Positions 1-51,235 of a stretch of 51,235 bases of DNA are shown here, piece by piece. Location: the NCBI GenBank assembly GCA_018658465.1, contig JABHVE010000059.1, positions 1 through 51,235 on the forward strand, in the 5' to 3' direction. The notes under the pieces were generated by a model. The model had not been told where the DNA came from, did no database searches, and saw only the letters and a list, made by a program, of their open reading frames with translations. Position 1 is the first letter of the stretch; each line of letters opens with the position of its first letter. This DNA comes from Alphaproteobacteria bacterium. GTDB lineage: Bacteria > Pseudomonadota > Alphaproteobacteria > UBA2966 > CAIVPW01. The translations under genes were made by a program, and so were the position numbers.

Positions 1-1
1 A

Positions 2-139
2 ATGGTGATGCCGGGTGACAATGTAAGCATGGATGTTGAGCTAATCGTGCCCATCGCCATGGACGAAGGCCTGCGTTTCGCCATCCGCGAAGGCGGTCGA
101 ACCGTCGGCGCCGGCGTTGTCGCCAAGGTCGTGGAATAG
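2..139 (+). CDS. tuf: Elongation factor Tu, C-terminal fragment (gene starts before window)
   Basis: Frame 2 translates [45 protein letters not shown], the EF-Tu C-terminus; followed by rpsJ. Confidence 0.95.
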
Positions 140-177
140 GGCCCTGGAATCGGCAGACGGATTAGAAGAGTAAAACA

Positions 178-486
178 ATGGACAGCCAAAACATCCGCAT
201 CTGCCTGAAGGCATTTGATCATCGCATTCTCGACCATTCGACGGCCGAGATCGTGACCACGGCAAAACGCACCGGGGCCGCAGTGCGCGGGCCTGTGCCT
301 TTGCCCACCAACATCGAAAAATTCACGGTGTTGCGGTCGCCGCATATCGACAAGAAATCGCGGGAGCAGTTCGAAATTCGGACCCACCGGCGGCTTCTGG
401 ACATCATTGACCCCACGCCGCAAACCGTTGACGCGCTGATGAAGCTCGATCTGGCGGCTGGCGTGGACGTGGAAATTAAACTTTAG
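178..486 (+). CDS. rpsJ: 30S ribosomal protein S10
   Basis: [22 protein letters not shown]...; S10 family; operon position. Confidence 0.98.
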
Positions 487-500
487 ATCAGGGCTGACAC

Positions 501-1328
501 ATGCGTACCGGATTAATTGCCCGAAAAGTTGGCAGCTCTCGTGTCTTCACAGAAGACGGCGCACACGTGCCCGTCACTCTGTTGCACATTGATGGCTGCC
601 AAGTCGTGGCGCACAAGACCCGCGCCAATGACGGATATGACGCCTTGCAATTGGGCGCAGGCCAGGCGAAAGCTAGCCGCGTGACCAAGGCAATGCGCGG
701 TCACTTTGCTAAGGCCAAAGTTGAGCCCAAGCAAAAGCTGGCCGAATTCAGAATTTCCGACGACGCGTTTGTCGATGTGGGTGCTGAAATCACCGCTGCA
801 CATTTTGTTGCGGGGCAAAAGGTCGACGTGTCTGGTACATCCATCGGCAAGGGATTTGCCGGTGCCATGAAGCGCCATAACTTTGCCGGCCTGGAAGCCA
901 CCCACAGTGTCTCCATCTCCCATCGTTCCCATGGCTCCACAGGACAATGCCAATATCCCGGTCGGGTTTTCAAAGGCAAGAAAATGGCCGGGCACATGGG
1001 TGCGGAACGGGTGACCACCCAGAATGTTGAAATTGCGCTGACCGACGCCGACAAAGGCCTGATCGCGATCAAGGGATCGGTTCCCGGATCCGACGGCGGC
1101 TGGGTGCGGATTACTGACGCGGAAAAAATTGCGGCGCCCGACGATCTGCCGTTCCCCGCAGCCACGGCGTCCGACGCAGCGGAAAATGGCGCAGTCGAAG
1201 ATGCAGCGCCCGCCGATGACACAAATGACGATTCCAGCGCACCTGAAGAAAATACAGCGTCCGATGACGCCGGTGGAAAAGAAGAAAATACTGCGTCCGA
1301 TGACGCTGGTGATGGGGACGCCAAGTAA
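501..1328 (+). CDS. rplC: 50S ribosomal protein L3 with long acidic C-terminal extension
   Basis: [16 protein letters not shown]... [21 protein letters not shown]-terminal acidic tail with internal repeat. Confidence 0.97.
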
Positions 1329-1329
1329 A

Positions 1330-1950
1330 ATGAAAGCCAACGTCGTAACCCTTGAAAACAAAGCCGCTGGCTCCATTGAATTGGATGATGGTGTGTTTGG
1401 TTTGCCGTCGCGCCCTGATGTGCTGCATCAGGTGGTGCGTTGGCAACTTGCCAAGCGCCAGGCTGGCACCCACAAAACCAAGGGCGTTTCCGAAGTGCGT
1501 GGCACCACGGCCAAGCCATTCGCCCAAAAAGGCACGGGCCGCGCCCGCCGCGGCACCAACCGCGCTCCGCAAATGCGCGGTGGCGGCACCGTGTTTGGCC
1601 CGGTTGTGCGCAGCCACGGTCACAGCTTGAACAAAAAAGTCCGGGCATTGGGTCTGAAGACCGCATTGTCCGACAAGCAGCGCGAAGGCAAATTGGTGAT
1701 TGTCGATCAGGCCACCATGAAGGACGCCAAAACCGGCGGGCTTTCGGCGACCCTTAAAAAGCTGGGCCTGACTTCGGCCTTGGTCATCGATGGCACCACC
1801 ACCGACAATAATTTTCTCAGGGCCGCGGCCAACATTGCGGAGATCGATCTGCTCCCCGCTCAGGGCGCAAATGTTTACGACATCATGCGCCGCGATACCT
1901 TGGTTTTGACCAAAGCGGCGGTGGATCAGCTACAGGCACGGTTGTCATGA
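1330..1950 (+). CDS. rplD: 50S ribosomal protein L4
   Basis: Internal ATG at 1330 of ORF 1129-1950: [20 protein letters not shown]...; L4 family. Confidence 0.96.
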
Positions 1951-2255
1951 AGACCGCAAAGATTACGAAAGAACGCATGTACCAGGTGATCGTTGCCCCC
2001 GTGGTGACGGAAAAATCCACCATGGGATCCGAACATAACCAGGTGACGTTCACCGTGCGGCGCGACGCCACAAAGAACGAAATCGGTGCCGCAGTCGAAG
2101 GCTTGTTTGACGTGAAGGTGACTAAAGTGAATACCCTGCGTAGGCCCGGCAAAGAAAAGATTTTTCGCGGTCACAAAGGCCGCAGAGCTGCCACCAAGAT
2201 GGCCATGGTGACCTTGGCCGAAGGCAACTCCATTGACGTGACGTCGGGGATTTAG
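1947..2255 (+). CDS. rplW: 50S ribosomal protein L23
   Basis: [26 protein letters not shown]...; overlaps rplD stop (ATGA). Confidence 0.97.
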
Positions 2256-2257
2256 TC

Positions 2258-3088
2258 ATGGCATTGAAGACATTCCGCCCAACTACTCCCAGCCAACGGG
2301 AATTGGTGCAGACCGACCGCAGCACCTTGCACAAAGGTGGTCCGGTTAAGGTGCTGACCAAGGGTCTGACCAAATCAGGCGGTCGCAACAACTTGGGCCG
2401 CGTCACCGCTCGACGTCGTGGTGGTGGGCACAAGCGCAGCTATCGGATCATAGACTTCAAGCGCAAGAAATTTGATATGCCGGCCACGGTGGAACGCCTG
2501 GAATACGACCCCAATCGTTCTGCCCATATTGCCCTGGTGAAATACGAAGATGGCGAACAGGCTTATATCTTGGCGCCTCAACGTGTGGGACCGGGCGATA
2601 CGGTGATCGCCGGTGACAAGGTGGATGTGCAGCCGGGCAACGCCATGCCCATGCGCAACATTCCCGTAGGCACGGTCATCCACAACATTGAAATGAAAGT
2701 GGGCAAGGGCGGCCAGATCGCGCGCTCTGCCGGAACCTATGCCCAGTTGGTGGGCAAAGACTCGGGCTATGCTCTGCTGAAATTGGGATCAGGCGAACAG
2801 CGCATGATCAGGGCCGAATGCATGGCCACGATCGGCGCGGTATCCAACCCCGATCAAAAGAACATCAACCTTGGCAAAGCAGGCCGCAATCGCTGGCTGG
2901 GCAAACGCCCGTCGGTGCGCGGTGTTGCCATGAACCCGGTGGACCATCCCCACGGCGGCGGCGAAGGCCGGACGTCTGGTGGTCGTCATCCGGCAACGCC
3001 TTGGGGTAAGCCCACAAAGGGCAAGCGTACTCGCAGCAACAAAAAGACCGACCGGCTGATCATGCGCCGGCGGCACAAAAAGAGGTAG
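2258..3088 (+). CDS. rplB: 50S ribosomal protein L2
   Basis: [17 protein letters not shown]... [24 protein letters not shown]. Confidence 0.98.
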
Positions 3089-3091
3089 GGC

Positions 3092-3370
3092 ATGTCCAGA
3101 TCTGTTTGGAAAGGCCCCTTCGTGGACGGCTATCTGCTGAAAAAAGCGGATGAGTCCCAGAAATCAGGCCGCAAAGAAGTCATCAAAATTTGGTCCCGGC
3201 GTTCGACCATTTTGCCGCAATTCGTGGGGCTGACCTTTGGTGTGTACAACGGTCGTAAATTTATTCCGGTGCTGGTGACCGAAAGCATGGTCGGGCACAA
3301 GTTCGGCGAATTTTCTCCCACCCGTACCTTCCTCGGCCACGCGGCTGATCGACGGGCGAAAAGGGCTTAA
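3092..3370 (+). CDS. rpsS: 30S ribosomal protein S19
   Basis: [18 protein letters not shown]... Confidence 0.98.
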
Positions 3371-3375
3371 GGGCG

Positions 3376-3756
3376 ATGGGCAAGACAGCAAATCCTCGGC
3401 GTGTGGCCGAAAACGAAGCATTGGCGGTGGCGCGACGCATTCGTGTTGGCGCGCAAAAGCTGAACTTGGTGGCGCAGTCCATTCGCGGCTTGGATGTGAA
3501 TGGGGCTTTGGCGACTTTGACGTTCTCGAAACGTCGGGTTTCCAATGACGTGAAAAAGGTTCTTCAGTCGGCGATTGCCAATGCCGAAAACAATCATCAA
3601 TTGGATGTGGATCGCTTGTATGTGGCCGAGGCCAGCGTTGGCCGGTCCATGGTGCTGCGCCGTTTCCGGGCACGGGCTCGTGGGCGCGGGGCATCGATCC
3701 AGAAACCGTTTAGCCGTTTGCGCATCGTTGTGCGCGAACGCGCGGAAGCGGAATAG
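3376..3756 (+). CDS. rplV: 50S ribosomal protein L22
   Basis: [38 protein letters not shown]... Confidence 0.97.
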
Positions 3757-3768
3757 GGGAATACTGGG

Positions 3769-4449
3769 ATGGGTCAAAAAGTAAATCCGATTGGACTGCG
3801 CGTTGGCGTAAACCGTACGTGGGATTCACGTTGGTACGCGGACGGAGCGGAATATTCCAAAATCCTGCACGAAGATTTGGGGATCCGCACGTATTTGGAA
3901 AAAGAATTGGAACAAGCGGGTGTCAGCAAGATCGTGATCGAACGGCCAGCTAAAAAGGCCCGGATCACTATTCACACGGCACGTCCGGGTGTGGTCATTG
4001 GCAAGAAAGGCGCAGACATCGAACGCCTGCGTACTGAATTGTCCAAACGCACCGGCGGCGAAGTGCATTTGAACATCGTCGAAATTCGCAAACCCGAAAT
4101 TGATGCCAAACTGGTGGCCGAAAACATCGCCCAGCAGTTGGTTCGCCGGGTGGCGTTCCGTCGGGCCATGAAGCGGTCGGTTCAGTCGGCCATGCGTTTG
4201 GGCGCGGAAGGCATTCGTATTAGCTGCAGCGGTCGTTTGGGCGGCGCGGAAATCGCCCGCACCGAATGGTACCGGGAGGGGCGCGTTCCCTTGCATACTC
4301 TGCGCGCGGATATTGATTACGGGACTGCCCGGGCCGATACGGCCTATGGCACATGCGGCGTAAAGGTTTGGGTTTTCCGTGGAGAGATCATGGCGCACGA
4401 TCCCATGGCTCAGGACAATCGCCGCGCCGAGCAACAGGTTCAGCGCTAG
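3769..4449 (+). CDS. rpsC: 30S ribosomal protein S3
   Basis: [24 protein letters not shown]... Confidence 0.98.
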
Positions 4450-4461
4450 AGGTCGCCGAGA

Positions 4462-4878
4462 ATGCTACAGCCAAAACGCACAAAGTATCGCAAGGCCCAC
4501 AAAGGCCGGATTCATGGAGTCGCCAAAGGCGGCTACCGTTTGAATTTCGGATCCTATGGCCTGAAAGCAACAACAGCTGGCCGGGTCACAGCGCGCCAGA
4601 TCGAAGCCTGCCGTCGTGCCATTACCCGGCACATCAAACGGTCCGGGCGCATGTGGATCAGAATTTTTCCCGACGTGCCGGTCAGCGCCAAGCCGACCGA
4701 AGTGCGGATGGGTAAGGGTAAGGGCACACCGGAATATTGGATGTGCCGGGTAAAACCTGGCCGGGTGATGTTTGAATTGGACGGTGTGCCGTCTGACCTG
4801 GCCGAAGAAGCATTTGCCAGAGGCGCCGCAAAGTTGCCGATCCAGACCACTGTGGTCGCGCGCGCGGGCTCGGTTTAG
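4462..4878 (+). CDS. rplP: 50S ribosomal protein L16
   Basis: [24 protein letters not shown]... Confidence 0.98.
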
Positions 4879-4902
4879 GCAGAGGGACGAAAAGAAAAGA
4901 CG

Positions 4903-5109
4903 ATGAAAGCCGAGGATCTAAAGGGCAAGACGCCCGACGAAATGACGGGGGAGCTCCTGCAATTGCGCAAGGAAGCTTTCAATCTGCGGTTCCAGGCGGC
5001 CTCGGGCCAATTGGAAAACACAGCCAGAATCCGCCAGGTGCGCCGGGATATCGCCCGCATCAAAACGGTCCAAGGCAAAGCCACGGCAGACGCCGCGGCG
5101 AAGAAGTAG
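4903..5109 (+). CDS. rpmC: 50S ribosomal protein L29
   Basis: [31 protein letters not shown]... Confidence 0.97.
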
Positions 5110-5119
5110 GAGAGACGAT

Positions 5120-5356
5120 TTGACTGGGCGGGTAATGCAAGGATTTGTGGTCAGTGATCGACCGAACAAGACTGTGGTGGTCGAAGTGGAGCGTCGTGTG
5201 CAGCATCCGCTGTACAAAAAGTATATTCGCCGCAGCAAAAAGTTTCACGCCCACGATGCAGCGAACGAATACAAGGTTGGCGACAAGGTGCGCATTCGTG
5301 AATGCAAGCCGATTTCGAAATTGAAGACTTGGGAAGTAATCGCCCGGGCCGAATAG
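5120..5356 (+). CDS. rpsQ: 30S ribosomal protein S17 (TTG start)
   Basis: [46 protein letters not shown]. Confidence 0.96.
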
Positions 5357-5376
5357 GCGGAGCGAAGGTAGAAGCG

Positions 5377-5745
5377 ATGATTCATCCAGAGACAAATCTA
5401 GAAGTTGCCGATAATTCGGGCGCGCGCCGGGTGCAATGCATCAAGGTGCTGGGCGGCTCAAAACGGAAAACCGCATCTGTGGGCGACACCATTGTCGTTT
5501 CCGTCAAAGAGGCAATTCCCCGGGGCAAGGTCAAAAAAGGTGAAGTGGTGCGCGCTGTGATCGTGCGCACGGCCAAAGAGGTGCGCCGGGCCGACGGCAG
5601 CGCCATTCGGTTTGATCGCAATGCCGCGGTGTTGATTACCCCAACAGGTGAGCCGATTGGCACACGTATTTTTGGCCCGGTGACCCGTGAATTGCGTGCA
5701 AAGCAGCACATGAAGATTGTTTCCTTGGCGCCCGAAGTCCTGTAA
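5377..5745 (+). CDS. rplN: 50S ribosomal protein L14
   Basis: [37 protein letters not shown]...; ATG at 5377. Confidence 0.97.
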
Positions 5746-5758
5746 CTGGTTGATTTTG

Positions 5759-6094
5759 ATGACAAATTCTAAAACCCCAAAAGTCCGGATCAAAAAAGGC
5801 GATACCGTCTTGGTAATTTCCGGTCGTGAAAAGGGCAAGCAAGGCACCGTAATAAAAGTGCTGCGTCGGGAATCCCGCGTGTTGGTCCAAGGCGTCAACA
5901 TGGTCAAACGCCACACCCGCCCGTCCCAAGTTTCCGCCGGCGGCGTCCTTGAAAAGGAAGCCCCCGTCCATATTTCCAACGTCGCATTTGTCGACCCGAA
6001 GGAAGGTGGCCCCACCAAGCTTGGCGTCAAAATCCTGAAGGATGGTCGCAAAGTGCGCGTCGCCAAGCGTTCCGGCGAAGTGGTGGATGCATAA
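5759..6094 (+). CDS. rplX: 50S ribosomal protein L24
   Basis: [35 protein letters not shown]... Confidence 0.96.
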
Positions 6095-6095
6095 A

Positions 6096-6638
6096 ATGAC
6101 CCCTCGCTTTTTGACTCTCTATGACGCTGAAATTGCGCCGAAGCTGCGGACAAGCTTTGGTCATTCCAATCCCATGGCCGTTGCCCGGCTGGACAAAGTG
6201 ATTTTGAACATGGGCGTTGGCGACGCCGTCAATGATCGCAAGCACATCGAAGGTGCAGTGAATGATCTCACCGCCATTTCCGGGCAAAAGCCAGTGGTGG
6301 TAAAGGCCCGCAAATCCATCGCCGCATTCAAATTGCGCGAAGGGATGGCGATCGGTGTGAAAGTCACATTACGCCGCACCCGCATGTACGAATTTTTGGA
6401 TCGCTTGATCACCATCGCGCTGCCCCGGGTTCGGGATTTTCGCGGGGTCTCTCGGGCCAGCTTCGATGGCCGTGGCAATTACGCCATGGGCCTGAAGGAA
6501 CAATTGGTGTTCCCGGAAGTTGATTACGACAAAGTGGATACCGTTCGCGGATTCGATATCGCGATCGTCACCACTGCGGACAACGACGACGAAGCCCGGG
6601 AGCTTTTGGCCGGGTTCGGAATGCCGTTTCAAAGCTAG
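6096..6638 (+). CDS. rplE: 50S ribosomal protein L5
   Basis: [42 protein letters not shown]... Confidence 0.97.
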
Positions 6639-6652
6639 GAAGAGTCAAAGAT

Positions 6653-6958
6653 ATGGCGAAAAAAAGTTCCATCGAGAAAAACAACCGGCGTCGTCGGATG
6701 GTTGCGGCCTATGCCGATCGACGGGCAAAGTTGAAGGCGTTGGCGCGAGATAAAAGCCAACCGCAAGAAATCCGCTTCGAAGCGCGATTGAAACTTGCTC
6801 AGTTGCCTCGCAATTCGTCCGCCACGCGTGTTCGCAACCGCTGCGAACTTTCCGGGCGTCCGCGTGCGTACTATCGGAACTTTAGAATGTCGCGCATTGC
6901 TTTGCGCGAACTGGCCTCTCGGGGACAAATCCCCGGCATGGTCAAGTCAAGTTGGTAA
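6653..6958 (+). CDS. rpsN: 30S ribosomal protein S14
   Basis: [30 protein letters not shown]... Confidence 0.97.
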
Positions 6959-6986
6959 CCCGGAATATGGGAAAGGAGATGCCTTC

Positions 6987-7385
6987 ATGTCGATGACCGA
7001 TCCCATCGGGGATATGCTAACGCGTATTCGTAACGGCCAGCGCGTTCGCGCCGGATCCGTGGTCAGCCCGTTGTCCAAATTCCGCATCAACGTTCTCGAT
7101 GTGCTGGAAAAAGAAGGCTACATCCGTGGCTATGGCCGCGAAGATGCTGACGATGGCAAAGAACAATTGCGTATCGAGCTGAAATATCACGAAGGTGAGC
7201 CGGTCATTCGCACCATCGCGCGGGTATCCACCCCTGGGCGCCGGGTCTATTCGGGAATTGCTGACCTGGCCGACGTTTGCAACGGCTTGGGTATTGCGAT
7301 CATTTCCACGCCGCGAGGTGTGATGTCTGATTCACAGGCCCGCGCTGCCAATGTTGGCGGCGAAGTTCTGTGTAACGTGATTTAG
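6987..7385 (+). CDS. rpsH: 30S ribosomal protein S8
   Basis: Internal ATG at 6987: [25 protein letters not shown]... preceded by GGAG RBS. Confidence 0.97.
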
Positions 7386-7394
7386 GGAACCACC

Positions 7395-7928
7395 ATGTCT
7401 CGCATCGGTCTTAAACCAATCCCTGTGCCTGATGGCGTCACGGTGGAAATTTCCGGCAAGGATGTTTCGGCCAAGGGAAAAATCGGCACCCTCAGCTTGA
7501 CGTTGGTCGAAGAAGTTTCGGCGGCCCAGGCGGACGGCAAAGTCGTGGTGACTCCCCAAGACGATACGGTACGCGCACGCTCCATGTGGGGCATGCAGCG
7601 GACCATGATCAACAACATGATTACTGGCGTGTCGGCAGGATTCGAGAAAAACCTGGAAATCCAAGGCGTTGGTTACCGCGCCGCGGTGAAGGGCAAAAAC
7701 TTGCAGCTTCAGTTGGGGTTCAGCCACGATGTTTTGTACCCGATCCCTGAAGGCATCAAGATCACCTGCGAAAAGCCGACCATGGTCAAGATTTTCGGGG
7801 CAAACCGTCAGCAAGTTGGTCAAATCGCCGCTGAAATTCGCGCTTATCGCCCGCCGGAGCCGTACAAGGGCAAGGGCGTGCGCTATTTGAACGAGCAAGT
7901 ATTCCGCAAGGAAGGCAAAAAGAAGTAG
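7395..7928 (+). CDS. rplF: 50S ribosomal protein L6
   Basis: [21 protein letters not shown]... Confidence 0.98.
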
Positions 7929-7938
7929 GTCAAGAAAC

Positions 7939-8301
7939 ATGGATGCCCGTACCCAAAGATTTCAGCGTCGTCGCGATCGTGTGCGCTACAAGGTCCGTGA
8001 ACATGGCCGCGGTCGTCCGCGCCTTTCGGTCCACCGCACAAACGAACACATTTATGCCCAGATCATCGACGATGGTAAGGGCGAAACGGTGGCGTCCGCG
8101 TCGACCTTGGAAGTCGATATGCGCAAGGCCTTAAAGACCGGCGCCGATAAAGACGCTGCCACCAAAATTGGCGCACTGATTGCCGAACGGGCGAAGGCCA
8201 AAGGCATCACCGAGGTCGTGTTTGATCGCGGCGGGTTCATTTTCCATGGCCGAGTAAAGGCTTTGGCGGATGCCGCGCGCGAAGCCGGCCTTAAATTTTA
8301 G
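7939..8301 (+). CDS. rplR: 50S ribosomal protein L18
   Basis: [32 protein letters not shown]... Confidence 0.97.
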
Positions 8302-8328
8302 ATTTAGAGACAGGAACAGGACAGCACC

Positions 8329-8904
8329 ATGGCCAGAGGCAATTCCTTTAACCGGCAAGAAAGCGACATCGTCGACAAGCTCGTCGCGGTGAATCGCGTC
8401 GCCAAAGTGGTCAAGGGCGGACGCCGGTTCGGGTTTGCAGCGTTGGTTGTGGCCGGTGACGGCAACGGTCGCGTGGGCCAAGGCCATGGCAAAGCCCGCG
8501 AAGTTCCCGAAGCAATCCGCAAGGCAACCGAAGCGGCCAAACGCAACATGATCCGCGTGCCGCTGCGCGATGGGCGGACCCTACATCACGACTCCGAAGA
8601 GCGTTATGGCGCCGGATTTGTGGTGTTGCGTTCTGCCCCTCCGGGCACCGGGATTATTGCTGGTGGGCCGATGCGCGCAGTGTTTGAAACGTTAGGTGTC
8701 CAAGACGTGGTTGCAAAATCACTCGGGACTTCCAATCCTTATAATATGGTCAAAGCAACCTTTGCCGCCTTGGAACAGGCCATGTCACCGAAATCGGTGG
8801 CTGCACGTCGCGGCAAGACGGTGGCCGAGGTATTGGGTGGCGGACGACGCAAATCCCAAAAATCGGCAAAAACCGCCGAACAGGGGGAGGCCGTCACCGA
8901 ATAG
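8329..8904 (+). CDS. rpsE: 30S ribosomal protein S5
   Basis: [54 protein letters not shown]. Confidence 0.98.
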
Positions 8905-8919
8905 GTGGCGGATTGAATT

Positions 8920-9108
8920 GTGGCAAAAGGCAAAATTAAAGTGACCCAAACGGGTAGCCCCATTGGTCGGCCCAACGACCAACGCCAAACATTGATTGGC
9001 TTGGGACTGAACAAGATGCACCGGACGCGGGAATTGGAAGACACTCCAGCCGTGCGCGGTATGGCGGCCAAGGTAAAGCACCTGGTCCGCGTCGAAGAAA
9101 CCAAGTAG
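8920..9108 (+). CDS. rpmD: 50S ribosomal protein L30 (GTG start)
   Basis: [48 protein letters not shown]. Confidence 0.97.
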
Positions 9109-9133
9109 CAAGAGTTGAGCGGGTCATCAGGAC

Positions 9134-9682
9134 ATGAAACTTAATCAAATTGCCACGAAGAATGGCGCGACCACGGCACGGCGCCGGGTTGGCCGAGGCC
9201 CCGGATCGGGTCTTGGCAAAACCAGCGGCCACGGTCAAAAGGGTCAGAAATCCCGGACCGGCGTTGCCATCGGTTCCTTCGAAGGCGGCCAAATGCCGAT
9301 CTACATGCGCCTGCCAAAGCGCGGGTTCAACAACGTTTCCTCCAAACGGTTTCAGGTGGTGAACCTGGGTCGTTTGCAACAGGCTGTGGACGCTGGGAAG
9401 CTTGACGCGAAGGCGACGGTTGATGCCGCCGCGTTGCAGGCAGCTGGCGTCATCCGACGGCCCCGGGACGGGGTTCGTATCCTCGCCAAGGGTGACCTGA
9501 AAGCCAAGCTGACCCTGGATGTTGCCGGTGCGTCAGCGGCCGCGACTGCGGCCATCGAAGCAGCGGGTGGCTCCATAACCGTGCTTCCGCCCAAGGTTAA
9601 GACGGAGAAAAAGGGCCGGACCAAGGCATCTCGAGCCAAGGCCAAGGGTGCCGCGGCACCAAGCGAGCCTGCAAAGGAATAA
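9134..9682 (+). CDS. rplO: 50S ribosomal protein L15
   Basis: [43 protein letters not shown]. Confidence 0.97.
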
Positions 9683-9685
9683 GTC

Positions 9686-11029
9686 ATGGCGTCCGCCGCC
9701 GAACAACTAGCCGCGAATATAAATTTCGGCGCCTTTTCCAAGGCGACGGAACTAAAAAAGCGCCTGTGGTTCACGGTTATTGTGCTGGTCGTCTACCGCC
9801 TGGGCACTTACATCCCCATTCCTGGGATCGATCCGCAGATTCTAGAACAAATTTTCGAGCAGAATCGCGGCGGAATATTGGGCATGTTCGACATGTTCGC
9901 CGGCGGCGCCCTCAGCCGCATGACGATTTTCGCTCTGAACATCATGCCGTACATTTCGGCGTCCATCATCATCCAGCTGATGACGACGGTGTCCGATCGC
10001 CTGGCGCAGCTTAAAAAAGAAGGCGAATCCGGGCGCAAAAAGATCAATCAATATACCCGCTATGGCACCGTGCTTTTGGCGACGATTCAGGGCTATGCCA
10101 TTGCAGTGGGTCTGGAAAATATGTCGGCCGGTTCCGGCAGCGCGGTGATCGACCCCGGCCTGTATTTCCGGTTTACCGCCGTGGTGACGTTGACGGGCGG
10201 CACGATTTTCTTGATGTGGCTGGGCGAACAGATCACGGCGCGCGGCGTCGGCAACGGTATTTCGCTGATTATCATGGCGGGAATTGTTGCCAATCTGCCC
10301 GGGGCCCTAGCCAGTACGTTGGAATTGGGGCGCACAGGGGCTCTGTCTGTTGCCTTCATCCTGTTGCTGCTGGTTATGGCAGTTTCCATCATCGCCTTGA
10401 TCGTGTTTGTGGAACGGGCCCAGCGGCGCATTTTGGTGCAATACCCTAAACGCCAAGTGGGCCAGCGCATGTTTGGCGGCGAAAGCTCGCATCTGCCGTT
10501 GAAGCTCAATACTGCTGGCGTCATCCCGCCGATTTTCGCCTCGTCTTTATTGCTGCTGCCGATCACCATCGCTCAATTCACCGCGGGCAATGCCCCGGGG
10601 TTCATGACCACGGTGACCGCCATGTTGGGGCGGGGACAGCCCTTGTATTTGGCCCTGTATGGCCTGCTGATCGTGTTCTTTTGCTATTTCTATACCTCGG
10701 TGGTGTTTAACCCCGAGGACACAGCCGACAATCTGAAAAAATACGGTGGGTTCATCCCCGGTATTCGGCCCGGCAAGAACACTGCGAACTATCTCGATTT
10801 TGTCCTGACCCGATTGACCACCGTTGGCTCCGCATACTTGGTGCTTGTGGCGTTGTTGCCCGAAGTGTTGATTTCGCGATACGGGGTGCCGTTCTATTTT
10901 GGCGGCACATCGTTGCTGATCGTTGTGACAGTGACGTTGGATACGGTGATGCAGATCCAATCCCATCTGTTGGCCCACCAATACGAAGGGCTGATTAAGA
11001 AATCAAAGCTGAAGGGTAACCGCCGGTGA
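9686..11029 (+). CDS. secY: Protein translocase subunit SecY
   Basis: Multi-TM; RLGTYIPIPGID, QGYAIAVGLE, GIRPGKNTANYLDFVLTRLTTVGS. Confidence 0.98.
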   Translation: MASAAEQLAANINFGAFSKATELKKRLWFTVIVLVVYRLGTYIPIPGIDPQILEQIFEQNRGGILGMFDMFAGGALSRMTIFALNIMPYISASIIIQLMTTVSDRLAQLKKEGESGRKKINQYTRYGTVLLATIQGYAIAVGLENMSAGSGSAVIDPGLYFRFTAVVTLTGGTIFLMWLGEQITARGVGNGISLIIMAGIVANLPGALASTLELGRTGALSVAFILLLLVMAVSIIALIVFVERAQRRILVQYPKRQVGQRMFGGESSHLPLKLNTAGVIPPIFASSLLLLPITIAQFTAGNAPGFMTTVTAMLGRGQPLYLALYGLLIVFFCYFYTSVVFNPEDTADNLKKYGGFIPGIRPGKNTANYLDFVLTRLTTVGSAYLVLVALLPEVLISRYGVPFYFGGTSLLIVVTVTLDTVMQIQSHLLAHQYEGLIKKSKLKGNRR

Positions 11030-11071
11030 ACAAGGGAAACCGCCGGTGAACAAGGGTAACCGCCGTTGAAC
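11012..11071 (+). repeat. Three tandem copies of a 20-bp unit AAGGGTAACCGCCGGTGAAC across the secY stop / adk start
   Basis: 11012-11031, 11032-11051, 11052-11071; copies differ by one base each (GGGAAAC in copy 2, CCGTTG in copy 3). Confidence 0.95.
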
Positions 11072-11716
11072 CTGATCATGCTTGGGCCACCAGGGGCGGG
11101 AAAAGGCACCCAGTCTCAGCGTATCGAGGCCGCCAGGGGCCTAAAACAGCTTTCCACCGGCGATATGCTGCGCGCTGAAGTCGCGTCAGGGTCGGATCTA
11201 GGGATATCTCTGAAGAAAACCATGGACGCCGGTCAACTGGTAACGGACTCGGTGATCGTCGCAATGATTTCCAGCCGTATCGACCAGCCCGATTGCGCGA
11301 ACGGCTTCATTTTGGACGGGTTCCCGCGCACTGTGGCCCAGGCCGAAGCCTTGGATACGATGCTGGAAGAACGCAAAATGAGAATGGATCACGTCATTCA
11401 GATCGTTGTGGACCAGGAAGCAATGGTTCAACGCATTTCTGGGCGGATTACATGCGAACAATGTGGCACCGGGTACCACGACACGTTTGATCCGCCGAAA
11501 ACCGCGGGTGAGTGCGATAAATGCGGCCCAACCAATTTAATTCGCCGATCCGATGACAATCCGGACACCGTGCGGGCCAGGCTAAAAGCCTACGATGAGC
11601 AAACGGCGCCGCTGCTGCCCTATTACCAGGATCGAGGGGTGCTGCAAGACGTAAATGGCATGGCCAGCGCCGACCAAGTGGCGACCGAAATAGCGGGGCT
11701 TTTGGATGCCGCGTAA
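11066..11716 (+). CDS. adk: Adenylate kinase (TTG start)
   Basis: [21 protein letters not shown]...; zinc-type lid CEQCGTGYH...CDKCG. Confidence 0.96.
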
Positions 11717-11720
11717 CACC

Positions 11721-11748
11721 TTGACTTGGATGCCGGAATTTCTATACT
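11721..11748 (+). promoter_or_regulatory. Putative sigma70-type promoter for the rpsM-rpsK-rpoA-rplQ operon
   Basis: TTGACT - 16 bp - TATACT directly after adk stop, about 130 bp upstream of rpsM. Confidence 0.6.
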
Positions 11749-11828
11749 CCAAGCGGTTTTCGGGCTCTTCGGCGGCGCGATGCTGTGGGCTGGAAAATTA
11801 ACAGAATTTTTCAGATTTGACGTTTGTT

Positions 11829-11862
11829 CGGCCTGTAAGGGCCGGTTTTCTGCGGTTTTTTT
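11829..11862 (+). promoter_or_regulatory. GC hairpin followed by T-runs just upstream of rpsM (possible leader attenuator)
   Basis: CGGCC-TGTAAG-GGCCG then GTTTTCTGCGGTTTTTTT, immediately before the rpsM RBS. Confidence 0.4.
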
Positions 11863-11876
11863 AACGGAGCTTAGCG

Positions 11877-12245
11877 ATGGCGCGAATCGCCGGCGTAAAT
11901 ATCCCCACCGATAAACGGGTGGTCATCGCCTTGACCTACATTTTTGGCATTGGCCGTACCAAGGCAGTGGAAATCTGCGCCAAGGTCGGGGTGCCTGCGG
12001 ACCGCCGGGTAAACGAGCTGGCCGATGCAGAAGTCATGCAAATTCGCGACGTGATTTCCCACGATTATGCCGTGGAAGGCGATCTGCGGCGGGAAGTCGC
12101 CATGAACATCAAACGACTGATGGATTTGGGCTGCTATCGCGGCTTGCGTCACCGACGCAAACTGCCGGTGCGGGGCCAACGGACACACACGAACGCACGC
12201 ACCCGTAAGGGACCATCGCGGGCGATCGCAGGCAAAAAGAAGTAG
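11877..12245 (+). CDS. rpsM: 30S ribosomal protein S13
   Basis: [30 protein letters not shown]... Confidence 0.98.
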
Positions 12246-12256
12246 GTCAAAGTTAA

Positions 12257-12640
12257 ATGGCGGAAGCACGAGTAAAGCGCAGCGCGCGCAAGAATATTAC
12301 GTCGGGGGTCGCCCATGTTTTGGCGACCTTCAACAATACGATGATTACCATTTCCGACGCCCAAGGGAATGCAATCAGTTGGGCATCTGCTGGCCAACAG
12401 GGCTTTAAAGGATCACGGAAATCCACACCGTATGCCGCCCAGTTGGCGGCCGAAGATGCGGGCAAAAAGGCTATGGAACACGGAATGAAAACCGTGATCA
12501 TCGAAGTAAAAGGGCCGGGATCGGGCCGGGAGTCTGCATTGCGTGCGCTCCAGGCGGTTGGACTTACCGTTACCTCAATTAGCGACGTTTCCGGGGTTCC
12601 CCACAATGGGTGCAGGCCACCCAAACGGCGGCGGGTTTAA
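12257..12640 (+). CDS. rpsK: 30S ribosomal protein S11
   Basis: [50 protein letters not shown]. Confidence 0.98.
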
Positions 12641-12658
12641 CCCCGCAAACGGTTTACT

Positions 12659-12718
12659 CCAGGGACCATGGGTCCTTGGCGCATATTTTAAGCTCTCACA
12701 GCCAAGCATTGGCTTGGC
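12659..12718 (+). promoter_or_regulatory. Two consecutive hairpins in the rpsK-rpoA spacer
   Basis: CCAGGGACC-ATG-GGTCCTTGG (12659-12679) and GCCAAGC-ATTG-GCTTGGC (12701-12718). Confidence 0.5.
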
Positions 12719-12738
12719 GCAAGGAAGGTTGATCGCAC

Positions 12739-13758
12739 GTGGTCATTCAACGCAATTGGAAAGAACTGATCAAACCCAACAAGCTGGTCGTCGAACCCGG
12801 ATTCGATCCGGGCCGAGTGGCGACAGTGGTGGCGGAACCCTTGGAACGGGGATTTGGCCTTACATTGGGCAACGGGTTGCGGCGGGTTCTTTTGTCGTCT
12901 CTCCAAGGGGCGGCGGTCACATCGATCCAAATCGAAGGGGTGTTGCACGAATTCACGACCATCCCCGGCGTTCGCGAAGATGTCACAGACATTGTTTTGA
13001 ACATCAAGGGATTGGCCGTTCGCATGCACGGGGAAGAAACCCGTCGTATGACCTTGAAGGCCAAAGGCCCAGGTGAAGTCAAGGCCGGCCAGATCGAAAC
13101 CGGTCACGATGTCGAAGTCATGAATCCTGACGCCGTGATCTGCACCTTGGACAAAGGCGCAAGCCTGGCCATGGAATTGACCGTGGAGTCCGGCAAAGGC
13201 TACGTCGCCGCAATCATGGATCGGGACGAAGAATCCCCCATCGGTGTGATCCCGGTGGATGCGGTTTACAGCCCGGTCAAAAAGGTCTCCTACAAGGTGG
13301 AAAATTCCCGATCCGGCCAGTACATGGATTACGACAAGCTGACCTTGGAATTAGAAACCAATGGCACGATTACCCCAGATGATGCCGTGGCCTATGCGGC
13401 GCGGATCCTCCAGGATCAATTGCAGCTGTTCATTAATTTCGAAGAGCCGGTGGTTGAAGAGGTCAAGGTTGAGTCGGAAGAGCCGGAATTAAACCGTCAT
13501 TTGCTGCGCAAGGTGGATGAGTTGGAGCTGTCTGTTCGTTCCGCCAATTGTCTGAAAAACGACAACATTGTGTACATCGGTGACTTGATCCAAAAGACCG
13601 AGGCAGAAATGCTGCGGACTCCGAATTTTGGCCGTAAGTCATTGAATGAAATCAAAGAAGTCCTGACCCAAATGGGACTTCACTTGGGCATGGAAGTGCC
13701 CGATTGGCCGCCGGAAAACATCGAAGATATGGCCAAAAAGCTCGAAGACCATTATTGA
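12739..13758 (+). CDS. rpoA: DNA-directed RNA polymerase subunit alpha (GTG start)
   Basis: [21 protein letters not shown]... [55 protein letters not shown]. Confidence 0.98.
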
Positions 13759-13803
13759 TCTTCGAATAACCCAATACGAAGTCACGGAAAGTAGGAACCT
13801 AAG

Positions 13804-14238
13804 ATGCGGCACGGCAAACATGGGCGCAGATTGAACAGAAGCAGTTCGCACCGCAAAGCGATGCTGGCAAACATGGCCGCCTCTTTGATCAAGCACGAGC
13901 AGCTAAAGACCACACTGCCAAAGGCCAAAGAATTACGGCCCTATGCCGAGCAACTGATTACCTTGGGCAAGCGGGGCGGGCTGCATGCGCGGCGTCAGGC
14001 GATCAGCCGCATTGGCGATGCCAAGTTGGTGGACAAACTGTTCACCACCCTGTCGGAACGCTATGCCGATCGTGCCGGGGGCTATTCACGAATTTTGCGC
14101 GCAGGCTTTCGCTATGGCGACTCCGCCCCAATGGCGGTAATCGAACTTGTTGATCGGGACGAGGACGCAAAGGGCCAGGATTCCGGCCCCGTCCAACTGG
14201 CTGGCGAGGACGAAGAGGAACTGGTCGCCGCAGGCTAG
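13804..14238 (+). CDS. rplQ: 50S ribosomal protein L17
   Basis: [49 protein letters not shown]. Confidence 0.98.
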
Positions 14239-14272
14239 CTGCCTAACGATCCCAACACGGGCCGGGGGGGCG

Positions 14273-15682
14273 ATGACGATCACGGGGCAACGACCCGCCA
14301 CAAAAACTTTCGAAATGATCGCGGCCGTTTTTGCTGCCGCCTTTGCCATGCTTGCCGTCAGCGCTGCACCGGCAATGGCCCAGGCTCGCGTGGCGCCCCA
14401 AACCATTGCCGAGGCCCAAATTTCCTTCGGGCCCATTGTCGCCCGGGTCGCCCCGGCGGTTGTCGACATCGAAACAGTTGGGGCAGCCCCTGGACGCTCG
14501 GTATATTTCCCCGGGCGGCCACCGGGGAATTCCCGCAATGTGGTGTCCGCCGCATCGGGTGTGATTGTCCGCGCCGACGGATGGATTGTTACCGCCACCC
14601 ATGTGGTGTTGGGGGCCGAATCGATCATTGTCGAATTGGCAGATACCCGGCGTTTTGGCGCCGAAGTCGTGCTGATTGACCACCGCGCCGGACTGGCCAT
14701 TCTGCGCATTAACGTCGGGGCTGAGGCCTTGCCGTTTGTACCCATCGGCGACTCTGATCTGATCCAAGTGGGGGATTTGGCCTTGGCGTTCGGCAACCCC
14801 TTCGGCATCGGTCAAACCGTATCCATGGGCATTGTCTCGGCCTTGTCCCGGACATTGTCCGAAGTCTCCAACTTCCAGTCGTTCATCCAAACCGATGCGT
14901 CCCTAAACCCGGGCAGCTCCGGTGGGCCCCTGGTGGCGGCCGATGGCACACTGGCCGGGATTAACACAGTGATTTTCTCGCGCACCGGCGATTCCGTGGG
15001 GATCGGCTTGGCAATTCCATCGAACATGGTGTCGCAGGTGTTGGATGCCGCCATCGACGGGTTCCTGACCATTCGGCCGTGGATTGGTGCCAGGCTGTCG
15101 TGGCCCGACACCACCCACCCCGCCCTCGCCGACGGCACACCGCGTGAACGCGGCGCCGTTGTCGATGACCTGTTCCCAGGCGGCCCAGGGGACCGTGCCG
15201 GCCTGTTGCCCGGTGATCGGATTACCGCCCTGAATGGTCGCGCCGTCGCCGATCCCATCGATCTGACCTTTAGGGTTGCTTCGTTGACCATCGGCGATAC
15301 CGTGCAAATGTTGGCCATGCGCGATGGGGCTGAAGTGGCGATCACCTTCCCTCTGGATGCCTTGCCGGGCAGCCCTGAATCCGGATACGCCCGGGCCCCC
15401 AACAAATTGCTGAATGGGATATTGCTGGGCGATCTTTTCCCGGCCTTGGCGGATGCCTTGGGGCTTCATCCCATGGATAAAGGCGTGGTGGTGTTGGAAT
15501 TTCAGGGCTTGGGAACTAGTGGCCGCCCCAGGCTGGAAATCGGCGACATTCTAGTGAAAATCAACGACCACGTTATCAATGTGGTTCAACAAGTCGCGGA
15601 CTCGGTGGTCGAAGTCCGCCGCGATTGGAAAATCACCGTTCGCCGAGGCGGCACCGACGTCATCTTCGACGTATTTTTGTGA
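14273..15682 (+). CDS. DegP/Do-like periplasmic serine protease (trypsin-like + PDZ)
   Basis: Signal peptide; ATHVVLGA, LNPGSSGGPLV catalytic Ser motif; C-terminal PDZ-like repeats. Confidence 0.9.
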   Translation: MTITGQRPATKTFEMIAAVFAAAFAMLAVSAAPAMAQARVAPQTIAEAQISFGPIVARVAPAVVDIETVGAAPGRSVYFPGRPPGNSRNVVSAASGVIVRADGWIVTATHVVLGAESIIVELADTRRFGAEVVLIDHRAGLAILRINVGAEALPFVPIGDSDLIQVGDLALAFGNPFGIGQTVSMGIVSALSRTLSEVSNFQSFIQTDASLNPGSSGGPLVAADGTLAGINTVIFSRTGDSVGIGLAIPSNMVSQVLDAAIDGFLTIRPWIGARLSWPDTTHPALADGTPRERGAVVDDLFPGGPGDRAGLLPGDRITALNGRAVADPIDLTFRVASLTIGDTVQMLAMRDGAEVAITFPLDALPGSPESGYARAPNKLLNGILLGDLFPALADALGLHPMDKGVVVLEFQGLGTSGRPRLEIGDILVKINDHVINVVQQVADSVVEVRRDWKITVRRGGTDVIFDVFL

Positions 15683-16986
15683 GCGACCTGTTCGAGGCGG
15701 CGTCCCTGTCAGACGCAGCGCCAAAACCTTTGGCGGAACGGCTGCGGCCGGCTCGCCTGGGGGATGTGGTTGGCCAAGATCATTTGCTAGACGCCCAAGC
15801 CCCCATCGGTCGCATGGTGGCCCAGTCGCGGATTTCTTCGATGATTTTGTGGGGGCCCCCGGGCACCGGCAAAACCACCATCGCGCAACTTTTGGCCAAC
15901 TTGGGCGGCCACCATTTTGAACAATTGTCGGCGGTGTTTTCCGGGGTCGCAGATTTGCGCCGGGTGTTCGATGGCGCCAAAGCCCGTCGCCAAGACGGCC
16001 AAGGCACCGTGTTATTCGTCGATGAAATCCACCGGTTCAATAAATCTCAGCAAGATGGCTTTCTGCCGTTCATGGAGAACGGCACGGTTATTCTGATCGG
16101 CGCCACTACCGAAAATCCGTCGTTCGAATTGAACGCGCCGCTGTTGTCGCGGGCCCAGGTTTTGGTCCTGAAGCGCCTAGACGACGATGGGATCGAAACA
16201 TTGTTTAGGCGGGCCGAAGACGTGGTTGGCGCCAAACTGCCCCTTGACCACGATGCCCGCAACGCCTTGGCGGCAATGGCGGATGGGGACGGTCGCTATG
16301 CCCTGAACTTGGCCGAAGAATTGTTTGCGGTGGGCGGCGACACACCGTTGGATACCAAACAATTGGCCCAGGCGATCCAACGGCGCGCCCCGCAATACGA
16401 CAAGGCCGCCGAGGGCCATTACAATCTGATCAGTGCCCTACACAAATCCGTGCGCGGTTCCGATGTGGACGCGGCGTTGTATTGGCTTGCCCGCATGTTG
16501 GCCGGTGGCGAAGACCCCTTGTTTTTGTCACGCCGGGTGGTTCGCATGGCGGTGGAAGACATCGGCTTGGCCGATCCCAATGCTTTGGTTCAGGCCATCG
16601 CCGCCAAAGATGCCTTTGATTTCTTGGGATCGCCGGAAGGCGAATTGGCCATCGCTCAGGCGGTGATCTATTTGGCCACCGCCCCCAAATCCAACGCCGT
16701 GTACCGGGCATTCGGCCAAGCCACCAAGGATGCGGCGGAGACCGGGTCGTTGGCACCCCCCGCCCACGCGCTGAATGCTCCGACGAAAATGATGAAGGAC
16801 CTGGGCTATGGCAAGGGATATCAATACGACCATGACGCCAAAGGCGGCTTCGCAGGCGACAATTATTTTCCCGACGACATGGATCGTCGGGCCTATTACC
16901 AACCCACGGATCGCGGATTAGAAAAACAGATTGCCGAGCGCCTGGCGGCTTGGGCGGGGGTCCGCAATCAGTCGGATACTCCATGA
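15679..16986 (+). CDS. rarA: Replication-associated recombination protein RarA/MgsA (AAA+ ATPase, GTG start)
   Basis: PLAERLRPARLGDVVGQDHLL, WGPPGTGKTTIAQLLA, VDEIHRFNKSQQD; GTGA overlap with previous stop. Confidence 0.93.
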   Translation: MSDLFEAASLSDAAPKPLAERLRPARLGDVVGQDHLLDAQAPIGRMVAQSRISSMILWGPPGTGKTTIAQLLANLGGHHFEQLSAVFSGVADLRRVFDGAKARRQDGQGTVLFVDEIHRFNKSQQDGFLPFMENGTVILIGATTENPSFELNAPLLSRAQVLVLKRLDDDGIETLFRRAEDVVGAKLPLDHDARNALAAMADGDGRYALNLAEELFAVGGDTPLDTKQLAQAIQRRAPQYDKAAEGHYNLISALHKSVRGSDVDAALYWLARMLAGGEDPLFLSRRVVRMAVEDIGLADPNALVQAIAAKDAFDFLGSPEGELAIAQAVIYLATAPKSNAVYRAFGQATKDAAETGSLAPPAHALNAPTKMMKDLGYGKGYQYDHDAKGGFAGDNYFPDDMDRRAYYQPTDRGLEKQIAERLAAWAGVRNQSDTP

Positions 16987-17942
16987 CCGAGGTTCGCATT
17001 TTCGAAGTCTCCGGGACTGAGGCCGACATTCGCCTGGACCGATGGTTTAAACGGCGCATCCCCGGCCTGACCCATGGACGCCTGGAAAAACTGTTGCGCA
17101 CTGGCCAAGTCCGTGTCGATGGGGCCAAGGCAAAATCCGGCCAGCGATTGGAGCCGGGGCAAAAAATCCGCGTGCCGCCAATTCCCAATCTTGAATCTCG
17201 TCCACCCCGTGTTGACAAACCGGTTCCTGAATCCCAGGCAGCGGATTTGCGTGACCGGGTGTTGTTCAAAGACGACGATGTGATTGCCCTGAACAAAAAA
17301 CCTGGGCTGGCAGTGCAGGGGGGCACGGGAATTACCCGTCACCTGGATGGCATGCTAGATGCCTTGCGATTTGGTTCAGACGAGCGCCCCCGATTGGTGC
17401 ACCGGCTAGACAAAGACACATCGGGGGTTTTGCTGCTGGCGCGATCGGTCTGGGCGGCGACGGCCCTTACCCAGGCCTTTCGTGATCGCACGGCCCGCAA
17501 AACCTATTGGGGGCTGACCGTGGGAGTTCCCACCCCGCGCGCTGGCACGGTGGATTCGCGATTGGCGAAAATCGGCGGTGAAGGCCACGAAAAAATGCGC
17601 GAAGAAGCCGATGGCAAGGTCGCCGTCACCCGCTACCGCGTGGTCGACCGGGCCCAAAGCAAAGCTGCCTGGGTGGTTTTAAACCCCGAAACCGGACGCA
17701 CCCACCAGCTTCGTGCCCACATGAATGTTTTGGGGACGCCCATCGCCGGTGATCGCAAATACGGCGGCGCCAACGCGGTAATCGCTGGGATATCCCCAGC
17801 CTTGCATCTGCATGCCCGGCGGCTGGATTTGCCATCGCCATCCGGCGGGCGCATCCAGGTGGAAGCCCCGTTGCCAAAACACATGGCGGAGTCGTGGAAG
17901 TTTTTCGGGTTCGACGAAAACGATGCCGGCGGCGCGGGCTGA
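16983..17942 (+). CDS. RluA/RluC-family 23S rRNA pseudouridine synthase with S4 domain
   Basis: S4-like N-terminus, RPRLVHRLDKDTSGVLLLAR, PETGRTHQLRAHM. Confidence 0.93.
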   Translation: MTEVRIFEVSGTEADIRLDRWFKRRIPGLTHGRLEKLLRTGQVRVDGAKAKSGQRLEPGQKIRVPPIPNLESRPPRVDKPVPESQAADLRDRVLFKDDDVIALNKKPGLAVQGGTGITRHLDGMLDALRFGSDERPRLVHRLDKDTSGVLLLARSVWAATALTQAFRDRTARKTYWGLTVGVPTPRAGTVDSRLAKIGGEGHEKMREEADGKVAVTRYRVVDRAQSKAAWVVLNPETGRTHQLRAHMNVLGTPIAGDRKYGGANAVIAGISPALHLHARRLDLPSPSGGRIQVEAPLPKHMAESWKFFGFDENDAGGAG

Positions 17943-18097
17943 TGAAATTGCCTGGGCGAAACCCAACAGGGCACCCCAGAAAACTCTGGGATGCCCTGTC
18001 GGTACGAGGCCGCCTGTTGGGGGGAGCGACGGCTCGTTTGCGTAATTCCGGATTGGGCCAAAGCCCCCGGGAGGACACGCATTTCGTTTTGTCTTGA
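17942..18097 (+). CDS. Small hypothetical protein (51 aa), start overlaps rluC-like stop (TGATG)
   Basis: MKLPGRNPTGHPRKLWDALSVRGRLLGGATARLRNSGLGQSPREDTHFVLS; no recognised family. Confidence 0.35.
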   Translation: MKLPGRNPTGHPRKLWDALSVRGRLLGGATARLRNSGLGQSPREDTHFVLS

Positions 18098-18162
18098 GGG
18101 CAAGTGTATCCAATCTACATGTGGAAGGAATGCGGTGAAGTGTCGCATCATGGAGTAGGCAG

Positions 18163-18855
18163 TTGAGGCCGAAAGCAGTCATCAAAATTTCGGAGTCTAA
18201 GGACGGGTTTGCCGTTAGCGGCCCTGTTCCGCCACTGTCATTGGGGATTGGGGTGTGGTGTCCGACCCGGGCCTTGGCTGACGCCGTTGCCGCCGAATGG
18301 CGTGATCTGCGAAACGACCCCGACGACAAACCGCAACAAATCATCACCCATTTGGCCATCCAGGCCGCAGGCATCAAATCCAATTTCGACGCTGCGGTGG
18401 AAAGTGTCGCGGCGTATGGAGCCAGCGATTTGCTGTGCTATCGCGGCGCGGAAGGCTCCCCCCTGGCAAAGCGCCAAGCACAACTCTGGCAGCCGATTTT
18501 GGATTGGGTGTTGGATCGTCACGGGATTGCTCTGGCCGTCACCCACGACATAGCACCGATCGACCAAGACCCTAAAACCCTCGATCGGATCACGCAATTG
18601 GTGGAAAAATTCGACCCCTATCAATTAGCCACTGTGTCCCAGGTCACATCTCTTTGCGGATCGGTACTTATTGCTCTGGCGTTGTTGGACAATGCAATTG
18701 ATGAGGCAAGGGCCTGGGAAGCCGGTGCTTTGGATGAAAATTTCCAAATCGAAACCTGGGGCAAAGATACCGAGGCAATGATCGCATTGGCTGCCAAACG
18801 CCGGGCTCTGGCGGCAGCGGTGCGGTTCGACCAGTTGGCTCGGGATCATGGGTGA
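18163..18855 (+). CDS. ATP12 family F1-ATPase assembly chaperone (TTG start)
   Basis: W..PTRALADAVAAEW..., DLLCYRG..., FDPYQLATVSQVTSLCGSVLIALAL. Confidence 0.88.
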   Translation: MRPKAVIKISESKDGFAVSGPVPPLSLGIGVWCPTRALADAVAAEWRDLRNDPDDKPQQIITHLAIQAAGIKSNFDAAVESVAAYGASDLLCYRGAEGSPLAKRQAQLWQPILDWVLDRHGIALAVTHDIAPIDQDPKTLDRITQLVEKFDPYQLATVSQVTSLCGSVLIALALLDNAIDEARAWEAGALDENFQIETWGKDTEAMIALAAKRRALAAAVRFDQLARDHG

Positions 18856-19126
18856 CGGCACCCGCACCGTCCGCGTCGTCGTGCGCGGACGGGTGCAAAT
18901 GGTGTGGTTTCGCGCGTGGACCCAACAACGGGCGGGTGAACTTGGGCTGTCCGGGTGGGTCCGCAACTGCGATGACGGCAGCGTCGAGGCCGTGTTCCGG
19001 GGCAGTTCTGAGCGCGTCGATCAAATGATTGAGGCCTGCCACGATGGGCCTCCCATGGCCGAGGTCGAAGCCGTCGATGTCACCGACCACACCGACCGGG
19101 TGGGTGATGGTTTCGCGGTGCGCTAG
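18848..19126 (+). CDS. Acylphosphatase
   Basis: [45 protein letters not shown]. Confidence 0.93.
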
Positions 19127-19791
19127 CTCTTTTGTTCGAAAACGTTGCGAAACGCTTCCATCAAAGCCAAGTCAAATTCTGCCATAGCCGGGGTGACCCC
19201 AAGTTCGGCCATGGATGTCACCCCGTGGTCGGCGATCCCGCAGGGGACAATTCCTTGGTATTGGCCCAGGTCCGGATCAACGTTGATCGCGATCCCATGA
19301 AACGTCACCCAGTGGCGCACCCGAACACCCAACGCCGCGATCTTTTTCTCCATGCCGTTGTGTGCGACCCAGATGCCGATGCGGCCTTCCCGGCGTTCGC
19401 CGCGAATACCAAATGTCGCCAGGGTGTCGATGATCCATTGCTCCAGATTGGCCACATAAAGCCGCAAATCTCGGCCTCGGGTGCCTAAATCCAACATCAC
19501 ATAGGCGATACGCTGGCCGGGCCCGTGATAGGTGTACCGCCCGCCACGGCCAGTTTGAAAAACCGGCAGTTTATCGGGGTCCAGCAATTCATTGGGGTCG
19601 GCGCTGGTCCCCGCCGTGTACAGGGGGGGGTGCTCCACCAACCACACCCATTCGGGGGCCGTGCCCTCGCGGATGCCTTTTACCCGCTGCTCCATTGATT
19701 GCACGGCGTCTGGGTAGGGCACCAAATCTGCGGCCATGGTCCACTCAACGCCGGAAACCGGCTGTGTCATTGTTGAGTCACGGTTAACCAA
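19123..19791 (-). CDS. lipB: Lipoyl(octanoyl) transferase
   Basis: [73 protein letters not shown]. Confidence 0.95.
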
Positions 19792-19798
19792 TTGCTAA
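19784..19798 (+). promoter_or_regulatory. CtrA-box-like site TTAA-N7-CTAA upstream of fliN-like gene
   Basis: TTAACCAATTGCTAA, 61 bp before the fliN-like ATG; near match to TTAA-N7-TTAA. Confidence 0.45.
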
Positions 19799-19859
19799 TG
19801 CCTTCCCCTCAGACTACGGTTTCGCAGACCAATTTTAGCGGATTTCCTGGTGAGCACCC

Positions 19860-20297
19860 ATGGCTGATGACGACGACGACACAGCGGCTGACGATTTCGA
19901 AGCGGTTCCTGCCGGTGGCGAGGATATGGAAGACGCTGGCCAGGCGGCCATTGACGCCATGGGCCTGGGCGAAGCCGCAGAACCTGCACAGGTTTCCATC
20001 AGCGAACTCACCGATGGCGCGGTGACATCAATGCGCCCGCGGGATCTCGAGGTAGATGAAGACAACGCGGTCAACGAAGTCGCCGTCGAATTGTCGGTTG
20101 TGTTGGGTGAAACAGACATGCCCATCAATCAGTTGCTGAAGATGGGTCGTGGGGCTGTCATCGAATTGAACGCAATGGTCGATGATGATGTCCAAATTTT
20201 TGGCAATAACCGCATGATTGCCCGTGGCCAGGTTATCGTGGTCGGGGAAAATATCGCGGTTTCCATCACCGATACGGTGTTGATTACCGACACTTGA
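19860..20297 (+). CDS. fliN: FliN-like flagellar motor switch protein (SpoA domain), acidic N-terminus
   Basis: VAVELSVVLGETDMPINQLLKMGRGAVIELNAMVDDDVQIFGNNRMIARGQVIVVGENIAVSITDTV. Confidence 0.88.
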   Translation: MADDDDDTAADDFEAVPAGGEDMEDAGQAAIDAMGLGEAAEPAQVSISELTDGAVTSMRPRDLEVDEDNAVNEVAVELSVVLGETDMPINQLLKMGRGAVIELNAMVDDDVQIFGNNRMIARGQVIVVGENIAVSITDTVLITDT

Positions 20298-20392
20298 TCC
20301 CTGCCAGACCCCTTGATTGGGCTCTGCACCCACTTCATACCAACCGCGTCTTGTACGGGGGCCAAGGATTTGCTATCCCCCAAGGCATTCGT

Positions 20393-20480
20393 GCGGTCGT
20401 GGCGGAATTGGTAGACGCGCAGCGTTGAGGTCGCTGTGGGCGTAAAGCCCGTGGAAGTTCGAGTCTTCTCGACCGCACCA
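20393..20480 (+). tRNA. tRNA-Leu (anticodon GAG), CCA encoded
   Basis: Acceptor GCGGTCG/CGACCGC; D-arm GGCGGAATTGGTAGACGCG; anticodon arm CAGCG-TTGAGGT-CGCTG; long variable arm; GTTCGAGTC T-loop. Confidence 0.95.
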
Positions 20481-20569
20481 CTTTTTTGAGATTCCCTTAG
20501 GTATATCTTTGGCATTGGGCGGCTGCCGCTGGTTTGTCATCCCAATCTGACCAAACCTTTGAGCACACC

Positions 20570-21943
20570 ATGACCGGACCGAACCCCACGGCGGCTGAAA
20601 AACGGATGAACGCTCCGGAAAACCATGCCCGGGCGGTATCCGAGGCCTTGGCTTCGGGTGAGGTCGACCGCGCCTGCGCCATCGTTCTTGACCTCCATGC
20701 GGCGGATGCCGCGGATGTCATTTCCCAGGTCCATGGGTCCGCCCGCAGTCAACTGGTCGAAGGTTTGCGGGAAACCCTGCACGCCGATGTCCTGGCGGAA
20801 CTGGAAACCGGCATTCGTGAAGAGGTGCTGGAGCAGCTCGGCCATGGCCACATCGCCGACGCCGTGGTGCGCCTGGAAACCGATGACGCCATCGGTTTGT
20901 TGGAAGACCTGGATGCCGGGGTGCGGGCCCAGGTGTTGGATGCGGTTCCGGCCATGGACCGCGCCCATTTTGAAAGCGGTCTGGGATACCCGGAAGACAG
21001 CGCCGGGCGGCTCATGCAGCGGGATTTTATTGGCATCCCGGAATATTGGACGGTGGGCCAAGCCATCGATTTTATGCGTGAGTCCGAGGATCTACCGGAA
21101 GATTTCTACGAACTGTTCGTGGTGGACCCGGCCCAGCGGCCGGTGGGCACCTTGCCCCTGAACCGATTTATTCGGACGCCCAGGGATGGGGTGATCAGCT
21201 CCATCATGGACAAAAACCTGCACCTGATTCCTGTCGACATGGACCAAGAAGACGCCGCGTTCGAATTTCAGCAGTACGATTTGATGTCGGCCGGGGTGGT
21301 CGGATCATCGGGGCGGTTGTTGGGGGTCATCATGATCGATGACATCGTCGACGTGATTCACGAAGAAGTGGAAGAAGATCTGTTGCGCCTGGGCGGTGTT
21401 GCCGAAACCGATTTGGCGCGATCGGTTTTTACCACCACCCGGCGACGGTTTTCCTGGCTGTTCGTGAATTTGCTGACGGCGATTTTTGCATCCTTCGTGA
21501 TTTTCATATTCGAAGCCACCATCGAAGAAATCGTCGCGGTGGCGATTTTAATGCCCATCGTCGCATCGATGGCCGGCAACGCCGGCACCCAATCGTTGAC
21601 CGTCGCCGTGCGCGCCTTGGCGACCCATGATCTGACCGCGGCAAATGCCAGCCGCATTGTGGTCAAAGAACTGTTGGTGGGGTTTGCCAACGGCGTGCTG
21701 TTCGCGGTGATGGTCACCGTTGTCGGCGGCCTGTGGTTCGGCATGCCGGAATTGGGCTTGGTGGTGGGCATGGCGACCTTGTTCACCATGACTGTGGGAA
21801 CGGTGGCGGGAATTTTGGTGCCTCTGGGGTTGCAAAAATCCGGGGTCGATCCGGCCATTGCATCCAGCGTGTTTGTCACCACCATCACCGATGTGGCGGG
21901 ATTCTTTTCTTTCCTGGGGCTGGTGGCGCTGTTGCTGCTGTGA
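20570..21943 (+). CDS. mgtE: Magnesium transporter MgtE
   Basis: N-terminal MgtE_N, tandem CBS (LPLNRFIRTPRD...), TM domain IVASMAGNAGTQSLTVAVRALA; start could be TTG at 20534. Confidence 0.93.
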   Translation: MTGPNPTAAEKRMNAPENHARAVSEALASGEVDRACAIVLDLHAADAADVISQVHGSARSQLVEGLRETLHADVLAELETGIREEVLEQLGHGHIADAVVRLETDDAIGLLEDLDAGVRAQVLDAVPAMDRAHFESGLGYPEDSAGRLMQRDFIGIPEYWTVGQAIDFMRESEDLPEDFYELFVVDPAQRPVGTLPLNRFIRTPRDGVISSIMDKNLHLIPVDMDQEDAAFEFQQYDLMSAGVVGSSGRLLGVIMIDDIVDVIHEEVEEDLLRLGGVAETDLARSVFTTTRRRFSWLFVNLLTAIFASFVIFIFEATIEEIVAVAILMPIVASMAGNAGTQSLTVAVRALATHDLTAANASRIVVKELLVGFANGVLFAVMVTVVGGLWFGMPELGLVVGMATLFTMTVGTVAGILVPLGLQKSGVDPAIASSVFVTTITDVAGFFSFLGLVALLLL

Positions 21944-21948
21944 CCTGT

Positions 21949-22716
21949 TTAGAATCGCACGCCGGTGTAAACCCCGGCGTAATATTGATTTTCCTTGGTG
22001 AAGGCGGCGTCATTAGCTTTACCCAAAAGGCGGTCAAACCGAACGTTTAGTCCGGCGTACCCGCCTTCGCCAATTTCACGGATGATGTCTGCATAAAGGG
22101 ATGCGCCTGTGAACCCATTGCCCTTTTGCCCGAAGTACGCCACGTTATATTGGGAATTGGTGTAGTGAATTCCGCCGCCGACGATCAGCGTGTTGGCTTC
22201 GGACAATCGCCCCCCAAGGGCGGCACGGAAGTTTGCCCGCACTCCCTTGTGCCCTGACCCCAGGCCCTGCTTGATATCCGCCTCAATGCGCCACGGCCCG
22301 GTGTAATGGATGATAAAGGCACCGGCCTCCACGCTGGCCTTGACCTTGGTGGTGTTCGCCAACGCCGAGTCGTCGGTGGGATTGCGGCCCCAATCAAAGG
22401 TCAATCGCGGCCCGGCCACAGTCTGGCGGTTGCCGAACAGGTTCATCCCGATACCGCGCTGGGTGCTGGCGAACACCGACCCGCGCCATTCGATATCCAC
22501 AATTGGCAAAAAATGCGCCTTGCCCTGTGACCCGCCGATAAAGCCTGGGCCGAACCCCACTCCGGCACCCAAATTAATTTTCCAATCGCTGTCGGATTGT
22601 TGGCGCATAGAGGTGGCACCCAGCAACCAGCCCTCGTAATTTTGGGCGGCGGCGGAGGATGCCATACTGAAGGCAATCGCTACTCCGGCAACCAATTTAA
22701 GCAGTCCTAGACGCAT
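21949..22716 (-). CDS. MipA/OmpV family outer membrane protein
   Basis: Signal peptide MRLGLLKLVAGVAIAFSMASSAAAQ; GVGFGPGFIGGSQGKAHFLPIVDIEWR; terminal GVYTGVRF beta-barrel end. Confidence 0.75.
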   Translation of the reverse strand: MRLGLLKLVAGVAIAFSMASSAAAQNYEGWLLGATSMRQQSDSDWKINLGAGVGFGPGFIGGSQGKAHFLPIVDIEWRGSVFASTQRGIGMNLFGNRQTVAGPRLTFDWGRNPTDDSALANTTKVKASVEAGAFIIHYTGPWRIEADIKQGLGSGHKGVRANFRAALGGRLSEANTLIVGGGIHYTNSQYNVAYFGQKGNGFTGASLYADIIREIGEGGYAGLNVRFDRLLGKANDAAFTKENQYYAGVYTGVRF

Positions 22717-22742
22717 GTTTGATCCTAACAAAATTGTCGCGA

Positions 22743-23849
22743 TTATTTGCACAAAGCTACCACATAGTCGGCGATGGCCAGGGACGCGGTGAGCCCGGGG
22801 GATTCTATCCCGTACAAGTTCACCAACCCACGAAGGCCGTGGTCTTTCATCCCGTGAATAATGAAATCCGCTGGGGGCTCCCCCGGACCCTGAATCTTGG
22901 CCCGCACCCCGGCGTAGGCGGGTTTTAATGACCGCGCTCGCAGGGTGGGAAAGTATGTGGCAATCGCCTGGTAAAATGCCTCTCGCTTTTCCGGGTCCAC
23001 ATCATAGTTGGCTTCGTCCACCCACTCCGCGTCGGGGCCGAACCGGCCTTGGCCGGCCATGTCCATGGTGAAATGAATGCCAAGTCCGTCCGAGCTTGGC
23101 AGGGGATAGATCAGATGCGAAAAAGGTGCGGGTTCGGCGAACGAAAAATATGACCCCTTGGATAGGTGCCGTGGCGGGATGGTATTTTCTGGCACCCGGG
23201 AAATCCGCGATGCCACGGATTGGGCGTTCATTCCGGCAGCATTCACCAAGGCTTGGCATTGCACGTTGTCCGCCGATTTTCCTAGGCCAGTTTTCACGTG
23301 AAACGTCATGCCGGTGGCCTTGGCAGAGCGAAACGGTGTTTGAAAAGCAAAGGTCACTCCGGCATCTTCGGCATCTGCGCGCAACGCTGCCAGATACGCA
23401 TGGGAATCAAATATCCCGGTGACCGGCGAAAACAACGCCGCTGAGCACTGCAATTTGGGCTCCAAAGCGCGGGCCCGTTCGGCGCTCATACTTTCCAATT
23501 TGGTGACGCCGTTGCCCACGGCGCGGGCATGCAAATTTTTCAAGTCGTTAACTTCATCGTCGGTGACGGCCACCACCAATTTGCCCACGGTCTTAAAGGC
23601 GATGCCCTTGTCTTTCAGGTAATCGTACAAAAACCTCCGGCCACGGGTGCACAGTTCGGCTTTCAGGCTATTCTTGGGGTAATACAATCCGGCGTGGATG
23701 ACCTCGCTGCTGCGGGCACTGATCCCTTTACCGATATCATCGGCGTTTTCAATAACCAGCACTTCGCGGCCGGATTTCGCCAGGCCCCGGGCCGTCGCCA
23801 GCCCGATCACTCCGGCGCCGATGACAACGCATTCAACAGTATTTGCCAT
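22743..23849 (-). CDS. FAD-dependent oxidoreductase (L-2-hydroxyglutarate oxidase-like / DAO family)
   Basis: CVVIGAGVIGLATARGLAKSGREVLVIENADDIGKGISARSSEVIHAGLYY... GIESPGLTASLAIADYV. Confidence 0.88.
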   Translation of the reverse strand: MANTVECVVIGAGVIGLATARGLAKSGREVLVIENADDIGKGISARSSEVIHAGLYYPKNSLKAELCTRGRRFLYDYLKDKGIAFKTVGKLVVAVTDDEVNDLKNLHARAVGNGVTKLESMSAERARALEPKLQCSAALFSPVTGIFDSHAYLAALRADAEDAGVTFAFQTPFRSAKATGMTFHVKTGLGKSADNVQCQALVNAAGMNAQSVASRISRVPENTIPPRHLSKGSYFSFAEPAPFSHLIYPLPSSDGLGIHFTMDMAGQGRFGPDAEWVDEANYDVDPEKREAFYQAIATYFPTLRARSLKPAYAGVRAKIQGPGEPPADFIIHGMKDHGLRGLVNLYGIESPGLTASLAIADYVVALCK

Positions 23850-23945
23850 GTTTCCTCACACAACAGTGACCGGGGGTGAATTGATGCACACCCCCACCGA
23901 CCCGATATTCTAAAGGAACAACAAGATCCTGATTGGAACTATACC

Positions 23946-24935
23946 ATGCGCCTTGTGTCTACAATTTTCGCGTTCACAGCAATTTTCATCGCCACAGCCG
24001 TCTCGGCCCAGCAACCGGTGCCAAACCAATGGGCCTTTGCATGGCCTGAAACCGATTTCACCAAGGCATCGGTGGAATTCCGCACCATCATATCCGGCGG
24101 GGTGCCAAAGGACGGCATCCGCGCAATCATTGATCCAGCGTTCGCGCCCATTGGCGATTTGGACAGTTTGGCGGGCACGGAGCCGGTGATCGGCCTGATC
24201 GTCAATGGCGTCGCCAAGGCCTATCCCCTGCAAATTTTGACCCGCCACGAAATCGTCAACGATGTCATCGGCGGGGTGCCCGTGGCCGTGACCTTCTGCC
24301 CCTTGTGCAACACGGCAATTGTCTTTGAACGCACCGTGGGGGATGTGGTCCTGGATTTCGGCGTGTCCGGCAAACTGCGCAATTCCGATCTGATTATGTT
24401 TGACCGGCAAACCGAATCCTGGTGGCAGCAATTCACCGGCGACTCCATTGTCGGAGAATTTATGGGAGCCGAACTGGCAATTCTGCCGTCGCGGTTGGAA
24501 TCCTGGGATAATTTCCGTGAACGCGCCCCAGACGGTGCCCAGGTCATGGTCGCCCAGTCGGTGTTTTCGACCTATGGCCGCAACCCCTATGCTGGGTACG
24601 ACTCGTCCACCCGGCCTTTTCTTTTTGTTGGCGACCTGCCCACTGAAATTCCGGCCTTGGCGCGGGTGGTGACACTCGAGACCAGCGCTGGCAAAGAAGC
24701 CTGGAGCCTGGAATTGCTAAAGACTTTGAAAGTGGTGGAGGTCGACGACCTGATCATCACCTGGGAGCCCGGGCAGAATTCCGCCCTGGATCACTCCATC
24801 ATCGCCCAAGGCATCGACGTGGGCAACGTGGTGGTGCAACGCAAAACCGACGGCGGCTTAGTGGATGTGGTCTACGGGGTCGACTTCGCCTTCGCCTTTC
24901 GGGCATTTTTCCCCGACGCCCCCCTGCACCAATAG
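23946..24935 (+). CDS. DUF3179 domain-containing secreted protein
   Basis: Signal peptide; EPVIGLIVNGVAKAYPLQILTRHEIVNDVIGGVPVAVTFCPLCNTAIVF. Confidence 0.85.
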   Translation: MRLVSTIFAFTAIFIATAVSAQQPVPNQWAFAWPETDFTKASVEFRTIISGGVPKDGIRAIIDPAFAPIGDLDSLAGTEPVIGLIVNGVAKAYPLQILTRHEIVNDVIGGVPVAVTFCPLCNTAIVFERTVGDVVLDFGVSGKLRNSDLIMFDRQTESWWQQFTGDSIVGEFMGAELAILPSRLESWDNFRERAPDGAQVMVAQSVFSTYGRNPYAGYDSSTRPFLFVGDLPTEIPALARVVTLETSAGKEAWSLELLKTLKVVEVDDLIITWEPGQNSALDHSIIAQGIDVGNVVVQRKTDGGLVDVVYGVDFAFAFRAFFPDAPLHQ

Positions 24936-25040
24936 GTCCTTTTCCTCAGCATCTTGTCGGATAGTGCCCTAACCCCCACATCAGTTTAGACTTGTTGGGG
25001 TGAAGTGGGCTTTTCATGGCCGAAATGAAGCGTTGGGGTG

Positions 25041-25748
25041 ATGGCGAAAACCCAGCCGGCAAAACGATCAAAGGCCCCGGCACCCGGGGTCGATACGTTC
25101 CTGAAACGCTTGGCAGCGACACCCAATGCCGCGCCGCCGGGGGCCAAAGGCCGCCTGCTGTTCGCCATGGACGCCACGGCCAGCCGCGAGCCAACCTGGG
25201 ATCGGGCCTGTCAGATTCAGGGGGAGATGTTTTCGGAAACCGCAGCCCTGGGCGGTCTTCAGGTCAAATTGGCGTTTTTCCGAGGGTTCGGAGAATTCCG
25301 CGCCACCGGCTGGATCGGCAATTCAGCCGAACTGGTGCGCAAGATGACCGCCGTTCATTGCCTGGGCGGCCACACCCAAATCCATCGGGTTCTGGACCAC
25401 GCTTTGGCGGAAACCAAGAAAAAGCCGGTCAGCGCGGTGGTCTACATCGGCGACGCCATGGAGGAAGAAGCCGACGATCTGTGCGCCTTGGCGGGGGAGC
25501 TAGGCGTCCGCAAAGTCCCGGTATTCGTGTTCCAAGAAGGCAGGGACCCGTTGGCCCGCAGCACCTTTCAGCAACTAGCGAAGCTCAGTGGTGGGGCCTA
25601 TTGCCAATTCGATTCCTCCAGCGCCCAGCAATTGCGGGATTTGCTCAGCGCCGTGGCGGTATACGCCGCCGGTGGCCGCCGGGCTTTGGCCGATTTCGGC
25701 AAACGCACACGCGGCGACGTGCTGTTGATCGCCAATCAAATCAAATAA
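25041..25748 (+). CDS. VWA-like domain protein
   Basis: LLFAMDATASREPTWDRACQIQ (MIDAS-like DATAS), VVYIGDAMEEEADDL. Confidence 0.75.
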   Translation: MAKTQPAKRSKAPAPGVDTFLKRLAATPNAAPPGAKGRLLFAMDATASREPTWDRACQIQGEMFSETAALGGLQVKLAFFRGFGEFRATGWIGNSAELVRKMTAVHCLGGHTQIHRVLDHALAETKKKPVSAVVYIGDAMEEEADDLCALAGELGVRKVPVFVFQEGRDPLARSTFQQLAKLSGGAYCQFDSSSAQQLRDLLSAVAVYAAGGRRALADFGKRTRGDVLLIANQIK

Positions 25749-25763
25749 CCCGGTGGTGAATCC

Positions 25764-26501
25764 ATGCCTTGGCTAATTCTTGGAACCAGCGTCCTGGTGG
25801 CGTTTGTGCTGGCCGGGTCGTTCTTCGCCAACGCCCCACCCAAGACTTTGGCTAAGGCGTTGAAGTGGGGCGCCATTGGCCTAGGCATTTTGCTTCTGAT
25901 CGGGGTTTTGGCCACGGGCCGCGGGGCACTGCTGCTGCCTTTGGTCCTGTTCGGCATACCGGCGGGGCGGCGCATGCTGCGCGGCGGCGGCTTTCGCATT
26001 CCAGGCATGGGATCGGCCCCCAGCTCTGGCAACACATCAGAGGTCGAAACCGCCACCCTGCGCATGGTGTTAGATCATGATTCCGGCACGGTGGACGGCG
26101 AAGTCATCGCCGGGACATTTGCCGGTCGCGGCCTGGGGGATCTTAAAGTGGAAGACTTGGTCGATCTGTTGGACGAATGCCGCCGCGATGACGCAGAGTC
26201 CGCGCCCCTGGTGGAAGCCTATCTTGATCGCGCCCACCCGGAATGGCGGCAATTTGCCGGCGAAGGCTACGAAGAACAAGCCGAGGGCGAACCTGCGGAC
26301 CCCAACGACCCCGGTGGCTATGACACCCCCATGAATGCCAAAGAAGCCCGTGGCATTTTGGAAGTCGGGGCGGACGCCACTGGCGACGACATCAAGAAAG
26401 CCCATCATCGCCTGATGAAAAAGATGCACCCGGACCAGGGCGGCTCCAACTACCTGGCCAGCAAAATCAACCAAGCCAAAGACGTCCTTCTCGGGTCTTA
26501 A
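25764..26501 (+). CDS. Membrane-anchored DnaJ (J-domain) protein
   Basis: N-terminal TM; C-terminal DDIKKAHHRLMKKMHPDQGGSNYLASKINQAKDVLL with HPD motif. Confidence 0.9.
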   Translation: MPWLILGTSVLVAFVLAGSFFANAPPKTLAKALKWGAIGLGILLLIGVLATGRGALLLPLVLFGIPAGRRMLRGGGFRIPGMGSAPSSGNTSEVETATLRMVLDHDSGTVDGEVIAGTFAGRGLGDLKVEDLVDLLDECRRDDAESAPLVEAYLDRAHPEWRQFAGEGYEEQAEGEPADPNDPGGYDTPMNAKEARGILEVGADATGDDIKKAHHRLMKKMHPDQGGSNYLASKINQAKDVLLGS

Positions 26502-26511
26502 CTCTGCCGAT

Positions 26512-26546
26512 CAGAGTCACGTGGTGTTAAGCGACGCCACGATCTG
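26512..26546 (+). repeat. Hairpin repeat copy A1 (subtype I)
   Basis: CAGAGTCACGTGGTGTTAAGCGACGCCACGATCTG. Confidence 0.9.
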
Positions 26547-26563
26547 CTCTCAAATCTGCCGAT

Positions 26564-26598
26564 CAGATTCACGTGGCGTGAAGCCACCCCACGATCTG
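26564..26598 (+). repeat. Hairpin repeat copy A2 (subtype I)
   Basis: CAGATTCACGTGGCGTGAAGCCACCCCACGATCTG. Confidence 0.9.
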
Positions 26599-26601
26599 AT
26601 C

Positions 26602-26868
26602 TCAGCCCAATAGTTTTTCTATGGCAGGAGTCACTTGGGAATAGCCTCGCTCGATCTCGACAAGGATTTCTGGGATTGCTTCCAAGGCCCCGTCCCTTGC
26701 GGCAGCTTCCGCTTTACCGGCCCATTCCGAAAGTTCCTGTGCGCCCAACATGGCGCTGTTCCCCTTAATCTTGTGCGCCGCAGCCTCGATTGATTTGCGG
26801 TCTCCACCGGGCACGGTGGAACGCATTTCGTCTATCAGTCTGGGAATCGAGTCGAAACTCATTTGCAA
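26602..26868 (-). CDS. Hpt (histidine phosphotransfer) domain protein; annotatable TTG start truncates the domain N-terminus
   Basis: AAHKIKGNSAMLGAQELSEWAGKAEAAARDG with phospho-His motif; same frame open upstream to about 26960 without canonical start. Confidence 0.8.
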   Translation of the reverse strand: MQMSFDSIPRLIDEMRSTVPGGDRKSIEAAAHKIKGNSAMLGAQELSEWAGKAEAAARDGALEAIPEILVEIERGYSQVTPAIEKLLG

Positions 26869-26941
26869 AGCGTCCTCATAGGCTTCCCCAAGGGTTTCTC
26901 GGGAGCTTTGAATGACCTGAACGGCTTCGGGGGAGAGAATG

Positions 26942-28891
26942 TTATCCCCCCCCCTTCAAACCATCTCGGTCCGGAGGAGCCGCCTCTACTGCCGAGTAAC
27001 CCGCTACCCGATCGGTAACCTCAGCGATGGCCCGCCAGACATCAGGGACCTTGAATGGCTTAGTGATGTAACGATCAAAGCCGTCATTTTTTGCGGCACT
27101 TGTGTCAACCTCCAAGGCGTTTGCGCTGATTGCAATTACGGGGATGTCTTTCGTCAACGGATCTTGCTTCAGCAAGCGGGTGGCCTCAGACCCGCTCATA
27201 CCCGGCAAATTGATATCCATAAGCACTATATCTGGCGGGCTTTTTCTAATTGAGGCCAATCCCATCTCCGCAGTTTTGGCGACCTCGAGCTCGAAATTCG
27301 GCGCTTCGGCCATGATCGCCTTCATCAATTGGATGTTGGCCGGGTTATCCTCAATATAGAAAACCCGCTTGTGGGAAGCTTCGATGCCAGGAGCAACTGA
27401 GAAAATCTCTGCAGCAGAAACGTAATCTTCCTTGATCGCACCACTCTCTGGGGTGGTGAATGGGGCTGCGGGAATTTCGAACCAAAAGAGGCTGCCTTTT
27501 CCAAGGGTGCTTTCAACGCCCATGCGGCCACCCATTTGCTCGACCAATTGTTTGCTAATGGTAAGACCGATGCCGGTCCCCTCGACAGGGCTGCTCGCTT
27601 TGTCCAAACGATCGAACGGCTTGAACAGGGCGTCAAAATTTTCCTCTGGGATTCCTTGACCGGTATCGGATACCGAAAAACGAATTTGGCCCCCCTCAAC
27701 GGAGGTGCAACTAAGATCTACGCTGCCGCCCGGTCGATTGTACTTCACGGCATTGGACAGCAAATTAAGAAGAACCTGTCTGGCACGGGTGAGGTCGGCA
27801 AGAACCCCATCGGTCAACGTTTCAGGCTCACTAGCCTCCACCTTGATCCCGTATTGCTTCCCCAGCGCTTTTGCCATCCCCATGGCGGGTGAAATGAGTG
27901 CGTCGATGCTGACGGCTTCGATGGAAATTTCAAGGTTGCCGGATTCAATTTTCGCCAATTCCAGGACATCGTTGATTAAGTCCAGCAGATGATGGCCGCT
28001 TTCCAGAATGTGCCCCACGCCTTCACGCTGGATTTCGCTGTAAGAAATCCCCGGATCGTTCAGAATTTGACCGAACCCGATAATGGCGTTTAGGGGTGTC
28101 CTCAATTCATGGCTCATGGACGACAAGAATTCTGACTTCGCGTTGTTGGCGGTTTCGGCCTCTTCCTTGGCCACAAGCAGCGATTTTTCGGTTTGTTCGC
28201 GGTATGCCACGAAATGCCGGAGCCGCAAGAAGATGATCAGGCTGATCCCGATCAGCAAAAACAGCGCGATCGTAAAAGCGACAACGGAGTAAGTTCGCAA
28301 TTGGCTTGATTGGGTCTCTCGGTCGATTAAAAGAGTCTCTTCTTCGGCGGCCAATTCCTGAACAATCATTCTGATTTGGTCCATGATCTCTTTGCCCACA
28401 TTGGTTGTGACCAATTCAAGGGCGGCTTCCAACCCTTCGGATTGGTACAAATCGATTGTCGTTTCCAGCTCGTCTACCTTTTCGTCAATCAACGGGGAAA
28501 GATTTGAAATTCTTAATTGTTGGCGAGGATTGTCCGCCGTTAGGGTACGGAGATTTTCGAGGGCCGAATTGACATTTTGAACAGCCGTACGGAACGGAGC
28601 GAGGTACCCCACCTGGCCGGTAAGCAAAAATCCGCGCTGCCCGGTCTCTAGATCCTGCATTGTTGACAAAAACCCGACGATCGCCGTCTGGACTTGGCGT
28701 GTATGGGTTACCCATTCTTCGGATTTCTCCGATTCATTTTCGACGAAGTAGAAAATGGCAAGCATCGACAGCAGGACAAGGAACCCCACCACAAGGGACG
28801 AAGAACCGAAAACGCCGATTGGGTTGACCCGCGCCATGGGTCCTGGCCGTCCGGTTTCGATGCTAAAATTCGCCACGGTCACCTTTTTCAA
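26942..28891 (-). CDS. CHASE3 hybrid sensor histidine kinase with C-terminal REC domain (TTG start or internal ATG)
   Basis: TM-CHASE3 ([20 protein letters not shown]), HisKA ([19 protein letters not shown]), HATPase ([38 protein letters not shown]), REC ([14 protein letters not shown]). Confidence 0.92.
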
Positions 28892-29165
28892 AGCGGTAGA
28901 ACTGCCAAATGACCCCCGGTGCCCAGGTGCGGGTGCCCATCCGTAAAGATAGAGGGGTGCACCATTGTTTCAACTATCAAATCTAAACCATGATCCCCTC
29001 TGGGCGTGGGGTGGGGAACGATCACAGCCCCGATGTTGACCCCATGATGAGGCGGCCTCAATTCAATCTGGCTACTCACGGGCCATGTGCCCATCATTTC
29101 CTGCCAAAACCGCCCTAACCCGGTTGCCCCCATCCCGCCGCCGTGCCATGAGATGTGGCGTAGAG

Positions 29166-29200
29166 CAGATCGTGGCCCGCTCCTGGGCCACGTGACTCTG
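29166..29200 (-). repeat. Hairpin repeat copy B1 (subtype I)
   Basis: Reverse complement CAGAGTCACGTGGCCCAGGAGCGGGCCACGATCTG. Confidence 0.9.
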
Positions 29201-29214
29201 ATCGCAAACTAGAA

Positions 29215-29249
29215 CAGATCGTGGCCCGCTGTTGGGCCACGTGAATCTG
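29215..29249 (-). repeat. Hairpin repeat copy B2 (subtype I)
   Basis: Reverse complement CAGATTCACGTGGCCCAACAGCGGGCCACGATCTG. Confidence 0.9.
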
Positions 29250-29259
29250 ATCGCCAAAA

Positions 29260-30153
29260 ATGTCCGATTCCTCATCCAATAGACCAGTCCGAAAAGCGGT
29301 ATTTCCCGTGGGCGGACTTGGCACGCGGTTCCTGCCCGCCACCAAGGCGATGCCAAAGGAAATGCTGCCCATCGTCGACAAGCCGGTGATCCAGTACGCC
29401 GTGGAAGAAGCCCAGGCTGCGGGCATCGAAGAATTCATTTTTGTCACCGGCCGCGGCAAATCGGCCATCGAAGATCACTTCGACCGATCCGAAGAATTGC
29501 GCCAGCAATTGAAGGCCAAGGGCAAGACGGCGGAGGTCGAGGCTATGGAACGTTGGGTGCCGGGCCCGGGCCAAGTGGCCTATACCCGCCAACAAGAACC
29601 CTTGGGGCTTGGCCACGCCGTGTGGTGCGCCCGCCATTTGGTGGGGAATGAACCGTTCGCCGTGTTGCTGGCCGACGATTTGGTGCAATCCGACACCCCG
29701 TGCCTGAAACAAATGACTGAAATGCACGCCAACACTGGCGGCAATTTGATCGCGGTGGAAGAAGTCCCCATGGAACACACCAGCCGCTATGGTGTCTTGG
29801 ACCCGGTGGACGACGACGGCACCATTGTCACCGTCAAAGGCATGGTGGAAAAACCTGACCCGGCCGATGCGCCATCAAACCTGGCAGTCATTGGCCGTTA
29901 TATTTTGATGCCCCAGGTTTTTGAAAAACTCGACCGCAAAGAAGAAGGCAGCGGCGGCGAGATCCAGCTGACCGACGCCATCGCCGCCACCATCGGCGAT
30001 GTGCCCTTGCGCGGTTATCGATTTGACGGCCGCCGATTTGATTGCGGATCAAAGGCCGGATTCGTTCAGGCAAATGTTGCCTTTGCCATGGGCCGCGACG
30101 ATTTGCGCGATGATGTGGGCGCGTATCTAACAGAGATTACCAAGGGCCTGTAA
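29260..30153 (+). CDS. galU: UTP-glucose-1-phosphate uridylyltransferase
   Basis: RKAVFPVGGLGTRFLPATKAMPKEMLPIVDKPVIQYAVEEA. Confidence 0.97.
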   Translation: MSDSSSNRPVRKAVFPVGGLGTRFLPATKAMPKEMLPIVDKPVIQYAVEEAQAAGIEEFIFVTGRGKSAIEDHFDRSEELRQQLKAKGKTAEVEAMERWVPGPGQVAYTRQQEPLGLGHAVWCARHLVGNEPFAVLLADDLVQSDTPCLKQMTEMHANTGGNLIAVEEVPMEHTSRYGVLDPVDDDGTIVTVKGMVEKPDPADAPSNLAVIGRYILMPQVFEKLDRKEEGSGGEIQLTDAIAATIGDVPLRGYRFDGRRFDCGSKAGFVQANVAFAMGRDDLRDDVGAYLTEITKGL

Positions 30154-30167
30154 GGAGCCAAAACGCG

Positions 30168-31520
30168 ATGCGAATAGCGATGATCGGAAGCGGCTATGTG
30201 GGCCTGGTAACGGGCACCTGCATGTCGGAATTTGGCTTTGACGTGGTGTGCGTGGACAAAGACGCCGCCAAAATTGCAGCCTTGAAGGATGGAGAAATCC
30301 CGATCTTCGAGCCCGGCTTGGCCGACCTAGTGCAGACAAACGCAGAGTCCGGTCGCCTGACATTTTCCACGGATTTGGCCACCTCAGTGGCCGACGCCGA
30401 CGCAGTGTTCATTGCTGTTGGCACCCCCAGCCGCCACGGGGATGGCTTCGCCGATCTGTCATATGTCTATGCCGCGGCCGAAGAACTTGCCCCGGCCTTG
30501 CGTGGTTACACCGTGGTGGTGGACAAATCCACGGTCCCTGTGGGCACGGGCCGCGAGGTCGCAGGGATCATTCGCAAGGCTGCCCCCAACGCCGATTTCG
30601 ATGTGGTGTCCAACCCAGAATTTTTGCGCGAAGGATCCGCCATCAACGATTTTATGCGCCCGGACCGAGTGGTGGTGGGGGCCGAAACCGAGCGTGCCGA
30701 GGGGCTGATGGAAGAAGTTTACCGGCCACTGTTTTTGCATGAAACGCCCATCATGATGACCACGTTAGAGACGGCGGAGCTCACCAAATACGCGGCCAAT
30801 GCGTTCTTGGCGGCCAAAGTGACGTTCATTAATGAGATCGCCGCCTTGTGCGAAATCGTCGGCGCGGATGTCCAAGACGTGGCCCGGGGCATGGGTTTGG
30901 ATGGCCGCATCGGTGCCAAATTTCTCCATGCCGGGCCGGGCTTCGGTGGCAGCTGTTTCCCAAAGGATACGTTGGCCTTGGCGGCTCAGGGGCAAAAGGC
31001 GGGATCGCCCATGTCGATTGTCGAGGCTGTGGTTCAGGCCAATGACTCCCGCAAGGTGGCCATGGGCGAAAAAATAATCGCCGCCTGCGGTGGCTCGGTG
31101 GAGGGCAAAACCATCGCCGTCCTTGGCCTGACGTTCAAACCCAACACCGACGACATGCGCGCGGCACCCAGTTTGGTGATCGTCCCAGCGTTGCAGGCGG
31201 CGGGGGCAACTGTGCGCGCCTATGACCCGGAAGGCATGGGCGAGGCAAAAGAATTGCTGGCCCATGTGACCTGGTGCGACGATGCCTATGACGCCATGGA
31301 CGGCGCCGATGCCCTGGTCATCATCACCGAATGGAATGCCTTCCGCAGTCTGGATTTGGACCGTGCCACGCAGTTGCTGAAAAGCCCGATCATGGTGGAC
31401 CTGCGCAATATTTATTCCCCGGAAGAAATGGCGGCGGCAGGGTTTGAATACACCTCCATTGGCCGTCCCGACACCAAACCCGCGGCCCAGCCGCGCTCCG
31501 TCACCTCCGGCGGGGCATAA
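30168..31520 (+). CDS. ugd: UDP-glucose 6-dehydrogenase
   Basis: MRIAMIGSGYVGLVTGTCMSEFG, LHAGPGFGGSCFPKDTLALA. Confidence 0.96.
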   Translation: MRIAMIGSGYVGLVTGTCMSEFGFDVVCVDKDAAKIAALKDGEIPIFEPGLADLVQTNAESGRLTFSTDLATSVADADAVFIAVGTPSRHGDGFADLSYVYAAAEELAPALRGYTVVVDKSTVPVGTGREVAGIIRKAAPNADFDVVSNPEFLREGSAINDFMRPDRVVVGAETERAEGLMEEVYRPLFLHETPIMMTTLETAELTKYAANAFLAAKVTFINEIAALCEIVGADVQDVARGMGLDGRIGAKFLHAGPGFGGSCFPKDTLALAAQGQKAGSPMSIVEAVVQANDSRKVAMGEKIIAACGGSVEGKTIAVLGLTFKPNTDDMRAAPSLVIVPALQAAGATVRAYDPEGMGEAKELLAHVTWCDDAYDAMDGADALVIITEWNAFRSLDLDRATQLLKSPIMVDLRNIYSPEEMAAAGFEYTSIGRPDTKPAAQPRSVTSGGA

Positions 31521-31523
31521 TCG

Positions 31524-32903
31524 GTGGGCCATCGCTTTGATCCCGTCATTTTGCGGGAATACGACATTCGTGGAACCGTGGGCGCGACGTTGTTCGAAGA
31601 CGACGCCTATGCCATTGGCCGAGGATTTGGCTCGGTGGTGGTGGGCGCAGGGGGCAAGACCATTTGTGTTGGGCTGGATGGCCGCACAACATCCCCCGGA
31701 TTAGAGGCGCGGCTGGTCCAAGGTCTGACCGAATGTGGCTTGGATGTTCTGCGGGTGGGCCTTGGCCCCTCGCCGTTGCTGTATTTCTCGGTCCATCATC
31801 TAGGGGCCGACGCCGGGGTGATGGTCACCGGCTCTCACAACCCAAAAGAACACAACGGCTTCAAAATGATGCTGGGGACCCATTCGTTTTTTGGGGAAGA
31901 CATCACCGCACTGGGTGCGCGGGCCGAAGCTGGGGATTACGTCGATGGGGCGGGTAGCGCCACGGACGTGGACACCATTACGGCCTATTTGGCCGAACAA
32001 GCCGCCGTGTACGCGGACGCCCCTGAAAACCCGCCATCAGTGGTGTGGGATCCCGGCAACGGGTCGGCGGGGGACATCGTGAGTGCCCTGGTCAAACGAT
32101 TGCCCGGCCGTCACGTTCTGATCAACGCCGACATCGACGGCACCTTCCCAGCCCACCATCCGGACCCCACGGTGCCGGAAAATTTGGTGCAATTGCAGCA
32201 CGCCATCGCCGACAACAAATGCGATTTAGGCATTGCCCTGGATGGCGACGGCGACCGTATCGGGGTCATCGATGGCCGGGGTCGCATTCTGTGGTCCGAC
32301 CAATTGTTGGCCTTACTGGCGCGGGACGTGTTGTTGGCTCATCCGGGGGCCCCGGTGATCGCCGACGTGAAATCCAGCTCTGCCTTGTTCAGTGAAATCG
32401 ACCGCCTAGGTGGCAAGCCCATCATGTGGCGCACCGGGCACTCTTTGATTAAGAAAAAAATGGCGGACGAAAAAGCGCCCCTGGCGGGTGAAATGTCGGG
32501 GCACATTTTTTTCGCCGACCGCTACTACGGCTTTGATGATGCGGTGTATGCAGGGGTGCGATTGCTCGCCCATTTGGCCCGCACCGGCACAACCTTGGCT
32601 GCCCTTTATGACGAGCTGCCGGGGTTGGTGAATACCCCGGAATTGCGCTTTGACTGCGCTGACGATCGCAAGTTCGATGTCATTAAAGAATTGAAAGCCC
32701 GTCTGGCCGCATCAGGCGCCGAGGTGAATGATATCGATGGGGTGCGGGTGACAACATCAGACGGCTGGTGGTTGGTGCGAGCATCGAACACCCAGGCGGT
32801 GTTGGTGGCCCGGGCCGAAGCGGAAAACGAAACAGCCTTGGCGGCGCTGAAATCCGAAATGGCGGCGGCCCTTGCGGCAAGCGGGGTCGAACTACCCGAC
32901 TAG
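31524..32903 (+). CDS. Phosphomannomutase/phosphoglucomutase (GTG start)
   Basis: FDPVILREYDIRGTVG, GVMVTGSHNPKEHNGFKMM, GIALDGDGDRIGVID. Confidence 0.94.
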   Translation: MGHRFDPVILREYDIRGTVGATLFEDDAYAIGRGFGSVVVGAGGKTICVGLDGRTTSPGLEARLVQGLTECGLDVLRVGLGPSPLLYFSVHHLGADAGVMVTGSHNPKEHNGFKMMLGTHSFFGEDITALGARAEAGDYVDGAGSATDVDTITAYLAEQAAVYADAPENPPSVVWDPGNGSAGDIVSALVKRLPGRHVLINADIDGTFPAHHPDPTVPENLVQLQHAIADNKCDLGIALDGDGDRIGVIDGRGRILWSDQLLALLARDVLLAHPGAPVIADVKSSSALFSEIDRLGGKPIMWRTGHSLIKKKMADEKAPLAGEMSGHIFFADRYYGFDDAVYAGVRLLAHLARTGTTLAALYDELPGLVNTPELRFDCADDRKFDVIKELKARLAASGAEVNDIDGVRVTTSDGWWLVRASNTQAVLVARAEAENETALAALKSEMAAALAASGVELPD

Positions 32904-32913
32904 TGCTCTCGGG

Positions 32914-34242
32914 CTATTGCGCCGGTCGCAAGGGCAATAACATGCGCAGCACATCGGCAATGGCCGTGGCGCGGTCCACGGGGGCTTGTTCCACCGTGTC
33001 CTCCGCCGCATCCAAGCGCACCTCCAGCCCCCCCGCAGGCGCTGGCCGCCCACTCACCACAATGCACGGCACCCCGGCGGGCTCCAAAATACGGCAGGCC
33101 GTGGTCGCTTCGGATTGGGTCAAGCCCACTAGCCGCGCGTGATACAGGGCATTGTTCGGGCCGGGCTCTATTTCTGGCCGGGCATGGAGATATCCCAGTG
33201 GCAAAGCCAGTGTTGCCTCTTGCAGGCGCCGTTGAGCGCCGTCATAGCCGCGATAGGCCCCTACCTGTACCGACCAATCTGAAACACCGGTTGCGATGAC
33301 AGGGGCTGCGTCGGCAAGCACCCTGGGCAAGGTTGCCGGGGCAGGGGCCGGCAATACCGTTTGTGGCGTAAGCGCGGCAACTTCTACCAATGGCGCAGGC
33401 ACCGGCGGCGGTCGCGAAATATGCAACCGCATAAACGCCGTGTCGAACAAATCTGCCATGGCCCGGTCGCGGTCGGCCGCGGTATCCCCACCCAACACAA
33501 CGCCCACCAGGCGGGTTTGATCGCGCACCACCGAGGCCGCCAAATTGTATCCGGCGGCGCGCACATACCCGGTTTTTAGGCCGTCCGTGCCGGGGTATCG
33601 CCCCAGAAGATTATTGTGATTGGTGTAGGTGGTGCCCTGATAGGTGAAGCTGGTGGTGGAAAAATACCCATAGAATTGCGGGAAATCGCGGATTAGTGCG
33701 ATGGCCAGATTGGCCATGTCCCGCGGCGTGGTGTGCTGGTACCGATCATGGAGGCCAGAGGCATTGCGGAACGTGGTGCGATGCAGGCCCAAATCCCGCG
33801 CCTTCATGGTCATGCCCACGGCGAAATTGCTTTCGCTGCCGCCCAGGGCCTCGGCCAAGACCACCGCAGCATCGTTCGCCGATTTGGTCACCAACGCTAG
33901 AATTGCGTTTTCCACCGAAATTGTCTCGCCCGTGCGCAGGCCAAGCTTCGACGGCACTTGGCGGGCGGCGTTGGCGGAAACCGCCAAGGATTGGCTCAGC
34001 GTCAGTCGCCGCGTGGCCAGGGCGTCAAAGGTCATGTACAGGGTCATCATCTTGGTCAGGGACGCCGGGTAATGGCCACGGTCGGCATCATCGGCGTACA
34101 AAATGGCGCCGGTTTGGGCGTTGACTATGATGGCCCCGGCCATTGCCCCTTGGGTCCCCACAAGCGCGGCGAATACTAATCCAAAGGCGATCGCAATACG
34201 CGCGCGCGCTGGCTTGGGGTTGTTCTGGGCGAATTCCGTCAT
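32914..34242 (-). CDS. D-alanyl-D-alanine carboxypeptidase (S11) with C-terminal SPOR-like domain
   Basis: YPASLTKMMTLYMTFDAL (SxxK), KSANDAAVVLAE (SxN), DGLKTGYVRAAGYN (KTG); SPOR-like WSVQVGAYRGYDGAQRRL. Confidence 0.92.
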   Translation of the reverse strand: MTEFAQNNPKPARARIAIAFGLVFAALVGTQGAMAGAIIVNAQTGAILYADDADRGHYPASLTKMMTLYMTFDALATRRLTLSQSLAVSANAARQVPSKLGLRTGETISVENAILALVTKSANDAAVVLAEALGGSESNFAVGMTMKARDLGLHRTTFRNASGLHDRYQHTTPRDMANLAIALIRDFPQFYGYFSTTSFTYQGTTYTNHNNLLGRYPGTDGLKTGYVRAAGYNLAASVVRDQTRLVGVVLGGDTAADRDRAMADLFDTAFMRLHISRPPPVPAPLVEVAALTPQTVLPAPAPATLPRVLADAAPVIATGVSDWSVQVGAYRGYDGAQRRLQEATLALPLGYLHARPEIEPGPNNALYHARLVGLTQSEATTACRILEPAGVPCIVVSGRPAPAGGLEVRLDAAEDTVEQAPVDRATAIADVLRMLLPLRPAQ

Positions 34243-34401
34243 AAATTGAGTATAGCTTTTGTGGTCACGAAAAATTGGCCGGGCGGGGGTTTTTGGCCCA
34301 ACCCGGCAGCTTGCCAGTGTCGTTAACCTAGGCTTCCCTTCGTCGTTAACCAAAATGTCGTCGGATTGGCTAACAAATCGTAAACACATCGGTTGGTCGG
34401 G

Positions 34402-34416
34402 TTAATGTGATGCTAA
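34402..34416 (+). promoter_or_regulatory. CtrA-box-like site TTAA-N7-CTAA upstream of clpS
   Basis: TTAATGTGATGCTAA; same half-site pair as at 19784. Confidence 0.4.
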
Positions 34417-34463
34417 GCCCGATAGTGTATAGTTCTTCAAAGTCAGTGGATACGCGAGCAACT

Positions 34464-34808
34464 ATGCGAATTGTTATGGCCAACGGGCCCGAAAATCCGG
34501 GCGACGATGGAGCACCATCGGTCGGATTTGCGACCCGAACAAAGCCGAAAACGAAGAAGCCGGACATGTTCAAGGTCTTGCTTCTGAACGATGACTACAC
34601 ACCTATGGAATTCGTCGTTCAGGTTCTGCAAGATGTGTTCCACCGAGATCGCGACACGGCAATGAGAATCATGCTGCATGTTCATCAAAAGGGCGTCGGT
34701 ATCTGTGGCGTCTATAGTTATGAAGTAGCCGAAACAAAGGTGAGCCAAGTGGTCGAATCAGCGCGCCAAAACCAGCACCCCCTTCAGTGTACGATGGAGA
34801 GAGAGTAG
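34464..34808 (+). CDS. clpS: ATP-dependent Clp protease adaptor ClpS
   Basis: [59 protein letters not shown]. Confidence 0.96.
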
Positions 34809-37168
34809 TGCCAGGATTTTCAAATCAGCTTGAACGCAGCCTTCACCGGGCTTTGACCCTCGCCAACGAGCGGCGTCATGAATTCGCGACACTTGAACAT
34901 CTGCTGTTGGCGTTGACCGAGGACCGAGACGCGGTCTCCGTTCTGAATGCCTGCAACGTGGATTTGGGAGTGTTGCGCCAGGAACTGATCGGGTTCTTGG
35001 ATCAACAGTTGCCGGATCTGGTGACCGAAAGCACCGAAGACGCAAAACCCACGGCAGGGTTCCAGCGGGTGATCCAACGAGCACTGATCCATGTGCAATC
35101 TTCCGGGCGCGAAGAGGTCACCGGTGCCAACATATTGGTGGCCATTTTCTCCGAACGGGAATCCCACGCGGTGTTCTTCCTGCAGCAACAGGATATGACC
35201 CGGCTAGATGCGGTCAGCTACATTTCCCATGGGGTCGCCAAAACCTTAGGGGCCTCCGACGAGCCGCCGGTTCGTGGCGCCGATGACGACGACGCCGAAG
35301 ACAGTCCGGGCAAAGAAGCCGAAGCCTTGGCCGCCTATTGCGTTGACCTGAATGCCAAGGCGGTAAAAGGCAAAATTGATCCTCTGATCGGTCGCAAAGC
35401 CGAGGTCGAACGGACGATCCAAATTCTTTGCAGGCGGTCGAAAAACAATCCGTTGTTTGTAGGGGACGCAGGCGTCGGGAAGACTGCGATTGCCGAGGGT
35501 CTTGCCCTGCGCATCACCGAAGAAGACGTCCCCGATGTTCTGAAAACCGCAACGATTTACAGCCTGGACATGGGGTCGCTGTTGGCCGGAACCCGCTATC
35601 GCGGCGATTTCGAAGAACGGGTCAAAGCGGTTCTCACCGAATTGGAAGATGACGACACGGCCATTTTGTTCATTGATGAAATCCACACGATCATCGGTGC
35701 CGGGGCCACGTCTGGGGGCGCCATGGATGCCTCAAATCTTTTGAAGCCGGCATTGGCCAATGGGTCCCTGCGGTGCATCGGGTCCACGACCTATAAGGAA
35801 TACCGCACGGTTTTTGAAAAGGATCATGCACTGGCCCGGCGTTTCCAGAAGATCGATGTGCGCGAGCCCAGCATTGATGACACGGTAAAAATCCTGCGCG
35901 GCCTAAAGCCGTATTTCGAGGAATATCACTCCATCCGCTATACGGCGGAGGCTTTGCGTACGGCTGTTGAATTGGCGGCGCGCTATATCAACGATCGCAA
36001 GCTGCCGGACAAAGCCATCGACGTGATCGACGAAGTCGGCGCTTCTGAAATGCTGAAACCCGAAAACCGTCGCCGCAAGGTGATTGGTGTGAAGGAGATT
36101 GAAGCGGTGGTGGCAAAGATCGCCCGCATTCCTCCGAAATCGGTCAGCCGCGATGACAAACTGGTTCTGCGCCACATTGACCGCGATCTAAAGGCTGTGG
36201 TGTTTGGCCAAGACAAGGCAATTGGTGCCTTGTCCAGCGCCATCAAGCTGGCCCGTGCTGGGCTGCGGGAACCGGAAAAGCCCATTGGTTGTTACCTATT
36301 TTCTGGCCCCACTGGCGTCGGCAAAACCGAGGTCGCGCGGCAATTGGCCAGCACCTTGGGTGTCGAGCTTTTGCGCTTTGATATGTCGGAATATATGGAA
36401 CGCCATTCGGTGTCGCGCCTGATCGGGGCGCCTCCGGGCTATGTTGGTTTTGATCAAGGCGGGCTGATGACCGATGGGGTCGACAAAAATCCCCATTCCG
36501 TGTTGCTGCTGGACGAAATCGAAAAAGCCCATCCGGATGTCTTCAATTTGCTGCTTCAGGTCATGGACCACGGTAAGCTGACCGACAACAACGGCAAGAG
36601 CATCGATTTCCGCAATGTGATCTTGATCATGACCACCAACGCCGGGGCATCAGAACTGCACAAACAATCCATCGGCTTTGAGCGTGGAATCAAAGAGGGC
36701 GAGGACGAAGAAGCAATCACCCGCATGTTCACCCCTGAATTCCGCAATCGTCTGGATTCAATCGTCGGGTTCGATTCGTTGACACCGGATGTGGTGGCCA
36801 AAGTGGTGGAGAAATTCGTTTTGCAGTTGGAAGCCCAGCTGGAAGACCGCAACGTCAGCATCGAAATGGGCGAAGATGCCCAGGCTTGGATTGCTGAAAA
36901 AGGCTTCGATAAAATTTTCGGGGCACGCCCCTTGGGCCGGTTCATTCAGGAACATGTGAAAAAGCCCCTGGCGGACGAGCTATTGTTTGGCAAGCTGGTC
37001 AAGGGCGGCCACGTGGTGATCACCGTGGTCGACGGAAAGTTGGCGTTTGATCTGACAGAAGAACCAGCCGGATCAAAACGCAAACCCCGCAAAGGCGGTT
37101 CCGGTGGCCCTCGCAAATCCCCCGACGGCGATTCCGGCGGCGATAAGGTTCCAGTACTGGTCGACTAG
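34808..37168 (+). CDS. clpA: ATP-dependent Clp protease ATP-binding subunit ClpA (GTG start)
   Basis: GVGKTAIAEGLALRI, GPTGVGKTEVARQLA; two AAA+ modules; starts in the clpS stop. Confidence 0.97.
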   Translation: MPGFSNQLERSLHRALTLANERRHEFATLEHLLLALTEDRDAVSVLNACNVDLGVLRQELIGFLDQQLPDLVTESTEDAKPTAGFQRVIQRALIHVQSSGREEVTGANILVAIFSERESHAVFFLQQQDMTRLDAVSYISHGVAKTLGASDEPPVRGADDDDAEDSPGKEAEALAAYCVDLNAKAVKGKIDPLIGRKAEVERTIQILCRRSKNNPLFVGDAGVGKTAIAEGLALRITEEDVPDVLKTATIYSLDMGSLLAGTRYRGDFEERVKAVLTELEDDDTAILFIDEIHTIIGAGATSGGAMDASNLLKPALANGSLRCIGSTTYKEYRTVFEKDHALARRFQKIDVREPSIDDTVKILRGLKPYFEEYHSIRYTAEALRTAVELAARYINDRKLPDKAIDVIDEVGASEMLKPENRRRKVIGVKEIEAVVAKIARIPPKSVSRDDKLVLRHIDRDLKAVVFGQDKAIGALSSAIKLARAGLREPEKPIGCYLFSGPTGVGKTEVARQLASTLGVELLRFDMSEYMERHSVSRLIGAPPGYVGFDQGGLMTDGVDKNPHSVLLLDEIEKAHPDVFNLLLQVMDHGKLTDNNGKSIDFRNVILIMTTNAGASELHKQSIGFERGIKEGEDEEAITRMFTPEFRNRLDSIVGFDSLTPDVVAKVVEKFVLQLEAQLEDRNVSIEMGEDAQAWIAEKGFDKIFGARPLGRFIQEHVKKPLADELLFGKLVKGGHVVITVVDGKLAFDLTEEPAGSKRKPRKGGSGGPRKSPDGDSGGDKVPVLVD

Positions 37169-37193
37169 CCGGGACGCTATATTCCGGCGATTT

Positions 37194-38798
37194 TTAGTCC
37201 AGCGCTGCGGCTGCGTTTGATGCCTGAGTCCTCCGCACGTCCATGTCCAGGTCGTCGAAAATCCCGGCAGCCAATCGGAAATTGACCGACGCCTCGCGCG
37301 GGTTGGTTTCGCTCAACGCTGCCGCCAATCCAACATGGGCCCAGGCTTCCCCCGGTCGGTACAAGGATGTGTGGAACAGATCCAGGGATCGTTCATAGGC
37401 CGCAACGGCTGCCGCCAAATTCCCAGCTTCCCGATCCAGATCGCCTAAGGCCAATTCAGCTTCGCCTTGGCCGCGGGTGTCTGCCGCGTCGGCGAACATC
37501 GCCCGTGCCCCTTGGAATTTCAGCCGGGCTTCGTCGTCCTGACCCGCATTGTGGTCTAACTGGCCCAGGCCCAGCAACACTTGACCCTGGCCACTGGAAT
37601 GTCCGGCGGCTTCGAAACTCGCTTGGGCTTCCTGGTAGTGGTTGCCTCCAACCTGATGGTCCATCGAGGCCAACGCGCCCTGGCCCACCAACACGGTCGC
37701 GGCCCCCACATCGTCTCCGGCGTCTTGATAGAACGCAAGAGCGGCGCCATAGGCGACAGCGGCGGCTTCGAAATTCTCGACCGCACGTTCCAGATCGCCG
37801 AGCATGGCCAGGGCTCGCCCTTGGCCCGCAGAACTTCTTTCCCCGGCCCACAGCGCTGCGGCCTGGGTAAACGCGTCCCGTGCCGATTCTATGTGGCCGC
37901 CGCGATGGTCCAATTCGCCAATGCGCACCAACACATCCGCCTCTGCCGATGGATCCCCTGCCTGTTGGGCATTGGTGCGCTCAACAATCAATTCTTCTTC
38001 TTGGCGGTCATTTTGATCTTGATAGGTTTGCAGCTCGTCCACCGATTGATTGGCGGCTCGTAACCCGGCGGAATCATCCAGGATTTCGTAAATGGCCATG
38101 GCCCGGGCGACGCTGCGGCGGGATGCCAACACCAGATGCAGGCGGCGTTCTGCATGGCCGCGCCCCAACAGGGCCTCGGCCTCAGCGCTCCAATCACCCT
38201 GATCGTGGAACAGTGCTTGGGCGTTGGAGAATGCGGCAAAGGCTTCATCGTTATTGAATTGCGCTTTTTCCAAATTCCCCAGTGCCAATGCCACCCGGGC
38301 TTGGCCCACCGGGTCGGCGGCAGCGACAAAAAAGCCTTGGGCTTCGGCAAACACGTCGCGGGCGCGCTCGCCCTGGCCGACAATCTGATCCAATATTCCG
38401 GTCTGGAGTTTGACTTCCCCCATCCCGGCGTTCAGGCCAGCCGCCTGGAACAAATCCATGGCGCGGGCGAACAATTCCCGGGCGTCGTCATCGCGCCCGG
38501 CGTTGGCGGCGTTGCGCCCCTGTTCGATCAGATCCGCGCCTTCCGCCTCGATATCGGGTGCCACTGGGTCTGGTGCAGGGGGGCGGTTCAATCCTGCCAA
38601 GGCGTCGTCCGGGTCAGCGGTTTCCACTGAATCGCCCGTGCCATCGTCGGTCAAGCTAAGCGCTGCCAACACCAACGCCACGGCGGTTAAAATGCCCGGC
38701 AGGGCGAACCTTATCGCCGGGGTCGTACGCCCCAAGAATGGAAAACTAATTCCAGCCGCCGCCAGCAAGATTACGGCGGCAATCCATAAATTTGTCAC
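37194..38798 (-). CDS. Membrane-anchored TPR-like repeat protein (paralog 1)
   Basis: Two N-terminal TM segments followed by about 40-residue helical repeats rich in GxAxxxLGxL..A. Confidence 0.7.
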   Translation of the reverse strand: MTNLWIAAVILLAAAGISFPFLGRTTPAIRFALPGILTAVALVLAALSLTDDGTGDSVETADPDDALAGLNRPPAPDPVAPDIEAEGADLIEQGRNAANAGRDDDARELFARAMDLFQAAGLNAGMGEVKLQTGILDQIVGQGERARDVFAEAQGFFVAAADPVGQARVALALGNLEKAQFNNDEAFAAFSNAQALFHDQGDWSAEAEALLGRGHAERRLHLVLASRRSVARAMAIYEILDDSAGLRAANQSVDELQTYQDQNDRQEEELIVERTNAQQAGDPSAEADVLVRIGELDHRGGHIESARDAFTQAAALWAGERSSAGQGRALAMLGDLERAVENFEAAAVAYGAALAFYQDAGDDVGAATVLVGQGALASMDHQVGGNHYQEAQASFEAAGHSSGQGQVLLGLGQLDHNAGQDDEARLKFQGARAMFADAADTRGQGEAELALGDLDREAGNLAAAVAAYERSLDLFHTSLYRPGEAWAHVGLAAALSETNPREASVNFRLAAGIFDDLDMDVRRTQASNAAAALD

Positions 38799-38853
38799 GG
38801 TTAGGTGTCCTCGTTACACATCCCGGCGCCCATCACTCTGACGCCCGGGATCG

Positions 38854-40665
38854 CTAATTCTGGGTGCTGATGAATTCCAACGCCTCGGCCACCCGGGCTT
38901 TGATGTCACGGATCAGGGTTCGCGCTGCCGCGTTCTGATTTGGATTAGCCGCCAAGTTATCCGCCACCAATTGTTCGTGGCTTATGGTCTCTTCCTGATT
39001 GATGACGTCTGCTTCCCCGGCCATCTGATAGGGATCGCCTTCGTCTCCCATCAAACGAACGCCAATGGCCTCGATTGCGGGAAGTCCCAAATACCGATTG
39101 GCTTCGGTAACCGGGAATTCCAGGGCGGCGAACAAGGCGCTGGCCTGGGTGTAGGCATCGACGGCCAGGGCGTTCTTGGCGATCCCCCGGTTCACGTCGC
39201 CGGTCCCCAATGCGGCGACAATCAGCCCAACGGGTGCAGCCTCTCGCTCGAACATCGGCGCGGCTTCCCGGAACATTTGTAGAGCGCCTTCGTCGTCATT
39301 GATTGCCGCCAAGACGCCGCCAAAGGTCGCCAGGGTCCGTGCCGAGGCAACAGTGTCACCAACATCGACGAATAGCTGCCCGGCGTTTAGTAAATGTTCC
39401 GTCGCGGCGCGGGGGAGGTCGGAGGCGATGGCCATTTGGCCCAGGCCGAAACTTGCCCGGGCCTCGCCGTCATCGAAGCCGAACCGATGGTACAATTCGT
39501 TGGCACCGCGATAGGCGACGGTAGCTTCTTCAACGTCCCCCAGCATTGCAAGGGCGTCCCCCAGGCCCAGCACCGCGTCGGGTTCCTGTTTGTCGGACAA
39601 CGCCTTTAAATCGATGGCGGCTTGGGCAAACAAATTCCGCGCGGACTCAAAATTGCCCACCATCATTTCCACTTGGCCCCGAAGAATTGCCACCCGCGGG
39701 CCACCCGATGGATCGCCGGCCTGTTCAAAAAGCACGGCGGCGAAATCCAGGGCGGCGTTTACCTCGAAATTATTGGCGCGGTGGAGCTCAACAAACGCCA
39801 ACGCCATGTTGGCCTCGGCTTCTTTGTCTCGGGCATCGGTGCCCTGATATGTCGCGCGGGCATCGGAATATTTGGAACGGGCGGCTTCCAAATTGCCCAG
39901 ATTGAATTCCATGTCCCCCAGGATATGGGCGATGTCGCCCTTGCCAATGCCGTCGTCAGCCTGGAAATACAAAAGCTGAGCTTGTTCTAATTGGTCGCGG
40001 GCTTGGGACTCGCCATCGGGCATGTCCGCCAGGGCTTCCAACCCTAACAGCACGTGGGGGTCGCTTTTGGGGCTGGGGGCGCGATCCCACTGGATCCGCG
40101 CCTGGCGGTAATGGTCCCGGGCAGCATCCCAATTGAATGTGTCCTTTTCCAAATCACCCAGGGCAGCTAGAACCCGGGCCTGGCCGATGGCGCTGCCACC
40201 TTGCAAATACAATGACACGGCTTCGGAATAGTTCGCCCGGGCTTTGTCGCTTTGGCCGGTGAAGTGCTCCAACTTGCCCATACCAAAGGCTACCGAGGCC
40301 TCCCCCAACACGTCGCCCATTTGGCGGTATTGAGAGCGCGCTCGTTCATAAGTTTCCCGCGCCACCCGAGTGTCGCCGGTGTTCAGTTCCTGTTCGGCGC
40401 GCTCCATCAAGGCGACCGCCATTTCGCGATCGGTATCGGGGATATCGGTGGTTAACCCGGCCAGGGCCTCGGACCCCACATCGCTTTCGGGCGCTGCGGT
40501 GACAAGGGCGACGACCCCCAAGATCGCCCCCACGGCAAACCCCAGAATTGACAGAAAAATGCGCATCTGGCCGCGCATTGCGACCACCGCGACGACGCCA
40601 AGTGCCACAAGAACAAGTGCCGCGATGCCTGATGCCGATGTTGCCGCCGCTGAAAGCTGATCCAT
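38854..40665 (-). CDS. Membrane-anchored TPR-like repeat protein (paralog 2)
   Basis: N-terminal TM pair (ALVLVALGVVAVVAM...AVGAILGVVALV) then repeats such as GNLEAARSKYSDARATYQ. Confidence 0.7.
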   Translation of the reverse strand: MDQLSAAATSASGIAALVLVALGVVAVVAMRGQMRIFLSILGFAVGAILGVVALVTAAPESDVGSEALAGLTTDIPDTDREMAVALMERAEQELNTGDTRVARETYERARSQYRQMGDVLGEASVAFGMGKLEHFTGQSDKARANYSEAVSLYLQGGSAIGQARVLAALGDLEKDTFNWDAARDHYRQARIQWDRAPSPKSDPHVLLGLEALADMPDGESQARDQLEQAQLLYFQADDGIGKGDIAHILGDMEFNLGNLEAARSKYSDARATYQGTDARDKEAEANMALAFVELHRANNFEVNAALDFAAVLFEQAGDPSGGPRVAILRGQVEMMVGNFESARNLFAQAAIDLKALSDKQEPDAVLGLGDALAMLGDVEEATVAYRGANELYHRFGFDDGEARASFGLGQMAIASDLPRAATEHLLNAGQLFVDVGDTVASARTLATFGGVLAAINDDEGALQMFREAAPMFEREAAPVGLIVAALGTGDVNRGIAKNALAVDAYTQASALFAALEFPVTEANRYLGLPAIEAIGVRLMGDEGDPYQMAGEADVINQEETISHEQLVADNLAANPNQNAAARTLIRDIKARVAEALEFISTQN

Positions 40666-40759
40666 AGACTCTAACTGTGCTGATTTTGGGACTGAAATGC
40701 CTGTCTGGCCCGCCGTTTCAACGGGCGGCAGCACTTTAGCAGCAAGGTTTGATTGCCGC

Positions 40760-41929
40760 CTAGTCGGGTTTTTTGAAGGGTGAGCGGGCGGTCAATGCGC
40801 CAATTTCATCGTCCACCTGGTCGCGCTCTTGGTCCAGGTATGCGGCCACCCCATTGCGAAACGCCGGATCAGCGATCCAATGGGCCGAATAGGTGTGTAC
40901 CGGCAGGTAGCCGCGGGAGATTTTGTGGGGCCCTTGGGCGCCAGCCTCCACCCGGCCCAAGCCGTGCTTAATGGCGAAGTCGATGGCTTGGTAATAGCAG
41001 ACCTCGAAATGCAGGGCCGGAATGTATTCGCTGCATCCCCAATACCGCCCGTACAAGACGCTCGGCCCGGCCATGTTCAAGGCTCCGGCAATAGGGGTGC
41101 CGTGTTTGTAGGCCATGACCAGCACCACCTGGTCGCTCATAGTTTGGCCCAACAGGCTGAAGAAGTCGCGGTTCAGGTACGGGGTGCCCCATTTGCGCTG
41201 GCCGGTGTCCATGTAAAAGCCGAAAAATGCATCCCAGTGGCCTTCGGTCAGGGCCGCCCCGGTCAGGGTTTCGATGGTGACAAGGCCGTCGGCCAAGGCT
41301 TGGCGGCGCTCACGGGCGATTGCCTTGCGCTTGCGTGATGCCAGGGCCCCCAAGAATTCCCCGAACGATTGATAGCCGTTGTTCAGCCAATGGAATTGTT
41401 CCCCGGTGCGCAGCAACAGGCCTTCGGCTCCCATCATCTGGGACTCCGCCTTTGTACAAAATGTCGCGTGCAGGGACGAAATCCCTAGGCGCCGCGCCGC
41501 ATCAATGCCCCCTGCCAACAACGCCCTTGAGGTGGTCGCCCCGTCCGCATCGGGGTGCACGCACAACCGCGGGCCGGTCACCGGAGTAAACGGCACCGCC
41601 AATTGCAGCTTGGGATAATACGTGCCCCCAGCGCGCTCAAACGCATCGGCCCAGCCGTGGTCGAACACGTACTCCCCATAGGAATGGGATTTCAGATAGG
41701 CCGGGGCGACCCCCAGAACCGATCCGTCCGCGGCCTTGGCCACCAAATGATGGGGCGTCCATCCCTGTTCAGCACTGGCCGATCCGCTTTGCTCCAGGGC
41801 ACTGAGAAATTTGTGGGAAACGAACGGGTTGTCGGGGCCCGCGCACACATCCCAATCGGCTGCGGCGATGTCACCGATGTGATGGATCACATCAACGGAG
41901 TGGACCAAAGCTTGTTCGGTGTCACCCAT
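40760..41929 (-). CDS. FemAB-like / DUF482 GNAT-fold N-acyltransferase
   Basis: FVSHKFLSALEQSGSASAEQGWTPHHLVA, RKRKAIARERR, RYWGCSEYIPALHFEVCYYQAIDFAI, EAGAQGPHKISRGYLP. Confidence 0.9.
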   Translation of the reverse strand: MGDTEQALVHSVDVIHHIGDIAAADWDVCAGPDNPFVSHKFLSALEQSGSASAEQGWTPHHLVAKAADGSVLGVAPAYLKSHSYGEYVFDHGWADAFERAGGTYYPKLQLAVPFTPVTGPRLCVHPDADGATTSRALLAGGIDAARRLGISSLHATFCTKAESQMMGAEGLLLRTGEQFHWLNNGYQSFGEFLGALASRKRKAIARERRQALADGLVTIETLTGAALTEGHWDAFFGFYMDTGQRKWGTPYLNRDFFSLLGQTMSDQVVLVMAYKHGTPIAGALNMAGPSVLYGRYWGCSEYIPALHFEVCYYQAIDFAIKHGLGRVEAGAQGPHKISRGYLPVHTYSAHWIADPAFRNGVAAYLDQERDQVDDEIGALTARSPFKKPD

Positions 41930-41933
41930 GGGG

Positions 41934-42398
41934 TCAGTCGATCTCGAACACCGCGTCTATTTCAACAGAGGCATCGAAGGGTAGGGACCCGGCACCGGCG
42001 GCAAACCGTGCATGGAGCCCGCGGTCGCCCAACACTTCGCCGATCAGTTTTGATGCACCGTTCAGCACCTGGGGGTGATCGACGAAATCCGGCGTTGCAT
42101 TCACAAAGCCCCCTAACTTTACACACCGCACCCGATCCAGATCGCCGTCGGCAGCGGATTTCGCCTGGGCCAGAATATTCAGGGCGCAAAGGCGCGCGGC
42201 TTCTTGGGCTTGGTCTGTGGTCACTGCATCGCCGACCTTGCCGGTGATCGCGACCTTGCCATCCGCCATGGGTAGCTGTCCGGCGATATAAATTGTGTTC
42301 CCCGCGATCACATAGGGGGCGTAGTTGGCGGCGGCCTTGGCGGGCTCCGGCAAGGTGATGCCCAGCTCGTTTAGGCGCTGATCGGTTTGTCCTGTCAT
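41934..42398 (-). CDS. RidA family protein
   Basis: LNELGITLPEPAKAAANYAPYVIAGNTIYIAGQLPM... VKLGGFVNATPDFVDHPQVLNGASKL. Confidence 0.93.
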   Translation of the reverse strand: MTGQTDQRLNELGITLPEPAKAAANYAPYVIAGNTIYIAGQLPMADGKVAITGKVGDAVTTDQAQEAARLCALNILAQAKSAADGDLDRVRCVKLGGFVNATPDFVDHPQVLNGASKLIGEVLGDRGLHARFAAGAGSLPFDASVEIDAVFEID

Positions 42399-42430
42399 GG
42401 TCTGCTCCCCTTAAAGATTATTCTGGTCAT

Positions 42431-42844
42431 TTACTCTGGGATTTGACTGGGCCGCGTCACGATCCACGATGCGATGATTGCCAATACAGCCCCCACGCCA
42501 ACGGGCAAAATCCAGGTATCGGCCAGCCAACCCAGAATGCCGACGCTAACCGACATCATCGAAACCGCCAACACCTTGGCCTTAACCGGGATGACTCCGT
42601 ATTGGTTCCAGGCCCGGGCGGTAGCACCAAATCGCGGGTGGTTATACAGCCAATCATGAAAACATTGGGATGAGTTGGAAAAGGCCCAAAGCGCCAGCAA
42701 TATGAAAATGGTCGAGGGCCAAACCGGCAAGAACACACCGACGACGCCGAAACCCACCATAATCCAACCAAAGGCGAACAAGGCGTGCCGAGCCGGTGTC
42801 GATCGGCGCACGCGATTGCTGAACGAAAGGTGTTTCTGGGCCAT
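42431..42844 (-). CDS. DUF454/YbaN family inner membrane protein
   Basis: GVVGVFLPVWPSTIFILLALWAFSNSSQCFHDWLYNHPRFG. Confidence 0.87.
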   Translation of the reverse strand: MAQKHLSFSNRVRRSTPARHALFAFGWIMVGFGVVGVFLPVWPSTIFILLALWAFSNSSQCFHDWLYNHPRFGATARAWNQYGVIPVKAKVLAVSMMSVSVGILGWLADTWILPVGVGAVLAIIASWIVTRPSQIPE

Positions 42845-42914
42845 CGCCCAAGTTTAGCCACCCCCGGTCCGGGCGACCAGGGAGCAGCTGATGGTCGAGA
42901 GGTCTTTTTTGGGC

Positions 42915-43703
42915 CTAGCTTGCGGCGGTGGCGGGGGCCACCGTCAGGTCGTCGATGGGGGTATAGCGCAGTCCCTTGGACCGCTTGTCCTTGTACATGG
43001 CCAAATCGGCCCGGCGCAGCACCTCGGCGAATTCGGATTTGGCATTGTAGTTTGCCGATCCAAAACTTGCCTGAAGCGGGATTACCCGACGATCATGTTC
43101 ACAGTCGGATTGGCGCAACAAGGTTTGCAGTCGCTTGGCCCGGTACATGCCCTCCCGGGGACTGGTGTGGGCCAGAATGACTGCAAATTCGTCGCCGCCC
43201 AAACGGGCGACAAAATCTGTGGTGCGGATGTTGTTGCCAAGAACTTCGGCGACGGCCTTCAGGACTGCATCGCCGCAATCGTGGCCGTGGCGGTCGTTGA
43301 CATCTTTGAAGTAATCCAAGTCAGCAAGAACAATGACGCCGCTGTCCCCATGGCGGGTGGCGGCGGCCAGGGTACGACGCAATGTTTCGTCAAAGCCCCG
43401 ACGATTGGCGATCCCGGTCAGAAAATCCGTCCGTGACAAAGATTCCAAATTTTCGATGTGGGTTTCAAGGTCTTCGATTTTGCGTTCGGCGTTTGCCACC
43501 ATTCCGATTGCCCGTTCCAACAATCTGAGCTGATCGGTTTGTTCTTGCTTAGACATGTCGGAACGATTGCGGATCGAGTCGACAATCTGCCGGGCCAATT
43601 GGCCAACATGGGCGGCCAATTTTGGATCGGCGCCACGGTCATCGACCAATGGGCCGTTGGTGAGTTCAGCTTCTGGCAGAGTGGTGGCCAAAGACGATTG
43701 CAT
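42915..43703 (-). CDS. GGDEF-domain diguanylate cyclase
   Basis: SRTDFLTGIANRRGFDETLRR... DFVARLGGDEFAVILAHT; start at MQSSLATTL chosen. Confidence 0.9.
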   Translation of the reverse strand: MQSSLATTLPEAELTNGPLVDDRGADPKLAAHVGQLARQIVDSIRNRSDMSKQEQTDQLRLLERAIGMVANAERKIEDLETHIENLESLSRTDFLTGIANRRGFDETLRRTLAAATRHGDSGVIVLADLDYFKDVNDRHGHDCGDAVLKAVAEVLGNNIRTTDFVARLGGDEFAVILAHTSPREGMYRAKRLQTLLRQSDCEHDRRVIPLQASFGSANYNAKSEFAEVLRRADLAMYKDKRSKGLRYTPIDDLTVAPATAAS

Positions 43704-43971
43704 GACTAATCCTTCCAACAGTCGAACACAGATAAAAACTTCGGGAACTACCGCACTTTGTTCCCCAGACTTTGTTCCCAGATAGAGAGCAAAGGTCGTG
43801 CCACGGAAATTTCGTTGAATTTCAGTCAGTTGCCTGGGTGGAGGTCGGCAAAAATTGCCCCCCGGCAATAACTGCGGTGGGGACATTTCCGGGTGGCGGT
43901 TTCAGCGGCTTAAGCGGTCTCGTCGATTGGAGTAAGGTGGAGGCAGTCTTCGCCCCACATTCAGGACATCC

Positions 43972-44787
43972 ATGTTGAAATCCTCTGTCGCGTTTTTAAC
44001 TGCAACGGTACTTGCAACCGGGCCACTTCTGGCCGGGCAGAGTCTTGCCGCCCCCTTGGCATCGCACCGGGCCACATACGCAATGAATTTGGTTTCTGCC
44101 TTGCCACAAAGCGGCATCGTTGGTGTTACCGGCGTGTTTTGGGTGGAACAAATTCCGGGATGCGGGGGCATTACATTGCGCCAAGCCGTGCAGTTGACCA
44201 TGAGCGCCGAGGGCGGGGCCGCCGTGGGCACGCGCTTCGCCGCCACGGTGTGGGAAAGCGAGGACGGGACCTCTATGACCTTTTCCACGGTCAACGAAGT
44301 GGCGGGGGATGTGGTGGAAGCCTTTACCGGAACTGCTGAACTTGGCGGACCTGGGATGGGCGGCGTGGTGGAATATACCGAGCCCGCGGCCATGACCATG
44401 GCGTTGCCATCGGGGGTGCTGTTTCCCTTGGCCCTGACCCGCACGGTGCTGGCGGCGGCCGATGCCGGTACCCATTTTTTGGATCTCACCGGGTTCGATG
44501 GCGGCGGTCAGGACACCCTAACAGCGGTGTCGGTGTTCATTGGCGCAGCGTTTGGGCCAGGGGAAGAAACCCCACCCAATGGGGTGAGTTTCTTGGGCGA
44601 TCAACGGTCGTGGCAGACTAGGTACGCCCATTACGATCTTGCGTCACAAGCCCCCGAACCAATTTTTGAAGTGGGCTATCGGCTGTTCGAAAACGGGGTG
44701 ATTACCGATTTGATCTTGGATTACGGCGATTTCCAGGTCAGCGGCATCCTGGAGTCCCTGGAAGATATTCCGCTCCCGGCGTGCTAA
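43972..44787 (+). CDS. DUF1849 / EipB-like periplasmic protein
   Basis: Signal peptide, LASHRATYAMNLVSA..., WESEDGTSMTFSTVNEVAG. Confidence 0.8.
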   Translation: MLKSSVAFLTATVLATGPLLAGQSLAAPLASHRATYAMNLVSALPQSGIVGVTGVFWVEQIPGCGGITLRQAVQLTMSAEGGAAVGTRFAATVWESEDGTSMTFSTVNEVAGDVVEAFTGTAELGGPGMGGVVEYTEPAAMTMALPSGVLFPLALTRTVLAAADAGTHFLDLTGFDGGGQDTLTAVSVFIGAAFGPGEETPPNGVSFLGDQRSWQTRYAHYDLASQAPEPIFEVGYRLFENGVITDLILDYGDFQVSGILESLEDIPLPAC

Positions 44788-44808
44788 TCCGATCCAAATA
44801 TGAAAGGG

Positions 44809-45081
44809 CTACATGGGGGGGGAATACCCGGGCAACTGGCCGCGCGCTTGGCCGATCATCCCCGGCGGCACCTCTAAAGCCCGGCAAAATTCGATGACCA
44901 TGGCTTCGTTGCTCAGCAAATAATCCAGAACACCTGCCAATAATTCCGGGTCGTCGGCCTTATCGCGAAGCTCTTCTGGGCCCAAGCCGGTAGACCCAAG
45001 AAAACGCCCCAAGCGCTCAGCATCCGCCGCCAAGAACGCCAGGGCCTTGAAGGCAATGCGCTCTGCTTCCTCGCTATTCAT
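44809..45081 (-). CDS. DUF3572 domain protein
   Basis: AERIAFKALAFLAADAERLGRFLGSTGLGPEELR; upstream of divK. Confidence 0.85.
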   Translation of the reverse strand: MNSEEAERIAFKALAFLAADAERLGRFLGSTGLGPEELRDKADDPELLAGVLDYLLSNEAMVIEFCRALEVPPGMIGQARGQLPGYSPPM

Positions 45082-45226
45082 TGTTGAAGCTCTACTCTCA
45101 TTATGAGGCCCTAGATTGCCTGGGTTGGCGGCTGGGGTTCAAGGTGGTACTACGGGTAGTAGCGTACCGCGAAGTACCGGATTCTATGCGGTTTTTTCCG
45201 GTTACCCAATTATTTTGCAGGGCCCT

Positions 45227-45598
45227 ATGACAAAAACCATTCTTATTGTTGAGGATAACGAGCTCAACATGAAGCTGTTTCGGGACCTGTTGAAGGCCCA
45301 CGACTTCGAAACCCTTGAAACTAGGGATGGGATGGAGGCCCTGGATATGGCCCGCGCCAACAAGCCGGACCTGATCCTGATGGATATCCAGCTTCCCGGT
45401 GTTTCGGGCCTAGAGGTAACGCGCCAAATCAAAGCGGACGACAGTATCAAATCCATTCCGGTGGTGGCGGTAACGGCCTTCGCCACGAAGGGGGATGAAG
45501 ATCGAATTCGAGAAGGTGGATGTGAGGCGTACATCGCCAAGCCCATCCGCATTGAAGAACTTATTTCCACCGTCCGCCGATTCGTAGACGGCGACTGA
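45227..45598 (+). CDS. divK: Single-domain response regulator DivK
   Basis: [35 protein letters not shown]... [22 protein letters not shown]; adjacent to pleD. Confidence 0.93.
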
Positions 45599-45656
45599 CA
45601 TTCGGACCCCCAATGTTTGCTAGCCCAGTGGTCAGAGTTGAAATAGGGGTGCGGTC

Positions 45657-47060
45657 ATGACCGCCCGCGTTTTGGTCGTCGACGATATTCTCCCAAATGT
45701 AAAAGTCTTGGAAGCCAAATTGGCGGCCGAGTACTACGACGTCACCACCGCCCTAAGCGGTAAGGAGGCGTTGGAGGAAATGGCCAAGGCCCCGCCGGAT
45801 ATCGTTTTGTTGGATGTCATGATGCCGGGCATGGATGGCTTCGAAGTCTGCCGAATAATTCGCGCCACCCCTGAAATTGCCCATGTGCCCGTGGTCATGG
45901 TCACCGCTTTGTCGGACCCCGAAGATCGGGTGCGAGGCTTGGAAGCCGGTGCCGATGATTTCCTCACCAAACCGGTCAACGATATTGCGCTGATTGCCCG
46001 ACTGCGTTCCCTTGTGCGGCTGAAATTGATGATGGACGAATTTCGTCTTCGCGAGGAAACCTCTAGCCAGTTTGGGGTGATGGATGGCCAGGGAATAGAC
46101 GCTGATGACATCACAGGTGCCCGGGTGCTGATCGTCGAGGATGAGCCAGCGGACGCAGAAGTAATGCACAAGGCGTTGGACAGCTTGGTCACAGTGATCG
46201 AAGAACCCGATGGGGAAAAAGCCCTGGCCACAGCGCGAGACGGTAATTTTGATTTGATCATTGTCAGCCTCAGCCTTCGGGAGAGCGACGGCATGCGTTT
46301 GTGTTCCCATTTGCGGGCCATGGCGCAACCCCGCCAGACCTCGATTTTGGTTTTGATTTGGGAAGATGCCACCAAAGAACTGGTTCGAGCCCTGGACATC
46401 GGCGTCAATGATTACGTCACCAAACCCATTGATCGCAACGAACTGGTGGCCCGCACCCGCACCCAAATTCGCCGCAAGCGGTACCAAGATGGCCTGCGCT
46501 CCTCTTACGAAAAAAGTATGGAAATGGCCACCACAGATGGTCTGACCGGGCTCCATAACCGCAGCTATGCCACCAGCCATATCGAAAATCTTGTGACCCG
46601 CGCCAACACCGATGGGAAGCCGATTTCGGTGATGATGCTGGACATCGATTTTTTCAAAAAGGTCAACGACACATACGGCCACGCGGCTGGCGACGAAGTG
46701 CTGCGTGAATTTGCCGAGCGCCTCAAAGCCCAGCTGCGCGGCATTGATTTGGCGGTGCGCTATGGCGGCGAAGAATTTGTTGTGGTGATGCCCGATACCG
46801 ATGGGGCCACCGGCAATTTGGTTGCGGAACGCTTGCGTCTGGGGATGGCCGACAAACCGTTCAAACTGGAATCCACAAAGGATCCCTTGGCGGTCACGGT
46901 CAGCATTGGGGTTGCCTCATCCCATAGCAGTCACGAATCTGCCGCTTCGATGTTGGAGCGCGCCGACAAAGCCATGTACGCGGCAAAAAATTCGGGCCGC
47001 AACAAGGTCGTGGCCGACGATGTGATTGGCGGCAAGGCCGACAAGACAGCCGCCAGCTAG
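45657..47060 (+). CDS. pleD: PleD response regulator diguanylate cyclase (REC-REC-GGDEF)
   Basis: MTARVLVVDDILPNVKVLEAKL... LLDVMMPGMDGFEVCR; second REC; YGGEEFVVVMPDTD. Confidence 0.95.
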   Translation: MTARVLVVDDILPNVKVLEAKLAAEYYDVTTALSGKEALEEMAKAPPDIVLLDVMMPGMDGFEVCRIIRATPEIAHVPVVMVTALSDPEDRVRGLEAGADDFLTKPVNDIALIARLRSLVRLKLMMDEFRLREETSSQFGVMDGQGIDADDITGARVLIVEDEPADAEVMHKALDSLVTVIEEPDGEKALATARDGNFDLIIVSLSLRESDGMRLCSHLRAMAQPRQTSILVLIWEDATKELVRALDIGVNDYVTKPIDRNELVARTRTQIRRKRYQDGLRSSYEKSMEMATTDGLTGLHNRSYATSHIENLVTRANTDGKPISVMMLDIDFFKKVNDTYGHAAGDEVLREFAERLKAQLRGIDLAVRYGGEEFVVVMPDTDGATGNLVAERLRLGMADKPFKLESTKDPLAVTVSIGVASSHSSHESAASMLERADKAMYAAKNSGRNKVVADDVIGGKADKTAAS

Positions 47061-47077
47061 CGCTTTTTTTTGTCGTT

Positions 47078-47109
47078 CAGATTCACGTGCCCCCAAAGGG
47101 CACGATCTG
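47078..47109 (+). repeat. Hairpin repeat copy C1 (subtype II)
   Basis: CAGATTCACGTGCCCCCAAAGGGCACGATCTG, flanked GTT...CACT. Confidence 0.9.
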
Positions 47110-47127
47110 CACTCATATTTTTGCCGT

Positions 47128-47152
47128 TCAGATTCACGCGACTTTGTCCTGA
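47128..47152 (+). repeat. Truncated hairpin repeat C2 (5' arm only)
   Basis: GTTCAGATTCACGCGACTTTGTCCTGAC; no CGATCTG arm. Confidence 0.7.
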
Positions 47153-47156
47153 CGTT

Positions 47157-47189
47157 CAGATTCACGCGGTGCAAGCGCACCACGATCTG
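47157..47189 (+). repeat. Hairpin repeat copy C3 (subtype II)
   Basis: CAGATTCACGCGGTGCAAGCGCACCACGATCTG. Confidence 0.9.
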
Positions 47190-47288
47190 CACTTAGCCCT
47201 CTCTTCGGCGGTCAGCAGGACCGATCTGCTCGCGCGACCATTCCTGCATTTCAGTTGTGCCCAGAAGGCCAACCCTACCGACCCCGTC

Positions 47289-47345
47289 ACCCCCGGACTT
47301 GATCCGGGGGTCCAACGTACGAAAGGCCGGGTCAAACCCGGCCTT
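47289..47345. repeat. Different intergenic palindromes: CCCCCGGACTTGATCCGGGGG and AAGGCCGGGTCAAACCCGGCCTT
   Basis: Two adjacent near-perfect inverted repeats; resembles the GTCACCCCCGGACTTGATCCGGGGGTCCA palindrome seen widely in alphaproteobacteria. Confidence 0.75.
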
Positions 47346-47373
47346 GGAATCCTGCCTTCTTAATTTTACCTTT

Positions 47374-47405
47374 CAGATTCACGTGCCCTCAGAGGGCACG
47401 ATCTG
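47374..47405 (+). repeat. Hairpin repeat copy C4 (subtype II), 2 bp from the rpmG stop
   Basis: CAGATTCACGTGCCCTCAGAGGGCACGATCTG. Confidence 0.9.
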
Positions 47406-47407
47406 CA

Positions 47408-47575
47408 CTATTTAATCTTAGCTTCCTTGAAGTCCACGTGCTTGCGCACAACCGGATCGTACTTCTTCATCACCATTTTTTCGGTGAGATTCCGGGGGTT
47501 CTTCTTGGTGACGTAATAAAAGCCGGTGTCGGCTGTGCTCACCAATTTGATCTTAACTGTTGATGGTTTGGCCAT
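47408..47575 (-). CDS. rpmG: 50S ribosomal protein L33
   Basis: [55 protein letters not shown]. Confidence 0.97.
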
Positions 47576-47642
47576 GGTTCTCGGTACTTTCCTGAACGGT
47601 GGCGGCACAATACCCGTAGGCGGCTGTATGTCAAGGTAAGTG

Positions 47643-47674
47643 CAGATCGTCGCCCAAAGGGCGGCGTGAATCTG
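47643..47674 (-). repeat. Hairpin repeat copy C5 (subtype II)
   Basis: Reverse complement CAGATTCACGCCGCCCTTTGGGCGACGATCTG. Confidence 0.9.
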
Positions 47675-47693
47675 AACGACAAATCTAGGAGTG

Positions 47694-47752
47694 CAGATCG
47701 CCGTCCCTCTTATCTGGTCGCTGCTCCGCAGCATTGGGACGGCGTGAATCTG
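47694..47752 (-). repeat. Hairpin repeat copy C6 (subtype II, enlarged inner region)
   Basis: Reverse complement starts CAGATTCACGCCGTCCC and ends GGGACGGCGATCTG; same outer arms, 59-nt core. Confidence 0.88.
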
Positions 47753-47763
47753 AACGTAACAAA

Positions 47764-48936
47764 TCAGCCCGTCCGCTGAAATATCTCCCGGTGGCGAATT
47801 GCGATCAAAACCGCGAAGCCGCCGCACAGAACGGCCAGGGTCCACGGCAGGCCGTTGGGGCCAAAGACATCCATGGCCACACCCGTCAGCGCCGGCCCAG
47901 CGGCACCACCGGCCCCATACAGAATGGAAATGGCGGAAATGGCGGTGACCAACTCGGTGCCCGTGAAACGCGCCCCCACCTGAGCGACGGCGACGGTGTA
48001 GATGGACATGATAAATCCGGCCCAGACGAACAACAGCGGCCAAAATAATATCGGGATCGAAATGACCAACGGGATGGCCAAGGCCCCAGCGAACCCAACC
48101 AGTGCGCAGACAAATAGGATGCGAAACCGATCAAAGCGGTCTGAAAGCATGCCGGCCGGAACTTGAAAGGCCATTTCCCCCGCTCCCACCGCAGCGACGA
48201 TTAAAGCCGCGATCCCGAAGCTGAAGCCCAGTTGCACACCAAACACCGGGAACAGTGCGGTTGCTGCGGTTTCGAAGAAGGCGATAACAAATGCCGCCGC
48301 CATCAAGGTGGGTGCTGCGGCCATCATCGTAAACAACCCCTTGGGCAAGCCAATACCCAAATCCGGGGCCGCGCGCCGTGCCAGAAACATGGGCGGTGCC
48401 ACCGCCACCGCCAAGATTAGCGCAGCGACCACAAATGGGGTCCAACCCTCGATCCCAGTCATTGCAACCAGCACCGGCCCCAATGCGAAGCCGCCGGCGA
48501 TGACCGAGGCATAAAACCCAATGGTGCGCCCTCGGGTTTTTTCTGACGCAGCCTCAAGGATCCAGGCGTCACTGACGACAAAAAGCGTGTTGATGCCAAG
48601 GCCCAGCACAAAGCGAACCCCAAACCACGCCCAGATGTTGGCGAACAGGGGCAGGGTCAACAGCATCGTGATGGTCAAGCCGATAGCGGCCATCATTGTC
48701 CCGCTTGGCCCTAGGCGACGCACCAAAGGCGGAATAAGGGGGGCAGAGGCGAGGACGCCGACAAAGGTCGCGGCGCTGTTGAGCCCAATCAGGGTGCTGG
48801 AATATCCCTGATCCTCCAGGATCAACGACAACAACGGATGGGTCAGGCCCAGGGTCAGGCCATACCCCCCCATGGCTCCGGCGATCGCCACCACACTCCA
48901 TCGCCGCGCAGACAGGGTGGGGGGCGGCTGGGTCAT
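47764..48936 (-). CDS. MFS transporter
   Basis: 12-TM-like; [66 protein letters not shown] overlap with rnr stop. Confidence 0.9.
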
Positions 48937-51191
48937 TTCTTAGGGCGGCGTTTGGTACGGCGTTTGGATTTGGGTCTTGGACCACGCCCAGGTGCGCCAC
49001 GCCCCGGTGCGCCGCGTCCCGGTCGCCGGGGTCGGGACACCGCCGCGTCGTGATCGATTTTTCCGCCCGATTTCATTTCTAGCAACAAGCCGCCGGTGGC
49101 TGGGACGGCCTCCAGAATCCCCACGGTCACAGAATCGCCCAACGTGTACACCCGGTGGCCGCGCTCGCCGATCAAGCGGTGGCGGGGTTCATCCCATTGA
49201 TAGAAATCATCCTCCAAGGTGCGCATGGGAACCAGGCCATCGGCACCGGTTTCGGTCAATGTGACGAACAGTCCAGCCTTGGTGACACCGGCAATCCGCC
49301 CAGGCAATTCGGCGCCAATTTGGTCGGCCAAAAAGGTAGCCAGGTACCGCGCCAAGGCATCCCGCTCCGCCGCAATGGCACGGCGCTCGGTCATGGAAAT
49401 GTGTTGGGCTATGGCTTCCAACCCTGTGCCATCTGTGCCGGCCATCCCCCCCGATCCCAACCCAAGGGTCGAAATTAACGCCCGGTGAACCAGCACATCC
49501 GCATACCGCCGGATGGGTGAGGTGAAGTGAACGTAGCGGGTCAAATTCAGGCCAAAGTGCGGTGCAGCGTGGGTGCTGTATTCGGCCTTGGCCTGGGCCC
49601 GCAACGTTGCCTGATGGACGGCTGGGGCATCCGCCGTGTCAGCCGCCTTGCGCAGAACCCCGTTGAACATGCGCGGGGTGGGGCGCTGGCCTTTGTCCAG
49701 GCGCAGCCCCAGGGAGTCCAAGAATTCGGCCAAGGCCACAACACGCTCACGTTCGGGTTGGTCGTGGACCCGGTACATGCATGGTGCCTGGGCTTCGGTC
49801 AGAACTTCAGCGGCGGCGACGTTGGCGGCGATCATCAAGTCTTCGATCAGCTGATGCGAGGCGATGTGGGCCACGGTCTCGACCCGTTCCACATGGCCAT
49901 CGTCCCCCAGCACCACGTTGATTTCGGCTGTCACGATTTCCAAAGGCTCGCGGGCTTTGCGGGCTTTGGCCAAGACCTTGTGGGCGCCATACAAATTGGC
50001 CACCAGGCCGATGATGTTTTCGTCGCCGCCGCCTTTGTCGTTGTCGTGGATATCCTGAACTTGCCCATAGGTCAGCCGCTTCACCGAGCGCATCAGGCCA
50101 CGATCAAATTGATGGCGGGTCACCTGACCGCTGGCATCCAACCACAGGGTCGCCACCATGCACGCCCGGTCTTTGGCTTCTTCCAACGAGCACAGACTTG
50201 CCGATAAGGCCTCGGGCAACATCGGCACCACCCGGTCGGGGAAATACGCGGAATTACCGCGGTTCTTGGCCTCAACGTCGAGGGCGCTGCCCGGGGTCAC
50301 GTAATGGGCGGCATCAGCGATGGCCACCCGCACGATCCATCCGCCGTCATTGTCTGTGTCGGGTTCCGCCCACACCGCATCGTCGAAATCCCGGGCGGTT
50401 TCCGGGTCGATGGTGATGAACGGCACGTCGCGAAAATCGGTGCGGTCGCCCAGATCAGGCACCTTCGCCGCCTTAGCTTCGGCCAACGCATCATCCGAGA
50501 AATTGTCGGGCAGCCCGTGTTCATGGATTGCGGTAAGGCTGAGTGTTCGGGCGTCGGTCATGGGCCCCACCCGGGTTCGCACGCGCACGCGTGCGGGACC
50601 ATAGGCCTTTCCGGGGACAAGATCGGCCACCACAACATCCCCCGGGGCGGCATCGCCCGGATCGTCGACAATAAATTCTGTGCGGGTTCTGCGGTTCACC
50701 GGCGCCAAGCGCAGCTCTCGTCCGCTCTCTTCGATGACTCCCAAAATCTCTGACGGCGGCGATGGCAGGACCCGCATGATCTTGCCTTGGTAGGCACCAC
50801 CGGATTTGGCAATGCGCGCCAACACCCGATCGCCGGGGGCGCAGGCCAAAGCACGGGAGCTGCCAGTCAGATGAACCGATGGACGAGGGACATCATGCTT
50901 CCAAGCAGCCGGGGCCCCAACAAGATCGCCGTCATTATCGACGCCGGTAATTTCCAACACCATCACGGGGGGCAACCCGGGCCGTCCCCGACGGGAACTG
51001 CGTCCGCCTTCGATCAGGCCCTCGACCACAAAGTCGCGCAGAATGTTGCGCAGCCATACCCGGTCGTCGCCCTTCAAGCCAAACGATCGGGCGATTTCAC
51101 GCTTGCCGGAGTTGTTGGGATTGTCTGCGATGAATTCCAGCAGCGCTTCCCGGCTTGGCCGACGTGACCGGGGCGCGGTGGATTTTGCCAT
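48933..51191 (-). CDS. rnr: Ribonuclease R with basic/RG-rich C-terminal tail
   Basis: RNB domain: FITIDPETARDFDDAVWAEPD, HYVTPGSALDVEAKNRGNSAYFPDRVVPMLPEALSASLCSL; S1 domain C-terminal. Confidence 0.96.
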   Translation of the reverse strand: MAKSTAPRSRRPSREALLEFIADNPNNSGKREIARSFGLKGDDRVWLRNILRDFVVEGLIEGGRSSRRGRPGLPPVMVLEITGVDNDGDLVGAPAAWKHDVPRPSVHLTGSSRALACAPGDRVLARIAKSGGAYQGKIMRVLPSPPSEILGVIEESGRELRLAPVNRRTRTEFIVDDPGDAAPGDVVVADLVPGKAYGPARVRVRTRVGPMTDARTLSLTAIHEHGLPDNFSDDALAEAKAAKVPDLGDRTDFRDVPFITIDPETARDFDDAVWAEPDTDNDGGWIVRVAIADAAHYVTPGSALDVEAKNRGNSAYFPDRVVPMLPEALSASLCSLEEAKDRACMVATLWLDASGQVTRHQFDRGLMRSVKRLTYGQVQDIHDNDKGGGDENIIGLVANLYGAHKVLAKARKAREPLEIVTAEINVVLGDDGHVERVETVAHIASHQLIEDLMIAANVAAAEVLTEAQAPCMYRVHDQPERERVVALAEFLDSLGLRLDKGQRPTPRMFNGVLRKAADTADAPAVHQATLRAQAKAEYSTHAAPHFGLNLTRYVHFTSPIRRYADVLVHRALISTLGLGSGGMAGTDGTGLEAIAQHISMTERRAIAAERDALARYLATFLADQIGAELPGRIAGVTKAGLFVTLTETGADGLVPMRTLEDDFYQWDEPRHRLIGERGHRVYTLGDSVTVGILEAVPATGGLLLEMKSGGKIDHDAAVSRPRRPGRGAPGRGAPGRGPRPKSKRRTKRRPKK

Positions 51192-51205
51192 GGGTGCGAC
51201 CGGGG

Positions 51206-51235
51206 TCAGTCGGCGGAGGGTTGGGGATCAGCGTC
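51206..51235 (-). CDS. Possible C-terminal end of upstream gene (topA-like by synteny only)
   Basis: Minus-strand frame ends ...DADPQPSAD*; only 9 codons visible. Confidence 0.15.
   Translation of the reverse strand, partial: DADPQPSAD

Follow-up and report, generated by a model that had tools for sequence, protein, structure and literature searches.

In histidine kinases of the ArcB/BarA type the HK, REC and Hpt domains follow one another in a single chain, and BvgS has the same domain order, which is also that of the locus described here. In Bordetella pertussis, a one-base length change in the C6/C7 tract of bvgS breaks the frame of the hybrid kinase (PMC1891110). Our locus resembles bvgS in that a homopolymer lies inside a hybrid kinase gene, where a change of one base breaks the frame. 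The outcomes differ: in bvgS the change cuts the kinase short and abolishes its activity, and both tract lengths have been observed, whereas here HK-REC stays complete, the Hpt alone is detached and one length is known. With the ArcB/BarA-type kinases the locus shares the domain order and, through members of its class, a collinear alignment across the junction, but its frame is broken by one base and its kinase is closer to HK-REC proteins that lack an Hpt. Stand-alone Hpts form a third point of comparison: HptB of Pseudomonas aeruginosa (PDB 7c1i) is the best solved fold match of the detached domain, and a related genome, G168, shows the same gene order and an out-of-frame overlap.

A frame break between kinase and Hpt domain

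The window, the whole stretch of 51,235 nucleotides that was analysed, forms a single contig in an assembly of 2.05 Mb and 155 contigs. Its features at the break are as follows.

26942 to 28891, minus strand: hybrid histidine kinase, CHASE3-HisKA-HATPase-REC, 649 aa, with a predicted TTG start (ORF and Pfam)
26946 to 26954, minus strand: run of nine G where the frame breaks, within the REC-Hpt linker (sequence)
26602 to 26946, minus strand: Hpt domain, one frame over, of 114 codons and a stop (PF01627, AlphaFold2, PDB match, N-terminal profile test)
26866 to 26868, minus strand: TTG, the earliest common start codon of the Hpt frame, which would cut the first helix (ORF list)
26938 to 26940, minus strand: ATT, alone among table-11 starts in leaving the Hpt whole, one base past the kinase stop

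The kinase frame contains CHASE3, HisKA, HATPase_c and REC, all above the Pfam cut-off, and it is a hybrid histidine kinase (HK-REC) in having HisKA, HATPase_c and REC in one chain. Positions 26965–26942 of the minus strand read GAT GGT TTG AAG GGG GGG GGA TAA, and the frame stops within AAG GGG GGG GGA TAA, the TAA coming directly after the G-run. This run counts exactly nine G (26954–26946), and the junction sequence occurs once in the genome. The Hpt frame has an in-frame TGA just 5' of the run, is open from the run to 26605, and offers no ATG, GTG or TTG before the TTG at 26868. An Hpt domain (26946–26605; PF01627, E=1.3e-14, 54.7 bits) bearing the phospho-accepting histidine of the HxxKG motif, here AHKIKGN, is found 3' of REC, as in tripartite HK-REC-Hpt kinases, but the three parts do not share one open reading frame. 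The first-pass annotation had described a G9 run separating a hybrid kinase from an out-of-frame Hpt, a TGA just before the run and the lack of a common start codon until 26868; sequence, ORF listing and Pfam bear it out on all of these.

Translation of the Hpt from TTG 26868 would give a separate, shorter-than-usual Hpt. A GAGG lies about 5 nt upstream of this codon, and the Pfam core, residues 26–105 of the Hpt translation (P0002), would be kept. The 26 residues upstream are, however, conserved Hpt sequence. A profile was made from 56 homologous Hpt regions, the window sequence being left out; the full 114-aa translation scored 100.3 bits against 90.8 bits for the TTG product, so that in this test, anchored on the core domain, the first 26 codons, from the G-run to the TTG, contribute 9.5 bits. 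Controls for these residues reached the full score in 20 of 5000 cases with shuffled residues, in 3 of 5000 with translated shuffled DNA and in 13 of 5000 with random open genomic stretches; these came from the window, and the true segment may be among them. A previous profile test on the N-terminal segment alone was weaker and pointed in the same direction (79/4752 shuffles, 21/5000 DNA shuffles). All 61 Hpt homologues examined have at least 22 residues ahead of the position equivalent to the TTG.

The codons ahead of the TTG thus match Hpt sequence, and the stretch from the G-run up to the TTG very probably codes for Hpt; therefore the Hpt would be either read through the G-run or started at ATT 26940, where the Hpt ORF begins when all table-11 starts are allowed. 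The TTG product would very probably be incomplete, even though its Pfam core would survive. The earlier claim that this start deletes the first Hpt helix holds in part, since the helix predicted at residues 6–44 (AlphaFold2, single sequence, pLDDT 92) spans the TTG and would be halved. The N-terminal profile test disfavours TTG 26868 as an adequate start, and we consider translation from it decidedly unlikely.

A single chain or two genes

Most Hpt homologues in the class and phylum lie in long open single-chain frames, as fused HK-REC-Hpt proteins. A query joining kinase and Hpt was collinear across the junction with three single HK-REC-Hpt proteins (L117, L115 and L116), the REC-Hpt spacing is similar in several fused homologues, and in many class members the matches to kinase and Hpt share one frame. 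Two things lead us to rank first, with moderate confidence, the reading in which a tripartite HK-REC-Hpt gene was broken by one base at the G-run: the Hpt has no common start codon that would keep it whole, and most of its homologues are fused. An ancestral HK-REC-Hpt kinase would have had its frame put off by one base at the slippage-prone G9, in the flexible REC-Hpt linker; in the consensus, the kinase would then end three codons into the G-run as a complete HK-REC, leaving the Hpt unjoined. We infer both the single-chain ancestor and the type of length change, which would be an ordinary one-base change of run length: most likely an indel carried by the sampled population, arisen through replication slippage, and with lower probability a homopolymer miscounted in the assembly.

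The closest kinases (40–48% identical) argue against a broken chain. Most of them end 17–39 residues past the KP of REC, and nearly all are without an Hpt, fused or nearby, so the kinase in the window may be complete already; an exception within the same kinase subfamily is L147, which has a fused Hpt-like domain. In favour of the broken chain, the tail in the window looks like an interdomain linker and is slightly longer, at 40 residues from KP to stop, than in these close HK-REC proteins (17–39). A further point against the broken chain is that the search for a close orthologue of the whole unit in GTDB 220 contigs returned three distant loci only, which leaves the ancestral state to inference. 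Plasmids gave matches of about 35% identity only, and the relatives searched include no other species of the same genus. As to the alignment of orthologues proposed in the first-pass annotation, most Hpt homologues are single HK-REC-Hpt proteins, and no orthologue turned up to show conservation of the G-run. The annotation had set out four explanations and made no choice between them; the single-chain reading agrees with the fused homologues and with the Hpt character of the codons before the TTG, but sits less well with the Hpt-less closest kinases. The kinase's closest paralogue in the same genome (42%; G000:C70:37087-38301) is an HK-REC without Hpt, for which the search gave an in-frame TAG at the point where the match extends beyond REC.

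Another argument against the broken chain comes from G168, which shows that a separate, out-of-frame Hpt can follow an HK-REC. In this genome (L149, 2623-2650) an HK-REC gene is followed by a separate out-of-frame Hpt gene and then by a response-regulator gene; the Hpt has a proper ATG, an ATGA overlap and a good ribosome-binding site. Judged by its gene layout, G168 is a natural split counterpart of the window, where the arrangement is the same except that the start codon would be ATT. The window differs from it in having no common start codon (ATG, GTG or TTG) that keeps the whole Hpt domain.

The main rival is a pair of genes, in which HK-REC ends naturally at 26942 and a separate, translationally coupled Hpt starts at ATT 26940, with the G-run as ribosome-binding site and a hairpin that would be opened by the terminating ribosome.

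26923 to 26956, minus strand: predicted RNA hairpin in which the G-run pairs with UCUCUCCCCC, with the kinase stop and some of the ATT in its loop

Such an arrangement would account for the closest kinases ending at the same place without an Hpt, and G168 has the same layout, there with an ATGA overlap. The ATT stands one base past the stop, is a listed table-11 start and fits the start position of stand-alone Hpts, which in relatives begin 24–29 residues before the TTG-equivalent. The G-run can also pair with the C-rich stretch that follows it. The Hpt of G168, however, starts at a normal ATG, and ATT starts are very rare in bacteria (infC, pcnB), which counts against two genes. The hairpin beats shuffled sequences only weakly (81-nt fold, z=-1.95; 6 of 200 shuffles equally good), and a tRNA was the only Rfam match in the window. 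We treat two genes with an unusual start as a serious rival, though on balance a doubtful one, and retain the broken chain as the preferred reading.

Length and context of the G-run

The length of the G9 run is no greater than chance allows. Counted as overlapping words, G8 occurs four times in the window, against 7.9 expected from shuffles, and the 2.05 Mb of the genome hold 21 tracts of at least G8, six of them G9 and none longer. About a dozen other G8/G9 runs, one being a G9 (C53), lie inside ORFs that continue through them, and across the assembly the frame stays open at nearly every other coding G8/G9 run. These open frames argue against a systematic homopolymer error, or general misreading, as well as against a genome-wide contingency habit, while leaving room for error or contingency at this one site. 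A genome-wide poly-G contingency habit was rejected on the tract counts and the open state of the other coding runs. A G8 run at G000:C92:14764-14771 (L040) also lies at a gene junction where the downstream frame differs; from the sequence, what looks like miaB ends there and a phoH-like gene apparently begins.

The first-pass annotation had listed a phase-variable contingency tract and programmed frameshifting among its explanations, and neither gained ground. In the former, the run length would toggle the product between HK-REC and HK-REC-Hpt; a run of this length can slip, and the C6/C7 tract of bvgS offers a precedent in a hybrid kinase (PMC1891110). Over-representation of tracts in the genome, which has served to recognise phase-variable loci in Bordetella (PMC1891110), is nevertheless not seen here: G-runs are not enriched, none exceeds nine, nearly all other in-gene runs leave their frame open, and the searches returned no orthologue showing conservation. 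We therefore regard phase variation as quite unlikely.

Programmed +1 ribosomal frameshifting, or RNA slippage, at the G-run would instead deliver a measured share of HK-REC-Hpt. As in prfB, the run could serve as an internal Shine-Dalgarno, and GGG can re-pair one base on. Low-level frameshifting has been described at a G7 run of a herpesvirus gene (PMC5009743). No stimulator was found at the usual distance, however, and the predicted fold includes the slip site itself. The literature searched yielded no bacterial histidine kinase with programmed frameshifting, and a look-up of G-run transcriptional slippage found nothing. With G-runs not enriched and no orthologue showing conservation, recoding gains no positive support and is very improbable.

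Whether by length variation or by recoding, it is unlikely that the G-run works as a functional switch setting the ratio of HK-REC to HK-REC-Hpt, and the break is probably not a programmed or selected one. If it were a switch, it would uncouple the relay domain or join it on, and so redirect the phosphorelay, toggled between two- and three-domain forms at a defined linker, with the kinase not destroyed; as a device this would be cleaner than bvgS, where truncation turns the kinase on or off. If the break is instead a plain indel or a misread run, it serves as a reminder that homopolymer breaks in single assemblies should not be taken for regulation.

A probable insert between a J-domain gene and galU

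The kinase/Hpt unit lies between a J-domain gene (25764–26501) and galU (from 29260), and fills the 2.76 kb that separate them in the window.

26502 to 29259, no strand: lineage-specific insert holding the kinase/Hpt unit (flanking genes adjacent in relatives)
26509 to 26600, plus strand: two REP-like hairpins in tandem, bounding the insert on one side
29165 to 29252, minus strand: two REP-like hairpins in tandem, inverted, bounding it on the other side

Relatives within the order have the two flanking genes side by side, with roughly 70–180 bp between the matches, and the kinase/Hpt module was absent between them in the relatives that have both genes on one contig. The unit is best read, from this comparison of gene order, as a lineage-specific insertion, and would therefore have no syntenic orthologue. 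Its codon GC (0.57/0.40/0.60, against 58% for the window) is low, which is consistent with a horizontal origin without proving it.

The hairpin pairs start 7 bp past the stop of the J-domain gene and end 7 bp before the ATG of galU. Each hairpin has the form CAGATTCACGTGGC...GCCACGATCTG, with at least 32 exact pattern matches genome-wide and stem tips that vary, often while still paired. It had no match in Rfam, and its CACGTGG core was absent from the gaps between the J-domain gene and galU in all eight relatives examined. The repeats may have taken part in the insertion, or may simply occupy both intergenic spaces. The REP-bracketed insert is probably a more unusual feature than the G-run and, lying beside galU with its kinase, may deserve more study. 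Copies of the hairpin often stand in tandem, neighbours usually being identical, and vary in their loops and stem tips from site to site; a further REP-like site in the window lies at 47075–47169.
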